From Gemmatimonadota bacterium (lineage in GTDB: Bacteria; Gemmatimonadota; Gemmatimonadetes; Longimicrobiales; Gaopeijiaceae), in NCBI GenBank assembly GCA_022564055.1, contig JADFMD010000005.1, positions 1-63,393 of the forward strand: 63,393 bases of DNA. The letters run 5' to 3'. This document shows positions 1 to 63,393 of this stretch, in pieces. Within the stretch, counting starts at the first letter, position 1. Every line of letters starts with the position of its first letter. Both the position numbers and the translations under genes were made by a program. The notes beneath the pieces are model-generated. The model was not told the origin of the DNA. It saw only the letters and a program-made list of their open reading frames with translations, and did not search any database.

Positions 1-754
1 CTCGCCCTTCTCCTTCTCTTCCCCCTCCTCCCTTTTCCTTCCCTTCCTTTCCCTCCCCCCCCCCCCCTCCCGCGCTTCCCCGTCCGGGCTGCAGCACGAA
101 CGTCAATTCGACCTCCAACTCGGTGTTGGAGGGAAACGCGCCCGTCATCTGCATATATATAGAGCTGCGGCTCGGATCGAGTCTGTACGTCCCAGGACGC
201 ATCCGCTGACCAGCGCCAATCGCATCCCGGACGAGGAAGCCCGTCAGATCGACGAGCACCCGGCCGGCCCTCTCGGCCTCCACCGTGAATCCCCATAGTA
301 TAGAGCGCGCGAAGGCATCTCTTACGGCCCGGACTTCCTCTGCGTTGTCCGAAAGAGCGCGGAAGCGGTAGTTCGGCTGCACCATCATCACCTTGCGGCC
401 GACTCTCTCGAACTTCACGATCCGGGACCCGCGCAGAGCCCCGCGGTCCAGACCGAGGTCGTTCGATCCCAAACCGGCGCCGAATCCGATGTAATGGATC
501 ATTTCCTGGTCGAGGTGCGGAATCTCCATCCACAATTGCCCTTGGTCCTCATCCCAATACAGAGGAAGAAACCCGTCGATTTTTTCCATGCCCTCGGTCT
601 TCTCGGCGATCGACGGCAGATCGGTCGTCGGGGGTACGGCCGGGCCTTGGGCGACCAAGGCGAGCGGAAGTGTGACCGAGAGGCCGAGTTGCGTGGCAAA
701 CACGACGACCGTGGTGATGATCTTTCGAGTACGGCTTTTGGGCGTGGGGTTCAT
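1..754 (-). CDS. Zinc-dependent metalloprotease, DUF5117-type, N-terminal part (runs off the window)
   Basis: The frame is open from an ATG at 754 to the window edge, about 251 residues, so only the N-terminus is present. An SD-like GGAGA lies about 7 nt upstream. Residues 1-36 form a signal peptide ending near VAQG, so the product is exported. The following sequence (KIDGFLPLYWDEDQGQLW, then IPHLDQEMIHYIGFGAGLGSND, LDRG, RIVKFERVGRKVMMVQPN, YRF) matches the N-terminal DUF5118/DUF5117 region of the large secreted metalloproteases common in Gemmatimonadota and Bacteroidota. The HExxH zinc site of that family would lie beyond the window. The last ~25 residues are a Gly/Glu/Lys low-complexity stretch containing a 13-G run (55-67), where length changes would shift the frame. 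The family call is from remembered sequence pattern. Confidence 0.75.
   Translation of the reverse strand, partial: MNPTPKSRTRKIITTVVVFATQLGLSVTLPLALVAQGPAVPPTTDLPSIAEKTEGMEKIDGFLPLYWDEDQGQLWMEIPHLDQEMIHYIGFGAGLGSNDLGLDRGALRGSRIVKFERVGRKVMMVQPNYRFRALSDNAEEVRAVRDAFARSILWGFTVEAERAGRVLVDLTGFLVRDAIGAGQRMRPGTYRLDPSRSSIYMQMTGAFPSNTELEVELTFVLQPGRGSAGGGGGEGKEGKEKGGGGREGEGR
55..67. repeat. 13-bp poly-C (poly-G on the coding strand) homopolymer
   Basis: Thirteen consecutive C on the + strand lie inside an 80-bp almost pure pyrimidine tract (1-80). On the coding strand this is a G-run in a Gly codon series. The reading frame is intact through it. Such a run is prone to slippage in replication and in sequencing. 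Confidence 0.9.
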
Positions 755-879
755 TTCAGGTCTCCTTGGGCTCCGAGTGCCGCTTTGAGGACGGGCGGAC
801 GGTGAGAACATGCGGCCCAGGACCTGCGGTGGAAACCAGAACCATTGCAAAACTGGGCTGCTATGCCACAGGATTGACC
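755..879. promoter_or_regulatory. Divergent intergenic region between the metalloprotease and the GspE-like gene
   Basis: This 125-bp gap separates two divergently oriented starts (754 on the minus strand, 880 on the plus strand) and must hold both promoters. I see no convincing -35/-10 pair or palindrome. The GspE-like frame stays open upstream to 766, but the similarity to the family begins only after 880. Confidence 0.4.
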
Positions 880-2064
880 ATGGATCACAATCCCGGAAAA
901 GAAGCCCCCGAAGTCGCGTTTCTCGAGTCGGCACTCCGGGGGGCGATTTCGCAGGATGCCTCCCACATCCATATCGAACCGGTGGATGACGATGTCGCCG
1001 TGCGATTTCGCGTCGGTCGGGAATATCGGGAATTCGCGAGTGAGCCTCAGGACATCTTGGCGGTGATGACGAGACTTCGGACCTTAGCGGGCCTCGGTGT
1101 GGTGCCACCCCTCGGGCCGGAGTGGGGTGTCATCGAATTCGAAAACGGGGGAAAGACGCATCGGTTCGCCACCCAGATGTTGCCAAGCGTCACGGGTGAA
1201 AAAGCCATACTTCAGGTGCTCCGCGAGACCCATATGGACCCCCGGCGTCTCGACGAGTTGGGCATGTTGGACAATCAGTTGGCCACCTTGAAGTCCACCC
1301 TCAAACGGAGGTCTGGACTCATCGTACTGTGCGGACCTGCGGGCAGTGGCCTGGACACCACCGCGTACGCTTCGCTGCTGCTGATCGACCGTGGCGCCCG
1401 CAGCGTGGCGACGATCGAAAGGGTCGCTCAAGGGCAGGTCCCCGGCGTGCACCGGATGGAGGCTGGGGACGTGGACGAAAAGAACGCGATGCTCCGGGCG
1501 CTCATGAGGACCGATACCGATGTCGTCTATGTGCAAGACCTCACCGGAGTTGAAACCACTACCTTGGCACTGAGCGCGGCAATCGAGCATCAAAAGCTCG
1601 TGATCGCCTCGCTCCATAGCTCCAATGCGGTGGCGGCCGTCACGCATTTCGTGAATCTGGGGATCGAGCCGTGGCTCGTCGGGAGCGGCATCGCGCTCAT
1701 TCAGGCGCAGCGCCTACTACGGTGTCTCTGCGCCGAGTGCCGGGAGCATGCTGTGATTCTGGGAACGCCAACGCCCGATGATCAACCCGGGCGCAATACG
1801 CCGGAGCCCTTCGCCTCACACCGGGCGGTCGGATGCGACGCATGTCATGGCCTCGGCTATACGGACGAACGAGTTCTCGTGTGTGAGTCGATGCCGTTCT
1901 CAGATCATCTCCAGCAACTGGTCACCGAAAGAGCCTCGGAAAGCGAGCTTCAGGCAGAAGCGGTGCAGGAGTGCATGACCACCCTACGCTCGATGGCGCT
2001 GGGTTTGGCCCGCAAGGGGGTCACCACGCTGAACGAGGTCTACCTCCACACGCCTCCCGAATAG
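880..2064 (+). CDS. GspE/PilB-family secretion ATPase-like protein with degenerate Walker A
   Basis: The 394-residue protein follows the GspE/PilB plan. An N2-like segment has ASHIHIEP (about residue 27; family SDIHIEP) and RFRVGRE. It is followed by a P-loop region, a LHSSN segment (about 245; family LHTND), the AQRLLRCLCAEC Cys motif (about 280) and GCDACHGLGYTDERVLVCE (about 320). These domains normally drive type II secretion or type IV pilus assembly from the cytoplasmic face of the inner membrane. The P-loop reads GPAGSGLDTT (about 149-158) instead of GPTGSGKTT, so the catalytic lysine is missing, and the Asp box is altered to VYVQDLTGVETT. No other pilus or secretion gene is nearby. 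ATG 880 is preferred over an upstream frame extension to 766, because it starts just before the conserved region and has AGGA upstream. Probably a pseudo-ATPase or regulator. Confidence 0.75.
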   Translation: MDHNPGKEAPEVAFLESALRGAISQDASHIHIEPVDDDVAVRFRVGREYREFASEPQDILAVMTRLRTLAGLGVVPPLGPEWGVIEFENGGKTHRFATQMLPSVTGEKAILQVLRETHMDPRRLDELGMLDNQLATLKSTLKRRSGLIVLCGPAGSGLDTTAYASLLLIDRGARSVATIERVAQGQVPGVHRMEAGDVDEKNAMLRALMRTDTDVVYVQDLTGVETTTLALSAAIEHQKLVIASLHSSNAVAAVTHFVNLGIEPWLVGSGIALIQAQRLLRCLCAECREHAVILGTPTPDDQPGRNTPEPFASHRAVGCDACHGLGYTDERVLVCESMPFSDHLQQLVTERASESELQAEAVQECMTTLRSMALGLARKGVTTLNEVYLHTPPE

Positions 2065-2249
2065 GACACAGGGCCGCTTACTCCCACGGCGCGTAGGGTG
2101 GGCGCAGGCCATGTCGGTCGCGGGTCAGGTTGCCGGACACGACGTTACGGCCCATCCTGCTCGGAGCCTCGGCTGACGCTTCAGGCCCTTCCCATGGGGA
2201 CGCCCATCTCCAAGGCCTGAGCGGAACCGCTCTCTAATGGAGATTGAAG

Positions 2250-3872
2250 ATGCGCCCCTTCTTGCCACGCCCCGTCGCCGCCACGCTGGCGGCCCTTGTT
2301 TTTCTCCCAGCTGCATCAGCCGCAAGAACGACCCAGGACGCGGACCCCCGCCTCGAAGCCATGAAAATCGAGGCGCTGGAGTTGGTCGAGGGTCGCGCGA
2401 AACTCGTTCAGGAGATCGTCGATCAGCTCTTTTCGTTCGGCGAGCTCGGCTTTCAGGAGTTCGAGACCCAGCGGTACTTGACCGGGTTGCTGGCAGACAA
2501 CGGCTTCGAGATCGAGTTGGGGGTCGCCGGAATGCCCAGCGCATGGACCGCGAGGTGGGGCTCAGGCAGCCCGGTGATCGCCCTGGGATCGGACGTGGAT
2601 GGGATTCCTCAATCCAATCAAAAGCCCGGCGTGGGGTACCGCGAGCCGATCCTCTCCATGGCTCCGGGCCATGGGGAGGGACACAACTCCGGGCAAGCGG
2701 TGAACATCGTCGCCGCCCTCGCGGTGAAGGAGATCATGGAGCGCGAGGGCATATCGGGTACGCTGCTCATCTGGCCAGGCATCGCCGAGGAGCAACTGGG
2801 GTCCAAGGCCTTCTTCGTGCGGGATGGTGTCTTCGATGGGGTGGACGTGAACCTGTTCACCCACGTCTCGTCGAACTTCGGCGTGTCGTGGGGCCAGAGC
2901 GGCGGCAACGCCCTCATTTCGGTCCAATTCAGCTTTACCGGGGAGACCGCACATTCCGCCAGCTCGCCCTGGCGGGGACGGTCTGCGCTGGACGCCGTCA
3001 TGTTGATGGCGCAAGCGTGGGAGTTCAAACGGGAGCATCTCCGACCCGCCGCCCGCTCGCACTACATCATCGTGGAAGGCGGTGACCAGCCGAACGTGGT
3101 GCCGCAGCGGGCCAAGATCTGGTTTTTCTTCAGAGAGCGTGACTACGAGCTGACCATGGAGCAATACGACGCGGCAATCCTCATGGCGGAGGGCGCGGCC
3201 CTCATGACCGGAACGGCGATCGACACCATTCAGGTCGTGGGCTCGGCGTGGAGCCGCCACTTCAACAAGCCGGTGGCCGAGGTCACATACGAGAACATTC
3301 AGCGCGTAGGATTGCCGGACTGGTCCGAGGACGACCAGACTCTGGCCAACGGACTCCAGCGGGAGCTGGGTCAGGAGGAGCGGGGGCTGCCGGACTCGAT
3401 TGGAGCTCTCCGGGGACCCGTGGACCTCGAGCGGTCGTTGGGGGGTGGCTCGGATGACATCGGCGACGTGTCGTGGAACATGCCGACCGTGACACTGCGT
3501 TACCCCGCTAACATGCCGGGTGGCCCCGGGCACAATTGGGCCAACGGCATCGCGATGGCCACGCCGATCGCACACAAGGGCAGCTTGGCGGGTGCGAAGG
3601 TCCAGGCGCTCACCTTGCTGGATCTCTTCCTCCGGCCGGAGCTCGTGGAAGAAGCGTGGTCATACTTCAACGACGTCCAAGCACCGGAGCAGGAATACAT
3701 CCCATTCATCTCGGCCACGGACCAGCCTGCGATCTTCCTCAACGAGCAGATCATGCAGCGGTACCGGCCCCTGATGGAGCCCTACTACTACGACGCCACA
3801 CGATTCGACACGTATCTGGAGCAACTCGGCATCGAGTATCCCACCGTAAGGGAGAAGCCGATCGCGCCGTAA
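2250..3872 (+). CDS. Secreted M20-family amidohydrolase/peptidase
   Basis: This 540-residue protein starts with a signal peptide (about 1-22, ending PAASAA), so it acts outside the cytoplasm. M20 landmarks are the metal Asp in ALGSDVDGIP, the GHGEGHNSG loop (where AbgB-type enzymes have GHGCGHN), the catalytic Glu pair in WPGIAEEQLGSK, the dimerisation-domain motif GETAHSASSPWRGRSALDA and the late metal ligand region PGGPGHNWANG. Members hydrolyse amide bonds of N-acyl amino acids or aminobenzoyl-glutamate-like compounds; the substrate here is unknown. ATG 2250 with GGAG seven bases upstream is preferred to the TTG at 2244. The next gene starts 4 bp after the stop, so the two are probably cotranscribed. 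Confidence 0.88.
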   Translation: MRPFLPRPVAATLAALVFLPAASAARTTQDADPRLEAMKIEALELVEGRAKLVQEIVDQLFSFGELGFQEFETQRYLTGLLADNGFEIELGVAGMPSAWTARWGSGSPVIALGSDVDGIPQSNQKPGVGYREPILSMAPGHGEGHNSGQAVNIVAALAVKEIMEREGISGTLLIWPGIAEEQLGSKAFFVRDGVFDGVDVNLFTHVSSNFGVSWGQSGGNALISVQFSFTGETAHSASSPWRGRSALDAVMLMAQAWEFKREHLRPAARSHYIIVEGGDQPNVVPQRAKIWFFFRERDYELTMEQYDAAILMAEGAALMTGTAIDTIQVVGSAWSRHFNKPVAEVTYENIQRVGLPDWSEDDQTLANGLQRELGQEERGLPDSIGALRGPVDLERSLGGGSDDIGDVSWNMPTVTLRYPANMPGGPGHNWANGIAMATPIAHKGSLAGAKVQALTLLDLFLRPELVEEAWSYFNDVQAPEQEYIPFISATDQPAIFLNEQIMQRYRPLMEPYYYDATRFDTYLEQLGIEYPTVREKPIAP

Positions 3873-3876
3873 GGGC

Positions 3877-4266
3877 ATGACGCAAATTCCGGTTGTCGCG
3901 GCAGTCATCCGGAGGGAGAACAAGGTCCTTCTGGCCCGGAGGCCCGACCATAAGCGTCACGGAGGCTTGTGGGAGTTTCCGGGGGGAAAGGTCGACGAGG
4001 GGGAGACGGAAGTCGACGCGGTGACACGGGAGCTCCTGGAGGAGCTCGGGGTCGAGACGGTGTCGGTCGGGAGCGTGGTTTACGCGTGCCGAGACCCCGG
4101 GTCGCCATTTCTCGTTCGGTTTCTCGACGTGGCCATCCGTGGCGTGCCCGAGCCGACCGAGCACACAGAGATCAGTTGGATCGAGCCCGATTCCCTACCG
4201 GCGCTCGACCTCGCCCCGTGCGACGCCCGTTTCGTCGCAGAGCATCTTCTCCGGCTTCCGCGTTGA
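3877..4266 (+). CDS. Nudix (MutT-like) hydrolase
   Basis: This 129-residue cytoplasmic protein has a perfect Nudix box, G-x5-E-x7-REUxEExGU, at about residues 39-61 (GKVDEGE ... RELLEELGV). Nudix enzymes hydrolyse nucleoside diphosphates linked to another group. The short length, the WEFPGGK lead-in and the C-terminal ISWIEPDSLPALDLAPCD are typical of MutT/8-oxo-dGTPase-like members, but substrate cannot be fixed from sequence. It begins 4 bp after the M20 gene with an AAGGG upstream, which suggests translational coupling. It converges on the rRNA methyltransferase gene with a 23-bp gap. Confidence 0.9.
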   Translation: MTQIPVVAAVIRRENKVLLARRPDHKRHGGLWEFPGGKVDEGETEVDAVTRELLEELGVETVSVGSVVYACRDPGSPFLVRFLDVAIRGVPEPTEHTEISWIEPDSLPALDLAPCDARFVAEHLLRLPR

Positions 4267-4289
4267 TCCCATCAGGGCAGTCTCCGTTC

Positions 4290-5804
4290 CTACTCTTCTT
4301 GTCGGACCGGCGTCGCACGACTCGAGACCAACTCCAAGATCTTCGCGAGCCAACGCGCCTGCACCTTCGGAATCTCGTGGCGCACGGTTTCCCCCCGCAC
4401 GAGCCCCCGGCCCGCGACGTGCCCTTGAATGCCCAATGGCGCGAACCCCGATTCGACACCCGGGACCGGGACGTCCTCGCCGTCCAGGAGCTTCGCCCAC
4501 TCATCCAACGAGAGCGGGACCAGTTTGGGCAGGATCGCGTTCTCCAGCAGCCGAAACAGATCGTTGGTGGGCCGTGGCCGGTTCCGATAATCCGGCACCA
4601 TCGCCCTCAAGCCGACCGAGACCACCCGCCAGCGGTCGCTCTCGCCCCAGCTTCCCAAGGGCCAGCTTCCGCACCGATGGACCCAAAGATCCTCGCCTCT
4701 GACGATCCACCCGAAATCGCTCAGTACGTCCGCTCCGACCCCGAACAATGACTCCAGCCGATGGAAGGAGGCCTGGATCGTCTCAGCCGCGGCTTCGGGA
4801 TCCGTGCGCCCGTCGGGAAAGGCCGCCGGAACCGGACTCCACCCGGGCAACTCCACCGCATTATCCGGTCGAGGGTCCACGGAGGAGCCGGGGGGTGGGT
4901 CCCCGCCGAGCCGCGTGAGACGCGCCAAGAACAGTCCCCCGGAATCGAAATGGTGAGGATAGATCCGGCACGCCCCCTCGAGACTCGGGTCGAAGGTCAG
5001 TTCCTCGAAGGAGGTCAGTCCGGGAGAATGGGGGACGTCGACGGTAATCGGGTCGAGGGTCACGGGAGTGTCCTTCAGGACCCGGTCGACGACGGCCTCG
5101 TTCTCTTCCGGGGCAAACGTGCAGGTTGAGTAGAGAATCGTGCCCCCGGGGCGGGTGAGGGCGATGGCACGCCGGAGCAACGCCTCCTGCCGCTTCGGAG
5201 CTTGTCTTCGGAATTTCGCGGTCTGCCCCCGCGGCGTTCCACGCTTCCTGCGCATCGTCCCTTCGGCCGAGCACGGGACATCCACCAGAACCCGATCGAA
5301 CAGGGCCCCGTCCGGTAGCGACCGGCCGTCGCCCGCCACGACGAGCACGTTGGGGTGCGCCGTGCGGTACATATTTCCAAGGAGCGCCCGGATCCGGTCT
5401 TCGTTTCGGTCGACGGCCACGATGCAGCCGCGGTCCTGCATGAGGTCGGCGGCGTGGGTGGTCTTCCCCCCCGGGGCCGCGCAGAGATCCAGGACCCGCT
5501 CACCCGGACGCGGGCCCAGGAGCGGTGCGGCCACCCCCGTGGACGCCTGCTGGATGTAACAGAGGCCCAGCCAGTTCTCGAGCGTGTCCGCCACCGAATG
5601 GGGGCCATCGGTCACACGCAAGAAGTCTGGCAACCCCTCCACCTCCGAGAGGACGAACCCCTGGGTCTCGAGCCGGTCCTTGAGGCTTTTCGTCGAGATC
5701 CGTCCCGTGCGAACCCGAATCGTGGGCGGATCGCGACGTTGCATGGTGTCCTGAAAGCCCTCCCAATCGGGGATGATCGTTCGGTACCGTTCGAGTGGAT
5801 TCAT
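4290..5804 (-). CDS. RsmB/RsmF-type rRNA (cytosine-5) methyltransferase
   Basis: The 504-residue protein has the NOL1/NOP2/Sun fold. The SAM-binding motif LDLCAAPGGKTTHAADLM lies near residue 110, followed by the AVDRNEDR acidic loop. Motif IV is DVPCSAEGTMRRK (about 175) and motif VI is YSTCTFAPEENE (about 224). The TC cysteine is the usual attacking nucleophile and the PCS cysteine helps release product. The ~200-residue C-terminal region, ending KVQARWLAKILELV, matches the RNA-binding extension of RsmF/YebU-type enzymes, which modify 16S rRNA. The base modified is not inferable. The start ATG at 5804 has only a distant AGGTG upstream. Confidence 0.87.
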   Translation of the reverse strand: MNPLERYRTIIPDWEGFQDTMQRRDPPTIRVRTGRISTKSLKDRLETQGFVLSEVEGLPDFLRVTDGPHSVADTLENWLGLCYIQQASTGVAAPLLGPRPGERVLDLCAAPGGKTTHAADLMQDRGCIVAVDRNEDRIRALLGNMYRTAHPNVLVVAGDGRSLPDGALFDRVLVDVPCSAEGTMRRKRGTPRGQTAKFRRQAPKRQEALLRRAIALTRPGGTILYSTCTFAPEENEAVVDRVLKDTPVTLDPITVDVPHSPGLTSFEELTFDPSLEGACRIYPHHFDSGGLFLARLTRLGGDPPPGSSVDPRPDNAVELPGWSPVPAAFPDGRTDPEAAAETIQASFHRLESLFGVGADVLSDFGWIVRGEDLWVHRCGSWPLGSWGESDRWRVVSVGLRAMVPDYRNRPRPTNDLFRLLENAILPKLVPLSLDEWAKLLDGEDVPVPGVESGFAPLGIQGHVAGRGLVRGETVRHEIPKVQARWLAKILELVSSRATPVRQEE

Positions 5805-5874
5805 CCGATCAAGCGCACCTGCGTGTGAAGGCCGCGTTGGGTCTCCGGTCGACCTCGGGTCGCGGAAGCCTCGA

Positions 5875-6453
5875 TCAAGCCCGCCGCCACCGGAAACGAA
5901 GGAGCATCAGGACGACCAACACGGTCGTAGCCACCAACGGCCAATACGTATCCGCCTTCACCTGCCAATAGAAATGCAGCACGCCCAGACTCGTCGCCAC
6001 GTACACCAAGCGATGGAGCCTCTTCCAGTTCTTCTTGAGTCTCCGGATCCATCCCTTGGTCGAAGTGACGGCCAGAGGGATCAGCAGCAACCACGCTGTC
6101 ACTCCCGCAAGAATATATGGCCGTTCCACGATGTCCTCGATGATGAATGCGAGATCGAGGGTCTGATCCACGACGGAATACCAGAGGAAATGCATCGTCA
6201 GGTAGAAAAATGCGAAGAGGCCGACCGGGCGCCGGAGCGGAGCGAGGCTATTCCAGCCGGTGAGGCGCCGGATGGGGGTAATGGACAGAGTGACCAGGAG
6301 CGCAATCAGGGCCGTGTCGCCCAGTCGGTGCAGCACCTCCTCGATCGGGTTGGCGCCGAGGCGATCCGTAAAGCCGCGCCAAAGGAGCCACACCAGGGGC
6401 GCGAGCCCCAAGACCCAGACGAGCCCCTTGAGGAGGAGGCGGCGGCGCTTCAA
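5875..6453 (-). CDS. msrQ: MsrQ, haem-binding membrane subunit of the periplasmic methionine sulfoxide reductase
   Basis: This 192-residue protein has about five or six hydrophobic segments with the YedZ/MsrQ pattern: LGDTALIALLVTLSITPIRR, a TMHFLWYS haem-ligand histidine (about 88), RRLKKNWKRLHRLVY with another His, and GVLHFYW. MsrQ passes electrons from the quinone pool or flavin reductase across the inner membrane to MsrP. It starts at a TTG (6453) 20 bp after the msrP stop, in the same direction, which is the usual msrPQ arrangement. The TTG start has no clear SD, so the N-terminus is less certain than the identity. Confidence 0.9.
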   Translation of the reverse strand: MKRRRLLLKGLVWVLGLAPLVWLLWRGFTDRLGANPIEEVLHRLGDTALIALLVTLSITPIRRLTGWNSLAPLRRPVGLFAFFYLTMHFLWYSVVDQTLDLAFIIEDIVERPYILAGVTAWLLLIPLAVTSTKGWIRRLKKNWKRLHRLVYVATSLGVLHFYWQVKADTYWPLVATTVLVVLMLLRFRWRRA

Positions 6454-6473
6454 CCCGATTGGATTCGCTCCGC

Positions 6474-7463
6474 TCAGTAGTAGACCCGGAGATCCATCCC
6501 CGCGTAGAGGCTGGCCACCTGGTCGACGTACCCGTTGAACAGCAGCGTCTCACGTCTGCGGAACTCACCGAGCCGCCGCTCCCGCGCCTGGCTCCACCGC
6601 GGGTGGTTGACCGCCGGGTTCACGTTGGCGTAAAAGCCATACTCGGACGCGGCCGCCCTCTTCCACGAGTTATACGGCTCCTGCTCCATGAACGTCATGC
6701 TCACGATGGACTTGATGCCCTTGAACCCATATTTCCAGGGCACGACAAGCCGGATGGGCGCGCCGTTTTGGTTGGGGAGATCCCGACCGTAGACGCCAGT
6801 TGCCAGAATCGTGAGCGGGTGGCGCGCCTCATCGAGGCGCAGGCCCTCGACATAGGGCCAGTACAGGACTCTCGAACGTTGACCGGGCATCTGCACGGGA
6901 TCGTGGAGCGTCTTGAACTCTACGTACCGAGCGCTCCCGAGCGGCGCGGCGCGGTCGATCACGTCCTTGAGCGCGAAGCCATACCAGGGGATCACCATCG
7001 ACCACGCCTCTACGCACCGCATCCGATAGATCCGATCCTCCATGGTCCCGGGCTTGATGAAGTCCTCGAGCCCGTACACGCCCGGATTGGCGCACATCCC
7101 GCCCACCTCGATGGTCCAAGGCCGGGGCTGAAGCGTGTGAGCATTCTTGAACGGGTCGTCCTTCTGCGTTCCGAACTCGTAGAAGTTGTTGTAGGAGGTC
7201 ACGTCCTCATAAGGCGTCAACTCTTCGCCCATTTCGGAAACCACGCCGCTCCAGTCCCTCTGGCCACCCGGTGAGGTCTGCGCCGCCGCCGTGCCCGGCC
7301 CAACCATGAACCCGCCCCCTACGGCGCCACCGATCAGCGCACCCCCGGTAGCTCCCCCGAGAGCGATCCCGGCGGTCTTCCCAATGAACTCCCGGCGATT
7401 GATATAGACGCGCTCGGGCGTGATCTCGGACGACGGGATGTCGTCGGGCTTTCGGATCAACAT
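6474..7463 (-). CDS. msrP: MsrP, periplasmic molybdopterin methionine sulfoxide reductase
   Basis: The 329-residue protein begins with a Tat leader containing [16 protein letters not shown], so it is exported folded with molybdopterin bound. The family fingerprint is clear: [16 protein letters not shown], the Mo-coordinating cysteine in [16 protein letters not shown] (about residue 150), [22 protein letters not shown] and the C-terminal AGMDLRVYY. It reduces methionine sulfoxide in periplasmic proteins with electrons from MsrQ. ATG 7463 is chosen over an upstream extension because GGAG sits nine bases before it and the Tat motif follows at a normal distance. This enzyme and the SoxC homologue at 24.2 kb both need the molybdenum cofactor. 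Confidence 0.93.
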
Positions 7464-7861
7464 GGTCGCATTCTCCAGTCGGGCGGGTAGCGGCCTGCAC
7501 ACCCGCCGAAGCGGGACGTCCTTAATCCCGAAAACAGGCTCGTAAGTTCCAATCCTACACGCTCCCCAAGGGGTAGTCCATAAACGCCAGGGGAGGGCCC
7601 CGTCCCCCGGAGACCTCTGGCCCCCGAGGCGCGTCCGTCAAGCGGCGAATTCATGATCCCCGGTCGGGGGCATCCGCCTTGCACGGGCACGAAGTGCCCG
7701 TCAGGTTGCGGCACAAGACACAAGGAGCCTCTCCGCTTGGGCGTCAATGTCGTGCCAGGGGGCTGCCTGCCGAGTGGCTCCCGCGCGATTAGTCTTGCTG
7801 TATTATCCGTGCGACGGAGGCGAGCTTCGGCTCCACGAATACTTTTTCTGAAAGCGCTTGA
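7464..7861. other. 398-bp gene-free divergent region
   Basis: This gap lies between the starts of msrP (minus) and the alkaline-phosphatase-like gene (plus). It contains a perfect 7-bp hairpin with a GAA loop at 7684-7700 and a TATTAT that could be a -10 element at 7801-7806, though no matching -35 is visible. No frame has convincing coding character. Several short GC-rich inverted segments around 7600-7670 could form further structure. Confidence 0.5.
7684..7700. repeat. Perfect inverted repeat (CGGGCAC-GAA-GTGCCCG)
   Basis: Seven-base arms are separated by a three-base GAA loop. There is no T-run, so an intrinsic terminator is unlikely. It is 162 bp upstream of the alkaline-phosphatase-like gene and 221 bp upstream of msrP; a role as operator or mRNA structure is conjecture. 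Confidence 0.6.
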
Positions 7862-8971
7862 ATGATCTCGATCGCATATCGCCGGCTGGCGCTGCTCGCA
7901 CTCGCGGCCTCGTTCGGATGTACCGGAGAACCTCCCGCAGACGCGCCATCCGCGGTCATCGTGTTCATCGCGAGCGGCGCAGGGGCCGCGCATTGGACCC
8001 TGGCCGGACTCGCGTCCGCTGACCTGGCGACGGCCCGGATGCCCGTGGGCGGACTCATGGATACCCGTGGCTGGGACCACGAGGTGACCGCTGGTGCGCC
8101 GGCCGCAACGGCCATCGCGACCGGGGTTCGGTCGTTCATGGGTGCCGTGGGTGTAGGGCCTGACAGCCTTCCTCGGGAGTCCGTCTTGGAGGTCGCCCAC
8201 GGACTGGAATGGGCGACCGGGCTGGTCACGACGGGAAGGATCACCGATCCCACGCCGGCGGCGTTTGCCGCTCACGTGCCGAGTGAGTCGGAACGGCTGG
8301 AGATCTTCCAGCAAATGATGGATCTCCCGGTCCAAGTTCTGCTCGGGGGCGGCGCCCGCGTGGTCGACGTCACGCCTCGGAGCCGCGCCCTCGAACTGCG
8401 CGCCCAGATACGGGGGCAGTACCAACGTGTTTCGAGCGTCCCGGAGCTCCAGAGGGCAGCTGAAACCGATTCCACACTCCTCGGCTTTTTTGCGCCCGGG
8501 GAGCTTCCACCTGCCGGCAGACGGTCGCCCTCCCTAGCCGACATGACCGCGGCGGCCCTGAAGGTTCTGGACCGGGATCCGGACGGGTTTTTTCTGATGG
8601 TCGAGAACAGGGGCCCCGATACCTACGCCCTGACGAATGGTGATCGGGAGGCCATCGTGGCCGAGATGCTCGCGTTCGACGACGCCCTAGGCGTGGGGCT
8701 CGAATACCAAACCGGGAATCCGGGAACGTTGATCCTGGTCATGGCGACCCACGAAACCGGGGGTATGCGCCTCTTGGCCAACGATGATCGAGACTTGGTC
8801 CTGGAATACGGGGCGGGTAGTGCTACGGGGGTGCGTGTGCCGATTTTCGCGATCGGGCCCGGTGCCGAGCGCTTCGGAGGGCTCATCGACAACGACGAAG
8901 TAGGCAGGGCGCTGCTGGATCTGGTGCGCGGAGCTAGGGCTGTACGGCCGAACCCGGGCGAACGCCCGTAA
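7862..8971 (+). CDS. Alkaline-phosphatase-like lipoprotein lacking catalytic residues
   Basis: The 369-residue protein has a lipobox (LAASFGC, Cys about 20) and aligns by eye with PhoA-family phosphatases: AVIVFIASGAGAAHW, GLMDTRGWDHEVTAGAPAATAIATG, GPDSLPRESVLEVA, AAFAAHVPSESE, VLLGGGARV, PDGFFLMVENRGPD and MATHETGGM. Key residues are lost. The TDSAA nucleophile motif is TAGAPA (about residue 75), so the phosphorylated serine is absent. The first metal motif (normally GDGMG) is ASGAG (about 36-40). The HxxH-type ligand after VE...D is replaced by YAL, and the usual ADHETGG is ATHETGG. The fold is probably kept without phosphatase activity. Its 3' end overlaps the convergent permease gene by 38 bp. 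The SD is weak. Confidence 0.8.
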   Translation: MISIAYRRLALLALAASFGCTGEPPADAPSAVIVFIASGAGAAHWTLAGLASADLATARMPVGGLMDTRGWDHEVTAGAPAATAIATGVRSFMGAVGVGPDSLPRESVLEVAHGLEWATGLVTTGRITDPTPAAFAAHVPSESERLEIFQQMMDLPVQVLLGGGARVVDVTPRSRALELRAQIRGQYQRVSSVPELQRAAETDSTLLGFFAPGELPPAGRRSPSLADMTAAALKVLDRDPDGFFLMVENRGPDTYALTNGDREAIVAEMLAFDDALGVGLEYQTGNPGTLILVMATHETGGMRLLANDDRDLVLEYGAGSATGVRVPIFAIGPGAERFGGLIDNDEVGRALLDLVRGARAVRPNPGERP

Positions 8972-9755
8972 GGAATCGAACCACCAGAGCAACCACCACC
9001 GCCAACCCGAACATACACACCAGAAGCGGCCCGGTGGGGATGTCCGTGGCGAAAGACACCACGACGCCAGTCACGAGTGTGAGCGAGCCGACGGCCCACG
9101 CGATCCCGAGGGCCACCCGGAACCGGCTCGTGAAGAGGAACGCCACCACCGCGGGAATGACGAGTGCGCTGAACACCATGAGGACACCCGCCACCGGCAC
9201 CGAGAACGAGATGACGATTCCGAAGAGCGCGTAAAAGAGGAAGTCCCAGCCACGGTCCCGTGGCCCACCGGCTTTCCCCAGCGATACCGACAGGAAGGGC
9301 TTCCTGAAAATGAAGTAGATCACGCCTAGGATGGTGTAGACCACGGCCATCCGAATGATCTCCGGCCACCCGACCCAGATCAACGTCCCCGTCAATGTCT
9401 CAGCGATGTGCTCGGCCCCCTCGGCCGTGAACCCGGCGATCAGAATCACGGCAGCGGAGGCCACGACAAAAATGATGCCGATCACGGCCTCTTGGGGAAC
9501 GACCGTGTCCTCGAGACGGCTGAAGGAAAAGATGAGTGCCCCTATGAGGGTAAAGCCCACCGAGAACCCCAGAGCCAACGGCGTCCCGTGCGCTACGCCC
9601 ATCAGAAATCCCACGGTGGCACCGAGCGCCGCGATCTGTGCGAAAGCGAGGTCCACAAAAATCACCCCCCGGGCGATGACGTGAAGGCCCAGATAAGCGT
9701 GGATCGAGAGAATCACGAGGCCGGCCACGATCGGCGGGATCATGAGATCGAGCAT
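8934..9755 (-). CDS. Metal ABC transporter permease (ZnuB/MntB family)
   Basis: The 273-residue protein has eight or so hydrophobic segments and the ABC-3 family pattern: GLHVIARGVIFVDLAFAQIAALG near residues 25-45, then LTGTLIWVGWPEI, and VPVAGVLMVFSALVIPAVVAFL near 185-205. It forms the inner-membrane channel for Zn, Mn or Fe(II). ATG 9755 has a strong AAAGGAG six bases upstream; an upstream extension to 9881 is not credible. It follows the binding-protein gene by 49 bp. The matching ATPase (ZnuC-like) is not in the window, so it must be encoded elsewhere or shared. Confidence 0.88.
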   Translation of the reverse strand: MLDLMIPPIVAGLVILSIHAYLGLHVIARGVIFVDLAFAQIAALGATVGFLMGVAHGTPLALGFSVGFTLIGALIFSFSRLEDTVVPQEAVIGIIFVVASAAVILIAGFTAEGAEHIAETLTGTLIWVGWPEIIRMAVVYTILGVIYFIFRKPFLSVSLGKAGGPRDRGWDFLFYALFGIVISFSVPVAGVLMVFSALVIPAVVAFLFTSRFRVALGIAWAVGSLTLVTGVVVSFATDIPTGPLLVCMFGLAVVVALVVRFLTGVRPGSAVQP

Positions 9756-9804
9756 GGTGTGCTCCTTTAAGAAAGCGGGAGTCGAGCTCGGAGGCCGCCG
9801 AACC

Positions 9805-10845
9805 TCAACGACCGGGCCCCGCGAACGCCCGAGCCAAGCCGTCGACCCACGAGTCCACGAGGGCGAAGTAGTCGTCGACACCCGCCCTCGCCCCGGGATT
9901 CATGGGAACCACGACGGCACGGGCCCGCCCACGTTGAGCGACGGTCTCGACCTTTCGTTCGTCGTAGTGGGCAGCGGCCAGAATTACATCGATTCCTTCA
10001 CTGGTCATCTTCTCGAGGAGCGCAGCCACGTGTCTCGGAGTCGGAGGAATTCCGGGTTTGGATTCGACAAAGTCCGCACAACGCACGCCGAACCGATCCT
10101 CCAAATATGCCCAGTTCTTGTGGTAACAAATGATGTCTCGGCCTCGGAAGGCTTCCGCCACGCCCAACCAACCACCCAACTCGGAGATGAGCGGACGGCC
10201 CTCGAAATCCTCACCTTCCAAGAAGGTATGAAGGGTTCCCTGGAGCGCTAGCGTTTCGAGAATTTCCCCTCCCAGGAGCTCGACGAGCCGCTCTCCGAAG
10301 AGCCGCCGATGGATCTCTGCCGTAAGGCGGTCCAGCCCCAAATTCCAGATGCGCCTCCGGTCCGGCGCCACCCGACCGAGCCCCACGGTGATATTGCGAG
10401 CCACCTGGAGGGCCCGGAGGGGGTCGGTGGTGACGTGCGGGTTGCCGAAAATATGCACGTCTCCTCCGCTCCGGTCCGCTGAGACGGGAATGTCCAGCAG
10501 TTTGATCCCGGTGTAGGCGGTCACGTACCCCCTTCCCCCTTCGGATACGTCCGCGTTTCCGGCCCGGTCGAGCACGGTCGGGGCCCAGAGCTCGAGGTCG
10601 AGCCCCGTCGTGATGAACAGGTCCGCTCGCCGGATGGACAGTGCGAAACTCGGCTTCGGACGTACGAAGTGCGCGTCTTCATTCGGGGACGCGATGGCGC
10701 TCACGTCGACCTCGGCACCTCCGATCTTCTCGGCGAGGTCTGCATAAACCGGAAGCGTTGCAACCACCCGGACGGGATCCGCCTGCGCGGCCACCTCCCC
10801 CACCATCCAACCCAAGGTCATGACTGCGGCAATGATTCTCAGCAT
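9805..10845 (-). CDS. Periplasmic metal-binding protein (ZnuA/cluster A-I family)
   Basis: The 346-residue protein has a signal peptide (about 1-21, GEVAAQA) and the metal-binding histidines of the cluster A-I solute-binding proteins: EDAHFVRPKPS (His59), GNPHVTTDP (about 138), and YHKNWAYLEDRFG (about 240), with a late acidic/His region AAAHYDERKVE. It captures Zn or Mn in the periplasm and delivers it to the permease. The long His/Asp-rich loop seen in many ZnuA proteins is absent, though HFV...SGGDVHIFGNPH gives extra histidines. It lies between the barrel-protein gene (12-bp gap upstream) and the permease gene, so the three form an operon. Confidence 0.88.
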   Translation of the reverse strand: MLRIIAAVMTLGWMVGEVAAQADPVRVVATLPVYADLAEKIGGAEVDVSAIASPNEDAHFVRPKPSFALSIRRADLFITTGLDLELWAPTVLDRAGNADVSEGGRGYVTAYTGIKLLDIPVSADRSGGDVHIFGNPHVTTDPLRALQVARNITVGLGRVAPDRRRIWNLGLDRLTAEIHRRLFGERLVELLGGEILETLALQGTLHTFLEGEDFEGRPLISELGGWLGVAEAFRGRDIICYHKNWAYLEDRFGVRCADFVESKPGIPPTPRHVAALLEKMTSEGIDVILAAAHYDERKVETVAQRGRARAVVVPMNPGARAGVDDYFALVDSWVDGLARAFAGPGR

Positions 10846-10857
10846 GGTTTCGCCCCC

Positions 10858-12210
10858 TCAATAGGTTTCATGTCTGTGCGGACCCATCGCGAACGTGATC
10901 CGAAGGGTGAACTGCCCCGTCGTTTTTCCTGGATTTTTCAGGATGTCGTACTCGGCCCGTACCCTCACATACTCGCTCTGCCAATAGGTCAACGACGGAG
11001 ACGCTATCCACGCCGTCTCGCTCGGGTTCATCGGGTTCTCGACCCAATCGTACCGCCCGCCCCCGATCCACTGGCGGGCGAACTTGAACTCGGCGAGCGT
11101 CCAGACGCCGAGCGCCGCCTGCGGTCCGACCACGCCCGTGACCTCTTCGGGATCGAGACGCATCACACCCGCGCGCAACGTCAGCGACCGATAGAGCGAC
11201 CGCGCCGGGGGAGCCCAGTAAAAGGACGCGTTGGCGCTGTAGAGAGCGCTGCGCGAGGCCAGCCCATTTGCGAGCCGATTCCCGCGGACGGCGCTGATCC
11301 CCAAATCCAGGTCGGTCGACGCCGACAATTCCCAAAAGGCGTTGAAATGACCCAGGAAACTGATCCCGCGCGACTCGCCCCACAGCTTTTCGTTTCGACG
11401 AGTGGTGACCTCGACCGTCGTCTCGTACGCGCCGGTACCGCTGGTGGGCAGCAGCCAATGCACGGAAAGTCCGTCCTGCGCGAGCGGCTCCTGACCGAGG
11501 AACGTCAGGTTCGGAAGGGCCCGACTCGTGAAGGGAAGCGCATGCACATGCCAACGGTTGAACTGGCCAAACTGTTGGAAGATGCGCCCGGCCTTGATGC
11601 CGATACCCCCAGGCAGGTTTACCCACTCCAAGTAAGCCTCCTCCACGACAAAGATCGCGTCGGCCCGTTCGTAAACACCCGCCGGGTCGGGAAACACGTC
11701 GATGGTCCCGCTCGGATCCCAGGTCGTCATCGTGATCTTAGCGCGCGTGTAGGGATCGAGAGCCGACGCGAGGGACAACTCGAAAGCGCGCGGAAAGAAG
11801 TTGTCCTCACCCGGGTTTTCGGTCTCGATCGACGCGTAGACATCACCCGTGAAGGTGATCTCCGGGTTCAGCGCCTGAAGCGAGCGTGCCCGGCCGACGA
11901 ACTCCTGCGTGCCCTGTGCCCGGGCCGTCGTGTCTGCTGCAGCGTCCCCCGCAGCGGCCCGGGCCGCTGCCCGGAGCCGAGCCAGCGCGTCTGTCGCCTC
12001 CTCCTCCCGATCGCGAACCTGCGGCTCCGCTTGGCCAGGACCCATGGCGTTCGCGAGGCTGTCGAGCCGAGCTGTCAGCACTTCGATCTCAGCCCGGAGC
12101 GAATCGAGCTGCGCGGCCGGCACGTCCTGCGCCCGCGCCCTTACCGGGCCAAAAGCGAGAATTCCCACCAACACGAGAAGGCCTTCGCTTGCAAATAGAT
12201 TGTTTCGCAT
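10858..12210 (-). CDS. Outer-membrane beta-barrel (porin-like) protein of the metal uptake operon
   Basis: The 450-residue protein has a signal peptide (about 1-27, VRARAQ), then a coiled-coil segment with repeated LDSL (about 35-60), an Ala-rich linker and a region with alternating polar/hydrophobic strands (LNPEITFTGDVYASIET, FFPRAFELSLASALDPYTRAKITM, YLEWVNLPGGIGIKAGRIFQQFG). It ends in strand-like sequences and a His-containing tail, GPHRHETY. This is the general build of trimeric barrel porins with an N-terminal coiled coil. I do not recognise a named family. Lying first in the run barrel-binding protein-permease, it probably carries the metal or a metal complex across the outer membrane. 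Confidence 0.7.
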   Translation of the reverse strand: MRNNLFASEGLLVLVGILAFGPVRARAQDVPAAQLDSLRAEIEVLTARLDSLANAMGPGQAEPQVRDREEEATDALARLRAAARAAAGDAAADTTARAQGTQEFVGRARSLQALNPEITFTGDVYASIETENPGEDNFFPRAFELSLASALDPYTRAKITMTTWDPSGTIDVFPDPAGVYERADAIFVVEEAYLEWVNLPGGIGIKAGRIFQQFGQFNRWHVHALPFTSRALPNLTFLGQEPLAQDGLSVHWLLPTSGTGAYETTVEVTTRRNEKLWGESRGISFLGHFNAFWELSASTDLDLGISAVRGNRLANGLASRSALYSANASFYWAPPARSLYRSLTLRAGVMRLDPEEVTGVVGPQAALGVWTLAEFKFARQWIGGGRYDWVENPMNPSETAWIASPSLTYWQSEYVRVRAEYDILKNPGKTTGQFTLRITFAMGPHRHETY

Positions 12211-12339
12211 CGTACCTCCCTGAGAATCGGGTCCTCCGGGGCTATTGCCGGAGCATTCGACCCGCGAAACACCGCTCCCTGGGGTTCTCGCCCAGGAAGC
12301 TGCGCTCGATGGTTCCTCTGCAGCACGCAGAGGTCGTTC

Positions 12340-12675
12340 TCAGGTGGCGTGGGGTGGGGCGCGTGAGTGCGTGGGGATCCGGCGCAGGAGCTCGACCGGG
12401 ACATCGTCGCGTCCGGATACGGACTCGCCCGCAGCAGGCGGAGCCACTCCAAACGGGAGGGACGGCCCCCTGGACCAGCCCTGCTTTCCGAACTGGATAC
12501 AGATCGTGTGGTCGTGGCGAGGATGCGAACACCCCTCGTGATGCCCCGACTCGATGGTGACGTCGGAGCCCAGGAGTTCCCGATCCAGCGACGGGATGAT
12601 CGCGCTGAAAGCGAATATCCAGACCGCCAAGCCGGTGGCAAAAGCGTCGGCTAAACGCCCTTTCCTCATCATCAT
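12340..12675 (-). CDS. Small His-rich membrane-anchored protein, metal operon associated
   Basis: A 111-residue frame starts at a cluster of ATGs (12675, 12672, 12669) with GGAG ten bases before the first. It has one hydrophobic segment (about residues 8-24, DAFATGLAVWIFAFSAII), then a short His/Cys cluster (GHHEGCSHPRHDHTIC, about 42-57) and a Pro/Arg-rich tail. It could bind Zn or Cu on the periplasmic side. It lies 129 bp upstream of the barrel-binding protein-permease operon in the same direction, and divergent from the copper ATPase. It resembles in build the protein at 23664-23999, which precedes the RND efflux operon. No family is recognised, and other frames are open here, so the coding call is moderate. 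Confidence 0.5.
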   Translation of the reverse strand: MMMRKGRLADAFATGLAVWIFAFSAIIPSLDRELLGSDVTIESGHHEGCSHPRHDHTICIQFGKQGWSRGPSLPFGVAPPAAGESVSGRDDVPVELLRRIPTHSRAPPHAT

Positions 12676-12856
12676 ACTTGGCATGCTCCTCATGCTTGGG
12701 ACGCTAGGGGGAGACCACGAGGGTGTCAACGGTGCCTTTTCCAGCGGGCAGCTTTGGTCCACTCCAGAATCTGACAGGGCGCCTGCTCAGTGATATGCTG
12801 GACTGCTTTCAGTTCGACAGAAACGCTGACAACTCGACCTGCCGAGGAGAGCTGGA

Positions 12857-15331
12857 ATGACGCACGACCACTCAAGTGAGGTGCCCCGGGAGAAGGAGCC
12901 TGCCGCCAAGGTCGCCCAACTCGAGGACCCCGTCTGCGGTATGAGTGTTACGGCGGACACCTCGCATCGGACGGACCGCGATGGCACCGAATTCCTCTTC
13001 TGCTCGGTTGGGTGCCTGACCAAATTCAGAGAGGACCCTACGCGTTACTTGGGGGGACCTCCACGGGAATCTGTGCCGGATGCACGACCGGGGGTCGCGG
13101 GAGCGATCCATAGCTGTCCGATGCATCCGGAGGTTCGTCAGGAGGGCCCCGGCTCATGTCCGAAGTGCGGGATGTCCCTGGATGCGGAGGTGGTCGCGCC
13201 TCCGTCGTCGCGTACCGAGTATGTGTGCCCCATGCATCCTGAGATCGTTCGTGCCGAGCCTGGAAGCTGCCCAATCTGTGGGATGGGTCTCGAGCCCCGC
13301 GTGGTTTCGCTGGACGAAGAGGAAAACCCGGAGCTGGTGGACATGACACGCCGCTTCTGGGTCAGCGCGGCCTTGAGCCTCTCGGTCCTCGCCATCGCCA
13401 TGGGGATGTATCTGCCAGGCGGAAACCCACTCTTGCGGTGGTTCCGGCCCGGTACGCTCGCCTGGGCAGAGCTGCTCCTGAGCACGCCGGTCGTCCTCTG
13501 GGGTGGATGGCCGTTCTTCGTTCGCGCCTGGCAGTCCGTGGTCACACGCAACCTCAACATGTTCACCCTCATCGGACTCGGTGTGGGCGTCGCCTACGTC
13601 TTCAGCCTCGTGGCGTCATTCATGCCTCACCTCTTCCCGGCGTCTTTCCGTAACGAAGCCGGCGAGGTGGGCTTGTACTTCGAGGCGGCGGCGGTGATCG
13701 TCACCCTCGTTCTCCTGGGGCAGGTTCTGGAGCTGAAGGCCCGGGGACAGACGAGCGCGGCGATCAAGGCTCTGCTGGGTTTGGCACCCAAGACGGCGAG
13801 AAGGGTCAACGATGACGGCAGTGAGGAGGACGTTCCCCTCGACCGGGTGCAACCGGGAGACCGCCTCAGAATCCGCCCGGGGGAGAAGGTGCCCGTGGAC
13901 GGCACCGTGGTCGAGGGATCGAGCTCGGTGGACGAAGCGATGCTCACGGGGGAGCCGATACCCGTCGAAAAGGGTGTGGGCGACAAGCTCATCGGAGCCA
14001 CTGTGAACGGCACGGGATCGCTGATCATGCGGGCGGATCGGGTGGGCGCCGAGACTCTGCTTTCGCAGATTGTTCAGATGGTGGCCGAGGCCCAGCGCAG
14101 CCGGGCGCCCATCCAGAAACTGGCGGACCTGGTGGCGTCCTACTTCGTTCCAGCTGTCGTGCTGATCGCCATCATCACGTTCATCGTTTGGGCGCTGGTG
14201 GGTCCCGAGCCAGCCATGGCCTACGCCCTCATCAACTCGGTGGCGGTCTTGATCATCGCGTGTCCCTGCGCACTGGGCCTAGCCACGCCCATGTCCATCA
14301 TGGTCGCGACCGGCAAGGGAGCGTCCATGGGCGTCCTGTTCAAGAACGCGGAAGCCATCGAGGTGTTGCGGAAGGTCGACACGCTCATCGTCGACAAGAC
14401 CGGAACCCTCACCCTCGGGAAGCCCAAGCTGGTGACCGTGACCCCAGCTGGCGCGTTCACCGATGACCAACTTCTCGGTTTCGCCGGCAGCCTGGAGCGA
14501 GGTAGCGAGCACCCGCTCGCCGAGGCCATTGTGGAGGGGGCGATCGGGCGTGACGTAACTCTCGGTGACGCAAAGGACTTCGAGTCCGTCACCGGAAAGG
14601 GTGTGCAGGGTTGGGTGGAGGGCCGTTCGGTGGCTCTCGGCAACCTCGCGTTGATGGAGGATCTCGATGTGCCACTGGGGGATCTGGTCGAGCGAGCGGA
14701 GACCATGAGGCGAGATGGCCAGACCGTCATGTTCGTGGCCGTCGATGGCGAGCCCGCGGGCCTCGTTGGAGTGGCGGACCCGATCAAGGAGACGACGCCC
14801 GACGCGATCGAGAGACTCCACGAAGAGGGAGTTCGGGTCGTCATGATCACGGGCGACAGCAAGACGACGGCCCAGGTCGTTGCGGACAAGCTCGGCATCG
14901 ACGAGGTCGTCGCCGAGGTACTTCCGCAGGAGAAGGCCGAAATCGTCAAGCGGCTTCAGGCGGAGGGAAAGATCGTCGCCATGGCGGGTGACGGGATCAA
15001 CGACGCCCCGGCCCTGGCCCAGGCCCAGGTCGGCATCGCAATGGGGACAGGCACGGACGTGGCGATGGAAAGCGCAGGGGTCACCCTCGTCCGAGGCGAC
15101 CTCCGAGGGATCGTCCGGGCGAGGCGTTTGAGCCGTGCCACCATGCGTAATATTCGGCAGAACCTCTTTTTCGCTTTCGTCTACAACAGCGTCGGGGTAC
15201 CGATCGCGGCGGGGGTGCTCTACCCGGTGTTCGGCATCTTGCTGAGCCCCATCATCGCGGCCGCCGCGATGAGCCTGAGCTCGGTGTCGGTAATCGGCAA
15301 CGCGTTGCGGCTGCGGGGCGTCGAGATGTAG
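12857..15331 (+). CDS. copA: Copper-type P1B ATPase with YHS and two heavy-metal-binding (CPMHPE) domains
   Basis: The 824-residue pump has an unusual soluble N-terminus. A YHS domain ([15 protein letters not shown] to DPTRYLG, about 23-62) is followed by two short CPMHPE...GSCPxCGM metal-binding modules (about 78-105 and 120-148). Then come the P-type ATPase landmarks: MLTGEPIP (about 361), the transmembrane [13 protein letters not shown] (CPC, about 466-470), the phosphorylated DKTGTLT (about 513), GSEHPLAEA (about 551), ITGDSKTTA and [13 protein letters not shown] (about 711). It exports Cu(I) or Ag(I) from the cytoplasm using ATP. GAGGAGA seven bases before ATG 12857 supports the start. 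The classic N-terminal GMTCxxC domain is absent, replaced by these modules, as in SilP-like pumps. Confidence 0.93.
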
Positions 15332-15421
15332 ACGCGCAGGCATTCCCCTCCCCGCTCTAACACTGTCGGACGGGGAACCGGGGAACGAAATCCAGAGCCC
15401 CTGCCCGCCACAACGTCGCTT

Positions 15422-15802
15422 TCACTCGTGCTTGCCGTCCCCAAAAACTCCGTGCGCCCTAGTGTGGTGCTGAGTCAGCGTGATACGCAAGGTGGTACCC
15501 GCGTCCGAATTCAGCACTTCGACACCCCCACCACGCCCCTCGATCACCGCCCGCACAATGGCAAGGCCCAGCCCTGAGCCATCCACCGTGTGCCGATGGC
15601 TCTCACCGCGGTAGAAGCGGTCGAACAACCGGTCCAAATCCTGGGACGGGATGCCCGTGCCGGAGTCCGAGACCGGAATCTCGATCGTCCCCGCCTCCGT
15701 TCGACCGGCGCGGACCCTGATCTCACCACCGTAAGGAATTCCGTACTTCAGAGCGTTATCCACGAGGTTGCTCAGAGCCCGCTCGAGGGCGAGGGGTTCC
15801 AC
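15422..15802 (-). pseudogene. Truncated sensor histidine kinase (ATPase domain only)
   Basis: Only the C-terminal 126 residues of a histidine kinase remain. They include the N box (NLVDNALKYG), G1 box (DSGTGIP), F box (FDRFYRG) and G2 box (GSGLGLAIVRAV). The sensor, HAMP and His-phosphotransfer segments are missing, and no partner response regulator is present. The frame opens at a GTG (15802) inside what would be the VxPLALERALSNL helix of an intact kinase, so the 5' part has been cut off. The cut coincides with the truncation of the plus-strand gene at 15791. The neighbouring copper ATPase suggests a CusS-like metal sensor once lay here, but that is inference. Confidence 0.8.
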
Positions 15803-16192
15803 GAGGCGACGTTCAAACTCGTCCTGGTCGGAGTATTCGATGAGTATACGCTCCAGGATGTCGAAGTCGGCGAGAGTGGGACCTTTTCAATCGAGCTAGA
15901 AATTTCGGCGGACGTCCGAGCCGGCCAATACCAGGTGGTCGCGCTCAACGACGGAGGTGAACGCCAAGCCGCGCTGGACATCTCTGTTTCCGCCGCTGCG
16001 GAGGCCGTGCAAGCGGACCATGACGAGGCGGGCGGGCACGAGGCGGCCATGGAGGCGGGACCCAGCGCCGAGGAGATGATCATCGAGCGATCGATGGCCG
16101 GTGCAGGCTGGGGTGTTATCGGCCTTTTGATCGGTCTTTCTGGAGGACTCGGCACGGTCTTGCTCAGGCGCGCGCCCGCGACCGAGGCGTAG
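15791..16192 (+). pseudogene. 5'-truncated exported protein with C-terminal membrane anchor
   Basis: From about 15791 the plus strand encodes roughly 133 residues of a plausible exported protein. A beta-sandwich-like segment (FKLVLVGVFDEYTLQDVEVGE, FSIELEISADVRAGQYQVVAL, ALDISVSAAAEA) is followed by a His/Asp/Glu linker (QADHDEAGGHEAAME) and a C-terminal transmembrane helix (GWGVIGLLIGLSGGLGTVLLRR). The segment lacks any start codon in frame after the breakpoint, and upstream codons read through the antisense of the kinase fragment. I therefore call it a truncated gene. The intact version would be expected to carry a signal peptide and a longer sandwich domain. The next gene (16261) encodes a similarly built secreted protein. 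Confidence 0.65.
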
Positions 16193-16260
16193 CGGTGCCC
16201 GAACCTCAGAAGTAGAGTGCAGCATCCGGGGAAGGCATCCATCACTGAAGGAGGTTAAAC

Positions 16261-16716
16261 ATGCCGCGACACGCGAAGCTTCTAGTCCTTTCCTTGTTCG
16301 TGGCCGCTACGGCCATCGTCACAGGCGCGGCGTCCTCAAGCGACCGGGCCAGGCCCCACGAACGCAAGGAAATAGCGGGCCTGTCGGTGCTCTTCGGCGC
16401 CGAGCCGGAGCCCGCACTCACCGAGGAGCTGCAGTTCTTGAGATGGCGCATCAACTCCCTGGCTGACCAAGAACCCTACCAGGCCCTGGAAGACGCCGAG
16501 GTCATTATCACGCACGACGGTGAGGAATTCGGACCATTCCAGGTGAGAGGTGCACGCCGCGATCCCGGTCTTTACCAGACCCAGCACATTTTCAGGGAAG
16601 CCGGCGAGTACGAGTCCGTGCTGAGCTTTCGAAAGGGTGATGAGGACGAAGTGCACACTGTCGCGTTCACGTTCAATATTCGTGATCGAGCCACGCTCGA
16701 GATTCCCGGCCGTTGA
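16261..16716 (+). CDS. Secreted protein with Ig-like/YtkA-like sandwich domain
   Basis: The 151-residue protein has a signal peptide (about 1-25, ending TGAASS) and one beta-sandwich-like domain. Its last strands read RRDPGLYQTQHIFREAGEYESVLSFRKGDEDEVHTVAFTFNIRD, a pattern shared with YtkA/FixH-like and CusB N-terminal metal-associated domains. GGAGG sits about 7 nt before the ATG. Lying between a copper ATPase and an RND metal efflux operon, it could be a periplasmic metal chaperone, but no His/Met/Cys cluster is obvious. It follows the truncated gene by 68 bp and may have belonged to the same operon. No firm family assignment. Confidence 0.7.
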   Translation: MPRHAKLLVLSLFVAATAIVTGAASSSDRARPHERKEIAGLSVLFGAEPEPALTEELQFLRWRINSLADQEPYQALEDAEVIITHDGEEFGPFQVRGARRDPGLYQTQHIFREAGEYESVLSFRKGDEDEVHTVAFTFNIRDRATLEIPGR

Positions 16717-16803
16717 GGCGAAGCAGTCACCCTGCCTGACACCGATCGGCTCCGGGAAAACCTGACGCAGATATTTCTGGGGCGTCGCGGGAGGTATATG
16801 AAC

Positions 16804-17469
16804 ATGACTACGACCGAACCCGATTACGTGCCGGCCTTGGCGTATGATCGCTTGACCCCGCTGTATGATGGCGTCATGCGCTGGACGATGCGGGAGAAGA
16901 CGTTCAAGAACCGGCTCATCGAACAGGCAAGCATGTTACGCGGTCATCGCGTGCTGGACCTCGGGTGCGGCACCGCTACGCTTACGCTCATGGTTAAATC
17001 GGCGCATCCGGAAGCCGAGATAGTAGGCCTGGATGGCGATCCGAAGGTGCTCGCTCTGGCGCAAGCCAAAGCGGACCGGCAGGGCCTGGAGATTCAACTC
17101 GATCAGGGTCTGTCAACCGATCTTCCGTACGAGGATGGGGAGTTCGACCGCGTCGTCACGAGCCTCCTGTTTCATCACCTGACCAGCGACTCCAAGGTGC
17201 GCACGATGCATGAAGTCTTCCGCGTGCTCAAGCCGGGCGGAGAATTACACGTGGCCGATTTTGGAAAACCGCAAAACAGCATCATGCGAGCGCTGTTCTA
17301 CCTGGTTCAGCTCCTCGACGGTTTTGAAACGACCAGGGACAATGTGCGTGGTGCGTTGCCAGCCCTCATCGCCGCCGCCGGCTTCGAGGCAGTCGAACGG
17401 CGCGATGAGATAGCAACGCCGGTCGGCACCATCACGCTGTACGCTGCCAGACGGCCGGAGGTGATGTAG
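16804..17469 (+). CDS. Class I SAM-dependent methyltransferase (UbiE/MenG-like)
   Basis: The 221-residue cytoplasmic enzyme carries motif I VLDLGCGTATLT (about 50-61), the acidic loop VGLDGDPK, and post-motif EDGEFDRVVTSLLFHHL followed by EVFRVLKPGGELHVADFG, the classic small-molecule methyltransferase pattern. The substrate is unknown. Two ATGs are possible. The SD (GGGAGG, 16789-16794) is only three bases from ATG 16798 but nine from ATG 16804, so the latter is preferred. Its codon use is visibly less GC-rich than the flanking metal genes, which may mean acquisition from elsewhere. The next gene is convergent. Confidence 0.85.
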   Translation: MTTTEPDYVPALAYDRLTPLYDGVMRWTMREKTFKNRLIEQASMLRGHRVLDLGCGTATLTLMVKSAHPEAEIVGLDGDPKVLALAQAKADRQGLEIQLDQGLSTDLPYEDGEFDRVVTSLLFHHLTSDSKVRTMHEVFRVLKPGGELHVADFGKPQNSIMRALFYLVQLLDGFETTRDNVRGALPALIAAAGFEAVERRDEIATPVGTITLYAARRPEVM

Positions 17470-17530
17470 CAGAGGGACGCGTTACTTGGTGCCCCCCTTG
17501 CTCGGCCTTGGTAGTTGGTAGTAGCCGGTG

Positions 17531-17544
17531 AGCACCCCGGTGCT
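17531..17544. terminator. Short hairpin between convergent genes
   Basis: AGCACC and GGTGCT flank a CC loop in the 180-bp gap between the methyltransferase and the RND operon, which converge. There is no T-run, so it is at best a weak or factor-assisted terminator. The rest of the gap shows no gene. Confidence 0.35.
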
Positions 17545-17649
17545 AGATTCGCCGCATACGAGACGTCGCGCTCTATATCTGTGGGGCCATGGACGCCGTC
17601 GGCCGCTACCACGAGGAGTTCCCGAGGTCGCGACTGTGACGGCAGGACG

Positions 17650-20600
17650 CTAAGCAACCCGCGGCTCACCACCGGCCTTTTTCACCGCTCCATACCGGAG
17701 GAACAGCACGGGCACCACCACCATATTCAGAGCCAGTGAGGTGAGGATTCCGCCCAGCACAACTACCGCCATCGGACTCTGGATCTCGTTTCCTGGCTCC
17801 CCTCCGGACAGCGCCAGAGGCAGGAGGGCCAGTCCCGCGGTGAGGGCCGTCATCATGATCGGGCTCAACCGTTCCATGGAGCCCTGGACTACGGCTTCCC
17901 GAAGCGGCACGCCCTCCTCGAGCAGGTGGTTATAGTGGCTCACCATGAGGATCCCGTTCCGGATGGCGATTCCGAAGAGGGTGATGAAGCCCACCAGCGT
18001 CGCGACATTGAGCACGCCACTGGTGAGCCACACGGCGAGTACCCCACCCACCAGGGCCAGTGGCAGATTCACCATCACCAGGAGCACCTGCCGTATGGAG
18101 CCGAACTCGACGAAGAGGAGCAGGAAGATGGCAGCCAGGGAGAGCAGGCTCATGAGGCCAATGGTGCGGGTGGCGTCACCCGCGGCTTCGAACTGGCCAC
18201 CGTACTCGATATAGTAGCCCGAGGGCAGATCCACCTCCGCCTGCACTCGCTCCCGAATGTCCTCCACCACGCTCCCCACGTCCCGGCCCGCAACGTTCGA
18301 CTGGACCACGATCTTCCGCTGAACGTCCTCACGGGAGATGGCGTTGGGGCCCATGTCGAAACGAACGTCGGCCAGCGTCGTCAATGTGACGACCGAGCCG
18401 ACAGGCGTGTTGATCCGCGCGTCACGCACGGCCTCGAGGCTCCCCCTGTACTCCGGGGCGAAGCGGACCACGAGATCGAACGCCCGCTGCTCCTCCAAGA
18501 CCTGAGAGACCACCTCGCCGGCAAACGCGACGTCGACCGCCTCGGCCAGGTGCTGGGGAGTCACGCCGAAGCGCGCCATGGCGAGTCGCTTCATATCCAC
18601 GCGGATCTGGGGGACGTCGGCCTGTTGCTCCATGGCGACGTCCACCGTGCCCTCGACTCCCTCGGCTATGGTCTCGATCTGCCTGGCCAGCCGTCGAAGC
18701 TCATAGAGGTCAGGCCCAAAGATCTTCACGGCGATGCTGGCCCGCGTCCCCGACAGCATGTGGTCGATCCGGTGGCCGATGGGCTGGCCGATCGTGATCT
18801 GGGTTCCTGGTACGGCAGCCAGCGCTGCGCGGAGCTCTTCCAGGATCGCGTCGTATTCATAGTCGCCCAGGTCGAGGCGCGCGTCGATCTCGGCGGCGTT
18901 GACCCCCTGGGCGTGCTCGTCGAGTTCGGCTCTGCCGGTGCGGCGAGCCGTCTCCACAACCGCGGGGTGGGCAAGGAGGATCCGCTCGATCCTTTGGCCG
19001 AGGGCGTCGGATTCGTCAAGAGATGTGCCGGGAACAGTGAGGGCGCTGATCACCAGCGAGCCCTCCTGGAACTCCGGCAGAAAGGAGCGACCCAGAAACG
19101 GAAGGACCGCCAACGCCGCCATTGCGAGAGCAGCGGCACCTGTCATCACGAGGCCTGGATGCCCAAGCGCAGGATGTAGCATTGCCGCGTAAGCACGTTT
19201 CAGCGTTCGCACGGTCCAGGTCTCCTCTTCCTTCTCGATGGCCTTCGAGCGCGACAGGAGATAGGCGGAGAGAGCTGGCGTGACCGTGAGCGCCACCACC
19301 AAGGACGCCAGGATCGAGACGATGTAGGCCAGTCCAAGGGGCCGCAGCATGCGACCCTCTATCCCCGAAAGGAAGAGGATCGGCACGAACACCACGATGA
19401 TGATCAGCGTGGCGATGACGATGCTGGTCAGGATCTCCTTCGACGCTTCGAAAACCACCGTGTTGACCGGTCTGCGCTCCTCTTCAGGCATTAGGCGGTT
19501 CTCTCTCAGGCGCCGGAAGACATTTTCGACCACGATGACCGCATCGTCCACGAGTGCTCCGATGGCGATAGCCATACCGCCCAGGGTCATGGTGTTGATG
19601 GTGATATCCAGCATCTTGAGCGCCAACACCGCAGTGATCAGCGCGAGTGGGATGGCCACCACCGAGATGAAGGTGGTTCGGAAGCTCCAGAGGAACAGGA
19701 AGAGGATGAGGACAACGAGGATCGATCCGTCACGGAGCGCCTCCATGACGTTTCCCACCGCGGTCTCAATGAAGGTGGCCTGCCGGAAAATGCCTCTGTT
19801 GATCACCATTCCGGGCGGGAGGCTCCGCTCGATGTCAGCCAGTTCCCGGTCGATTCTTTCTGTGAGCTCCAGCGTGTTCGTGTTGGGTTGTTTTTGGATC
19901 GTAAGGATGACGGCGGGGCTGGCATTGGCCGATCCTTCACCCAGGCGGGTGGCAGGCCCGATCCTCACGTCGGCCACGTCGCCAATGGTGACGGGCGTGC
20001 CCTCCCGTACGGCTAACACGGTCTGGGCGATGTCGTCGACGTGTCGGACGCGCCCGGTCGCACGGATGAGGTATTCCTGTCCCCGCTCCATGAACACGCC
20101 GCCGGATGCATTCACATTGGACCCCTCGGCCGCCCGCAGTACGTCTTCGAGCGTCACGCCGAAGGCCTCCATCCGCACAGGGTCGACCATGATCTGGTAC
20201 TGCTTCACCTCTCCCCCCAGGGGGACTACCTGCGCCACTCCCGGCACCGCGAGAAGACGTCGGCGGATCGTCCAGTCGGCCACCGAACGCATGTCCATAG
20301 GGGACACGGACGCGTCTCCCGTCACCGCGATGAGCATGATTTCGCCCATGATGGACGAGATCGGGGCCAGTGTTGGGTTTCCCACCCCACCCGGGAGACC
20401 CGTTGCGACGAGCTGAAGCTTTTCGTTTACGATCTGACGGGCCCGGAAGATGTCGGTACCCCAGTCGAATTCCACCCAGACGATGCTGATCCCCTGCGAA
20501 GTGGCAGAGCGCACTCGGCGCACCCCGGTGGCGCCGTTCACCGCCGTCTCGATCGGGAAGGTGACAAGCGTCTCCACCTCCTCGGGCGCCATCCCGTGGG

Positions 20601-20757
20601 CTTCCGTCAGGACGGTTACCGTGGGGGCCGTAAGATCCGGGAAAACGTCCACGGGCATACGAACAGCGGTGATGGTTCCGGCCACCAGAAGGAGGCCGGC
20701 CGCGACCAACACGAAGAAGCGATTGTCGATGGACCAGCGGATCATACGGTCTAGCAT
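17650..20757 (-). CDS. Heavy-metal efflux RND pump, inner-membrane subunit (CusA/CzcA family)
   Basis: The 1035-residue protein has the RND architecture: TM1 (FFVLVAAGLLLVAGT), a periplasmic porter region, TM2-6 including the proton-relay helix GALVDDAVIVVENVFRRL (about 400), a second porter region and TM8-12. The VDDAVIVVEN relay and the LPGGVGNPTLAPISSIMGEIM and ISREDVQRKIVVQSNVAGRD signatures are those of heavy-metal RND pumps. It expels metal cations driven by proton influx as part of a tripartite complex. The three-methionine copper relay of CusA is not evident; the matching region reads SLVISALTVPGTSLDES, so Zn, Co, Ni or Cd are as likely as Cu. Eleven bases separate it from the adaptor gene. 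Confidence 0.93.
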   Translation of the reverse strand: MLDRMIRWSIDNRFFVLVAAGLLLVAGTITAVRMPVDVFPDLTAPTVTVLTEAHGMAPEEVETLVTFPIETAVNGATGVRRVRSATSQGISIVWVEFDWGTDIFRARQIVNEKLQLVATGLPGGVGNPTLAPISSIMGEIMLIAVTGDASVSPMDMRSVADWTIRRRLLAVPGVAQVVPLGGEVKQYQIMVDPVRMEAFGVTLEDVLRAAEGSNVNASGGVFMERGQEYLIRATGRVRHVDDIAQTVLAVREGTPVTIGDVADVRIGPATRLGEGSANASPAVILTIQKQPNTNTLELTERIDRELADIERSLPPGMVINRGIFRQATFIETAVGNVMEALRDGSILVVLILFLFLWSFRTTFISVVAIPLALITAVLALKMLDITINTMTLGGMAIAIGALVDDAVIVVENVFRRLRENRLMPEEERRPVNTVVFEASKEILTSIVIATLIIIVVFVPILFLSGIEGRMLRPLGLAYIVSILASLVVALTVTPALSAYLLSRSKAIEKEEETWTVRTLKRAYAAMLHPALGHPGLVMTGAAALAMAALAVLPFLGRSFLPEFQEGSLVISALTVPGTSLDESDALGQRIERILLAHPAVVETARRTGRAELDEHAQGVNAAEIDARLDLGDYEYDAILEELRAALAAVPGTQITIGQPIGHRIDHMLSGTRASIAVKIFGPDLYELRRLARQIETIAEGVEGTVDVAMEQQADVPQIRVDMKRLAMARFGVTPQHLAEAVDVAFAGEVVSQVLEEQRAFDLVVRFAPEYRGSLEAVRDARINTPVGSVVTLTTLADVRFDMGPNAISREDVQRKIVVQSNVAGRDVGSVVEDIRERVQAEVDLPSGYYIEYGGQFEAAGDATRTIGLMSLLSLAAIFLLLFVEFGSIRQVLLVMVNLPLALVGGVLAVWLTSGVLNVATLVGFITLFGIAIRNGILMVSHYNHLLEEGVPLREAVVQGSMERLSPIMMTALTAGLALLPLALSGGEPGNEIQSPMAVVVLGGILTSLALNMVVVPVLFLRYGAVKKAGGEPRVA

Positions 20758-20768
20758 CGTCGTCCCCT

Positions 20769-22268
20769 CTAGTGGGCGTGGCCGCCGGCGAAGTCACCGC
20801 CAGCCAGTGAGGCGAGCCGGACCTGATAGGCGCCCACGGTCACAACCATCTCCCCGAGGCTGAGCCCTGCCAGCACTTGCGTTCGAATGCCGTCGCGTTC
20901 CCCGAGCGTGAGGATCCGACGTGCGAAAGTCTCTCCGCCGGTCTGCACGTAGGCCACCGGGGTCCCGTTGTCATCCAGGATGGCCTCGTTCGGAACGGCT
21001 ATGCCCGTCACCACGCCGCCGATGGGTACGGTCGCCTGAGCCAGCTGGCCGAAGGCAAAGAGCCCTCCGGCCTCAGCCACCTCGAACACGACGGGCACGG
21101 TCCGCGTCTGAGGGTTCAGGACCGATCCCACCGACAGGAGTCGGGACGTGTGGAAGACGTCGTTTGAGTCCTCCGTGGTGAACGTCGTTCCGCTACCGTT
21201 GGCGACTTTCGTTGCCGTCGCGGCAGACATCTGGACGCGGAGCCACGCCCTGGCGGGATCCAGGATCGTGAAGAGGGGCTGGCCCGCCTCGACACGCCCC
21301 CCGGGCAAAAAGCTTCGCCGGGCGATCACCCCGGAGATCGGGGCCCGCAGACTCAGTCGGTAGGCGCCCTCCGTCACCCCCCCGATGGCGTCCAGCTCGG
21401 CCCGAGCGATCTCCAGGTCGTGACGGGAGTCCTCGAGGCGCCTGCCGGCGATGGCCCCCGCCGCGAAAAGCCGTTCGCTCCGCTCCACCTCGCGTTGCAA
21501 CCGTTCCACTGCGCCGCGCGATCGGGCGAACCCGCCGCCTTGAGCGGTAGGAGCAAGGACAACGAGAATCTGTCCCTCACGAACCCTCTCGCCCACCGAT
21601 GGCGCGTCCCGGTTCTCATCAGCGGGTGCGATCCCGTCCACCAACGCGCTGACCTCGACAAGCGCGCCATCGGGCGGGACGATCTCGGCGGGAGCCGTGA
21701 CGGTGCGCTGGACTTCGTGCTCCTTCAGCGGGTGAACCGCAAAGGGGATGACCCACTGCTGTTCCTTCAAGAAGGCGATCCCACCCTCGTCCTCCACCAC
21801 CTCGGCCGCGAGAGCCTCCTCGACACTGGAGTAGACGCGGACCCGCGCGAGTGTATGCCGGCTGTTGACCTGTGGGCTGGTGAGCTCCAGTTCCACGCGG
21901 TAGACACCCGGCTGCCGCACTACCGGATCCAGGATGAAGATCCCGTCCCGAATCGGAGCATCCACTCGGAATGTCTCGGCCCCGACCTGGTCACTCACGA
22001 AGTGGACCGTCAGAGTCCCGGAGCGGATGGGCTTGAAGTCCTCCATATCGGTGAGGTGGACGGCCCAGTTACCCGTCTGTTCCCCGGCCACCACCCGGGG
22101 ATATTCAAGGAAGAGCTCCGTGGAGTCATTCCACTGAGTCACCACCACCGCACCGATCTCCGCTTCGAGCTCGACCTCCGCGTCGTTGCAGCCGCTAGCC
22201 AGCAGGACCATGGCGAGCGTCGCGGCCGTCAGCGTCTCGAGCTTGGATTCAACCCTCTTGGCGATCAT
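20769..22268 (-). CDS. RND efflux periplasmic adaptor (CusB/CzcB family) with extra N-terminal sandwich domain
   Basis: The 499-residue lipoprotein (lipobox LLASGC, Cys about 27) begins with an extra ~120-residue beta-sandwich domain (VVVTQWNDSTELFLEYP ... QPGVYRVELELTSP), like those that bind metal or act as YtkA/FixH-like modules. The usual adaptor follows: barrel-sandwich halves around ALVEVSALVDGIAP and LRAPISGVIARRSFLPGGRVEAGQPLF, an alpha hairpin (RSRGAVERLQREVERSERLF), and beta-barrel and membrane-proximal domains with PNEAILDDNGTPVAYVQ. The C-terminus is GGHAH, a possible metal-binding tail. It links the pump to the TolC-type channel. Its ATG overlaps the stop of the upstream channel gene by four bases. 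Confidence 0.9.
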   Translation of the reverse strand: MIAKRVESKLETLTAATLAMVLLASGCNDAEVELEAEIGAVVVTQWNDSTELFLEYPRVVAGEQTGNWAVHLTDMEDFKPIRSGTLTVHFVSDQVGAETFRVDAPIRDGIFILDPVVRQPGVYRVELELTSPQVNSRHTLARVRVYSSVEEALAAEVVEDEGGIAFLKEQQWVIPFAVHPLKEHEVQRTVTAPAEIVPPDGALVEVSALVDGIAPADENRDAPSVGERVREGQILVVLAPTAQGGGFARSRGAVERLQREVERSERLFAAGAIAGRRLEDSRHDLEIARAELDAIGGVTEGAYRLSLRAPISGVIARRSFLPGGRVEAGQPLFTILDPARAWLRVQMSAATATKVANGSGTTFTTEDSNDVFHTSRLLSVGSVLNPQTRTVPVVFEVAEAGGLFAFGQLAQATVPIGGVVTGIAVPNEAILDDNGTPVAYVQTGGETFARRILTLGERDGIRTQVLAGLSLGEMVVTVGAYQVRLASLAGGDFAGGHAH

Positions 22269-23545
22269 CGTCCAATCTCCGTCGAAGTCGTCCCCGGACC
22301 GGCGGGGGTGTCGAAGCCGCCCACCGCCCGTTCGAGGTCATAGTAGGCAGTCCACAGGTCGCCTTTGAGGCGCGCCCGGGCTGTCCGCGCGTCCCAAAGC
22401 GCCTCGGCAGCGTCCAGGAGTTGCACGAGATCCATCTCCCCGGCGTCGTACGCCACTTGGGCGATCTGAAGGAGATCCGGTTCCTCATCCAGGGAGTCCT
22501 CCTCCAGGAACTCGGTCCGGCCACGGAGGCTCCGATACACCTCGATCGTCCGGCGCAGATCGTTCTCCACTTGCCGCGAGGTCAGTGCCAGACGCTCCTC
22601 GGCGGACCGGACCTGTGCTTCGGTGGCCGCTACGGCTCCAGCGCTCCGGTCGAACAAGGAGAGGGGGATGGAAACCCCCAGGAAGAAGCCACGGAAGCCG
22701 TCGGACTGTCGCTTCGATCCGCCGGTGGCCGTGATGTCGGGAATCCGCTCTGCTCGAGCGAGGCGGACCCCCGCCTGAGCGGCCTCCACCTCCGAACGTG
22801 CCGCCATGATTTCCTGTCGCCGAGAAAGGGCATCCTCCAAGACGCGGTCCAGAGTCGGCTCGGGGGGCGAAACGCCTAGTGGGTCCCTGGGGGCTGCCTC
22901 CGCAGCTTCCGTCTCGAGGAGAATCAGGAGGGCCAGGGATCTTCGGGCGGCCGAAACGGCCAGCAGAGCCTCGGCCAGCCGGTTCTCGTAGCGTGTGCGC
23001 TCTACGACGAGGCGCCGGAGCTCGTAGCGGGAAATATCCCCCTCGGCCTCTCGCACCGCCGCGCTCTGAGCGCCCAGCCGAAAGACTCCGGTGACTCTCT
23101 CCGATATGGCCAGGCGCTCCTCGGCCATAGCCGCCTCTACGAAGGCGTGTTTCACGGCGAAGCCGAGGCGGGCACTGTCGGCCCGCATGCGCGCCTCGGC
23201 AGCCCCTAGAACCCGGTTCGCTACCGCAGCCCGGGCGCTGCGCTCCCCTGGCAGTTCGAAGCGTTGGCTGAGGGTCAAATACGTCTCAGAGTAGGATTGG
23301 CCGTCCCGGGAGAGAGGTTCATGTGTGACGGTTGCTGTCGGGTTTGGGAAGGCATTCGCCTGCCGCGCGAGGCCCGCCGCTTCCGCCCGCCGGGACCGTG
23401 CCAGGCGGAGCTCTGGGTTGTTGGCAGCGAAGAGCCGGAGGGCTTCCTCCAGACTTACCCGCCTCGTGGGTTCCTGGGCCGCTACGGTGGCGGGCAGGAA
23501 AGCGAGGGCGGCCACCAGCAAGAGGATCTTGGTCGTATAGCTCAC
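22265..23545 (-). CDS. TolC-family outer-membrane channel (CusC/CzcC type)
   Basis: The 426-residue protein has a signal peptide (about 1-23, ATVAAQ). Two copies of the outer-membrane efflux protein repeat follow, each with long heptad-like helices (VSLEEALRLFAANNPELRLARSRRAEAAG and RVLEDALSRRQEIMAARSEVEAAQAG) and short strands (PTATVTHEPL, GFFLGVSIPLSLFDR). It forms the exit duct of the metal efflux complex. It is the first of three overlapping or near-contiguous genes (channel, adaptor, pump), with the stop overlapping the adaptor start (ATGA). Confidence 0.9.
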   Translation of the reverse strand: MSYTTKILLLVAALAFLPATVAAQEPTRRVSLEEALRLFAANNPELRLARSRRAEAAGLARQANAFPNPTATVTHEPLSRDGQSYSETYLTLSQRFELPGERSARAAVANRVLGAAEARMRADSARLGFAVKHAFVEAAMAEERLAISERVTGVFRLGAQSAAVREAEGDISRYELRRLVVERTRYENRLAEALLAVSAARRSLALLILLETEAAEAAPRDPLGVSPPEPTLDRVLEDALSRRQEIMAARSEVEAAQAGVRLARAERIPDITATGGSKRQSDGFRGFFLGVSIPLSLFDRSAGAVAATEAQVRSAEERLALTSRQVENDLRRTIEVYRSLRGRTEFLEEDSLDEEPDLLQIAQVAYDAGEMDLVQLLDAAEALWDARTARARLKGDLWTAYYDLERAVGGFDTPAGPGTTSTEIGR

Positions 23546-23663
23546 GAGCTTGACTCCGGGTTCATGTGCCGGTTCGGCACCAGCCGCAGTGGGATGGGCG
23601 CCGAAGCGTCTTTATTTCACGGATGTACGGCTTGGGGTCCGGGCGCCGGAGGGCGCTCGGTAA

Positions 23664-23999
23664 TTAGATGGGGAGGGGGGGTGCGCGTGGGGAGGTGGAA
23701 GGAGGAGCGCGCTCGTGTGGAAGCTCGCCCTGGGGGGGCGGGTCCGAAGCCGCGACCAACACCGGACGATCGGCGATCGTCGTCGTTCCGGCGGGCATGG
23801 CATGTGGAACAGTCACCGTCCGGAGTCGGTCCGTCTGCTCCGTCAGGATGACCCCGTGTCCGTGGTGGTCGGGGGCGACGAGTTCGATGACGTCGTCTCC
23901 AGGCACCCCGTGACTGTGGGACGGGAGGCCGGTACCCAACGCTCCGAGGATGAGGAGCAGGAGACAGGACAACAACCTTTCGGATGACGAGCGTCGCAT
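23664..23999 (-). CDS. Small His-rich exported protein upstream of the metal efflux operon
   Basis: A 111-residue frame starts at ATG 23999 with a clear signal/anchor segment (LLSCLLLLILGALGTGL, about 9-25). A His-rich stretch follows (PSHSHG, then APDHHGHG, about 26-50), then a Pro-rich C-terminus. It is likely secreted and metal-binding. It precedes the channel-adaptor-pump operon by 118 bp in the same direction. A start at 24062 has a GGGAGG but it sits one base from the ATG, so the internal start at the signal peptide is preferred; neither is certain. Its size and build match the gene at 12340-12675. No named family is recognised. Confidence 0.55.
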   Translation of the reverse strand: MRRSSSERLLSCLLLLILGALGTGLPSHSHGVPGDDVIELVAPDHHGHGVILTEQTDRLRTVTVPHAMPAGTTTIADRPVLVAASDPPPQGELPHERAPPSTSPRAPPLPI

Positions 24000-24219
24000 G
24001 AGGGTATGATCGTCGGCGGCTGGGGTTGAGTCAACTCGGCAACCCCTCGGGAGAGATGGCATGCCTCCCGCACCGGATGGGCTCGACCTCGAACGTATGC
24101 GTCCCTCCGGCTCTCATCCGATGAAAGGGCCGCTTGCTGTACGGCATGCATCCGGTTAGAGGTTGTGTCCCTTGGAGAGTGCCCTGTTTCAGAACCCCCC
24201 GAAGTCAAGGAGTCGACCG

Positions 24220-25473
24220 ATGGGCAGCATCTCGAGACGCGCGATGTTGGGAGCCACGGGAGGGCTGATCGCCGGGGGCCTGCTGAAGACCCAGGCCGAC
24301 GCGCTCACGGTGGCAGAGGAATCCGCAGGCCCGCAGACGGCACAGGCGGATCCCACCAAGATGATGGGGGCGCCCACGAGTGTGTTGGGCCAACGGGCAC
24401 CTGGAGAGCAACCCCGGCGGCGCATGGGCAATCCAGCCGTGACGTCCTCGTCCAGGACCCCGATCGAAGAACTCCCTGGCATCATCACTCCGGCGGATCT
24501 CCACTTCGAGCGGCACCATGCCGGGGTCCCAGCCATCGACCCCGACCGTTACGAGCTCCTGATCCACGGGATGGTGGATCGACCGATGACCTTCACGCTC
24601 GATGACCTGAAGCGATTTCCCGCCGAGTCTCGGCTCTGTTTCATAGAGTGCTCCGGAAACGGCGGCGCAGCTTATAACCGAAACGCCAATCCAGAACGCT
24701 CCCCCGGCCAAATCGACGGCCTTTTCAGCACGAGTGAGTGGACTGGGGTGCCTCTGGCCACACTGCTGCGTGAGGTCGGGGTCGGCCGGGGGGCGAGTTG
24801 GGTGCTGGCCGAGGGTGGGGACGCGGCCGTCATGTCCCGCAGCATTCCGCTCGAGAAGGCCTTGGACGACGCCATGATCGCCTATGGCCAGAACGGGGAG
24901 GCGATCCGTCCGGCCCAGGGTTATCCCGCGCGGTTGCTCCTTCCCGGATGGGAGGGCAACGCCCAGGTCAAATGGATCCGCCGCCTCGAGCTTTCCGACC
25001 GCCCGTCCATGACGCGCGACGAGACCTCCAAGTACACGGACCCACTCGACGACGGCACGGCACGGCAGTTCAGCTTCGTGATGGACGCCAAGTCGACCAT
25101 CACCTTTCCGGCCTATCCCTACGTACTTCCCGAGCGGGGTTGGTGGGAGATCCGAGGCCTCGCGTGGAGCGGCCGGGGACGCATCACGCGGGTGGAGGTG
25201 AGCACGGACGGCGGACGCAACTGGGCGCCGGCTCAGCTTCAGGAGCCCATCCTCTCCAAGTGCACCACCCGCTTCCGGCATGTCTGGAACTGGGACGGTG
25301 GTGAGGCTCTTCTCATGAGCCGCGCGATCGACGAGACGGGCTACGTGCAACCGGATCTGGAAACTCAGATAGCGGCCCGCGGCGAGGGCACCTCCTACCA
25401 CTACAACAGCATCCGGCCGTGGAGGGTCGAGCCGGACGGTCGCGTGTTCTTCGCTCAGGGAGACGGGGGGTGA
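24220..25473 (+). CDS. soxC: SoxC-like sulfite dehydrogenase, molybdenum subunit
   Basis: The 417-residue protein has a Tat leader (SRRAMLGATGG, residues 4-14). The sulfite-oxidase fold follows: LHFERHHAGVPAIDP, the Mo-ligand cysteine in LCFIECSGNGGAAY (about residue 145), EGGDAAVMSRSIPLEKALDDAMIAYGQNGE, QGYPARLLLPGWEGNAQVKWIRRLE, and a C-terminal Mo-co-dimerisation domain with RGLAWSGRGRITRVEVSTDGGRNW. It oxidises sulfite, or sulfur bound to SoxY-like carriers, in the periplasm and passes electrons to the cytochrome encoded next. ATG 24220 has AAGGAG eight bases upstream. No other sox gene is present, so it may work as a stand-alone sulfite dehydrogenase. Confidence 0.9.
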   Translation: MGSISRRAMLGATGGLIAGGLLKTQADALTVAEESAGPQTAQADPTKMMGAPTSVLGQRAPGEQPRRRMGNPAVTSSSRTPIEELPGIITPADLHFERHHAGVPAIDPDRYELLIHGMVDRPMTFTLDDLKRFPAESRLCFIECSGNGGAAYNRNANPERSPGQIDGLFSTSEWTGVPLATLLREVGVGRGASWVLAEGGDAAVMSRSIPLEKALDDAMIAYGQNGEAIRPAQGYPARLLLPGWEGNAQVKWIRRLELSDRPSMTRDETSKYTDPLDDGTARQFSFVMDAKSTITFPAYPYVLPERGWWEIRGLAWSGRGRITRVEVSTDGGRNWAPAQLQEPILSKCTTRFRHVWNWDGGEALLMSRAIDETGYVQPDLETQIAARGEGTSYHYNSIRPWRVEPDGRVFFAQGDGG

Positions 25474-26120
25474 TTCGGCTCGGACAGAGCCACCCGGCGG
25501 AAGAGTCAAAGCTGAGGCGATTCGCCCTTGTGGGCCTGCTGGTCGGCACGACTCTCGTAACGTACGGATGCATGCCGGACACCCCGAATGGAGAGGGAGG
25601 CACCATCGCGTCGGGTACCGCCGAGTGGCCGAGCTCTTTCTCCATCGGCCGGGACGCGACAGCCGCCGAGATCGCGCTGCTCGACATCGATTTTGGACCG
25701 GACGGGGCGGGTGCCCCTGCTGGGAGCGGGTCGGTCGCCGAGGGCAAGGCGGTGTACAACGTCCAGTGTGTAGGTTGCCACGGCCTCACCGGGCAGGAGG
25801 GTCCGAACGCTGCGTTAGTGGGCCGTGAGCCTCGCGACGGTTTTCCGTTTGGCGAAACCCGAGGGATCCGCAAGACGATCGGAAACTACTGGCCGTACGC
25901 CACCACTATCTTCGACTACGTGAACCGCGCCATGCCCATGACGTTCCCGGGGTCGCTCACCGCCGACGAAGTCTACGCGGTCGCCGCGTACATCCTCTTT
26001 CTCAATGAAATCATCCCGGAGGATGCGGTCATGAACGCCCAGACCCTGCCGGCGGTGGTGATGCCCGCCCGCGACCGATTCGTCCCGGACAATCGCGTCG
26101 GAGGGCCCCAGGTCCGATAG
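25470..26120 (+). CDS. soxD: SoxD-like cytochrome c lipoprotein, electron acceptor of the sulfite dehydrogenase
   Basis: The 216-residue protein has a lipobox (VTYGC, Cys 34), then a mono-haem cytochrome c domain with CVGCH (about 100-104), and a likely axial Met in AMPMTFPGSLTADEVYAVAAYIL. It accepts electrons from the SoxC-like subunit at the membrane. The chosen start is GTG 25470, which overlaps the soxC stop codon as GTGA with a GGAG a few bases upstream. This argues for tight translational coupling. SoxD proteins often have two haems; here only one site is visible, as in SorB-like partners. Confidence 0.87.
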   Translation: MIRLGQSHPAEESKLRRFALVGLLVGTTLVTYGCMPDTPNGEGGTIASGTAEWPSSFSIGRDATAAEIALLDIDFGPDGAGAPAGSGSVAEGKAVYNVQCVGCHGLTGQEGPNAALVGREPRDGFPFGETRGIRKTIGNYWPYATTIFDYVNRAMPMTFPGSLTADEVYAVAAYILFLNEIIPEDAVMNAQTLPAVVMPARDRFVPDNRVGGPQVR

Positions 26121-26249
26121 GTCCTGCATCATCTTGACGGCCCCGAGCCCGCGACCTACGGTTGCGAGGGAGTTATCCGTCCTTCCCGGAAAAGCCTTCC
26201 GGCATACACGGGTGGAGAGAGGCGTGAGGTACGCCATAGGAGGTAGTTC

Positions 26250-27077
26250 ATGAAGCGCATTGCGGCGTTGCGCATGCTCACGGTCATCGCGACGGTGGCA
26301 ATTGCCGACGCAGCCAGCGCCCAGACGAGCTACGTGCGATACGAACAGGCCGGGGATATCTCGTGGGGAGAGTTGGAGGGCTCCACGATTCACCAACTCA
26401 GCGACGCTCCTTACCTCGGGGGAACGCGGACGGGGCGGACCACCATGGAGTCTGCCGTGACGATGAAGGCCCCGGTCGATCCGACCCTCGTCTTCATGAC
26501 CGCGCTCAACTTCCGCAGCAGCATCAGCGGCACGCCTGCGCAATACCCGGGCCTGTTCACCGTGCCCGCGAGCTCGATAATCGGGCCCGGTGAGTACATC
26601 GTACGGCCTGTGGGCTCCGAAAATCTCCACTACGAGGCAGAGATGGTCGTCGTGATCGGTAAGCGTGCCGTGAACGTGAGTCCGGAAGATGCGCCGGACT
26701 ATATCTTCGGCGTGGCGGCTGGGAACGACGTAACCGAGCGCGCCTGGCAGGGAACCGACGTCCAGTGGGTCCGTGCGAAAGGTACCCGGGGGTTCAACGC
26801 CGTGGGTCCGGTCCTGGTCGCGGGCCTGGACTACACGAACCTCCAGATCGAGGGCCGCCTCAACGGCGAAGTACGACAGGGAGAGAACAGCTCCGATCTT
26901 ATTTTCGATATGAACTATCTGGTCAGCTACATATCCACGTACTTCACCCTCGAGCCGGGCGATCTGATCTGGTCCGGCACGATGGGCAACACCCGCGCGA
27001 TGCAGCCGGGCGATGTCTACGAGGTCGAGATCGAGGGCATAGGTATCCTGCGCAACGAGGTCGTACAGGGCCACTGA
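26250..27077 (+). CDS. Exported fumarylacetoacetate hydrolase (FAH) family protein
   Basis: The 275-residue protein has the FAH catalytic domain: FMTALNFRSSIS, the metal-binding ExE in LHYEAEMVVVIGKRA (about 127-141), FGVAAGNDVTERAWQ, KGTRGFNAVGPVLV, and LEPGDLIWSGTMGN with a C-terminal GDVYEVEIEGIGILRNEV. Family enzymes cleave C-C bonds in 2-oxo/enol acids of aromatic degradation or hydrate them. Unusually it begins with a signal peptide (MKRIAALRMLTVIATVAIADAASAQ), so it should act in the periplasm. AGGAGG sits six bases before the ATG. It stands alone after soxCD with its own 129-bp leader. Confidence 0.87.
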   Translation: MKRIAALRMLTVIATVAIADAASAQTSYVRYEQAGDISWGELEGSTIHQLSDAPYLGGTRTGRTTMESAVTMKAPVDPTLVFMTALNFRSSISGTPAQYPGLFTVPASSIIGPGEYIVRPVGSENLHYEAEMVVVIGKRAVNVSPEDAPDYIFGVAAGNDVTERAWQGTDVQWVRAKGTRGFNAVGPVLVAGLDYTNLQIEGRLNGEVRQGENSSDLIFDMNYLVSYISTYFTLEPGDLIWSGTMGNTRAMQPGDVYEVEIEGIGILRNEVVQGH

Positions 27078-27106
27078 GCACCGCGCGCCTCGGGATTAAC
27101 GGAAAA

Positions 27107-27135
27107 GGGGGCGTGCCGTTCATGGGCACGCCCCC
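27107..27135. terminator. Strong hairpin downstream of the FAH-family gene
   Basis: Perfect 11-bp arms (GGGGGCGTGCC at 27107-27117, GGCACGCCCCC at 27125-27135) flank a seven-base loop. On the plus strand C and then TTCT follow, so a T-run is weak. On the minus strand the stem is followed by TTTTCC. It probably ends the transcript of the FAH-family gene 30 bp after its stop. Confidence 0.6.
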
Positions 27136-27176
27136 CCCTTCTGTCCCGCCGCCGTTGGATCGATATTCCCCTCCCT

Positions 27177-27911
27177 ATGACCCGCCAGCCCAGCTTTCTG
27201 CTCCTTCAGGTCCGTAACGCGGACGACCCCATGAGGGAGCACGAAATTCAGAGCTTCTCCCGTTCTCTACGGTGCGCTCCCGACCGGATTCGCATCTTCG
27301 ACCTCTTGAGCGGCGTTCCCTCCCCTCACGAATTGGGCGAAGTCGACGTGGTCCTCCTTGGTGGAAGTGGCGATTACTCGGTCGCCAAGGGTGGGCCTTG
27401 GCTTCCCGCCGCACTCGAAACCATGCGTCAGCTACACGAAACGTCCAAGCCCACGTTCGCTTCTTGCTGGGGGTTTCAAGCCATGGCCAGAGCGATGGGC
27501 GGTGAGGTGGTCACGGACCACGGCCTCGCTGAGGTCGGGACCCATTGGCTCGACCTGACACCCGAAGGAAAAAAGGACCCCGTGTTCGCCCCTCTCGGCG
27601 AACGTTTTCAGGTTCAGATCGGCCACGAGGATATTGTTACCAGACTCCCCGAGGGAGCTACGCTTCTCGCGTCGAGCGCCAGCGTGGAGAATGAAGCCTT
27701 CCGCTTCGATGGCAAGCCCATCTACTGCACACAGTTCCACCCGGAGCTGGACCGAGAGGGGATCATCACGCGAATCGCTCAATATCCGGCGTATCTGTCG
27801 CTCGCTGGGCACGACACGCTCGAGGAATTCTCGGCCGCGACGCCGGAAACGCCTGACACCGAGGCGATCCTCCGGAGGTTCGTGAGTGTGGCCCTGCCCC
27901 GGGAGTCCTAA
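27177..27911 (+). CDS. Class I glutamine amidotransferase-like protein
   Basis: The 244-residue cytoplasmic protein has the triad of class I glutaminase domains: a nucleophile elbow SCWGFQAMA (Cys about 96) and the pair in CTQFHPELDREG (His/Glu about 187-189). The oxyanion region is VVLLGGSGDYSV. Stand-alone members release ammonia from glutamine or hydrolyse gamma-glutamyl compounds, as in GMP-synthase-like amidotransferases and gamma-glutamyl peptidases. No synthetase partner is adjacent, so substrate is unknown. It converges on the beta-lactamase-like gene with a 33-bp gap. Confidence 0.85.
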   Translation: MTRQPSFLLLQVRNADDPMREHEIQSFSRSLRCAPDRIRIFDLLSGVPSPHELGEVDVVLLGGSGDYSVAKGGPWLPAALETMRQLHETSKPTFASCWGFQAMARAMGGEVVTDHGLAEVGTHWLDLTPEGKKDPVFAPLGERFQVQIGHEDIVTRLPEGATLLASSASVENEAFRFDGKPIYCTQFHPELDREGIITRIAQYPAYLSLAGHDTLEEFSAATPETPDTEAILRRFVSVALPRES

Positions 27912-27944
27912 GTGTGGTGCCCCAAAAGTGACTTGGAAACCGCA

Positions 27945-28721
27945 CTATGAGGGATACCAGTCCCGCACGCGCACCTCGATATCGGGCTCCCCCCGTAGAG
28001 CCTCAACGAACTCATCGATCGGCCTCTCCCGGTAGTGATAGGGATAGACGACCGTAGGCCTGAAGATTTTCACACAATCCGCAGCGGCCGACGGCGGCAT
28101 CCTGCCGTTGGGCAGGTTCATCGGAATGAACGCGATATCGATGTCTTCGAGGGCCTGTATCTCGGGAATACACTCTGTGACGCCGGACAAGTAGATCCGT
28201 TTACCGCCGAACGTGATGACGTATCCGTTTCCTTCGCCCTTCGCGTGGAACGGATCGCCCGGGATGAGGTCGTACATCGGAAGAGCCTCCACGGACACGC
28301 CTGGAAAGGTCATCCGGTCCCCGTTGTTCATGACGATGCCGTCGCGGACTCTCAAGAGCCGGTCGCGCGATCCATCGTCCCTCGCGTCTTGGGGAGTGGA
28401 GGGAAGCACGACGGGGGCCCCGGGCTTACGAAGCTCTTGGATCAGGTCGGGGTCGAGGTGGTCTCCGGGCGTATCGGTGATCAATATCAGGTCGGCCGGC
28501 TCCGCGTCCGAATAGTCCCCCCTGCTCCAGGGATCGACGTGAATCACCACGCCACCGAACTCCAGCTGGACTCCAGCTCCCACGAAGGTGGTGATTTCGA
28601 CCTCTGCGCCATCGGCGGACCGTGACATCTCGCCGTCGCTCTCTGCGCCGCAGGAGCCGACCAAAACGATCAGCGCAAGGAATACACCACGCCGGGCGAG
28701 CCGGCCCACGACCTTCTGCAT
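27945..28721 (-). CDS. Metallo-beta-lactamase-fold lipoprotein (UlaG-like) with lost metal ligands
   Basis: The 258-residue protein has a lipobox (LIVLVGSC, Cys about 24) and the UlaG-like layout: GAGVQLEFGGVVIHVDPW, ADLILITDTPGDHLDPD, VEALPMYDL, GNGYVITFGGKRIYLSGVTECIPEIQAL, and PTVVYPYHYRE. The usual ligand string in this group is DIHGDH; here it is DTPGDH. The conserved SGDTE that bridges the metals is SGVTE. At least two metal ligands are therefore missing, and hydrolase activity is doubtful. ATG 28721 has AAGGGAG nine bases upstream and opens directly into the lipoprotein signal; the longer frame to 28778 is not needed. Confidence 0.75.
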   Translation of the reverse strand: MQKVVGRLARRGVFLALIVLVGSCGAESDGEMSRSADGAEVEITTFVGAGVQLEFGGVVIHVDPWSRGDYSDAEPADLILITDTPGDHLDPDLIQELRKPGAPVVLPSTPQDARDDGSRDRLLRVRDGIVMNNGDRMTFPGVSVEALPMYDLIPGDPFHAKGEGNGYVITFGGKRIYLSGVTECIPEIQALEDIDIAFIPMNLPNGRMPPSAAADCVKIFRPTVVYPYHYRERPIDEFVEALRGEPDIEVRVRDWYPS

Positions 28722-28766
28722 CCGTGAGGCTCCCTTCAATGCGGAACGCTCGGTCAGCGCTTCAAG

Positions 28767-28814
28767 GTGGCTGGCCATTTGAGTGGCTGGCCAGTTGAGT
28801 GGTCGGTCAGTTGA
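28767..28814. repeat. Three tandem copies of a 16-bp repeat at a gene boundary
   Basis: Three 16-bp units starting at 28767, 28783 and 28799 read GTGGCTGGCCATTTGA, then the same with one change, then a copy with three further changes. The third copy contains the stop codon of the minus-strand gene at 28807-29838. The other two fill the gap before the beta-lactamase-like gene. Confidence 0.9.
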
Positions 28815-29838
28815 GAAGGGTGGTAACGTTCACGATCACGTCCTGGTCGGCGAACAGAGCCCCATCGTCCGCGCGAGCCCGAAGCACATACCTGCCCGGC
28901 TCATCGAAGACGACCTGAACCTCCCACCGCCCGTCTTCGGGCAGGTCGGGCGGAATCCACAGGGGCCCCCAGGGCGAGTTCGCCGCCGCACGCGTATCCT
29001 CCCATACCTTCACCTGGATGGGATCGAAGGTCACCTTTTCAGGCCCGGGATGGAGGCCTTCGGGGCCCCGGTAAACGAACCACGACAGGTGTAGGCCCAC
29101 GACCTTGCCCACCGTGACCCTGGACGGGGGCCTCAGCGCCCGTGCGGACAGCCTCGGTCCGGTGTCCTCCGTACTGTCGGCCGCCGCATCAGTCGACGAA
29201 GACGCATCGGCAGCGACCGACGCGGTGGCGGCAGCGAAGGCCGAATCGGCAGCAGCGGCCGACTGGCGGTTTCGCCTGCGTCTCGGGAGCCCGTCGTCCG
29301 TCACCTCGGCCACGAGCGTGAGCGGTTGGCCGACCCGCGCGGTCAATTCTCTGTCCCCGATGATCCGGAGGACAGGCACCACGTTCGACCTCGTCTCGGG
29401 GCTGCTCGTCCCCGCGCCGAGCGCCCCCGTCTCGGAGGCGATCACCATGTTGTCGACCTTGTAATCGGGACGGAGCGACGCGTAGGCGTACTCCGTGACG
29501 CCTTTGGTCGTGAGCGTCCACACCATCTCTTGATCGCCGAAGTCGGCCGGGACACGCACTCTGAAAGTGAACCGGTTACGCCGCGGCAGAAAATGGGTCG
29601 GCTGGCCCTGATCAGCCGGGCCGGGGGAGATCATGTTGTCCGGTCCCACCGGGACGTCGATCTCTTCGAGCCAGTTCCGGTTCAGGTAGCCGAACAGGAA
29701 GTTGAAGGATCCGTCCTCGTTCTGCTCCCACCCCTCGTACCCGGGAGCGACGTTCTGGCCCCGGGAATAGCTGGTCTGCGCACCTACGCTCTGGTGACTC
29801 AAAAGCAGGGTCAACGCGGCGAGAAGTAAGCGCCTCAC
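28807..29838 (-). CDS. Secreted protein of unknown function, partner of the haem/copper protein
   Basis: The 343-residue protein has a signal peptide (about 1-20, SVGAQ). A conserved-looking N-terminal part follows (NVAPGYEGWEQNEDGSFNFLFGYLNRNW, then HFLPRRNRFTFRVRVPADFGDQEMVWTLT). A low-complexity Ala/Ser/Asp linker follows at about residues 185-225, and then a domain ending in WEVQVVFDEPGRYVLRARADDGALFADQDVIVNV, which looks like an Ig-like sandwich. I recognise no named family, though proteins of this build sit beside secreted cytochromes in related genomes. Its ATG overlaps the stop of the upstream haem/copper gene (ATGA), so the two are translationally coupled and likely act together. Confidence 0.75.
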   Translation of the reverse strand: MRRLLLAALTLLLSHQSVGAQTSYSRGQNVAPGYEGWEQNEDGSFNFLFGYLNRNWLEEIDVPVGPDNMISPGPADQGQPTHFLPRRNRFTFRVRVPADFGDQEMVWTLTTKGVTEYAYASLRPDYKVDNMVIASETGALGAGTSSPETRSNVVPVLRIIGDRELTARVGQPLTLVAEVTDDGLPRRRRNRQSAAAADSAFAAATASVAADASSSTDAAADSTEDTGPRLSARALRPPSRVTVGKVVGLHLSWFVYRGPEGLHPGPEKVTFDPIQVKVWEDTRAAANSPWGPLWIPPDLPEDGRWEVQVVFDEPGRYVLRARADDGALFADQDVIVNVTTLLN

Positions 29839-31295
29839 CTACTGCCCTCCTCTTCCCCCTCCTCCACCGGCAGGACGGTGCACAGCGGACACCCGATCAC
29901 GTGATCGTTTGCGGTCAGATTGAGCACCTCTCTGCGCTTCGCCATCTCCTGAATAAACTGTTCATCCGTCATCGAAACCCGCATTCCGAGGTCGATGAAC
30001 ATGTTGGTGACGGACCGATTGCCCGCTCCCTGCCAGTTTCTGGGGTCCGCAATGTTGATGTTGTCCTTCGTGGTATCCATGTAGCCGACGATGTGGAGGA
30101 TCGTGCCTTTCGGCAGAAGCGGTGCCGCGTCGTCGGCATACGCGTAGCCGCGCACCCAGTTGTGGTCGTACCCCACGCAGGAGAGCGTCTCGACGTTGTA
30201 GCCCCAGATGGCCTCCAGGCACATGCGAGCGCCGGGCGCGTGCAGATGTGGCTCGAAGGTGACGATCTTAGTGTGCTGGTTCAACGTGCGGTAAGCGTGG
30301 AGCTCCTGATCCTTCTGGTTTCCCCTGATATCGATGTCGACCCCGTTTCCGAGTCCCAAGCCCGCTCGCCGGTACTGCGGCTCGTAGCCCTTCGGATGGA
30401 AGCGGAATCCGATCTCGAGGTGAGCGCGCGTGTCTACGCCATTCGAGTGCAGGTGAATCGAGTTGGACACGACGCTAGAGCCCGCCCTCAGCAGCCGCCC
30501 CGCCTCCGGCGCGAACATGTCCGGATTGCGCCCGACCTCGTGGACGGGCCAACCCACGGCGCCCTCGCCTCTTTCGGCGAACTGGCCAGTGTCCTGGCCC
30601 TCGTCGATGACCCGCGTGCTCCAGATCATGTGATGGAAGACGTACCGTCTGCCAACGGTCTGCCGGTCGTCGTTCCCACTGCGGCTGTCGATGTCGTTGA
30701 CCTCCTTGATCTCCACCGAGGCCACCCAACGATCCTCGGTGAGACCGGTCGCCACGCTCTCGATCTCGCCCCACCAGTCGGGCGCCCCAGCCTTGACGAG
30801 GATCTCCTTCGTCTTGACGATCAGGTCGGGCTCACCCGCGATCCAGACCTCGTCGTTGGGGAATACTCTCGGCGGAGGCATGTCCGCCGGATCCCCCTCG
30901 GGCATCCCGTTCTCCACCCACGCCGCGATCTGGGCTACCTCTAGATCGTTCAACGAGGGGTCATTCTTGAAGTGCTGGATCCCGATGTCCTTCTCCACGT
31001 ACCAGGGCGGCATGGCCCCAGCGACGTCACGGAGGCCCGTCCGATATACGATCCGGCTCGAGTAGCGGCGCACTTGCTGGTAGGTCACGAGGGTCATCGG
31101 CGCGACCCCACCCTCACGGTGGCAAGTCTGGCAGCTACGTTGGAGAATCGGCGCGATGTCGCGCGTGAAGGTCACGTGGTCGTACGACGACTCCTGGGCT
31201 ACAAGACTCCCCGGCACCAATAGGGTGGCGAACGCCAAGGTGACCAGCGCAGTTCCGGTGGCCGATCGCAGTCCGACCTTCGTTTCTAGCCTCAT
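29835..31295 (-). CDS. Exported haem c protein with copper-monooxygenase-like (PHM) domain
   Basis: The 486-residue protein has a signal peptide (about 1-33, GSLVAQ). A haem c motif CQTCH lies near residue 55 in an otherwise non-classical cytochrome domain (FTRDIAPILQRSC, GAMPPWYVEKDIG, LNDLEVAQIAAWVENGMPEG). The C-terminal two thirds has RRYVFHHMIW, SIHLHSNGVD (about 280) and FEPHLHAPGARMCLEA (about 350), histidine pairs like those binding copper in ascorbate-dependent type II monooxygenases. A CPLC motif lies near the end. It could oxidise a small molecule or peptide at the cell surface; the substrate is unknown. AAGGAG precedes ATG 31295. It is the first gene of a two-gene operon. Confidence 0.8.
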   Translation of the reverse strand: MRLETKVGLRSATGTALVTLAFATLLVPGSLVAQESSYDHVTFTRDIAPILQRSCQTCHREGGVAPMTLVTYQQVRRYSSRIVYRTGLRDVAGAMPPWYVEKDIGIQHFKNDPSLNDLEVAQIAAWVENGMPEGDPADMPPPRVFPNDEVWIAGEPDLIVKTKEILVKAGAPDWWGEIESVATGLTEDRWVASVEIKEVNDIDSRSGNDDRQTVGRRYVFHHMIWSTRVIDEGQDTGQFAERGEGAVGWPVHEVGRNPDMFAPEAGRLLRAGSSVVSNSIHLHSNGVDTRAHLEIGFRFHPKGYEPQYRRAGLGLGNGVDIDIRGNQKDQELHAYRTLNQHTKIVTFEPHLHAPGARMCLEAIWGYNVETLSCVGYDHNWVRGYAYADDAAPLLPKGTILHIVGYMDTTKDNINIADPRNWQGAGNRSVTNMFIDLGMRVSMTDEQFIQEMAKRREVLNLTANDHVIGCPLCTVLPVEEGEEEGSR

Positions 31296-31539
31296 CGTAC
31301 CTCGCTCCTTGAGATGCGCGGATGGCCCGAACCCTCGAGCCTGCAACCAGCGCGGATTATCAACTTTGGATAACGGCTAAGAGTAGGGAATGTTCGCGGT
31401 CCGTGTCAAAGAAAATCGTCGACGCTGAAATCTGCCCTTGCCAGGGACAGGGCCAAGGCCGAGATAGAGAGCATTCCACCAGGGAAGACGACACCGGCCC
31501 ACTGTACTCCTTCAATAGCCTTCTAGACCTGGAGCGGTT
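31296..31539. promoter_or_regulatory. Divergent promoter region
   Basis: A 244-bp gap separates the haem/copper gene (minus) from the peptide transporter (plus). It includes AT-richer stretches such as TTATCAACTTTGGATAACG (31357-31375) that could hold promoter elements, but no clear -35/-10 pair or operator palindrome is visible. No coding frame is convincing. Confidence 0.35.
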
Positions 31540-33057
31540 TTGAGCACCACCCCTGAGTACGCGGCCCCTGGGGCGCAAGCGGCAAGCGGAAAAACGTTCT
31601 TCGGACAACCGAGAGGGCTCGCCACCCTGTTCTTCACGGAGATGTGGGAGCGCTTCTCGTACTACGGAATGCGGGCGCTCCTCATCCTCTTCATGACGGC
31701 GGCCACGACCGGAGAGAATCCGGGCCTGGGCCTCGACGTGAGTACGGCGGCGGCCGTCTACGGATTATACACGGGCCTCGTTTACCTGCTGGCACTGCCC
31801 GGCGGATGGGTGGCCGACAACCTATGGGGGCAACGAAAGGCCGTATACGTCGGGGGTTGGCTCATCGCGGCAGGCCATTTCAGCTTGGCCGTTCCAACGA
31901 CCACGACCTTCTATGCCGGTCTGGTGCTCATCGTGTTGGGGACCGGCCTGCTGAAACCCAACGTCAGCACGATGGTCGCGGATCTCTACCCCGAAGGTGG
32001 AGCAGCCCGGGACGCCGGTTTCTCGATTTTTTACATGGGGATCAACCTCGGCGCGCTCATCGGCCCACTCCTTTGCTCGTTTCTCGGGGAGGGGTACAAC
32101 TGGCACTGGGGATTTTCCGCCGCGGGCTTCGGCATGGTACTCGGGCTCATCCAGTTCAAACGGGGCGGGGGGTTGCTCGGTGATGCCGGGCAGCTCAAGA
32201 CCCACACCACCGAAGCCGAGTTGACCACCAAGGCCCGGAGTTTCTTCGGCGCTTTTTTTGGGATCGCCGCGACCCTGGGGCTCTTCGGGTGGCTGGTGGC
32301 TCGAGGGGTCATACCCCTGACGCTCACGCAGATCGCGACCGCGCTCGGCAGCAGCATCCTGCTCATCGTTCTGATCTACTTTGCGTACATTCTCCTCCTG
32401 GGCGGCCATACGCGGGAGGAGAAGAAGCGCCTGGTCGTAATCCTCTGGCTCTTCGTTTTCGCGGCGATCTTCTGGTCGGGCTTCGAGCAAGCCGGCTCGT
32501 CCCTGAACCTGTTCGCACAGAATCTCACCGACCGAAACGTCTTCGGATGGCTCATGCCGGCCGGCTTCCTCCAGTCAGTGAATGCTGGCTTCATCATCAT
32601 CTTCGCCCCCGTTTTTGCTTCCCTTTGGGTATGGCTCTCGTCGCGGAACGCCAATCCGTCGATCCCCCTCAAGTTCGCCTTCGGCCTCGTCGGCCTGGCG
32701 GCAGGATTCTTCGTCATCGCTTGGGGGGCGGCGAATGCGACGGCGGCCTCGCCGGTCTCTCCAGCGTGGCTAATCGTGATGTACTTCCTCCACACCATGG
32801 GAGAACTCGCGCTGTCCCCCGTAGGGCTCTCGTCCATCACCAAGTTGGCCCCCAAGGGCCGAGTGGGTCAGATGATGGGTATTTGGTTCGTGGCAACCGC
32901 CCTGGGGACCCTGGTCGCCGGACTGGTTGCGGGCAGCCTGGAGACCCTCGCCCCCTTCGCCCTTTTCCGTACGGTCGCCACGCTCCTCGCGGCGGCGAGT
33001 ATTGTCGCTCTGCTCCTGAGCCCAGCCGTGAACAAACTGATGGGCCACGTGGATTAG
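31540..33057 (+). CDS. Proton-dependent oligopeptide transporter (POT/PTR family)
   Basis: The 505-residue protein has about 12-14 membrane segments. It carries the POT signatures: ExxERFxYYG (FTEMWERFSYYGMRA, about 31-46), GGWVADNLWGQRKAVYVGG, GLLKPNVSTMVADLYPEG and FYMGINLGALIGPLLC. It takes up di- and tripeptides with protons across the inner membrane. The start is a TTG at 31540 with GGAG six bases upstream; no ATG lies nearer the conserved N-terminus. Its function fits an organism that secretes several peptidases (M20, M28, DUF5117-type in this window). Confidence 0.92.
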   Translation: MSTTPEYAAPGAQAASGKTFFGQPRGLATLFFTEMWERFSYYGMRALLILFMTAATTGENPGLGLDVSTAAAVYGLYTGLVYLLALPGGWVADNLWGQRKAVYVGGWLIAAGHFSLAVPTTTTFYAGLVLIVLGTGLLKPNVSTMVADLYPEGGAARDAGFSIFYMGINLGALIGPLLCSFLGEGYNWHWGFSAAGFGMVLGLIQFKRGGGLLGDAGQLKTHTTEAELTTKARSFFGAFFGIAATLGLFGWLVARGVIPLTLTQIATALGSSILLIVLIYFAYILLLGGHTREEKKRLVVILWLFVFAAIFWSGFEQAGSSLNLFAQNLTDRNVFGWLMPAGFLQSVNAGFIIIFAPVFASLWVWLSSRNANPSIPLKFAFGLVGLAAGFFVIAWGAANATAASPVSPAWLIVMYFLHTMGELALSPVGLSSITKLAPKGRVGQMMGIWFVATALGTLVAGLVAGSLETLAPFALFRTVATLLAAASIVALLLSPAVNKLMGHVD

Positions 33058-33152
33058 CGGCCACCGAGCCCGGTTAGGACCCCCGTTGGCCATCCGCCAC
33101 ATCCGAGATAGATTCGTCCTTCCCGAGTTCGGACCCACCATGAGGATTACAC

Positions 33153-33851
33153 ATGCTACTCCGTGCCAAATGGACCGCGATCTTCGCCCTGACGACCCTG
33201 ACCGCCTGCCAGGCCGGCGGCACGGCTTCCCTGGAAACCGATGACGAGATCGCGAGCTACGGCTTTGGGCTGGACATCGGCCGTTCCCTCGAGCCCACCG
33301 TGTCTCATCTCGACCGGCCTGCCCTCATTCGCGGCATCGAGGATGCCCTCGACGGGCTGGACCCGGCGATTTCCACCGAGGAACTCGCCGAAGTGACACA
33401 GCGAGTCGGGACGCTGATCCGAGAAGAAGAGAGCGCGGAGTTCGAGGCCATGACCGAAAGCAATAGGGTGGAGGGTGAGGCGTATCTCGCGTCGAACGCC
33501 GAAAAAGACGGGGTAGCGACCACCGCTAGCGGGCTTCAGTACGAGGTCCTCAGGGAGGGGGAGGCAGGGGGCGCACAGCCCACACCCGCTGATCAGGTAT
33601 CGATCCACTACCGGGGAACCCTCATCGACGGAACCGAATTCGACAGTTCCTATTCGCGAGGGCAGCCCGCCCAGTTCGGTGTGATGGGGGTTATTCCTGG
33701 TTTCAGCGAGGGCCTTCAACTGATGACCGTGGGAAGCCACTACCGCTTCGTCATTCCCTCGGACATGGCCTACGGCTCCCGGGGAACCGGAAGTGACATC
33801 GGACCCAACGCAACGCTGATCTTCGAGATCGAGCTTCTCGACGTCATTTAG
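33153..33851 (+). CDS. FKBP-type peptidyl-prolyl isomerase lipoprotein (FkpA/Mip-like)
   Basis: The 232-residue protein has a lipobox (LTTLTAC, Cys about 19), a helical dimerisation segment (residues about 30-110, with ASYGFGLDIGRSLEP) and a C-terminal FKBP domain: VSIHYRGTLIDGTEFDSSY, QPAQFGVMGVIPGFSEGLQLMTVGSHYRFVIPSDMAYGSRG and ATLIFEIELLDV. It speeds proline isomerisation and chaperones proteins in the periplasm or outer membrane. The predicted localisation rests on the lipobox. It converges on the GrpB-like gene. Confidence 0.92.
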   Translation: MLLRAKWTAIFALTTLTACQAGGTASLETDDEIASYGFGLDIGRSLEPTVSHLDRPALIRGIEDALDGLDPAISTEELAEVTQRVGTLIREEESAEFEAMTESNRVEGEAYLASNAEKDGVATTASGLQYEVLREGEAGGAQPTPADQVSIHYRGTLIDGTEFDSSYSRGQPAQFGVMGVIPGFSEGLQLMTVGSHYRFVIPSDMAYGSRGTGSDIGPNATLIFEIELLDVI

Positions 33852-33884
33852 AAACCCATCGCAGACCGATCGGTCCTCGGGGGT

Positions 33885-34409
33885 CTACCCAGCGATGCGG
33901 TCCAAAATGGACTGGATGAACTCGGTCTTCGCCTGCACGTACCCCGCGGCATCGGCGTGCGGAGCGAGATCGATCTTCAGCTTGGCGTAAGCGGACCTGT
34001 CCCCGGAGTCGTGTATGAGTTGGTCACGGAACGCCAGGTGTCGGGCGAGGTCCGGGGAATCCCGGACCGACGCGTAGAGATGATGAGGCGAGAAATCCCT
34101 CTTGTGCGGGAGAAATGGCACATCCGGCCCCTTGCGCCGAAAGGTTTCTAGCCCGGGCACACCTTGAGCCGGTTCGTAGACGTAGCCCAACCGGTCGAGC
34201 CCGCCCAGAAGGGCGGGCAGGTGAGAGGCGTCTTCAACGACCACGCAGAGATCGAGCAACGGCCTCGCCGCGAGTCCCGGGACGGCTGTACTCCCGAAAT
34301 GCTCCACCTCGAAGTCCACGCCATCATCCACCAACTCGGAGCACAGGCAGTCTCGGATTTCCGCAAACCGCTTTGGCCAATCGTCGCTGTACCCGGTGAT
34401 CCTGATCAT
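33885..34409 (-). CDS. GrpB-family (UPF0157) nucleotidyltransferase-fold protein
   Basis: The 174-residue protein shows the GrpB pattern: an aromatic start (GYSDDWPKRFAEIRDCL), VEHFGSTAVPGLAARPLLDLCVVV, RDFSPHHLYASVRDSPDLARHLAFRDQLI and a terminal AKLKIDLAPHA. GrpB proteins have a nucleotidyltransferase-like fold, often fused to CoaE; the activity is not established. Its ATG overlaps the stop of the upstream AKR-RidA gene (ATGA), an odd pairing with no obvious functional link. Confidence 0.85.
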   Translation of the reverse strand: MIRITGYSDDWPKRFAEIRDCLCSELVDDGVDFEVEHFGSTAVPGLAARPLLDLCVVVEDASHLPALLGGLDRLGYVYEPAQGVPGLETFRRKGPDVPFLPHKRDFSPHHLYASVRDSPDLARHLAFRDQLIHDSGDRSAYAKLKIDLAPHADAAGYVQAKTEFIQSILDRIAG

Positions 34410-35899
34410 GCTACCGCAGCCTCCGCTTCGATCTCGACCAGGGACTCGTCACCGATGAGACCCGCCTGGATCATCGTATTCGCCGGGAGTATGTGACCGA
34501 ATCGCTCTCCATGTACCCGGGCTACCGCCTCCCACATCGAGGTATCTCGAATATACACGCGCGTGCGCACCACATCCTCGAGTCGTGCTCCCATAGATCG
34601 GAGCGCCCCCTCTATTTTGTCGATCGCGAAGTGGGCTTGCGCCTCGGGGTCCTGCCCCCCGATCGAACGTGACCGGTGCGTCGCGGTCGTGCCCGAGATC
34701 CAGACGTAATCCAGGTGGCGTACCGCTCGGCTGAACCCAGCGGTCTCTTCCCAGGCCGTGCCGGTGAGAACCATGGCCCGACGATTACGGCCCCGCTTCG
34801 TCTTGTAGGGTCGTGGGAATGCTTCGAGGTCGCGGTCCGGTTCACCTGTCGCCGTGAGGAAAGGGGGCTTGCGGTATTCGTCCCCACAGTCGCCGGGGAG
34901 GGGATCGAGCCTGGTCAGAGCGTATTGGATATCCGATCGATTTTTCTTCGTGAGCGAAAGTCCGAAGATCCTCAAGTTGTCCTGAATGTGCTCCGTTTCT
35001 CCGACCCTCGCTCCGAGGATGACCGCACCCACGGCAGGAAGATCGAGCATGTAGCGACATGCCACGTTGGCGATGGAGACGTCGTGCTTGGCGGCTATGC
35101 CCGCCAGACACTCGAGGATGTGCTGGAAGGCTTCCCATCCGCCGGCTGCTTGGATGAAGCGCCAGTATTTCGCTTCCGACCAGGTGGTCAACTCCGCCAG
35201 CTCGGGCTGGGGCGCCCCCCTCCAGCGTTCCGTGAGAAAACCCCCGGCCAATGTTCCGACCACCAAGAGTTTGACGTCGTGCTTGTCACAGAGATCGGCC
35301 ATACCGCTTCGGGCCCTCTGATCGATAAGAGAGTAGGAGATTCGGTTGGAAACGATATCGATGCCACTGGTCACGGCGATGCGGAGATGGGCCGTGTCGA
35401 AATTAGCGAGGCCGAGGTGGCCGATGAGCCCTTCCTCCTTCAAGTCCTGAAGCCAGAAGAGGCAATCGAGCCAGGCTGGGTCCGAATAACTCCACGCATC
35501 GAACTGCAGGAGGTCGATTCGGTCGGTTCTCAAGCGGTCCATGGACCGTTGGACTGCGGCGCGCACGTCCTCGAAACTGATCGGCCCGGGTTCAGGCACC
35601 CACGTCGTAAGAAGTTGCGCCTCGGCACCGCGCGCGTGGCTTTCCCGGAATCGGCCGGCGATCACTTCGGCAGAGCCGTAGTGGTCCGCCATGGCAAACG
35701 TCGTCAAGCCCGCATCGAAATAGGGAACCAGCGCAGCCGACGTCAGGTCGGGATCAAGCGTATTCCCGCCGCGTTCCATGTCCGCGATCTGCCAAAGTCC
35801 CGTAGACACCCGGGACACCGTGAACCCCGGCGCCAATCGAACGCGCTCCACGGCATCCTCCGTCGGATCACGCATCGGACTACCCATCGGACTACCCAT
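34406..35899 (-). CDS. Aldo/keto reductase fused to a RidA (YjgF) domain
   Basis: The 497-residue protein joins two enzymes. Residues about 1-330 are an aldo/keto reductase barrel (STGLWQIADMERGG, TTFAMADHYGSAEVIAGRF, RTDRIDLLQFDAWSYSDP, GHLGLANFDTAHL, AAKHDVSIANVACRYML). From about 376 (MVLTGTAWEETAGF) a RidA domain follows with VWISGTTATH, FAIDKIEGALRSMGARLEDVVRTRVYI and VARVHGERFGHILPANTMIQAGLI. RidA proteins hydrolyse reactive enamines/imines; the reductase uses NAD(P)H. The fusion may couple reduction with imine disposal. ATG 35899 is chosen because GGAGG is nine bases before it. Two further in-frame ATGs follow at 12-bp steps, within a tandem repeat. Confidence 0.85.
   Translation of the reverse strand: MGSPMGSPMRDPTEDAVERVRLAPGFTVSRVSTGLWQIADMERGGNTLDPDLTSAALVPYFDAGLTTFAMADHYGSAEVIAGRFRESHARGAEAQLLTTWVPEPGPISFEDVRAAVQRSMDRLRTDRIDLLQFDAWSYSDPAWLDCLFWLQDLKEEGLIGHLGLANFDTAHLRIAVTSGIDIVSNRISYSLIDQRARSGMADLCDKHDVKLLVVGTLAGGFLTERWRGAPQPELAELTTWSEAKYWRFIQAAGGWEAFQHILECLAGIAAKHDVSIANVACRYMLDLPAVGAVILGARVGETEHIQDNLRIFGLSLTKKNRSDIQYALTRLDPLPGDCGDEYRKPPFLTATGEPDRDLEAFPRPYKTKRGRNRRAMVLTGTAWEETAGFSRAVRHLDYVWISGTTATHRSRSIGGQDPEAQAHFAIDKIEGALRSMGARLEDVVRTRVYIRDTSMWEAVARVHGERFGHILPANTMIQAGLIGDESLVEIEAEAAVA
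35864..35899. repeat. 12-bp tandem repeat supplying three in-frame start codons
   Basis: On the minus strand three 12-bp units (ATGGGTAGTCCG twice, then ATGCGTGATCCG) begin at 35899, 35887 and 35875. Each unit starts with an ATG in the frame of the AKR-RidA gene. Two more ATGs lie just upstream at 35908 and 35905. Confidence 0.9.
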
Positions 35900-36189
35900 C
35901 GGCATCATCCTCCGGTTTCATGCTGCGTCTGAACAAGTCCCGAACCGAAGGAAGGGACAGGGAGTCGTGTCCTTTCCCACGCACTCGAAGCGAATCGTTC
36001 GAGGGGGGGGCCCTGCATGAGGGTGGCGACCCTTGAAGGAAAAATCCAGTGGGGCAACACCCCGGTCCTCGGTGGGCGTCGGTTGGACGAGCAGCGCGTG
36101 CGCCAATCACACACCCTGGCGCCCAGCCACTTGTGCTCGAAGCTCTCGCAAGAAACCTTGAGAAATCCTCGAGCCACCTAAAACGCAAA
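35900..36189. promoter_or_regulatory. Divergent region between AKR-RidA and the LuxR-type regulator
   Basis: This 290-bp gap holds the promoters of both genes. A GTG at 36049, preceded by GAAGGA, would extend the regulator by 47 residues. Only about half of the third codon positions in that extension are G or C, far below the gene body, so I treat it as noncoding. No palindrome or sigma-70 pair stands out. Confidence 0.35.
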
Positions 36190-39100
36190 ATGCCCAACGT
36201 CCTGCCATCACGACCCCTCGTGGGCCGAACGCACGAACTCGAGGTCCTCGGCAACACGCTCACCGCGGCAAAGGAGGGTAAGGGAGCGGCGGTTTTTCTC
36301 AAGGGCGATACGGGCACGGGTAAGTCTCGCTTGGCCTCGGCTGTGATCGAAGAAGGGGCCCGCCTCGGCTTCGACACGGTCAGCGGCCAGGCGTATCGCA
36401 TGGACGCCAGCGTTCCCTACGGACTCTGGTCAAACGCCTTTTTCCCGAGGCTGCGGGAGATGGACGACGCCACCTTATCGGTGTTGAGCCGGGGAGGCGG
36501 GGAAGAGCTCTCAATCGTGGTACCGGGGCTGCGTGTTGGCGGTACTTCGGATTCTGTCCTTACGCCGGTCGGTCCCGACGAGCTCAGAACACGCATCCAT
36601 TGGAACTTCACCGAATTGCTCCGGGGGTTGAGCAAGAGGACACCGCTTCTGGTCGTGCTCGACGACCTCCACTGGAGCGATCCCTCGGGCCTGGACCTGT
36701 TTCACTTCATTTCACGGCAGATCGCCGAGGTCCCCCTCGTTCTTCTCGGCGTGTACAACACCGAAGAACTCGCCCACAATCCGGCGTTCCAAAAGATGGA
36801 GCGACCGCTCCTGGCTGTTTCGGGCTCGGAACCCTTGGACCTCGGACCGCTCTCCGCCGACGAAATCGTCGACCTGGTTCTCCGTACGTTTCAAACCGAC
36901 GCTGCCATCGCGGAGCCGTTGGCACGGCAGGTTCATGAACGCGCGGGAGGAAATCCCTACTTCGTGGAGGAGATCCTCAAGTCACTAGTGGACTCGGGAA
37001 AGCTCTTCTTACAGGACGGGCGGTGGTTGGGCTGGGAAGTGGAGGATCTGGACCTCCCCGCGTCGGTCACCGAGGCGGTTTCAGCCCGTTTGGGCGAGTT
37101 GAGCCCCGCGGCACAGGAGGTCGCAAACATCCTGGCGGTGGCAGGCACAAGAGTAGACCATAGGCTCCTCAGTACCGTGGCCGAGCAGGCCGAACCTGAC
37201 ATGTTGGCGGGCCTGGACGAGCTACGGAAAACACAGCTCATTGAAGAAGGCGCAGACGGAGCCCATATCGTTTACCGGTTTCTGCATCCCTTGGTGCAGG
37301 AAGTCATCTACTCCGAGATGGGCCTCGCCCGCGCCCGAACGCTCCACCAGCGAATGGGCGAGGCGTTGGAGCACGGAGAGGCGGCGGTGATCGACGATCC
37401 GGTCCACGCCCTGGCCTATCACTTCTCCCGCGCCGGAGGCGATGATCCCCGCGTAGTCCGGTACCTGGCCGCTGCGGGACGGGCCGCGCTGGAGAGCAGG
37501 GCGAACCGCGAGGCCGTGGGGTTTTTGAGGGAGGCGCTCGAGCGGGTTCAGGCGGGCGCATTCACGGAAGAGGATATGGGCGTAGAGGTCCTTACCCTGG
37601 AGCAGGATCTCGCGCGCGTACTCCAACGACTTGGCGATTACAAACGAGCCACGGACCATTGGAATGCGGCGTTGGCGATCGCTGTCGAGCGCAAGGATGG
37701 CGCGAGCGCGGCCGACCTCCATCGACGCATCGGCCAGGCCGCGTACTTCCAGGGCAGGTACGACGAGGCTCTCACCTCGTACACCGCAGGGCTGGAGTAC
37801 GCGAATGCTGAGTCCGATCGGGCCATCGAAGCCCGCCTCCATCTCTACAAGGGAATCGCGCTCCAGGCCCAGGGGAGTGCCGCCGAGACTCAGAAGGAGA
37901 TGGAAACGGCGCTGGCGGTGGCCGAAACGGTAGCCGACCCGAGCCTACTCGCCAGAGTCCGGCGCGAGTTGATGATCCTCCACACCTGGCTTGGAAACAC
38001 CGACGAGGCGCGCGACCAGGGTCGCAAGGCCATCGCCCACGCCGAGGAGGCTGGAGACCGGCAGATCACATTCTGGGTCTACTGGGCGCTGGCGATTGGG
38101 GAGGGCTTTCTGGGCGAGGTCGAAGCGATGGACCGCCATATCCAGCGCTGTCGGGAAATCGCGAAAGAGTTGCGGTCTCCCGTTCTTCGTCTCTGGACCT
38201 CGGAGATCTTGCTCGAACACGCGATGGCCGGCGGAGAGTGGAATTACGGAATCGCCCTCGGAGAGCAGGCGGTGGCCCGAGCCCGGGCTCTGGGACAAGA
38301 CGCGCTCTTGCCGCGTCTGCTCGTGTGGCTCTCACTGATCTACTTGGGCCGCGGCGAGATCGAGCGCGGTCGAGCCTGTGTGGACGAAGCCTGGACGTTG
38401 TCCGGCGCAGGAGCGGGCGACATGACCCGGATACATCTCGTGGTGCCGGCTCATATCGGAAAGGCGGCCTATCATCACGCCGCCGGAGAATATGAGGAGG
38501 CGATCCGGATCGGTGAAGCCGGGCTGGCGATCGCCGAGAACACCGGCTTCATCATCTGGGCGGCCCATCGTCTTCTGCCCTTGATCGGCGAGGCGTACCT
38601 CCAGATCCACGACGCCGAGGCCGGCGTCCACATCGAACAGCGAATGCGGCGGTATGGCAAGAAACTGAACACCCGATCCGGGTTGGCTTGGCTCGGCGCC
38701 TACGAGGCGGTCAAGGTCTGGTATAGCGGCGATATCGAACGGGCCACGGTGTTGCTACGCAAGGCCGCCGAAGAGCTCGAGGCCATCCCCATGATCTACG
38801 ACGCGGCTCGCCTGCGGAGACAGCTGGCCGGTAGGCTCGCGGACCTCGACGACCGAGACGCCGCCCTCGAGGAGCTCCGCCACGTGCATGACGTCTTCCT
38901 GAGAATCGGCGCGGAGCCGGAGTTGAAGAAAACGCGCGAAATGTTTCGCGAGTTGGACACCCGGCCGCCGAGCATTTCCAAGGGCTCGGGAGCCGAGGCC
39001 ATGTCGCAGCGAGAATTGGAGATCGCACGCCTGGTGGCTCGACGAAAGTCGAACAAGGCCATCGCCAAGGCGTTGGGGATCTCGCCGCGGACGGTGAGCA

Positions 39101-39213
39101 CGCACCTCTCGAATACTTTCCAGAAGCTCGGGATCGGTTCCCGGGGAGAATTGGCGGACTACGCCAGGGAGCACAGCCTGCTCTCGGCCGAAACCGAGAT
39201 CAACCCCAGTTGA
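36190..39213 (+). CDS. Large ATPase transcriptional regulator of the LuxR (LAL/MalT-like) class
   Basis: The 1007-residue protein combines three parts. An AAA/STAND-like ATPase starts at PLVGRTHEL with Walker A GDTGTGKSRLA (about 38-48) and Walker B LLVVLDDLHWSD. A long helical TPR region follows (about 330-920), with repeats such as KRATDHWNAALAIAVE and YDEALTSYTAGLEYANAE. A C-terminal LuxR-type HTH is at about 938-993 (MSQRELEIARLVARRKSNKAIAKALGISPRTVSTHLSN). Such regulators bind an inducer through the TPR region and activate transcription. The target is unknown; the overlapping cyclophilin gene downstream may be cotranscribed. No clear SD precedes ATG 36190. Confidence 0.9.
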   Translation: MPNVLPSRPLVGRTHELEVLGNTLTAAKEGKGAAVFLKGDTGTGKSRLASAVIEEGARLGFDTVSGQAYRMDASVPYGLWSNAFFPRLREMDDATLSVLSRGGGEELSIVVPGLRVGGTSDSVLTPVGPDELRTRIHWNFTELLRGLSKRTPLLVVLDDLHWSDPSGLDLFHFISRQIAEVPLVLLGVYNTEELAHNPAFQKMERPLLAVSGSEPLDLGPLSADEIVDLVLRTFQTDAAIAEPLARQVHERAGGNPYFVEEILKSLVDSGKLFLQDGRWLGWEVEDLDLPASVTEAVSARLGELSPAAQEVANILAVAGTRVDHRLLSTVAEQAEPDMLAGLDELRKTQLIEEGADGAHIVYRFLHPLVQEVIYSEMGLARARTLHQRMGEALEHGEAAVIDDPVHALAYHFSRAGGDDPRVVRYLAAAGRAALESRANREAVGFLREALERVQAGAFTEEDMGVEVLTLEQDLARVLQRLGDYKRATDHWNAALAIAVERKDGASAADLHRRIGQAAYFQGRYDEALTSYTAGLEYANAESDRAIEARLHLYKGIALQAQGSAAETQKEMETALAVAETVADPSLLARVRRELMILHTWLGNTDEARDQGRKAIAHAEEAGDRQITFWVYWALAIGEGFLGEVEAMDRHIQRCREIAKELRSPVLRLWTSEILLEHAMAGGEWNYGIALGEQAVARARALGQDALLPRLLVWLSLIYLGRGEIERGRACVDEAWTLSGAGAGDMTRIHLVVPAHIGKAAYHHAAGEYEEAIRIGEAGLAIAENTGFIIWAAHRLLPLIGEAYLQIHDAEAGVHIEQRMRRYGKKLNTRSGLAWLGAYEAVKVWYSGDIERATVLLRKAAEELEAIPMIYDAARLRRQLAGRLADLDDRDAALEELRHVHDVFLRIGAEPELKKTREMFRELDTRPPSISKGSGAEAMSQRELEIARLVARRKSNKAIAKALGISPRTVSTHLSNTFQKLGIGSRGELADYAREHSLLSAETEINPS

Positions 39214-39938
39214 GCGGCCTGCCACGCGCCCTGTGTTATCTCCTGGCCCTAACCACCCCGGCCTGCGGTGCCGCCAACGGCCTGTCCGAATCCAGCGGCT
39301 CCGAAGGAGTTGCCCGGGTGGAAAGCCTCTCGCCCGAGGAGGTGGCCGCCCTTGCCCACCAGGCGATCTGGGAGCCTTCGGTGTCCGACCTCGCGCTACA
39401 GGCACCGGATTCGTTCATGGTGAGGTTCGAGACGAGTGCCGGAGACATCGTAATCGCGTTTTATCGGGATTGGGCGCCCCTCGGCGTCGACCGCATCTAC
39501 CATCTCACCCGCTACAACTTCTACGCGGGAAGCCGTTTCTTTCGCGTCAACCCGGGACTGGTCCAGTTCGGCCTGAGCGGCCAGCCTGCGCTCGACTCCG
39601 TATGGGCGGAGCTGACCATACCCGACGATCCGCTCGTCGCGAGCAACACCCGCGGTACCGTCTCCTTCGCCAAGAGCGGTCCCGGCTCGCGTAATACCCA
39701 GCTGTTCATAAATCGCCAGGACAACGCCCTTTACGATACGTGTTGCAGCGGTGGATTCCCTCCGATCGGGAGGGTGGTCAGCGGAATGGAGGTCGTCGAT
39801 TCCTTCAACGCGGCCCACGGCGAGACACCGGTGATGTTCCAGGACTCGATCATGATGGTGGGCAACAACTTTCTCGACCGGCGATATCCGGGGCTCGACA
39901 CCATCGCCAGGACCCTTACGGCAGGGCCCCGAGAGTAG
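39210..39938 (+). CDS. Cyclophilin-type peptidyl-prolyl isomerase lipoprotein
   Basis: The 242-residue protein has a lipobox (TTPAC, Cys about 19) and a cyclophilin domain: FMVRFETSAGDIVIAFYRDWAPLGVDRIYHLTRYNFYAGSRFFRVNPGLVQFG, then RGTVSFAKSGPGSRNTQLFINRQDN and GFPPIGRVVSGMEVVD. The FFRV and Q(L)FIN blocks are the active-site strands; catalytic Arg is retained in FFRV. It folds exported proteins. The start is a TTG (39210) overlapping the stop of the LuxR-type gene. The overlap suggests coupling, though no strong SD is seen. A CC pair (DTCCSGG) may form a disulfide. Confidence 0.88.
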   Translation: MSGLPRALCYLLALTTPACGAANGLSESSGSEGVARVESLSPEEVAALAHQAIWEPSVSDLALQAPDSFMVRFETSAGDIVIAFYRDWAPLGVDRIYHLTRYNFYAGSRFFRVNPGLVQFGLSGQPALDSVWAELTIPDDPLVASNTRGTVSFAKSGPGSRNTQLFINRQDNALYDTCCSGGFPPIGRVVSGMEVVDSFNAAHGETPVMFQDSIMMVGNNFLDRRYPGLDTIARTLTAGPRE

Positions 39939-39962
39939 CAGGAACCCACCGGAGAATCTCCG

Positions 39963-42023
39963 CTACCCGATTTCCTCCTCCACGCGCTCCCACTCCGACG
40001 TGAGGTCGGCGACCTCGCTTTGAAGCGAGCTGCGCTCCGTTTCCAGGGCCCTCACCTCGTCCGCTGGTGTGCGTTCAAAGTACGTCGACTCGCAGAAAAC
40101 CTCATCGATCCGGGCCACGCGGGCCTCCGCCTCCTCTATCGAGGCCGTCAGGTCCTCCTGGCGCTTCAGTAGCTGTTTCTTGCGGGCCTTCGAGACACCC
40201 ACGGCCGGCGTCGCCCTCCGCCCGTTGCCGCTGCGACCCTCCGAATCCGCTGCTCTGTGGGTCTGCTTCCCCGTCCCGGGCCGCTTCCCCGAGCGGGGCC
40301 GCTTCCCCGACCGGGCCCGGGGCCCCATCTCCGACTCTCTCTCCGCCTTTGCCCCGTTCCGGGCCCCCTTCCCCCTCTTCTTCCGCTTCTCTGTTTTCGC
40401 CCTGAGGATCACGCGGTCAGCATCGAGGTGGTCGTCCCCGCAGAAGTGCACGTACTCCTCGTAGGTCCCATGATAGTCGCGGATTTCTTCCGGCTTTATC
40501 TCTACGATACGGGTGGCCAAGCGGCTCACGAACCAGCGGTCGTGCGACACCAGAATGAGGGTCCCAGGGAACGCCTTGAGACCCTCGACGAGCGCCTCGA
40601 TCGACTCGAGGTCCAGGTGGTTTGTGGGCTCGTCCAAGACCAGCACGTTCGGACGGGCCATGGACAAACGGGTGAACACCAGCCGTGCCGCTTCACCGCC
40701 TGAAAGCGCGCTCAACCGCTTCTTGGAGTCGTCCCCGGAAAAAAGCATGAGCGCCATACGTGCCCGCACGTAGCCGATATCCCTTTCCGGACAGGAATCC
40801 CAGACCCAGCCCTCTGCGGTATTGTTCGGAGGATCGAACCGATCCCGATGATCCTGTGGGAAATACGCGGGATGGGTCTCATATCCCCACTCGGCCTCGC
40901 CTTGATCGGCCTCGAGCTCGCCCATGATGATCTTGAGGAGGGTGGACTTGCCGATCCCGTTCGGCCCCATGATCGCTACCCGTTCCCCACGCTGCACCAG
41001 GAGATCCACACCATGGAGAACCTGGTTGTCGCCGAACGCCTTCTTGACCCCCTTGATCTTGAGGACGTCCCGCCCGCTGTCTCGAAGCTGCTCGAAGCGG
41101 AACGTCGGATAGCGGCGTGAGCTGGGAGCGAGCTCTATCAAACCCGCCGCCTTCTTTTCGATCATGCGCACCTTGCTCTGCGCCTGCCGCGCCTTGCTCG
41201 CCTTGGCACGGAAGCGATCCACGAACTTCTGGTGATGCGCGATCTCCCGTTCCCGGGCGGCGATCTCCTTTTCCCGTCGCTCCCGCTCGGCCTGTTTCGC
41301 CCGGAGAAAGGTCGTGTAGTTACCGTGATACAGGAGCACCGACTCGTAATCGACGTCGAGAATGTGCGTGCAAACGTTGTCGAGAAAGCGATGATCGTGG
41401 GAGATCACGACCACGGGCCCGGCGAAGTCCCGCAAGAAAATCTCCAGCCACCGGATCGAGAGAATGTCGAGATGGTTCGTCGGCTCGTCGAGAAGCAGGA
41501 CATCGGGAGCGCCCGCCAGAACCTGAGCGAGCAACACACGGAGCTTGAATCCTCCGGAAAGAGTGGACAGCGAATCGTGGTGAATGTTGCCGGGAAGACC
41601 GAGCCCCTCGAGGATCTTGGTCGCGCGGGCCTCCGCCGTGTAGCCGTCGTGGCGCTGCACGGTCTCCTCCAACTCACTGAAGCGGTCCGCGTCGAAGTAT
41701 TCCTCCGCTTTGGCCAGGAGCGTCTCTTTCTCGACCATGGCCTTCCAGAGTTCCGCATTGCCCATCATCGCGACCGCGAGAATCTCCTCGTCCTCGTATA
41801 GGAATTGATCCTGGCGAAGAACGCCGAGCCGCAACCGCTTGGGAATGGTCACCGCGCCTTCACTGGCCTCCAGCTCACCGCTCATGATGTCGATGAATGT
41901 CGTCTTGCCGGAGCCGTTCGCACCCACGAGCCCGTAGCGCGCCCCCGCGTTGAGCTGGAAGGAGGCGCCGGAAAAGAGTGTGCGGTCGCCGTACGTCTTG
42001 GCGAGGTTCGAAATGGAGATCAT
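39963..42023 (-). CDS. ABC-F family ATPase (Uup/YheS-like) with Arg/Gly-rich linker
   Basis: The 686-residue cytoplasmic protein has two ABC domains. Domain 1 has Walker A GANGSGKTT (about 34-42) and signature LSGGFKLRV, with Walker B DVLLLDEPTNHLD. Domain 2 has GPNGIGKST (about 349) and LSGGEAARLV with VLVLDEPTNHLD. Between them lies the charged P-site tRNA interaction linker (KQAERERREKEIAAREREIAHHQKFVDRFRAKASKARQAQSK). ABC-F proteins act on the ribosomal E site. A low-complexity Lys/Arg/Gly stretch (about 540-605) precedes a C-terminal coiled coil (QEDLTASIEEAEARVARIDEV) like the DNA/ribosome-binding tail of Uup. Confidence 0.92.
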   Translation of the reverse strand: MISISNLAKTYGDRTLFSGASFQLNAGARYGLVGANGSGKTTFIDIMSGELEASEGAVTIPKRLRLGVLRQDQFLYEDEEILAVAMMGNAELWKAMVEKETLLAKAEEYFDADRFSELEETVQRHDGYTAEARATKILEGLGLPGNIHHDSLSTLSGGFKLRVLLAQVLAGAPDVLLLDEPTNHLDILSIRWLEIFLRDFAGPVVVISHDHRFLDNVCTHILDVDYESVLLYHGNYTTFLRAKQAERERREKEIAAREREIAHHQKFVDRFRAKASKARQAQSKVRMIEKKAAGLIELAPSSRRYPTFRFEQLRDSGRDVLKIKGVKKAFGDNQVLHGVDLLVQRGERVAIMGPNGIGKSTLLKIIMGELEADQGEAEWGYETHPAYFPQDHRDRFDPPNNTAEGWVWDSCPERDIGYVRARMALMLFSGDDSKKRLSALSGGEAARLVFTRLSMARPNVLVLDEPTNHLDLESIEALVEGLKAFPGTLILVSHDRWFVSRLATRIVEIKPEEIRDYHGTYEEYVHFCGDDHLDADRVILRAKTEKRKKRGKGARNGAKAERESEMGPRARSGKRPRSGKRPGTGKQTHRAADSEGRSGNGRRATPAVGVSKARKKQLLKRQEDLTASIEEAEARVARIDEVFCESTYFERTPADEVRALETERSSLQSEVADLTSEWERVEEEIG

Positions 42024-42116
42024 GGGGGAAGAATCTAAACAAAGTCGTCCCCGAAGCAGAGGCGGACGCCCGCGTGGCGCTCCTGACGCGGCTCGCCCTA
42101 CTTCCTCAGCAGGACA

Positions 42117-43496
42117 CTAGATCGCGTCGCTCACGCTCGCGAGGTTGAAGCCGCGGACTTTCATCGCCGGCACGACGATCGGCGCGGCCACGGAACTGCT
42201 CTCGCTCGCGGCAACACGGATCGGGCGCCCGAGCATTTCGACGTCTTGCAACAGCGATGCCAGCGACTGGTTGAAGCGGAAGTTGGTCACCGGCCGGGTG
42301 ATCCTTCCGTTCTCGATGAGGAAGGTGCCGTCCCGTGTGAGGCCCGTGTAGGAGATGGTCTGTGTGTTCAGACCTCGTATGTACCAAAACCGGGTGATCA
42401 GGACCCCTCGCCGGATCGACCCGATCATGTCCTCGACCGTCGCGTCCCCCCCCTCCATGATGAGGTTCGACGGGACGGGTCTCGGCCGGACTCCCTGCCG
42501 ATCCGCCCACGAACGCGTGTACGCCAAGGAGCGGAGGACACCGTTCTCCACCCACACTTCCGGCCGCAACGGAGATCCGTCGTCCGCGAAAGGACTGGTT
42601 TCGGCGTCCGGAGCGGATGGATCGGTGCGGATGGTAATGCTGGGATGGAAAACGCGTTCACCGAGTCTCGTGCCCCCACCTGGTCTCGAAAAGTAGGAGC
42701 GCCCCTCGTCCGCCGTCCGGGCGTTGAAGGCTTGGCGCCGCATGTTGCGGATCAACATTCCCACCGCCGTGGGCTCCAGGACTACGTCGTATTCGCCCGC
42801 TTCGAGTGTGGCCTTGCCACGCCAATCCAGGCACTTCCGCACCGCATCATCGGCGATCCGTTCCGATTCGATCGACGTCCAGTCTGCCGCCTCGTCGCCG
42901 GCCCACCCCGAGGACTGGCCGTCCGGAGTCCGCACCGTCAGCGTGGAGGCCACGCCCGTGGACGCATGGTGAGCGAACAACCCGCTCGAGGTCGCGACGG
43001 CTCTCGTGCCCGCGCTCACGTCCATGAATCCGGCAGCGATCGTCCCGGACGCCCGCGCGGCCTCCAAGCCCTGGGCCATCGATTCAGCCCTTGCCTCCGG
43101 AGTCAGATCACCGGTTTTCGAATAGTACCCCTCCACGGGAACGTATTCCTGTGGTCCGAGCTCGGGCATGTACTCGGGATCTTCGGGAGACAGGCGTGCG
43201 AGCGCCTCGGAATCCCGAACCGCCTGCTCGAGTCCGGCGGGGTCCAGCGTGTTCGTCGTCACCCTCGCCACCCGTTTTCCGAACACGCTGGTGATCTGGA
43301 CCGTCGTATCGGTGCTTCCGCCTGCGGTCGTGATGCGATTGGTCGCGGTGCGGGTGAACCCACGCCAGCCCGATCGGATGTTCACGCGCGTATGGTCGGC
43401 GCGGGCGAAGTCGAGCACCACGTCGCACAGCTCTCGGGCCTGCTCGCGCGAAAGGCCTCTCGGGGTGCCCCCCGCTCCGGATTGGGATGCGCTCAT
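42117..43496 (-). CDS. TldE/PmbA-like subunit of a TldD-type metalloprotease
   Basis: The 459-residue protein has the PmbA/TldE layout: GWRGFTRTATNRITTAGGSTDTTVQITSVFGKRVARV near the N-terminus, AGEYDVVLEPTAVGMLIRNM in the middle, and the C-terminal GGDATVEDMIGSIRRGVLITRFWYIRG and GTFLIENGRITRPVTNFRFNQS. TldD/TldE heterodimers cleave and process peptides, including microcin and other RiPP leaders. It lacks the HExxxH zinc motif, as TldE does. It has no signal peptide, whereas its partner does. ATG 43496 with GAGG upstream lies 8 bp after the tldD-like stop, so the two are an operon. Confidence 0.88.
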   Translation of the reverse strand: MSASQSGAGGTPRGLSREQARELCDVVLDFARADHTRVNIRSGWRGFTRTATNRITTAGGSTDTTVQITSVFGKRVARVTTNTLDPAGLEQAVRDSEALARLSPEDPEYMPELGPQEYVPVEGYYSKTGDLTPEARAESMAQGLEAARASGTIAAGFMDVSAGTRAVATSSGLFAHHASTGVASTLTVRTPDGQSSGWAGDEAADWTSIESERIADDAVRKCLDWRGKATLEAGEYDVVLEPTAVGMLIRNMRRQAFNARTADEGRSYFSRPGGGTRLGERVFHPSITIRTDPSAPDAETSPFADDGSPLRPEVWVENGVLRSLAYTRSWADRQGVRPRPVPSNLIMEGGDATVEDMIGSIRRGVLITRFWYIRGLNTQTISYTGLTRDGTFLIENGRITRPVTNFRFNQSLASLLQDVEMLGRPIRVAASESSSVAAPIVVPAMKVRGFNLASVSDAI

Positions 43497-43504
43497 GTAG
43501 GCCC

Positions 43505-45184
43505 TCAAGCGGTGTTGAGGATGTTCACGTCGCGGAACAGCGCCATCGGGCACCCGTGCGACACGGCGTTCAACTGGCTGGGCTGGCCCTTCGCGTCGCT
43601 GAAGGAGGCACCCATGTAGTACGTGGCCGGGCCCCCGAGCAGCGCCATCGAATTCCAGAACTCGGGCGTGCGGCCTTGATACGCCACGTCGCGCAGCATC
43701 CGATATTTCGTTCCGTTTCGGATCTCCCAGAACACCTGTCCCGCGAACTGGAAATTGTAGCGCTGCTGGTCGATCGAGTATGATCCGCGCCCCTCGACCA
43801 GGATCCCGTGGTCGGTCGCCGCGATGACGTCGTCCTCGCTCAGATCCTGCTCACCCGGCATGAGACTGACGTTGGGCATTCTCTGGAAGGGAATGCTCGC
43901 CCAGTTCTGCCCGTAGGCGCAGCCCAGGCTTTCCATGATACCCGTTTCCGCGGCGATCCAGGCGGCCTGCTCCCGCGTGGTCTGATAGTTCACGAAGATG
44001 CCGTTCTCGATGATGGGCCAGGACGTAGCCGCCACGCCCTCGTCGTCCCAGCCGGTGGTGGCGCAGCCCCCCTCCTCGGTCCGGTTGCCGATGAACGTCA
44101 TGAAGTCGGGACCGAGCCGAAGGTCGTTGAGCGCCTCCTCGGGTGGGAAGATGAACGACGTACCCGCATAGTTGGCCTCGTAACCCAGGGTACGATCGAG
44201 CTCGGTGGGATGCGCGATCGACTCGTGAATGGTCAGCCACAGGTTCGAGGGATGAAGGACCAGATCCCACGTCCCCGCGTCGACGGGCGCCGCACTCAGC
44301 TTCATGACGGCCTCCTCGGCCCATCGCGGGGCGTTGCCCGGAAAGTCGAGACCCAGCACGTACTCCCAGCCTCGCCCGGCTGGCTCGGCAACCGATCCGC
44401 GGCTCTGGAAGTCGGACCGGTCGGAGGAAAAGGCGGTGATGTTCATACTCGGATTCATCCGGATGAACGTCTGCTGGATGACCGAGCCCTCGCTCGTGGC
44501 GACCAAACGGCTCTCCTTCACGGAGCCGATACTGGAGTTTACGAACTCTACGCCGGACACGCGCATCGCCCCGGCGTTGGCCCGAAACAAGAGATCGGCC
44601 TTTTCTTCGATCGAGACGTCGAAGGGATCGACCTCGTGGGGTGTGACCCAGCGTCCGTCCGGTACCGACGCCACGGGGGCGAGCACGGTCTCGCTGGGAG
44701 CGATCCGGTCGTTGGCCCTCGCGATGGAGGCCGCTTCGCGAGCGGCTGCCGCAACCGACGCTCGGCTTACATCACTCGTCGCGGAAAAACCCCAGGAGCC
44801 ACCGACCAGAGCCCGAACGCCGATCCCGTAGGACTCACTCCGGCTGACGTTGGTGATCCGCTCCTCACGCGTGCTGACCGACTCGTTCCAGTGCCGCGAG
44901 ATACGCACGTCCACGTACCCGGCGCCGGCCGATATCGCCTCGTCGATGGCAAACAGTGCAAGTTCCCGCTCGGTTGCATCAGGAGCCGGGCCGCTCCCGA
45001 TGATGGGCGCGGTGGGACCGCATCCGAATGCCCCGGTGCCCGCAGCGAGAGCCACTCCTGTGACGCCGGCGATCTTGACGAATTCCCGCCGGTCGATCTG
45101 GTTGACCGCACGAGGGAGGGGGTGGTTGAGCGGGGTGGGTACGCGGCGACGGCCGAGCATACCGCAAACATCATCTTGACTCAT
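43505..45184 (-). CDS. Tat-exported TldD-like metalloprotease (lipoprotein)
   Basis: The 559-residue protein has a Tat motif (DRREFVKIAG, RR about 32-33) and a lipobox-like GAFGC (Cys about 55), so it should be a membrane-anchored exported protein. The TldD body follows, with the zinc motif HESIAH in WLTIHESIAHPTELDRTLGYE (about 320), TSFIFPPEEALNDLRLG and the C-terminal GQVFWEIRNGTKYRML. TldD proteins cleave unfolded peptides or RiPP precursors, normally in the cytoplasm. It lies just upstream of the TldE-like gene. ATG 45184 with GGGAG upstream is preferred to a further upstream start at 45262. Confidence 0.88.
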   Translation of the reverse strand: MSQDDVCGMLGRRRVPTPLNHPLPRAVNQIDRREFVKIAGVTGVALAAGTGAFGCGPTAPIIGSGPAPDATERELALFAIDEAISAGAGYVDVRISRHWNESVSTREERITNVSRSESYGIGVRALVGGSWGFSATSDVSRASVAAAAREAASIARANDRIAPSETVLAPVASVPDGRWVTPHEVDPFDVSIEEKADLLFRANAGAMRVSGVEFVNSSIGSVKESRLVATSEGSVIQQTFIRMNPSMNITAFSSDRSDFQSRGSVAEPAGRGWEYVLGLDFPGNAPRWAEEAVMKLSAAPVDAGTWDLVLHPSNLWLTIHESIAHPTELDRTLGYEANYAGTSFIFPPEEALNDLRLGPDFMTFIGNRTEEGGCATTGWDDEGVAATSWPIIENGIFVNYQTTREQAAWIAAETGIMESLGCAYGQNWASIPFQRMPNVSLMPGEQDLSEDDVIAATDHGILVEGRGSYSIDQQRYNFQFAGQVFWEIRNGTKYRMLRDVAYQGRTPEFWNSMALLGGPATYYMGASFSDAKGQPSQLNAVSHGCPMALFRDVNILNTA

Positions 45185-45290
45185 CAAGGCTCCCGGGCTG
45201 GCGGCCCTCCGAATTGCCGCCGGCTTTGCCGACGCTCGGTACAGATTATCGATCTCGACCAAAGGGGCAAGAGACTGATTTCCTTGGAGG

Positions 45291-45302
45291 ACGGCTAGCC
45301 GT
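45291..45302. promoter_or_regulatory. 12-bp perfect palindrome in the divergent gap (candidate operator)
   Basis: ACGGCTAGCCGT is flanked by AGG and TTGTCCT, giving a longer imperfect inverted repeat. It lies between the TldD-like gene (start 45184, minus) and the CigR-like gene (start 45374, plus), where both promoters should be. A TATATTTGATACA stretch follows. Operator function is inference only. Confidence 0.3.
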
Positions 45303-45373
45303 TGTCCTATATTTGATACAGTCCCCGATCATCGCGATCGCCGGAAGATTCACCAAAGCGGAAACGAATTACC

Positions 45374-45793
45374 ATGCGAGTGTCCTTTAAGCACCACATT
45401 ATCGTCGCCGGACTGGCGGTTCCCTTTTTCCTTCTAACCGCCAACAGCGCCGCGGCCCAGGGTCGGAGCGGTGATAGAAACGCTGGCGGAGGAGCTTCGA
45501 TCGAGTTTGCAGCGGAGATCAGCTTTTCCGTGGGGGATCGAGACCGAATCCGGGCCCACTATTCATCCAACCCCAACCCCGGGGTCGAAGCACTGCCTCC
45601 AGGCATTCGAAGGAAGCTGGCCAGAGGTAAAGCGATGCCTCCTGGCATCGCCAAGCGATCCCCGCCGGCCGGGCTACGATCCTCCCTGTCCGTTCCAAAT
45701 CAATTCGAAGTCTTCGAGGTGGGGCGGGACGTCGTGCTGGTGAAAGCCGCCACAGGGATCATCCATGATGTTCTCAAGGACGTGATCCGGTAG
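45374..45793 (+). CDS. CigR-like secreted protein
   Basis: The 139-residue protein has a signal peptide (about 1-29, ANSAAAQ). It carries the Pro-Pro-Gly repeat typical of CigR/RcnB-like small proteins: EALPPGIRRKLARGKAMPPGIAKRSPPAG (about 73-101), then FEVFEVGRDVVLVKAATGIIHDVLKDVIR. CigR in Salmonella is an inner-membrane protein linked to virulence control; homologues elsewhere are uncharacterised. No metal ligand cluster is evident. It is a monocistronic unit divergent from the TldD/TldE operon. Confidence 0.75.
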   Translation: MRVSFKHHIIVAGLAVPFFLLTANSAAAQGRSGDRNAGGGASIEFAAEISFSVGDRDRIRAHYSSNPNPGVEALPPGIRRKLARGKAMPPGIAKRSPPAGLRSSLSVPNQFEVFEVGRDVVLVKAATGIIHDVLKDVIR

Positions 45794-45809
45794 AGTCCCG
45801 GACTCCGGC

Positions 45810-46298
45810 TCAGGTTCGGACGCAGCAGCCCGCTTCGGTTGAAACCCCTGCACACGCGGCACCGGAGAGACGGGCGATCGACTCGATGACCACCCTACGC
45901 TCCTCCGCGGTCAGCTCGGACAAAACCTGGGCGCGCTCCTCGATCATGTCTCGCTCGATTCGATCATGGAGCGTCTTACCACGCTGCGTGAGCTCCAGTT
46001 GCAGGTAGCGGGCGTCATCTGTCCGCGGCGTCCTCTTGAGGTATCCCTTTCTTTCGAGGCCATCCGCGAGTCTGCTGGCGCTGCTCTTTTCCAGGTACAG
46101 TGAGGCGGCAAACTCGTTGAGGCTCATCGGACCCTGACTCGCCAAGCGCTCCAGTCCGTGAGATTGGCCCGTCGAAACGTCGTAGCAGCAAACCGTATCC
46201 CTATCCCGGAACTGGTATACCCGGATCAGCTCCGTCAGCACGCGCTGAAGCGCGACTGCGTCGCGTTCGAGAGCCTTCCGGTCTGATATCCTTGGCAT
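45810..46298 (-). CDS. MarR-family transcriptional regulator with C-terminal cysteines
   Basis: The 162-residue protein has the winged helix of MarR: GPMSLNEFAASLYLEKSSASRLADGLERKGYLKRTPRTDDARYLQLELTQRGKTLH, with flanking dimerisation helices. It would bind DNA as a dimer and respond to a ligand or thiol stress. It has a CC pair near residue 37 (DTVCCYDVSTG) and a tail with Cys, GAACAGVSTEAGCCVRT, which suggests thiol- or metal/arsenic-linked sensing, but no arsenic gene is near. ATG 46298 is preferred to a TTG eight codons upstream. A palindrome 30-46 bp upstream of its start is a likely operator. Confidence 0.85.
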   Translation of the reverse strand: MPRISDRKALERDAVALQRVLTELIRVYQFRDRDTVCCYDVSTGQSHGLERLASQGPMSLNEFAASLYLEKSSASRLADGLERKGYLKRTPRTDDARYLQLELTQRGKTLHDRIERDMIEERAQVLSELTAEERRVVIESIARLSGAACAGVSTEAGCCVRT

Positions 46299-46327
46299 TG
46301 AGAACCCCCGTCCCCGGCTCAAACATC

Positions 46328-46344
46328 AGTTGTAATATTCAACT
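46328..46344. promoter_or_regulatory. Likely MarR operator (17-bp imperfect palindrome)
   Basis: AGTTG and CAACT flank TAATATT in the gap upstream of the MarR-like gene. Pairs 1-5 of each arm match exactly. The palindrome lies between the divergent MarR-like gene (start 46298) and the gene at 46497, and its size and A/T-rich centre are typical of MarR sites. It could control both genes. Confidence 0.6.
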
Positions 46345-46496
46345 ATATGGACGTTGAACACCTCCATCAAGGAGAGACCATACCCCAGGTCCCTGCCGCT
46401 TGCCACGCGCTCGATCTCTCGGCATCCTGCGGTTCGCCCTTAGGATGAATCCAACACCTCGAGACGAATCCAGCACCTCAGAAGGGAACCCGATCG

Positions 46497-48680
46497 ATGC
46501 GCCAGAACTCAGCCTTCTTCTTGATCCTAGCGTTGCTTTCCTGTTCGTCGTCCGGATCGGAGATCGACGTCCGGGTCGTGTCCACCCAACCGCATCTGGT
46601 CAGTGGCGGGGACGCGTTGATCGAAGTGGTCACGTCGGCGGCCTCGGGCGCCGATCTCCGGCTCACCGTCAACGGCGAGGCTCAGGCGGTCGAGTTCGCC
46701 GCCACAGAAGCGGCGGACGGCAGCCCTTCGTATCGGGCTTTGGTTTCAGGCCTGCGAATCGGCGAGAACACGATCGAGGTGGACATGAGCGGCGGCGCTG
46801 GTCGCATCGCGGTCATCAACTACCCGATCACCGGCCCCATCATTTCCGGCCCCCACCTGGAGCCCTACTTCTGCCTGAGCGAGTTGGCTCCGGACTCGAT
46901 CGGCGAGAAGCGGAGGTTCGCCATCGGAAATGGCGAGTACCTGGATGACACGTCCGTGGACGCCTTTTGCTCTCTGCCTACGCGGGTGGATTACGTGTAC
47001 CGATCGGCCACCGCGGACGGCGAATTCCTGCCTCTCCCTCACGGCGGCGAGCGGCCTGCCGACCTCGCCACGGTCTCGACCATCGAGGGCGTCGAAGCAC
47101 CCTACATCGTCCGGATCGAGACCGGGACGATCAATCGGGCCATCTACCAGACCGCCATCCTGCACGACCCGGCGGGCCCGGCACCGTCTCCGCTGTCTCC
47201 GCCGGCGGCCTGGAACGGGCGCTTGGTCTACACGTACGGCGGTGGTTGTGAGGCGGGCTTTTTCCAGGGCACGAGCACGGGCCGCGTCCTCCGGGACAAC
47301 CTGCTGAGCAAGGGATACGCCGTCGCGTCATCGACGCTGAACGTCAACTCGCAGGGCGGCTGTAACGACGTGCTCTCGGCCGAAACCACGATGATGGTCA
47401 AGGAGCACTTCATCGAGACCTACGGTGAGCCTCGGTACACGATCGGCAACGGGGGTTCGGGTGGCGCCATGCAGCAGCTCCTCATCGCGGGTGCCTATCC
47501 GGGGCTCCTCGACGGGATCATGCCGACACTGACCTTCTCCGACGCCGTCACCTACTTCATGGACACCCAGGAGTGCAGCCTCCCCCTGAGGAATTTTCTC
47601 AATGACGAATCGCGCGGGATCAAGGGAGACGTGAAGGCAGCGATCGGGGCTTGGTCCATGTGGTTCGTGTGCGACGAATCCCTCGGGCTTCGACCCGACC
47701 GAATCGCCCCGTACGACTGCCCCGCCCAAATCCCCATGGCCAAGCGGTACGACGCCGTCAAGAACCCGGACGGGGTGCGATGCTCCATCTACGACGGAAT
47801 GAGAAACATCTTCCGGGAGAAGCTCTTCGTCGACATCAACAGCGAGAGAACGTTCGCGCGTAGTCCCCACGACAACGTGGGTGTCCAGTATGGGCTCGCC
47901 ACGCTCAACGAGGGGATCATCGACAAAACGTTCTTCCTCGACCTCAACGAAGCGATGGGCGGCTGGGACATCGACTTCCAGCCCCGTTCGGAGCGGACCG
48001 TGGCAGACGACAACGCGCTGCGCATCGCCTATGAGACCGGGCGGGTGACCAGCGGCGGCGCAGGCCTTTCACAGGTTCCGATCATCGACGATCGGCGCTA
48101 TATGGACCACGAGGGGAATTTTCACGCCAGCGTCTACTCTTTCACAACGCGCGCGCGGCTCATGCGCGACAATGGGCATGCGGACAACTACGTGATCCGG
48201 CGGCACCCGGAGAGTGTCTCCCTTGCCGACGAAAACCTCGCGCTGATGGACCGGTGGCTGGCGAACATCAAGGCGGATGGCTCCGACCTGAGGCCCCTGG
48301 AGAAAATCGTTCGATCCAAACCTCCCGAACTTCAGGACGACTGTTGGACCGAGGCCGGCGAGCGGATCGTCGAGAAGGCGATCTTCGACAAGGATCGTCT
48401 CTTCGACAACACACGTGGCGCCTGCAACGAGCTCTACCCACCCCATGGCGGCCTGCGGCTCGTCGCGGGGGGACCGTTGAGCAACGACGTGTTCAAGTGC
48501 CAGCTGAAGCCGATTGACTACGGAGATTATTCCGTGGAATTCACGGATGCCGAGAGGGGCCGTCTCGAGGCGATTTTCGACGAGGGCGTCTGCGATTGGT
48601 CGCGACCCGGCGTGCACCAGGCCGTAAATCAGACCTGGCTCTCCTACGGACCGTCACCCGTAAATCGGTACCAGCCCTGA
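46497..48680 (+). CDS. DUF6351-like exported alpha/beta-hydrolase-type protein
   Basis: The 727-residue protein starts with a lipobox (LALLSC, Cys about 16). It has an N-terminal Ig-like domain (about 24-105), then a domain with YTYGGGCEAGFFQG, NVNSQGGCNDVLSAET, and the GGSGG nucleophile-elbow-like YTIGNGGSGGAMQQ (Ser about 322). The layout is that of the DUF6351 family as I recall it; related proteins are esterase-like. Candidate triad partners are not obvious. It probably acts in the periplasm or outside the cell. An AAGGGA lies nine bases upstream. Promoter control by the MarR palindrome is possible. Confidence 0.7.
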   Translation: MRQNSAFFLILALLSCSSSGSEIDVRVVSTQPHLVSGGDALIEVVTSAASGADLRLTVNGEAQAVEFAATEAADGSPSYRALVSGLRIGENTIEVDMSGGAGRIAVINYPITGPIISGPHLEPYFCLSELAPDSIGEKRRFAIGNGEYLDDTSVDAFCSLPTRVDYVYRSATADGEFLPLPHGGERPADLATVSTIEGVEAPYIVRIETGTINRAIYQTAILHDPAGPAPSPLSPPAAWNGRLVYTYGGGCEAGFFQGTSTGRVLRDNLLSKGYAVASSTLNVNSQGGCNDVLSAETTMMVKEHFIETYGEPRYTIGNGGSGGAMQQLLIAGAYPGLLDGIMPTLTFSDAVTYFMDTQECSLPLRNFLNDESRGIKGDVKAAIGAWSMWFVCDESLGLRPDRIAPYDCPAQIPMAKRYDAVKNPDGVRCSIYDGMRNIFREKLFVDINSERTFARSPHDNVGVQYGLATLNEGIIDKTFFLDLNEAMGGWDIDFQPRSERTVADDNALRIAYETGRVTSGGAGLSQVPIIDDRRYMDHEGNFHASVYSFTTRARLMRDNGHADNYVIRRHPESVSLADENLALMDRWLANIKADGSDLRPLEKIVRSKPPELQDDCWTEAGERIVEKAIFDKDRLFDNTRGACNELYPPHGGLRLVAGGPLSNDVFKCQLKPIDYGDYSVEFTDAERGRLEAIFDEGVCDWSRPGVHQAVNQTWLSYGPSPVNRYQP

Positions 48681-48744
48681 GAGCCCCATTCAACGGCCCC
48701 AGCTGAGGGGTCCTTGCGCGTCACTTCCCAGACTCGTCTAATGG

Positions 48745-48756
48745 GGGGATATCCCC
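48745..48756. repeat. 12-bp palindrome upstream of the FG-GAP lipoprotein gene
   Basis: GGGGATATCCCC lies 68 bp before the start at 48824, in a 143-bp gap after the DUF6351-like stop. It may be an operator or part of a small hairpin; there is no T-run after it. Confidence 0.35.
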
Positions 48757-48823
48757 TCGGGGAGGACCGTTTTTTACCGCGTAACTCGCTCTTCCACATC
48801 GCCCCGAACACGAGGATCCTGCA

Positions 48824-50032
48824 ATGAATCTGAAAGGTCTCACACTCCTGGCGGCCACGGCTTTGGCTCTGGGCTGCTCCTCGACTGAAGAAATGCCCGT
48901 GGCGGGTGCGGTGCGGTTCCAGGCCCACGACGTCGGTGAGATCCGGGGTGGATACGCCGTCGCGGTGGCCGATTTCAACAACGACGGCCTGCTCGACATC
49001 ATGGCCAACTCCCTAGGCGTCCCGGAACTCGCTTGGCACGAGAATCCGACGTGGGAGCGCCACGTGATCGTTGAGGGAGTCTCCAGCCTCGTGAACCTGG
49101 CGATTGCCGACATCGACGGCGACGGCATCCCGGAGGTGGCCTACCAAACTGCGTTCGCCATGGTGCCGGCCAACAGCGAGGGGCTCAACTGGATCGCGAG
49201 GAGCCAGGGGGATCCGACCCAGCTGTGGAAAAGCGAGCAGATCGACGGGATCCCGACTTCCCATCACGTAACGTGGGCCGACCTCGACGGCGATGGCAAG
49301 TTGGAGCTCGTCAACGCGCTGCTCTTGGGATCGGAGAGCTTCGGGCCTACCTATGATCAGGACAATGCATCGGTCTTCTGGTACGGGCAGGATGGCTGGA
49401 ATCGTGGCACGGTCTCCACTGAGATTCCGGGTATCATCCACCGCGTGCGAACGGTGAGGTGGGATGAGGGGAGCCGCGACCAGATTCTCGTCGCGAGCTT
49501 CGAGGGGATCGGGCTCTATCGCGCCACGGGCATGGGCGCCGACATGACGTTCGAGAAGGAGCTGATCTCAAGCGGCCACGATAGTGGGCCAGCCCCCAGA
49601 CTCGGCTCGAGCGACGTCAGGGTTGGGATGAGCAACGGCCAGCGCGTTCTGGCATCGGTCGAGCCCTGGCACGGCAACGAAGTGGTCGTCTACACCCAGG
49701 AGGATGGCTCCTGGCAGCGGCGCGTGATCTTCGATGCCATCGGAAGCGGACACGAGGTCGAGATGGTCGATCTCAACGGTGACGGCCGGGCCGACATCAT
49801 CGCGAACGACCGGTCTCGCGTGACCGAGGATAATCCGAACGGCACGCCCGGCGTCCACGTATTCTTCTCTCCCGACGATCCCGCAACGGGTGAGTGGATC
49901 CACTCCAGGATCGAGACCGAATACGGCATGAACGGCTGCGTTACCGGGGACATGAATCAGGACGACCGTCCCGACATCATCTGCGCCGGCCCCGGCGGCA
50001 TGATCCGCTGGTACGAGAACCTGGGCGAATAG
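48824..50032 (+). CDS. FG-GAP/VCBS-repeat lipoprotein
   Basis: The 402-residue protein has a lipobox (TALALGC, Cys about 18). It contains at least five calcium-binding-type repeat cores: DFNNDGLLD, DIDGDGIPE, DLDGDGKLE, DLNGDGRAD and DMNQDDRPD. These DxDxDG loops build a beta-propeller, as in integrin-like and VCBS proteins, that bind Ca2+ and often sugars or other surfaces. Its role may be adhesion or substrate binding at the cell surface. It stands 143 bp after the DUF6351-like gene and converges on the aminotransferase gene. Confidence 0.88.
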   Translation: MNLKGLTLLAATALALGCSSTEEMPVAGAVRFQAHDVGEIRGGYAVAVADFNNDGLLDIMANSLGVPELAWHENPTWERHVIVEGVSSLVNLAIADIDGDGIPEVAYQTAFAMVPANSEGLNWIARSQGDPTQLWKSEQIDGIPTSHHVTWADLDGDGKLELVNALLLGSESFGPTYDQDNASVFWYGQDGWNRGTVSTEIPGIIHRVRTVRWDEGSRDQILVASFEGIGLYRATGMGADMTFEKELISSGHDSGPAPRLGSSDVRVGMSNGQRVLASVEPWHGNEVVVYTQEDGSWQRRVIFDAIGSGHEVEMVDLNGDGRADIIANDRSRVTEDNPNGTPGVHVFFSPDDPATGEWIHSRIETEYGMNGCVTGDMNQDDRPDIICAGPGGMIRWYENLGE

Positions 50033-50097
50033 CTTGCTCGCCTGAGGGCTGAATCGGTAGGTAGAACGTTGTGAATCGGCAAAACGTTGTTGGACAG

Positions 50098-50133
50098 GGC
50101 GCCGGAGTCGCTTCAAAAGGGCTCCGGCGTTCC
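50098..50133. terminator. Bidirectional hairpin between convergent genes
   Basis: CGCCGGAG (50100-50107) pairs with CTCCGGCG (50122-50129) around a 14-base loop, flanked by GGG and CCC on the outside. It lies between the stops of the FG-GAP gene (50032) and the aminotransferase gene (50189) and could terminate both transcripts. It lacks a strong T-run. The rest of the 156-bp gap shows no gene. Confidence 0.55.
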
Positions 50134-50188
50134 CATTGGGTCCCACCTCCGGTGTGAGTGTCGATTCCGGAGATCAGCAGAAACGAAC

Positions 50189-51463
50189 CTACCCTTCGCC
50201 CTCCACCCGATACGGAGCGGCCAGGCACAACTCAGGACGCGCCTCGAGAAATTCCCGGACCCGGGTCTCGCGGCTCAACGCCGTCGGAATGAAGTCCAGC
50301 GCCTGCTGCAGCCGCTCGTCGGACGCCGCGCAACTGAATCTCATGAAGCCGGCCCCGGCGTCGCCGAAACACTCTCCACCCAGGCACGCCACGCCGAAGT
50401 GGTCGTCGGCTCCCTCCAGCAGATAGAGGGCCAGACCATGGCTGGTGATGCCCAGCCGATTGCAGACACTCGACACGTCCGAAAAAACGTAAAACGTGGC
50501 GCGTGGCTCGAGCGTGCGGAAACCATCGAAGGCGTTGAGCCCCTGGGTCAACAAACTCACCTTCCTGCCGAACTCTTGCATCACGGCGTCTCGCTCGGAG
50601 CGGTCCATCTCGAGTGCGGCCTTGCCCGCAATCTGCACGAACGGCGGGGTGCATGAGAGCGTCGTGTTGATCATCGTGGCTATCGAATCCGCGATTTCCG
50701 GCGATGAAACGGAGAACCCGAGCCGCCACCCGCTCATGCTGTAGGATTTACTGAACGTGTACGCCGCCACCCCTTGGTCCAGCATGCCGGGCTGGGCCAT
50801 CAAGGAGTGGTGCCGCCCTTTCCACACCATGTGGCAGTACGGCTCGTCACTGAACACGGCGATTGGCTCGCCTCGGATCAGATCGGCGATGCTCCTCAGG
50901 TCCTCCTCCGTCGCCACGCCACCGGTCGGATTGTGCGGCGAGTTGAGAAAGATCGCCTTGGGTGAGGGATCCTCCGACAGGAAGCGCTCGATATCGGCGG
51001 TGTCGGGCCGAAAGTCGTTCGACTGCTTGAGGGACACGAACACCGGCCGACCGCCCCGCCGCTCGATGTTCGGCACGTACGTCGGGAAATGGGGACTGAA
51101 GACCAACACCCCGTCGCCCGGATTCAAGAACGCCTCGCAGAAGAACTGCTCGAGAACTTTGGCGCCGGGGGCCACCACCACGTTTTCCCGCTCCGCGGGA
51201 ATCCCGAACTCTTCACGGACCTGCCGAGCGGCCGCATCACGAAAGTCCGGCAGGCCTGGTGACGGGCAATAGTGTGAGTGGTTTTGCTCGATCGCTTCGA
51301 TGCCGGCGGCCTTGGCCGGGGCAGCGCTGTCGAACGGACTGTCCCCGATCTCGAGCTCGACCACATCCTTCCCCGCGGCCTGTAGCTGCTTGGCAGTCGC
51401 CAGCACGGTGAACGCCGTTTCTGCGGTCAGGGATTTCGCGAAGGTACTCAGCTCAACGGTCAC
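50189..51463 (-). CDS. PLP-dependent class I/II aminotransferase
   Basis: The 424-residue enzyme has fold type I aminotransferase signatures: LEIGDSPFDSAAPAKAAG, YCPSPGLPDFRDAAARQ, FLNSPHNPTGGV, FSDEPYCHMVW, and the PLP lysine in YTFSKSYSMSGWRLGFS (about residue 240). It should transfer an amino group between an amino acid and a 2-oxo acid; the substrate is undetermined, though the type resembles aspartate or aromatic/alanine aminotransferases. The GTG at 51463 fits the conserved start; an upstream frame to 51580 looks noncoding. It is a single gene. Confidence 0.88.
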   Translation of the reverse strand: MTVELSTFAKSLTAETAFTVLATAKQLQAAGKDVVELEIGDSPFDSAAPAKAAGIEAIEQNHSHYCPSPGLPDFRDAAARQVREEFGIPAERENVVVAPGAKVLEQFFCEAFLNPGDGVLVFSPHFPTYVPNIERRGGRPVFVSLKQSNDFRPDTADIERFLSEDPSPKAIFLNSPHNPTGGVATEEDLRSIADLIRGEPIAVFSDEPYCHMVWKGRHHSLMAQPGMLDQGVAAYTFSKSYSMSGWRLGFSVSSPEIADSIATMINTTLSCTPPFVQIAGKAALEMDRSERDAVMQEFGRKVSLLTQGLNAFDGFRTLEPRATFYVFSDVSSVCNRLGITSHGLALYLLEGADDHFGVACLGGECFGDAGAGFMRFSCAASDERLQQALDFIPTALSRETRVREFLEARPELCLAAPYRVEGEG

Positions 51464-51616
51464 GGGATCTCGGTGGGTGCGAGGGGCGTGTGCGCCGGAG
51501 GGAGTCCACCTTCCGACGAGGGCCCTCAAGATGCGCCCGACTCCCGCCGAGTCACAAGCTCTGCCGGTGGGAGGGAGCAAAATTTCAGAACCCCGTGTCG
51601 AGCGTGAAGCCTCCGA

Positions 51617-52183
51617 TCATTTCAGGCCGAGTTTCTTCCCGGCCGTGAGTAAGCCCAGTGCTTCGCGAAGACGTTTCTCCTTCGTCTCTTGCCGCTTGGC
51701 CGAGTCGATCCAACCGATGTACGCCCGTCGGTACGAGGGAGCCAATTGTTCGAAAAACCGCCAAGCGACGGGATCCGCCTTCAACGTCTCCTCGATGTAG
51801 GACGGGAGCGTCGGGAAGGAGGGGCTTGGCGCATCGCCGCACCGGTCGGTCGGCGCGCGCTTCAATCCCTGGGCCGCCAATAACCCACGTGATTCAAGAT
51901 CGGCATACCGTCGACGATTGCTGGTCGACCACCGGCTGTTCGCCTTTCTCGGCGTGAACTTCCGGACGTATCTGGCGTCATCCAGACGCCTTACGAGGCT
52001 GTCGATCCAGCCAAAACAGAGCGCTTCTTCGACGGAATCGTCGTAGGGCACGCACGTTACGCCCGTGTGACGCTTGTGGAATACGAGCCAGATCTCAGAA
52101 CTGGAGGTGTGGTGCTCCTCCAGCCACGTCCTCCAGGCCTGACGGCTTCGCACATCGAGCGTCTCGATGGGCTTTGCTGGCAT
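51617..52183 (-). CDS. YdeI/OmpD-associated-like protein
   Basis: The 188-residue protein follows the YdeI family: RSRQAWRTWLEEHHTSSSEIWLVFHKRHTG, VPYDDSVEEALCFGWIDSLVRRLDDARYVRKFTPRKANSRWSTSNRRRYADLE, and AYIGWIDSAKRQETKEKRLREALGLLTAGKKLGLK. YdeI proteins are linked to resistance to bacteriocins and antimicrobial peptides in some bacteria; the mechanism is unknown. Cytoplasmic, no signal peptide. No clear operon partner. Confidence 0.85.
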   Translation of the reverse strand: MPAKPIETLDVRSRQAWRTWLEEHHTSSSEIWLVFHKRHTGVTCVPYDDSVEEALCFGWIDSLVRRLDDARYVRKFTPRKANSRWSTSNRRRYADLESRGLLAAQGLKRAPTDRCGDAPSPSFPTLPSYIEETLKADPVAWRFFEQLAPSYRRAYIGWIDSAKRQETKEKRLREALGLLTAGKKLGLK

Positions 52184-52227
52184 CTGAGGAGCGTCGCCTC
52201 CACAATGCGCGGAGGCGACGCCTCATC

Positions 52228-53382
52228 TCACGGAAGCCAGCGCGGAATGAACTTCGTCATCCCCTGGATCGGGCCGACCTCACCCGCGTAGATGTTCCCC
52301 TCGGCGTCCACGGTGACCCCTTCGCCCATGGACCCGATGCCGCCCATCCCGGAGGCCCGCGCCGAGACGTGCTCCGGGATGAAGTACCAGACCTCTCCAG
52401 TCCGGGCACTCCCGATCCGAAGTCCTTTCCTCCAGCCGGGATTGTAGTTGTCGTCGGACTCGGAATCGATGGCGTAAAGAACGTCGTTGTCATCGATAAA
52501 GAGACCACTGATCCGGCTGAACTGATACCAGGTGTCGAGATGATTCCCCTGCTGATCGAAGATCTGGATACGCCGATTCCCCCGGTCGGCCACGAACAGC
52601 CGTCCCTGCGAGTCCATCGCGAGCGAGTGCGGGGCCCGAAACTCGCCGTCCCCGTAGCCCCACTGGCCGAAGCTCATGATGAAGGTCCCGTCCGGGGCGA
52701 ACTTGGAGATACGACTCTTGGAGTCCGGTCCCGGGGCGTCCTGGAACTGGGCCCCGTGGGTGTCGGCCACGAAGATGCTTCCGTCCGGTGCGACGAAAAC
52801 GTCGTTGGGATCGGTGAAGTGCGTGGGCGGATCGCCCCTCTCACCGGGTGTGCCCAGGACCATGAGCACCTCGCCCTCGGGACTGAACTTGATTACGGCG
52901 CTGCCCCGGTCTGCCGCGTCGGGGTTGATCTCCAACTCCCTGGCAGTTGCGAGACGGGCGTCCGCGACCCAGACGTTACCTTCAGCGTCCACGTCCATCC
53001 CGTGGGGCCAAATGAGCACACCCGCTCCAAAGCTCTGGACCACGTTCCCGTCGGGATCCAGCTTGACGATGGGATCCACATCGGAGGTGGCGCATGAATT
53101 GGACCCACACCGGTCTCCGGCCCAGACGTGGATCCCATCGATGTCGATGTTGACGGCACTCACAGAACCCCAACTCCGTCCATCGGGGAGCGTCCCGAAG
53201 TCTCGCTGCGTCACATAGGGGTTGGGGAGAAGGTTTACCGGCACGACCGCGCGATGCTCGGGAGGGCCCGCCGCGCCGCGTTGGGCCCAGGCATTCCCTG
53301 GAAAGACGGCAAACAAAGCAAGGTTTGCGAAAAGAACGAGCGAGGCTCCCGCCCCGCGAACATGTTTATACCTCTTGGTCAT
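52228..53382 (-). CDS. Exported NHL-repeat protein (PAL-like beta-propeller)
   Basis: The 384-residue protein has a signal peptide (about 1-32, FPGNAWAQ). At least five NHL/YWTD-like blades follow: GSVSAVNIDIDGIHVWAGDRCG, WPHGMDVDAEGNVWVAD, DPNDVFVAPDGSIFVADTHG, APHSLAMDSQGRLFVADRGNRRIQIFDQQG and ISGLFIDDNDVLYAIDSE. The blades resemble peptidylglycine alpha-hydroxyglycine lyase-like NHL proteins, but no catalytic Zn triad was verified. A likely disulfide is in GDRCGSNSCAT. The GAGGTG upstream of ATG 53382 supports the start over an upstream frame to 53514. Confidence 0.83.
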   Translation of the reverse strand: MTKRYKHVRGAGASLVLFANLALFAVFPGNAWAQRGAAGPPEHRAVVPVNLLPNPYVTQRDFGTLPDGRSWGSVSAVNIDIDGIHVWAGDRCGSNSCATSDVDPIVKLDPDGNVVQSFGAGVLIWPHGMDVDAEGNVWVADARLATARELEINPDAADRGSAVIKFSPEGEVLMVLGTPGERGDPPTHFTDPNDVFVAPDGSIFVADTHGAQFQDAPGPDSKSRISKFAPDGTFIMSFGQWGYGDGEFRAPHSLAMDSQGRLFVADRGNRRIQIFDQQGNHLDTWYQFSRISGLFIDDNDVLYAIDSESDDNYNPGWRKGLRIGSARTGEVWYFIPEHVSARASGMGGIGSMGEGVTVDAEGNIYAGEVGPIQGMTKFIPRWLP

Positions 53383-53622
53383 CGAACACCTCAGGTTATG
53401 GACAAGGTCATTCCTGCACGAAAACGGGGGAGGAATGTGAGCCAACGGGGCTTCTCGTGCCAGGGCGGTCTCTTTTGCCAAACTCGACTGCACCGGTTGG
53501 AAAGGTCGAGGCAACGCCCGTGTTCCCGAGCGTCCGGATCGAGCGGCCAGGATGTGTGCTTGCTTTTCAAAGCGTGGGGCTGTTAATCAAGCTCGAGCAT
53601 CGAGAGACTAGTTGGAGAGACC
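53383..53622. other. Divergent gap before the XRE-mobA unit
   Basis: A 240-bp region separates the NHL-repeat gene (minus) from the XRE gene (plus). I see no clear sigma-70 pair, and the frames that cross it look unused. Both promoters must lie here. Confidence 0.4.
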
Positions 53623-53985
53623 ATGGGTGGACCCAATTCTTCAGAACAGAAAGTGCAACAGGTCCTACGGGAGATCCGTTCCGGAACGAGACTGGGCTGG
53701 GATGAATTTGCCGAGCCGGTGGGCGACGTCGGATTTCAGGTCTCCCCCGCCGCGGTGCGTGGGTACGAGGAGGGACGCGCCAAGAAAGTCCCGATCGCTT
53801 ATGTCGATGCCGTGTGCCGTGCGTTTGGCGCATCGCCGACGAGCTTTTTCGTAGAGGATTCCAGTGAATCAAGCGGTTCGCCCAATGAAGCCGAACGGCA
53901 GCTCTCCGCTCATTCCCCCTATGGTGCACACCCATCGAGTATCTCTTGTGACGCTCCCCTGACGGAGAAATGTGTCGAACTCTGA
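53623..53985 (+). CDS. XRE-family helix-turn-helix regulator
   Basis: The 120-residue protein has a lambda-repressor-like HTH at about 12-72, with a long-spaced helix 2-3 region (TRLGWDEFAEPVGDVGFQVSPAAVRGYEEGRAKKVPIAYVDAVCRAFGASPTSFF). The tail is Ser-rich and looks disordered. A GGAG lies a few bases before the ATG. Its last 14 bases overlap the start of the mobA-like gene, so the two are translated together. It may control molybdenum cofactor maturation or the following oxidoreductase genes; ligand unknown. Confidence 0.8.
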   Translation: MGGPNSSEQKVQQVLREIRSGTRLGWDEFAEPVGDVGFQVSPAAVRGYEEGRAKKVPIAYVDAVCRAFGASPTSFFVEDSSESSGSPNEAERQLSAHSPYGAHPSSISCDAPLTEKCVEL

Positions 53986-54808
53986 GATTCGCCCGGTGAG
54001 CCCCGCGACCGAGCGGATCTTCGGGGTCATTTTGGCTGGGGGAAAAAGCCGCCGGTACGGCCGGCCGAAGGCGTTTGCCGGGCTCGGAGGTGCCCCCATG
54101 GCCAGTTGGGGTGTGCGTGCACTTCAGGCGGCTGGCTTGCCGGTCGGCATGATAACGGATGAGGACGGTGTGGAAGTCGCGCTGGGTGTGCCGGGGCGCC
54201 CCGATCTCGAGGCTGGACTCGGCCAGATCAGCGGGCTTTGGACGGCGCTCCAGTGGGCCAGGGAGAGGGGCGACGACGGTGTGTTTCTTCTCGGGTGTGA
54301 CATGCCCCTCGTGAGTGAGGCGCTGCTTCGGGTGGTCCTCAGCTGGAGTGACGACGCTCCGGCCGTGGTGCCCTTGGGGTCGAACGGTCCGGAGCCCCTC
54401 TGTGCCCTTTACCGAACGGCGTGTGCGACGGCGGTCGAGCGTCGGCTTCATTCCGAAGACCGGTCGATGCGTGGGTTGGCACAAGTCATCGGGGCGGTTT
54501 TCATCGGTGAAGATGCGGTCGCCGAGGTTGTGGATCCGCAGATCGAGTTCCTGAACGTGAATACGGTACGGGAACGGGATCGCGCTGAGCGTTTGCTCGA
54601 CACTCGGCGCCCCGGAGGCGCAGCGGGCACCTCCGGGCCCGACGATCCTTCCGGGCACCAAGCGAGGGGTGCCCTAGCCCGGAGCCGGTGTGGGTGGCCC
54701 AACCTTGACATGGGGGCCATCGAACTGTACGGGTCGATCGGAAAACAGGGCGTGGCTCCATGGACGCAACCCGCACAGCCAGGCCCGTATCTGAGGGAGG
54801 GAGCATGA
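53972..54808 (+). CDS. mobA: MobA-like molybdenum cofactor guanylyltransferase with extended C-terminus
   Basis: The 278-residue protein has the MobA pattern: GVILAGGKSRRYGRPKAFAGLGG (about 18-40, GTP-binding), GQISGLWTALQWA, FLLGCDMPLVSEALLR (about 105-120) and EPLCALYRTACATAVERRL. It converts Mo-molybdopterin to the guanine dinucleotide form. The family is usually about 190-200 residues; the last ~70 residues here (from TRRPGGAAG) have no recognisable domain and may be a readthrough-type extension. It starts with GTG inside the XRE gene. Its stop overlaps the next gene as ATGA. msrP and soxC in this window use plain Moco, so other targets probably exist. Confidence 0.85.
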   Translation: MSNSEIRPVSPATERIFGVILAGGKSRRYGRPKAFAGLGGAPMASWGVRALQAAGLPVGMITDEDGVEVALGVPGRPDLEAGLGQISGLWTALQWARERGDDGVFLLGCDMPLVSEALLRVVLSWSDDAPAVVPLGSNGPEPLCALYRTACATAVERRLHSEDRSMRGLAQVIGAVFIGEDAVAEVVDPQIEFLNVNTVRERDRAERLLDTRRPGGAAGTSGPDDPSGHQARGALARSRCGWPNLDMGAIELYGSIGKQGVAPWTQPAQPGPYLREGA

Positions 54809-55392
54809 GCACCCAAGGCAAGTCGCGACGTTCGTTTTTGATCGAGTCGGTTTCCGGCCTGGGCGGGGTCTGGGTCGCCGCCAACTATCCCGCCATCCTC
54901 GCGGCGGAGCAATTCGTGCTTGAGGCGGCGGAGGCGGGGCAGCCGGCCGACTTCGCGTTCTTCACCTCCGCGCAAGCCATCGAGCTCGAGGAGATGGTGG
55001 CTCAGATCATTCCAACCGACGATACGCCGGGTGCCCGCGAAGCACGAGTGGTTTCCTTCATCGACAGGGCGCTCGTGACGTTCGAACGCGAGCGCCAGGG
55101 TGATTATACCGAAGGCCTCAAGGATCTCGCGGCCCAGACCAAAGAGCGGTTCCCGAACGCTACCAGCTTCTCGGCGTTGACCTCCGACCAGCAGATCGAG
55201 GTACTCACGGCCATGGAGCGAACGCCGTTCTTCAACCTCGTGCGGACCCACACCATCACCGGCTTCTTCGCCAGCCCCGTGCACGGCGGCAATCACGACA
55301 AAGTCGGCTGGGAGCTCGTCGGCTACGACGACTCCCTCTATCACGAGGCGCCGTTCGGTTTCTACGACGCGCTCCCCCAGCCCACCGAATAG
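54805..55392 (+). CDS. Gluconate 2-dehydrogenase subunit 3 family protein
   Basis: The 195-residue protein has an N-terminal RR motif and hydrophobic stretch (GKSRRSFLIESVSGLGGVWVAAN), consistent with Tat export. A helical body follows (FFTSAQAIELEEMVAQIIPTDDTPGAREARVVSFIDRALVTF) and the signature GFFASPVHGGNHDKVGWELVGYD. These small subunits accompany membrane GMC dehydrogenases and are needed for their activity or export. It begins four bases before the mobA stop (ATGA), has GGGAG upstream, and is followed 21 bp later by a GMC oxidoreductase gene. Confidence 0.9.
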   Translation: MSTQGKSRRSFLIESVSGLGGVWVAANYPAILAAEQFVLEAAEAGQPADFAFFTSAQAIELEEMVAQIIPTDDTPGAREARVVSFIDRALVTFERERQGDYTEGLKDLAAQTKERFPNATSFSALTSDQQIEVLTAMERTPFFNLVRTHTITGFFASPVHGGNHDKVGWELVGYDDSLYHEAPFGFYDALPQPTE

Positions 55393-55413
55393 CCCGGACC
55401 CGGAGAAAACGCC

Positions 55414-57072
55414 ATGAGAAAGTTCAGGCCGCAGGAAGAGGTTGATTTCGTCATCATCGGGTCCGGAGCCGCCGGGGGCATCATGGCCAAGCAGTTGTCC
55501 GTGGCCGGATTTTCGGTGGTGGTCCTCGAGCAGGGTGGTTGGGGGAAATACGGGCACGAGCAGGACTACACCAAGGACGAGCTGCTCAATCGCAACCCGA
55601 GTCCCGAAGATCGGTTGATGAGCGATCCCTCGCGCCAGCGTAACACCTTCCGAAGGAACGACCGGGAGGAGGCCCGTCGTGGCGGCCATTCCTACGGATG
55701 CGTCGTCGGCGGCGGGACCGTCACGTACGGAGGCAGCAGCTGGCGCCACCTGCCGTGGGAGTTCAACGAAGCCAGCACCGTGGGAACGATTGCCGGCACA
55801 GGGTTAGCGGACTGGCCGATCTCCTACGAGGAGCTGGAGCCCTATTACACCCAGGCAGAGTGGGAGATGGGCATCTCCGGACAGCGCGTGGATTCCCCGT
55901 TCGTCGCGCCCATGTCGAAGGAGTACCCCGTACCCCCCGTGCCGCTGAAGGCCTCGGGAGCCCTGTTCAACGTGGCGGCCGCCAAGCTCGGCTTGAGCGT
56001 AGTGCCCGGCCCGCTCGCCATCATTACCGAGCCGTACATGGGTCGCACGGCGTGCGTGAATTGCGGGATGTGCTCCGGCTTCGGGTGCCACGTCCGCGCG
56101 CGTTCGAGCTCGGCGGTGACCGTAATTCCGCTGGCCATCGAGACCGGTAACTGTGAGGTTCGCGTCAACAGCTACGTGCGCGAAATCTCGGTGGACGACA
56201 CCGGCAGGGTGACCGGGGTCACCTATTTCAACGCCCTGAGACAGGAAGTATTTCAGAGTGCCAAGGCCGTCGTGCTGTCGGCGAACGCGGGGGAGTCGGC
56301 CCGTCTGCTCCTGCTTTCGAGCTCGAACCGCTTTCCCGACGGTCTCGCGAACTCGAGTGGTGTCGTCGGCAAGTATCTCATGCTCGGAGGCTACGCCGGC
56401 GCGAGCGGACTCTTCGAGCGTCCGCTCAACGACTACAAGGGCGTGGTCTCCGGTGCTGGAATCCTCGACTACGTCGCCTCAGATCCCAAACGGGGCTTCT
56501 ATGGCGGCGGTCGCCTGACCTCCCGTGGGTACGCCACTCCGATCAGTTACGGCCTCGGGGGGTTGAGCCCTGGCACTCCCCGCTGGGGCGCCGGCTACAA
56601 ACAGGCGCTCAGAGACCAAGCGAGGCACAGGATGACGGTCAACTGCTACACCTCGCAGCTGCCGCTCGAGACCAATCGCGTGGATTTGGACCCCACCGAG
56701 AAAGACGACTGGGGTTTGCCGGCGATGCGCATCACGTCCACGAGTCATCCCGACGACATCAAGAACATGGAGTTCTTCAGACAGAAGTCGATCGAGATTC
56801 TGGAAGCGGCAGGGGCCACCTCGGTGTGGGCGGGTACGATTCGCGACAGCACGGGTGGCTCGCATAATCGCGGCACGTGCCGTATGGGGAACGACCCGAC
56901 GAGTTCGGTGGTCGACAAGTTCCACCGCGCGCACGATGTGCCCAACCTGTTCATCGTCGACGGCAGCAACCTCGTCACCGGTGGCCGCAATCACCCCACC
57001 ATGACGATCCAGGCGCTCGCGTTCCGGGCGGCGGAGCATCTGGTTCGCTCTGCAAAAGCCGGGGAGGTATGA
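55414..57072 (+). CDS. GMC-family flavin oxidoreductase (gluconate dehydrogenase large-subunit-like)
   Basis: The 552-residue protein has the FAD-binding VDFVIIGSGAAGGIMAKQLS (about 10-29), the ERG-like YGGSSWRHLPWEF segment, the Cys-rich NCGMCSGFGCHVRARSS block (about 215-230) and the C-terminal HNRGTCRMGNDP and GGRNHPTMTIQALAFRAAEHL with the active-site His/Asn. The adjacent subunit 3 gene makes it likely to be a periplasmic sugar-acid or alcohol dehydrogenase passing electrons to the respiratory chain. The cytochrome subunit of classic gluconate dehydrogenases is not in this locus. The protein itself lacks a signal peptide; it may ride with subunit 3 through Tat. Confidence 0.9.
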   Translation: MRKFRPQEEVDFVIIGSGAAGGIMAKQLSVAGFSVVVLEQGGWGKYGHEQDYTKDELLNRNPSPEDRLMSDPSRQRNTFRRNDREEARRGGHSYGCVVGGGTVTYGGSSWRHLPWEFNEASTVGTIAGTGLADWPISYEELEPYYTQAEWEMGISGQRVDSPFVAPMSKEYPVPPVPLKASGALFNVAAAKLGLSVVPGPLAIITEPYMGRTACVNCGMCSGFGCHVRARSSSAVTVIPLAIETGNCEVRVNSYVREISVDDTGRVTGVTYFNALRQEVFQSAKAVVLSANAGESARLLLLSSSNRFPDGLANSSGVVGKYLMLGGYAGASGLFERPLNDYKGVVSGAGILDYVASDPKRGFYGGGRLTSRGYATPISYGLGGLSPGTPRWGAGYKQALRDQARHRMTVNCYTSQLPLETNRVDLDPTEKDDWGLPAMRITSTSHPDDIKNMEFFRQKSIEILEAAGATSVWAGTIRDSTGGSHNRGTCRMGNDPTSSVVDKFHRAHDVPNLFIVDGSNLVTGGRNHPTMTIQALAFRAAEHLVRSAKAGEV

Positions 57073-57168
57073 CGACGAGTGGCACATGACTCCGAGCGTG
57101 ATTTCGGGCCGGTAGGCAGGCGGTCCGAAGGAGGGTGAGCCGTATCGTCGCCAGATAGCGCGGTTCCA

Positions 57169-57228
57169 GTGGATGGTGCGGGACCCATGGGCGGTGGGGG
57201 ACCGGTGGGTGGTGCGGGACCGGTGGGG
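57169..57228. repeat. 18-bp imperfect tandem repeat with a start codon in each unit
   Basis: Units begin at 57169, 57187, 57205 and 57223, the last one partial. They start with GTG, ATG, GTG and GTG, and share the core GGTGGTGCGGGACC. All are in the glycerate kinase frame. The repeats encode a Gly/Pro-rich N-terminal tail. Confidence 0.85.
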
Positions 57229-58548
57229 GATAGTGGCCGTCGGCTTCGCGAGGACGCCAAGGCGTGTCTCGACGCGGCGGTGGATGCGGTGGAGCCCACG
57301 CGTCTGGTCAGGGAGGTGTTCGAGCAACATCCGGAGACCCTTCCCGGCACGGATCCCGTTCACGTCGTCGCCCTCGGCAAGGCGGCGGCGGCCATGGCGC
57401 GGGCGGCGTGCGAGATTCTCGGCCCGCGAGTCGCGGGCGGAGTCGTCATCGCCCCGACCGACGCGGAAATGCCCACCGCGGGCAACCTCCGCGCGTTTCG
57501 TGGTGGCCATCCCATCCCCACCGCGGGTAGCGAACGGGGTGCACGCGCGGTCGCTCAGCTCGTCGACCAGCTCGGCGCCGAAGACTCGCTGCTCTGCCTC
57601 ATCTCCGGTGGTGGCTCGGCGCTCATGACTCTGCCCCCCTCCGGTGTTTCGCTGAGCGATGTTCGCGAGACGACCGGGATCCTGCTCCGTGCCGGTGCCA
57701 CCATCGATGAGCTCAATTGCGTCCGCAAACATCTCGACCGGCTCAAAGGCGGGCGTCTGGCCGAGATCGCCGCGCCGGCCAGGGTGCTGGCGTTGCTCCT
57801 TTCCGACGTGTTGGGGGACCGTCCGGACGTCATCGCGTCCGGACCGCTGTCACCGGATCCGACGAAATTCTCCGATGCTCTGGCCATCGTAGACCGTCAC
57901 CGGGTTCGAGACCGGATCCCTACGCCTGCACTCGAATATCTGAAGTCCGGAGCACGGGGCGCGGTTCCTGACACCCCGGGTCCCGACGCACCGTTTTTTG
58001 CCGGCGTGGACGTCCGCATCGTGGGCAACAACCGGATCGCGGCGCACGCCGCGGTTGAAGAAGCGGAGCGTCGAGGTTATCGGACACGCCTACTCACGAC
58101 GACATTGACCGGCGAAGCGAATGAGGTTGGCCGTATGCTCGCTGCCCGGGGTTTGGAGATCCGAGGCGGTGAGGGCCCGATCCTACCCCCGGCGTGCCTC
58201 ATCTCGGCTGGCGAGACGACGGTCGACGTGCGCGGTACCGGAAAAGGAGGGCGCAATCAGGAGCTCGTACTTGGGGCCGCGCTCGCGTTACACGATCGGG
58301 GACCACTTCGGGGGCCACTGTTGTTGGCATCGATGGGGACGGACGGTATCGATGGTGCGAGCCACGCGGCCGGCGCCTTCGCCGACCAGACGACGATCGC
58401 TCGCGCCGAGGCGCTCGGGCTGGACGCCGCTGCCGCGCTGACCGCCAACGACTCGACCCCCTTCTTCGAAGCGCTGGACGACCTCATTGTCACCGGTCCC
58501 ACCGGCACGAACGTGATGGATGTACAGGTCGTGCTGATCCCGGAGTAA
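57187..58548 (+). CDS. Glycerate 2-kinase (GckA/DUF4147-MOFRL type)
   Basis: The 453-residue protein has the DUF4147 domain (HVVALGKAAAAMARAAC, PTAGNLRAFRGGHPIP, LCLISGGGSALMTLPPSGVSLSDV, NCVRKHLDRLKGGRLA) and the C-terminal MOFRL domain (GTGKGGRNQELVLGAAL, ANDSTPFFEALDDLIVTGPTGTNVMD). It phosphorylates D-glycerate to 2-phosphoglycerate in the cytoplasm. It sits after the GMC dehydrogenase by 114 bp, consistent with a sugar-acid degradation route. The N-terminus is Gly-rich and made of 18-bp repeats that give several possible starts (GTG 57169, ATG 57187, GTG 57205, GTG 57223); no SD clearly selects one. Confidence 0.85.
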   Translation: MGGGGPVGGAGPVGDSGRRLREDAKACLDAAVDAVEPTRLVREVFEQHPETLPGTDPVHVVALGKAAAAMARAACEILGPRVAGGVVIAPTDAEMPTAGNLRAFRGGHPIPTAGSERGARAVAQLVDQLGAEDSLLCLISGGGSALMTLPPSGVSLSDVRETTGILLRAGATIDELNCVRKHLDRLKGGRLAEIAAPARVLALLLSDVLGDRPDVIASGPLSPDPTKFSDALAIVDRHRVRDRIPTPALEYLKSGARGAVPDTPGPDAPFFAGVDVRIVGNNRIAAHAAVEEAERRGYRTRLLTTTLTGEANEVGRMLAARGLEIRGGEGPILPPACLISAGETTVDVRGTGKGGRNQELVLGAALALHDRGPLRGPLLLASMGTDGIDGASHAAGAFADQTTIARAEALGLDAAAALTANDSTPFFEALDDLIVTGPTGTNVMDVQVVLIPE

Positions 58549-58624
58549 CGGATGGCTTTGCGCCTTGGGCGCACCGCCGCAGAGGCCGAAGATGACGGCC
58601 TGCTCCTCGGAAGCCCCCGCGGCG

Positions 58625-60115
58625 CTACCGCCCGCTGATCCGCTGCTTCGGCTGCAGCGCCGAGCGGTCCAGCGTGTTCACTTCATCGATGATCTTGGCG
58701 TAAGCGCGCGCCACCGCTTCGAGACCGGCCTCGGGAATCCACTCGGGGATGTCCTGGTCGGTGTGTTTGATCTCGGGCGAGCGGATGATCTGAATCGACG
58801 GCAAGTCACGCGCGACGCTCCCCATCTCGCCGGCGGCGCGGTCTTCGATGTGGTCCCACACGGCGACACCGAATGTCCGATAGGCATCCAGAACGAGGTC
58901 GGTGAGTAGGTCGCTGCCGTTCACCCACCACCGCCGAGGCGACGGTATATCGGTCATGCGCATCTCCGGGCCCCAGTACACGGTCTGCCTCACCGAGACG
59001 TGCTCGGCGTTGATCATCAGCGCCGCGTTGGCCAACGCCGTCTCGCGGTTGTCGTGCATCCAGCGCGAGCCCGGCGAGCCGACGTGGTGTCCGGCCGTTC
59101 CCACGAAGATGAGATTGCGACGGCGCTCGGCCTGCGGAATCTCCGAGAAGTACTCGGCCAAGCTTATCATCACCGAGATCCCGGAGGCGTTGTCGAGCGC
59201 GGCCTGGAAGTAGCCGTCCAGGTGGGCCAGGACGAAGATGTCCTCGTCCGTGGCGCCGGGAAGCGTGCCGAATATACTGGCCGATTTGAGGCCGTCACGC
59301 CGTTCGATGTCGACCCGCATTTTGACCCGCACCGCCTGTCCCTTGCCGATGAGCTCTTTGACGACGTCGCCGTCAGCGTAACCCATGAACGCCCCCGGCA
59401 CCGTGATGCCGCCGCCCAGGCCCTGCCAAATCGTGAAGTTGTCGGAGATGCCGTAGATGACGAAAATTGCGGCGGCGCCTTCATCCTGGGCGCGACGAAT
59501 CGCCCCTTCCCAGCCCGCCCCGGCCGAGTGGCCCATCGACCCAGGCGCAGGGATCGAATGAATGAACACCGCCTTGCCGCGGACGTCGCGCCCGTGAAAG
59601 TCGGCGGTGGAACCCGTGCCGACCCATACGGCTTCCAGATCCAGCGTGCCCTCGGTCGCATTCGACCGGAGCGCCGGGACCAGCGATTCGAAGGAGTAAC
59701 TCTTTCCGCCGGCTTCCACCGTGATGTCGAATGATCCCGGGAACCACTGCGTCGGCAGGTCGAACTCCTGGGTGTGGATATCGACCATTCCCAGCTCGCG
59801 GAACTTCGCCTCGACCCACTCGCGCGCCATCTCTTCCCCGCGAGTACCCGCGATTCGGCCCCAGTACCGGGTCTCATCATTACGGTTCGCAAGCGAGATC
59901 TGTGTGACCTCGCGGACGAGGTCCTTCATTCGCCCTCCGTCGATCGCCGCGTACTTCTGATCCGCCACCGAAAGCGGTATCCGGATGTAGGAGTCCTCTC
60001 GAACGTTTCCCGAGGCGTCCAGACGGCTGGTCTGGGCTCGCACCTCTTCGCTGGCGATTCCTGCGATGAGCGTCGCGGCCACCACCAGCTTCAATACGTT
60101 CGGCACCCGAGTCAT
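58625..60115 (-). CDS. Exported M28-family peptidase with PA domain
   Basis: The 496-residue protein has a signal peptide (about 1-28, SEEVRAQ). A protease-associated (PA) insert with GRDVRGKAVFIHS and GAAAIFVIYG follows, then an M28 domain: VLAHLDGYFQAALDNASGISVMISLAEYF supplies H/D ligands (about 280-300), and FVGTAGHHVGSPGSRWMH stands where M28 enzymes have TGEExG-type sequence. The Glu pair there is HH here, so catalysis or metal use may differ. Family members are aminopeptidases or carboxypeptidases on secreted peptides. Same direction as the HpcH-family gene upstream with a 78-bp gap. Confidence 0.83.
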   Translation of the reverse strand: MTRVPNVLKLVVAATLIAGIASEEVRAQTSRLDASGNVREDSYIRIPLSVADQKYAAIDGGRMKDLVREVTQISLANRNDETRYWGRIAGTRGEEMAREWVEAKFRELGMVDIHTQEFDLPTQWFPGSFDITVEAGGKSYSFESLVPALRSNATEGTLDLEAVWVGTGSTADFHGRDVRGKAVFIHSIPAPGSMGHSAGAGWEGAIRRAQDEGAAAIFVIYGISDNFTIWQGLGGGITVPGAFMGYADGDVVKELIGKGQAVRVKMRVDIERRDGLKSASIFGTLPGATDEDIFVLAHLDGYFQAALDNASGISVMISLAEYFSEIPQAERRRNLIFVGTAGHHVGSPGSRWMHDNRETALANAALMINAEHVSVRQTVYWGPEMRMTDIPSPRRWWVNGSDLLTDLVLDAYRTFGVAVWDHIEDRAAGEMGSVARDLPSIQIIRSPEIKHTDQDIPEWIPEAGLEAVARAYAKIIDEVNTLDRSALQPKQRISGR

Positions 60116-60193
60116 GTCACCCTCCTGTTTCGGCCCTCTGACGTCCTATTCTCCGGAGCTCTCCGGAATCCGACCCGACGATAGTCCCGCTGC

Positions 60194-61147
60194 CTACCAG
60201 GGCATCTGTCGCTTCGTATAGCGCCGACCCTGGTCCGCGACCTCAGCGCCCGGATTGGCACCGATCCTGACACCTTCGTCGATCATCGCCTCGATGTCCT
60301 CGGCGTTGACCTGGTTGAGGAAGGCGATACCCGCTCCCCGGGTGGCAGCGAGCACGCGGGCTCGCGCCTCGACCAGAACCCGAGGCATCCCCCCGCGGCC
60401 TACGTCGAACGACATCCTCATGTCGCCGGGGCCCCATTCGGCGAACCCCACACCCGGCACGGCCGTGGTCGCCTCGGCGTTCTCGAGCGCGTGTCGATCT
60501 TCGATCTTCAAGCCGATCAACAGCTCACCGTCCGGATTCAGCGGCCAGGGATCAGCGAGACGCTGATACTCCTGTGGGGTGACGCCCCAGATTCGGGCCG
60601 CGAAGCCTTGGCCGCCGCTACCTCGGAGACCCTCGCCGATCCCCTCGGTTTCGGGCGCGTGCGGATACCGGGCAGCCTGCACGAGGATTCTCACGACCTC
60701 CGGGGAACGAGCATGTGCCAAGAGGACGCCGTGGACACCCGATCCGAGCACCTGCTCGACCATCCAGTAGTTCGACCACATGACCGTCTCGTTGATCCCT
60801 CCGAGTGGCAAGACGGCGATGACGGTGGGGGTACGGTGTCCGCTCTTAGTCGGCCCGCCATCGACCAGACCCTGCATGAACGCGCGCAGGTCGGCCATGT
60901 TGAACGGGCTGTGCTCCATGTTGTACGTGATGTAGTCCGCCCACGTCTGTGCGAGTCTTTTCCCCTCGTCATAACCGCCGCCGTTGACCTGCGTGTAGTA
61001 GATCGGCTGATCCTGCTCGAGGAGCTCGACCGCCTTGCTGATCCGCGTCGGCTCGTAGGACTGGGCCGACACCTGCCGACCGCCGAGCGCGGCGACAACG
61101 ATCAGGATCGTGATTGTCAGCGCGAGGAGCGCGAGTCTTCGTGCCAT
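60194..61147 (-). CDS. Exported HpcH/HpaI aldolase/citrate lyase family protein
   Basis: The 317-residue protein has a signal peptide (about 1-29, GGRQVSAQS). The TIM-barrel HpcH/HpaI pattern follows: SNYWMVEQVLGSGVHGVLLAHARSPEVV, GLRGSGGQGFAARIWGVTPQEYQRL, ELLIGLKIEDRHALENAEATTAVPGVGFAEWGPGDMRMS, with the metal-binding Glu in LKIED and Asp in GPGD. Family enzymes perform aldol cleavage of 2-oxo acids with a divalent metal, usually in the cytoplasm. Here export suggests an unusual role. It precedes the M28 peptidase, with which it may be cotranscribed. Confidence 0.85.
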   Translation of the reverse strand: MARRLALLALTITILIVVAALGGRQVSAQSYEPTRISKAVELLEQDQPIYYTQVNGGGYDEGKRLAQTWADYITYNMEHSPFNMADLRAFMQGLVDGGPTKSGHRTPTVIAVLPLGGINETVMWSNYWMVEQVLGSGVHGVLLAHARSPEVVRILVQAARYPHAPETEGIGEGLRGSGGQGFAARIWGVTPQEYQRLADPWPLNPDGELLIGLKIEDRHALENAEATTAVPGVGFAEWGPGDMRMSFDVGRGGMPRVLVEARARVLAATRGAGIAFLNQVNAEDIEAMIDEGVRIGANPGAEVADQGRRYTKRQMPW

Positions 61148-61241
61148 CTCTCACCTCCGTCAGCTTATCGGGGTGGAACCGAGTCCATTGTAGCGCCCCC
61201 GAAGGGCTGGGACCATCACGAATGCGCGCGAACCACTAATG

Positions 61242-61616
61242 TCACTTCGCCGCTCGGTATCGGACGCCTTCCAGGCCCTCGAAGTCGGCGTCTTGGGTCC
61301 ACAGCTCAGCGTCATGGGCATGGGTTGTAGCCAAAATGATGCTGTCGGCGAGCGCCAACTTGGTCTCGATACTGAGCTCAGCGGCTTCGAGAGCGAGGTG
61401 ATCGTCGAGTTCAACGAGAACACCACTCCGCATTGCCGCAACGACGTTCAGAGCTTCCTCTCGGCCGATGTGCCGAAGCATATGGCGGTAGACCTCGAAA
61501 AGGCAAAGGGACGGAATAAGGAGCGGTTCGTCGCTCTCGATGGGCGTGCGGAAGAAGGCGGCGTTGCCGCCACCAGACAGGTATTCGATCCAGCCACTCG
61601 AGTCGACGAGGTTCAC
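61242..61616 (-). CDS. vapC: VapC-like PIN-domain toxin
   Basis: The 124-residue protein has the PIN ribonuclease acidic residues: D5 in LVDSSGWIEYL, E41 in SLCLFEVYR, D91 in LALADSIILATTH and D109/D111 in LWTQDADFEGL. It would cleave RNA with Mg2+ or Mn2+ when free of its antitoxin. Its ATG overlaps the antitoxin stop by four bases, the standard vapBC order (antitoxin first). The pair may stabilise the region near the insertion element. Confidence 0.9.
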   Translation of the reverse strand: MNLVDSSGWIEYLSGGGNAAFFRTPIESDEPLLIPSLCLFEVYRHMLRHIGREEALNVVAAMRSGVLVELDDHLALEAAELSIETKLALADSIILATTHAHDAELWTQDADFEGLEGVRYRAAK

Positions 61617-61816
61617 AAACGGTCGGGGTCGCGTTCGAGCGGTGGTAGTGTCGGGTAGCGACCGCGAAACCGTTCGATGGGCTCTATCGGGACCAATTCG
61701 ATCCGGGAGCCGATGGCGAATGCCTCCACCTTCTGACCGGGCCTAATCTTGAGCTTCTCCCGTACGTCTTTGGGGATGACGACCTGATACTTCGGCGATA
61801 CCGTTACGACGGTCAC
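61613..61816 (-). CDS. vapB: VapB-like AbrB-type antitoxin
   Basis: The 67-residue protein has the swapped-hairpin AbrB/SpoVT fold: VSPKYQVVIPKDVREKLKIRPGQKVEAFAIGSRIELVPI. Its C-terminal tail (IERFRGRYPTLPPLERDPDRL) would wrap the toxin. It binds the promoter to repress the operon. GTG 61816 is the start, with GGGGGTGA upstream. The gap above it (61817-61900) has AT-rich direct repeats (AATAC twice) that could be its operator. Confidence 0.9.
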   Translation of the reverse strand: MTVVTVSPKYQVVIPKDVREKLKIRPGQKVEAFAIGSRIELVPIEPIERFRGRYPTLPPLERDPDRL

Positions 61817-62035
61817 ATGTCACCCCCGTTATCGATAGGAATACTGTAATACGATCACTCGATCGATCGTTCTGGTCAAGCCCTATCCGAAACAAGGAGC
61901 AGCTGCGGCGTGATAACTAACCAGCTTCTGGATGCCGACCGTTTGATGACAGTTGCCAGATTCACAATGCAATGACCTTCCTTTTGAAAACACGCGCCGT
62001 CTGCTGCATGGGCTTGTTAGACCGCGACGGGTACA
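61817..62035. other. AT-richer gap between vapB and the insertion element
   Basis: This 219-bp stretch has lower GC than its surroundings. It should hold the vapBC promoter, near AATACTGTAATACGATC. A possible inverted pair AACTAAC (61915-61921) ... GTTAGAC (62016-62022) looks faintly like an integron attC site, but the inner arms pair poorly. No gene is convincing. Confidence 0.4.
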
Positions 62036-62079
62036 ACCTGGGTACATAGGTGACAGGTGTCCGGGCACATGGGTGACAC
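62036..62079. repeat. Left terminal inverted repeat of the IS481-family element
   Basis: It begins ACCTGGGTACATAGG and ends GGGTGACAC, with the shared core TGTCCGGG in the middle. It matches the reverse complement of 63271-63314 with about eight differences and one gap each way. Confidence 0.8.
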
Positions 62080-62107
62080 TTCTCCGAACCCCGTTGGAGG
62101 AGAGGCG

Positions 62108-63277
62108 ATGCCCTGGCTGGAGACCAATCCCGTGCTCGAAAGACAACATTTTGTACAAGACCTCGATAGTGGCCATTGGACGATGACCGAACTCTGCGTG
62201 CGCTACGGCATCAGCCGTAATACCGGTTACAAGTGGCTGCACCGCTACCGGCAAAGTGGGACCAGTGGTCTCCACGACCAGACCCGGGCCCCACGATCGT
62301 GTCCCCATCAAACTCCCCACGAGCTCGTCCAGTTGATTCTCGAGGAACACACCCGCTACGGCTGGGGAGCCCGGAAAATCTTAAAACGCCTCCAGACGAC
62401 CCATCCCGATCGGCCCTGGCCCGCTCGCAGCACCATCTTTGACATCCTCCTGCGCCACGACCGGGTGCGACATCGCCGTCGCCGCCGGCACTGGAAACAT
62501 CCCGGAGCCGCCCCCTTCAACACCACCGCGCCCAATCAGATCTGGACGGTCGACTTCAAGGGGCAGTTCCGCACGCGCAACGGCATCTACTGCTACCCCT
62601 TAACCATCGTGGATCACTTCAGCCGCTATTTACTCTGCTGCCACGCGTTACCGAACGTATGCGGTGATGGGGTCAAGCCCCAATTTATCCGCCTCTTCCG
62701 CGACTGCGGTCTCCCAAACGCGATTCGCAGTGACAACGGCGCGCCCTTTGCCTCCAACGGCATTCACGGACTCAATGCGCTCAACGTCTGGTGGCTCCAA
62801 CTCGGCATCACCCACCAACGCATCACCCCGGGCCAACCCCAACAAAACGGCGCCCACGAACGCATGCACAAAACCCTCAAAGCCCGTGCGACCAAACCAC
62901 CCGCCGCCAACCGCAACATCCAACAACGGGTGTTCAATACCTTTCGCCACACCTACAACGCCATTCGACCCCATGAAGCTCTGGACGACCAGACCCCAGC
63001 ATCGCGCTGGACACCCTCTCCACGCATCTACCCCGAGCGCATCTCACCGCCCGAGTATCCCGCACACTTTGAAATCCGTCGCGTCAGCAACGCCGGCACC
63101 TTCCGCCTGCACTCCGGACAACCCTTCCTCAGCCAAGCCCTCAACGGGGAAGACATCGGCCTCGAAGAAGTGCACGACGGGGTCTGGAATCTGATCTACT
63201 ACAACACGCTTCTCGGACGTTTCGATGAACGCACTCACGCTATAACCGGGGCCCCTTCCACACGCAGAGGGTGTTAA
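62108..63277 (+). CDS. IS481-family transposase
   Basis: The 389-residue protein has an N-terminal HTH (MTELCVRYGISRNTGYKWLHRYRQSG, about 25-50), a second HTH-like part with HTRYGWGARKILKRL, and an rve integrase core with the DDE triad: D about 149 (IWTVDFKGQF), D about 208 (AIRSDNGAPFAS) and E about 251 (QNGAHERMHKTLK). GGAGGAG precedes ATG 62108; a start at 62057 would fall inside the inverted repeat and is rejected. The frame is intact, so the element may still be active. Confidence 0.93.
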   Translation: MPWLETNPVLERQHFVQDLDSGHWTMTELCVRYGISRNTGYKWLHRYRQSGTSGLHDQTRAPRSCPHQTPHELVQLILEEHTRYGWGARKILKRLQTTHPDRPWPARSTIFDILLRHDRVRHRRRRRHWKHPGAAPFNTTAPNQIWTVDFKGQFRTRNGIYCYPLTIVDHFSRYLLCCHALPNVCGDGVKPQFIRLFRDCGLPNAIRSDNGAPFASNGIHGLNALNVWWLQLGITHQRITPGQPQQNGAHERMHKTLKARATKPPAANRNIQQRVFNTFRHTYNAIRPHEALDDQTPASRWTPSPRIYPERISPPEYPAHFEIRRVSNAGTFRLHSGQPFLSQALNGEDIGLEEVHDGVWNLIYYNTLLGRFDERTHAITGAPSTRRGC

Positions 63278-63314
63278 CCATGTACCCGGACATTTTGTCA
63301 ACTATGTTCCCGGT
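63271..63314. repeat. Right terminal inverted repeat of the IS481-family element
   Basis: Read on the minus strand it begins ACCGGGAACATAG and ends GGTTAACAC, with TGTCCGGG in the middle. Its first seven bases (63271-63277) are the end of the transposase gene. Confidence 0.8.
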
Positions 63315-63393
63315 TGCTCACCTCATCGACATGTGGTGAACTCGACGTCTAGATCGTAACGGACGATCTCTACCAGGGGCGGCTTGGCTACAG
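63315..63393. other. Window end, no feature seen
   Basis: The last 79 bases after the insertion element hold no start codon with a convincing frame. They may be the edge of a gene interrupted by the element, but too little sequence is present to tell. Confidence 0.3.

Follow-up and report, generated by a model that had tools for sequence, protein, structure and literature searches.

Introduction

The structure, heterodimeric state and metal chemistry of Escherichia coli TldD/E have been described (PMC5810440); activity requires the heterodimer, which is about 65 Å across and falls within the 20–70 Å stated for substrates of the twin-arginine (Tat) translocase (PMC4273604). Hitchhiker export is likewise known for redox enzymes (PMC4273604, PMC6719666).

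The stretch of DNA analysed here (the window; 63,393 nt of contig JADFMD010000005.1 from a Gemmatimonadota bacterium, assembly GCA_022564055.1) encodes a TldD with a Tat signal and, next to it, a TldE without one. To our knowledge, all descriptions of TldD/E are of a cytoplasmic peptidase with a part in toxin maturation and degradation; a search of mostly open-access literature for Tat-exported TldD/E returned no report. Shown here from sequence are the placement of the signal, its conservation, the translational coupling of the two genes and an empty site in a related genome.

Gene pair and active site

Both genes lie on the minus strand, tldD (43505..45184; 559 aa, TldD-type catalytic subunit) upstream of tldE (42117..43496; 459 aa, TldE/PmbA-type non-catalytic subunit), with an intergenic gap of 8 nt. 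The tldD frame was read from the ATG at 45184, with a GGGAG ribosome-binding site at the start, to the stop ending at 43505; this stop (TGA) lies within TGAGGG, the ribosome-binding site of tldE (43497..43507, minus strand), whose ATG is at 43496, and the pair is translationally coupled. By its PmbA/TldD domains and its fold the pair is a TldD/TldE metallopeptidase. Pfam matches above cut-off: TldD, first, second and third PmbA_TldD domains; TldE, second and third. Sequence comparison matched TldD with E. coli TldD (1e-22) and TldE with Thermotoga PmbA (2e-17); in Foldseek, the monomer models (mean pLDDT 80 and 92.5, respectively) matched E. coli TldD (5njc, E=1.8e-36) and archaeal TldE (6j6a, E=5e-35).

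The zinc motif HExxxH is present in TldD as HESIAH (residues 320-325; 44210..44227, minus strand) and absent from TldE. The TldD relatives are invariant at the positions that correspond to H262, E263, H267, E270, D272 and R362 of E. coli. The place of the third metal ligand, Cys454 of E. coli TldD, is taken by Asp530 (motif DAKGQP; 43595..43597, minus strand), and Asp stands there in all window-group relatives checked (D-G/A-K-G-Q/E); such a replacement had been foreseen, with Gemmatimonas named (PMC5810440). The Asp-ligand TldDs fall on one strongly supported tree branch (quick method, long branches flagged). With HExxxH kept and Asp as third ligand, the window TldD/E looks like an active enzyme. 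Adaptation of the ligand to an oxidising periplasm was considered and rejected: Cys is retained by the Tat-exported TldDs of L199-L202, L119 and L169 as well as in the Sec-exported group, and probably cytoplasmic members are also found in the Asp branch. Another cysteine of TldD, C422 (ESLGCAYG), is invariant in 37 aligned relatives; its position differs from that of the known zinc-ligand Cys.

Export signals of the two subunits

A twin-arginine motif, DRREFVK (residues 31-37; 45074..45094, minus strand), is followed in TldD by a hydrophobic stretch and then by GAFGC, which ends at C55 (residues 31-55: DRREFVKIAGVTGVALAAGTGAFGC). The Tat profile TIGR01409 matched window TldD at E=0.042 and 14.2 bits, below the 16.7 cut-off and borderline for a single sequence. 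Signals were assigned from motif, hydropathy and conservation, and that of window TldD was accepted despite the sub-threshold profile because the motif is conserved across the relatives: R32 and F35 are invariant (37 aligned relatives, 15 of which matched TIGR01409 at E<=0.1), and a twin-basic motif was found in about 150 of 154 near-full TldD relatives, with a hydrophobic stretch in nearly all. The 154 comprise 119 with RR and a clear hydrophobic stretch, 8 with RR and a weaker stretch, 25 with a KR/RK variant and 2 with neither; four were signal-less on inspection. KR or RK in place of RR makes a weaker Tat signal. KRK-type motifs replace RR in many TldDs of Pedobacter and other Bacteroidota (e.g. 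L064, L075, L077, L108). The genome encodes TatC, Lgt and LspA; motif and hydrophobic stretch are thus found together with Tat machinery, the profile score staying below cut-off.

No export signal was found in any of 136 related TldEs, and no Tat profile match among 36 of them. The tldE start is fixed by the ribosome-binding site that overlaps the tldD stop, which makes a missed signal peptide very unlikely; M1 is nearly invariant (36 relatives), no hydrophobic segment lies upstream of the ATG, and a missed signal was rejected on these grounds.

Residues 52-55 of TldD, AFG-C (45020..45031, minus strand), resemble a lipobox with C55 as putative lipidated cysteine, and agree with the PROSITE lipobox pattern. 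AFG before Cys is a weak example and a loose fit; Lgt and LspA are encoded in the genome, and the Cys is kept in a small clade only. The pattern was found in 4 of the 154 near-full TldDs, to which L033 was added by eye; the carriers are the window TldD, L034 (by pattern) and L033 (by eye), which are the relatives closest to it, and two scattered members (L011, L039). The lipobox is a trait of the window's small clade and these two members, not of the family. A sequence-only reading of the window had described TldD as a lipoprotein with a Tat motif and TldE as lacking a signal peptide: both statements on the signals are borne out, the lipobox being a plausible one, and a lipoprotein would be peculiar to the small clade.

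Distribution of the family and placement of signals

Relatives were found in eight phyla (Gemmatimonadota, Acidobacteriota, Bacteroidota, Balneolota, Myxococcota, Pseudomonadota, Latescibacterota, Fidelibacterota), with a close relative (E<1e-100) in about 95 of 249 sampled Gemmatimonadota genomes; the signal-on-TldD-only pattern is that of a broad, unnamed TldD/E branch and is not unique to the window genome. TldE adjoins TldD in 121 of the 154 near-full cases, several of the remaining TldDs being at locus edges or second copies in tandem clusters. Tandem clusters in which TldD genes outnumber TldE were seen in Bacteroidota, Pedobacter included (e.g. L064, L075, L077, L108).

Group A, to which the window belongs (Asp ligand), has Tat on TldD and none on TldE. 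Group B (L199-L202, L119, L169; Cys ligand) has Tat on TldD, and the five partner TldEs that were read are signal-less. Group C is of Sec type, with signals on 18 of 18 D-type and 14 of 14 E-type proteins read, a few of them by eye; for some of its D-type genes no E-type gene was found nearby. It includes three D–E fusions, in which a single chain bears one signal. The fused chains (L162/L247 in G184; L165 in G020; L223/L231 in G347) consist of a TldD-like and a non-catalytic TldE-like half and are about 1,150-1,260 aa long. Four members of the Asp branch (L302, L303, L305, L306) have no signal anywhere and are probably cytoplasmic.

Separate small Tat-signal genes

In nine group A loci both TldD and TldE are signal-less and a separate small Tat-signal ORF lies just upstream (L053, 4705-4998; L054, 4766-5041; L057, 3757-4038; L060, 4748-4999; L277, 1259-1498; L280; L295; L299; L300); eight are from Acidobacteriota and one from Fidelibacterota. 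Four TldDs at first taken for signal-less have a Tat-signal gene just upstream in a different frame. The small proteins (about 80-98 aa) match no Pfam family above cut-off; that of L054 gave a weak match to PF12318 (E=0.015, below cut-off). When held out, their mature parts came first in a search of 26,445 ORFs for six of the seven groups, although the hit for L060 was weak (E=0.16); that of the L295/L299/L300 group was not recovered among these ORFs. Because of this recovery a mere frameshift is unlikely to lie behind the separate ORFs. The small Tat-signal protein looks like an escort or anchor subunit that has not been described before. No gene of this kind is present in the window.

Inheritance and genome context

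Distances among TldDs and among TldEs were correlated (r=0.884), and the true D–E pairing was better than the swapped one in all eight two-pair loci. Such co-divergence shows a pair inherited as a unit and is not by itself proof of contact.

The TldE-TldD cassette (3.2 kb; 42044..45277) is absent from a genome of the same genus, G241, in which the flanks lie 29 nt apart (L255); no TldD was found anywhere in that genome. The nearest TldD relatives (75% and 69% identity) sit in MAGs labelled Acidobacteria and Latescibacterota, and for this reason the cassette was more probably gained, by lateral transfer into the lineage of the window genome, than lost. Facing tldD is a gene for a small CigR-family protein that looks exported (45374-45793, plus strand; NF040487, 82 bits, cut-off 78); a CigR-family gene also adjoins the empty site in G241.

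MoxR, DUF58, BatA-type or DUF4159 genes adjoin the pair in Bacteroidota, Balneolota, Microbulbifer and several Gemmatimonadota; none of these genes was found in the window. Exported pairs beside MoxR, DUF58, BatA-type membrane or DUF4159 genes were noted at L261, L262, L265, L267, L270, L272, L100 and L110. Co-occurrence with DUF4159 was discarded as a functional link, being uninformative: DUF4159 is present in 232 of 249 Gemmatimonadota genomes.

Discussion

The TldD/TldE heterodimeric metallopeptidase is, with a probability of about 0.7, exported as a preassembled complex with TldE as signal-less passenger. The sequence shows that tldD and then tldE are translated in succession; as in E. coli, the subunits would fold in the cytoplasm and join around the metal site (H320, H325, D530); the Tat signal of TldD would take the complex through the Tat translocase, TldE going with it; in the window organism the complex may be tethered to the membrane via lipidated C55, the weakest step of the mechanism; and outside the cytoplasm unfolded peptides would be trimmed inside the hollow shell of the complex. 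One Tat signal would be enough because Tat moves folded complexes, whereas the Sec relatives need a signal per chain or a fusion; on the simplest account, an assembled complex would need one Tat signal on whichever chain, and Sec one per chain. The sequences give good support to an envelope location of the window TldD/E; that the subunits are exported together, that TldD is lipidated and that the peptidase acts in the periplasm we infer.

The sequence-only reading had left a choice between TldE riding with TldD via Tat and subunits that no longer act together; adjacency, translational coupling, the eight-phylum pattern, co-divergence, the Sec relatives and the separate-signal loci favour the first. 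If the subunits did act apart, TldD would be exported alone and form an envelope homodimer, TldE remaining in the cytoplasm as another. The signal-less TldE, the crystal structures known for TldE homodimers (PMC5810440) and the excess of TldD over TldE genes in some clusters would fit, and an active TldD homodimer reported for Sulfolobus (as cited in PMC5810440) implies that TldE may be dispensable in principle. Such a separation is nonetheless unlikely, the tight and conserved D–E adjacency, the coupled translation and the co-divergence standing against it; co-export is favoured over it because in Sec-exported relatives either both subunits have their own signal or the chains are fused, and because nine loci put the Tat signal on a separate protein with both subunits signal-less, so that signal and passenger are already separable there. 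Against co-export itself must be set the sub-threshold Tat profile of the window protein, the KR/RK motif in about 25 of the 154 relatives, and the fact that co-divergence could also arise if tldD and tldE were duplicated together. The same sub-threshold score, together with the four Asp-branch members that have no signal, would agree with an N-terminus that acts as a membrane anchor or is an inactive signal, both subunits staying at the cytoplasmic face; we hold this improbable, as motif and hydrophobic stretch are kept over eight phyla, the Tat machinery is present in the genome and a lipobox would be pointless inside the cell.

As for the substrate, periplasmic peptide processing had been proposed, with a check for precursor genes. 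The envelope location that this presupposes is supported by sequence; a general trimming of peptides is no less likely than the processing of leaders. That the enzyme is a leader peptidase dedicated to an exported RiPP precursor, a reading compatible with co-export since it concerns the substrate only, is improbable: the leader of microcin B17 is removed by E. coli TldD/E (PMC5810440), but no recurrent precursor-like gene was found in the flanks among clustered ORFs of at least about 90 aa, a size that a shorter precursor could escape, and the recurrent neighbours are instead those of the MoxR, DUF58, BatA and DUF4159 kinds, which the window lacks. A leader-processing role is thus left without support.

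For the family as a whole, we lean slightly towards TldD/E having moved to the envelope several times, the number of signals following the route: a single Tat signal for each assembled complex, borne by TldD or by an escort of about 90 aa, versus one Sec signal per chain or a D–E fusion. If this is true, TldD/E is a natural test of folded-complex export, and its Tat-on-TldD, Tat-on-escort, Sec-on-both and fused forms allow a direct test of signal placement against subunit assembly before export. If exported throughout its eight phyla, this TldD/E branch would make up a widespread envelope peptidase that has gone unstudied.

Comparison with known systems

With E. coli TldD/TldE (PmbA; PDB 5nj5, PMC5810440) the window pair shares the three-domain fold of both subunits and HExxxH in TldD only; the equivalents of E270, D272 and R362 are kept in window TldD, and TldE is degenerate. 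The E. coli genes are unlinked and their products cytoplasmic and signal-less, with Cys454 as ligand, whereas the window genes are coupled, with a Tat signal on TldD and an Asp ligand. The Tat hitchhiker complexes HybO/HybC and PaoABC (PMC4273604) likewise consist of one signal-bearing subunit and a signal-less partner encoded together; these known cases are cofactor-bearing redox enzymes, whereas the window pair is a peptidase whose co-export is proposed from sequence. The small Tat-signal hitchhiker subunit of FAD-dependent dehydrogenases (PMC6719666; PF12318) resembles the arrangement at L053, L054, L057, L060, L277 and L280, a small Tat-signal protein beside a signal-less enzyme; the enzyme is a different one, the mature part is otherwise unrelated, and in the window, where such a subunit is absent, the signal is borne by TldD.
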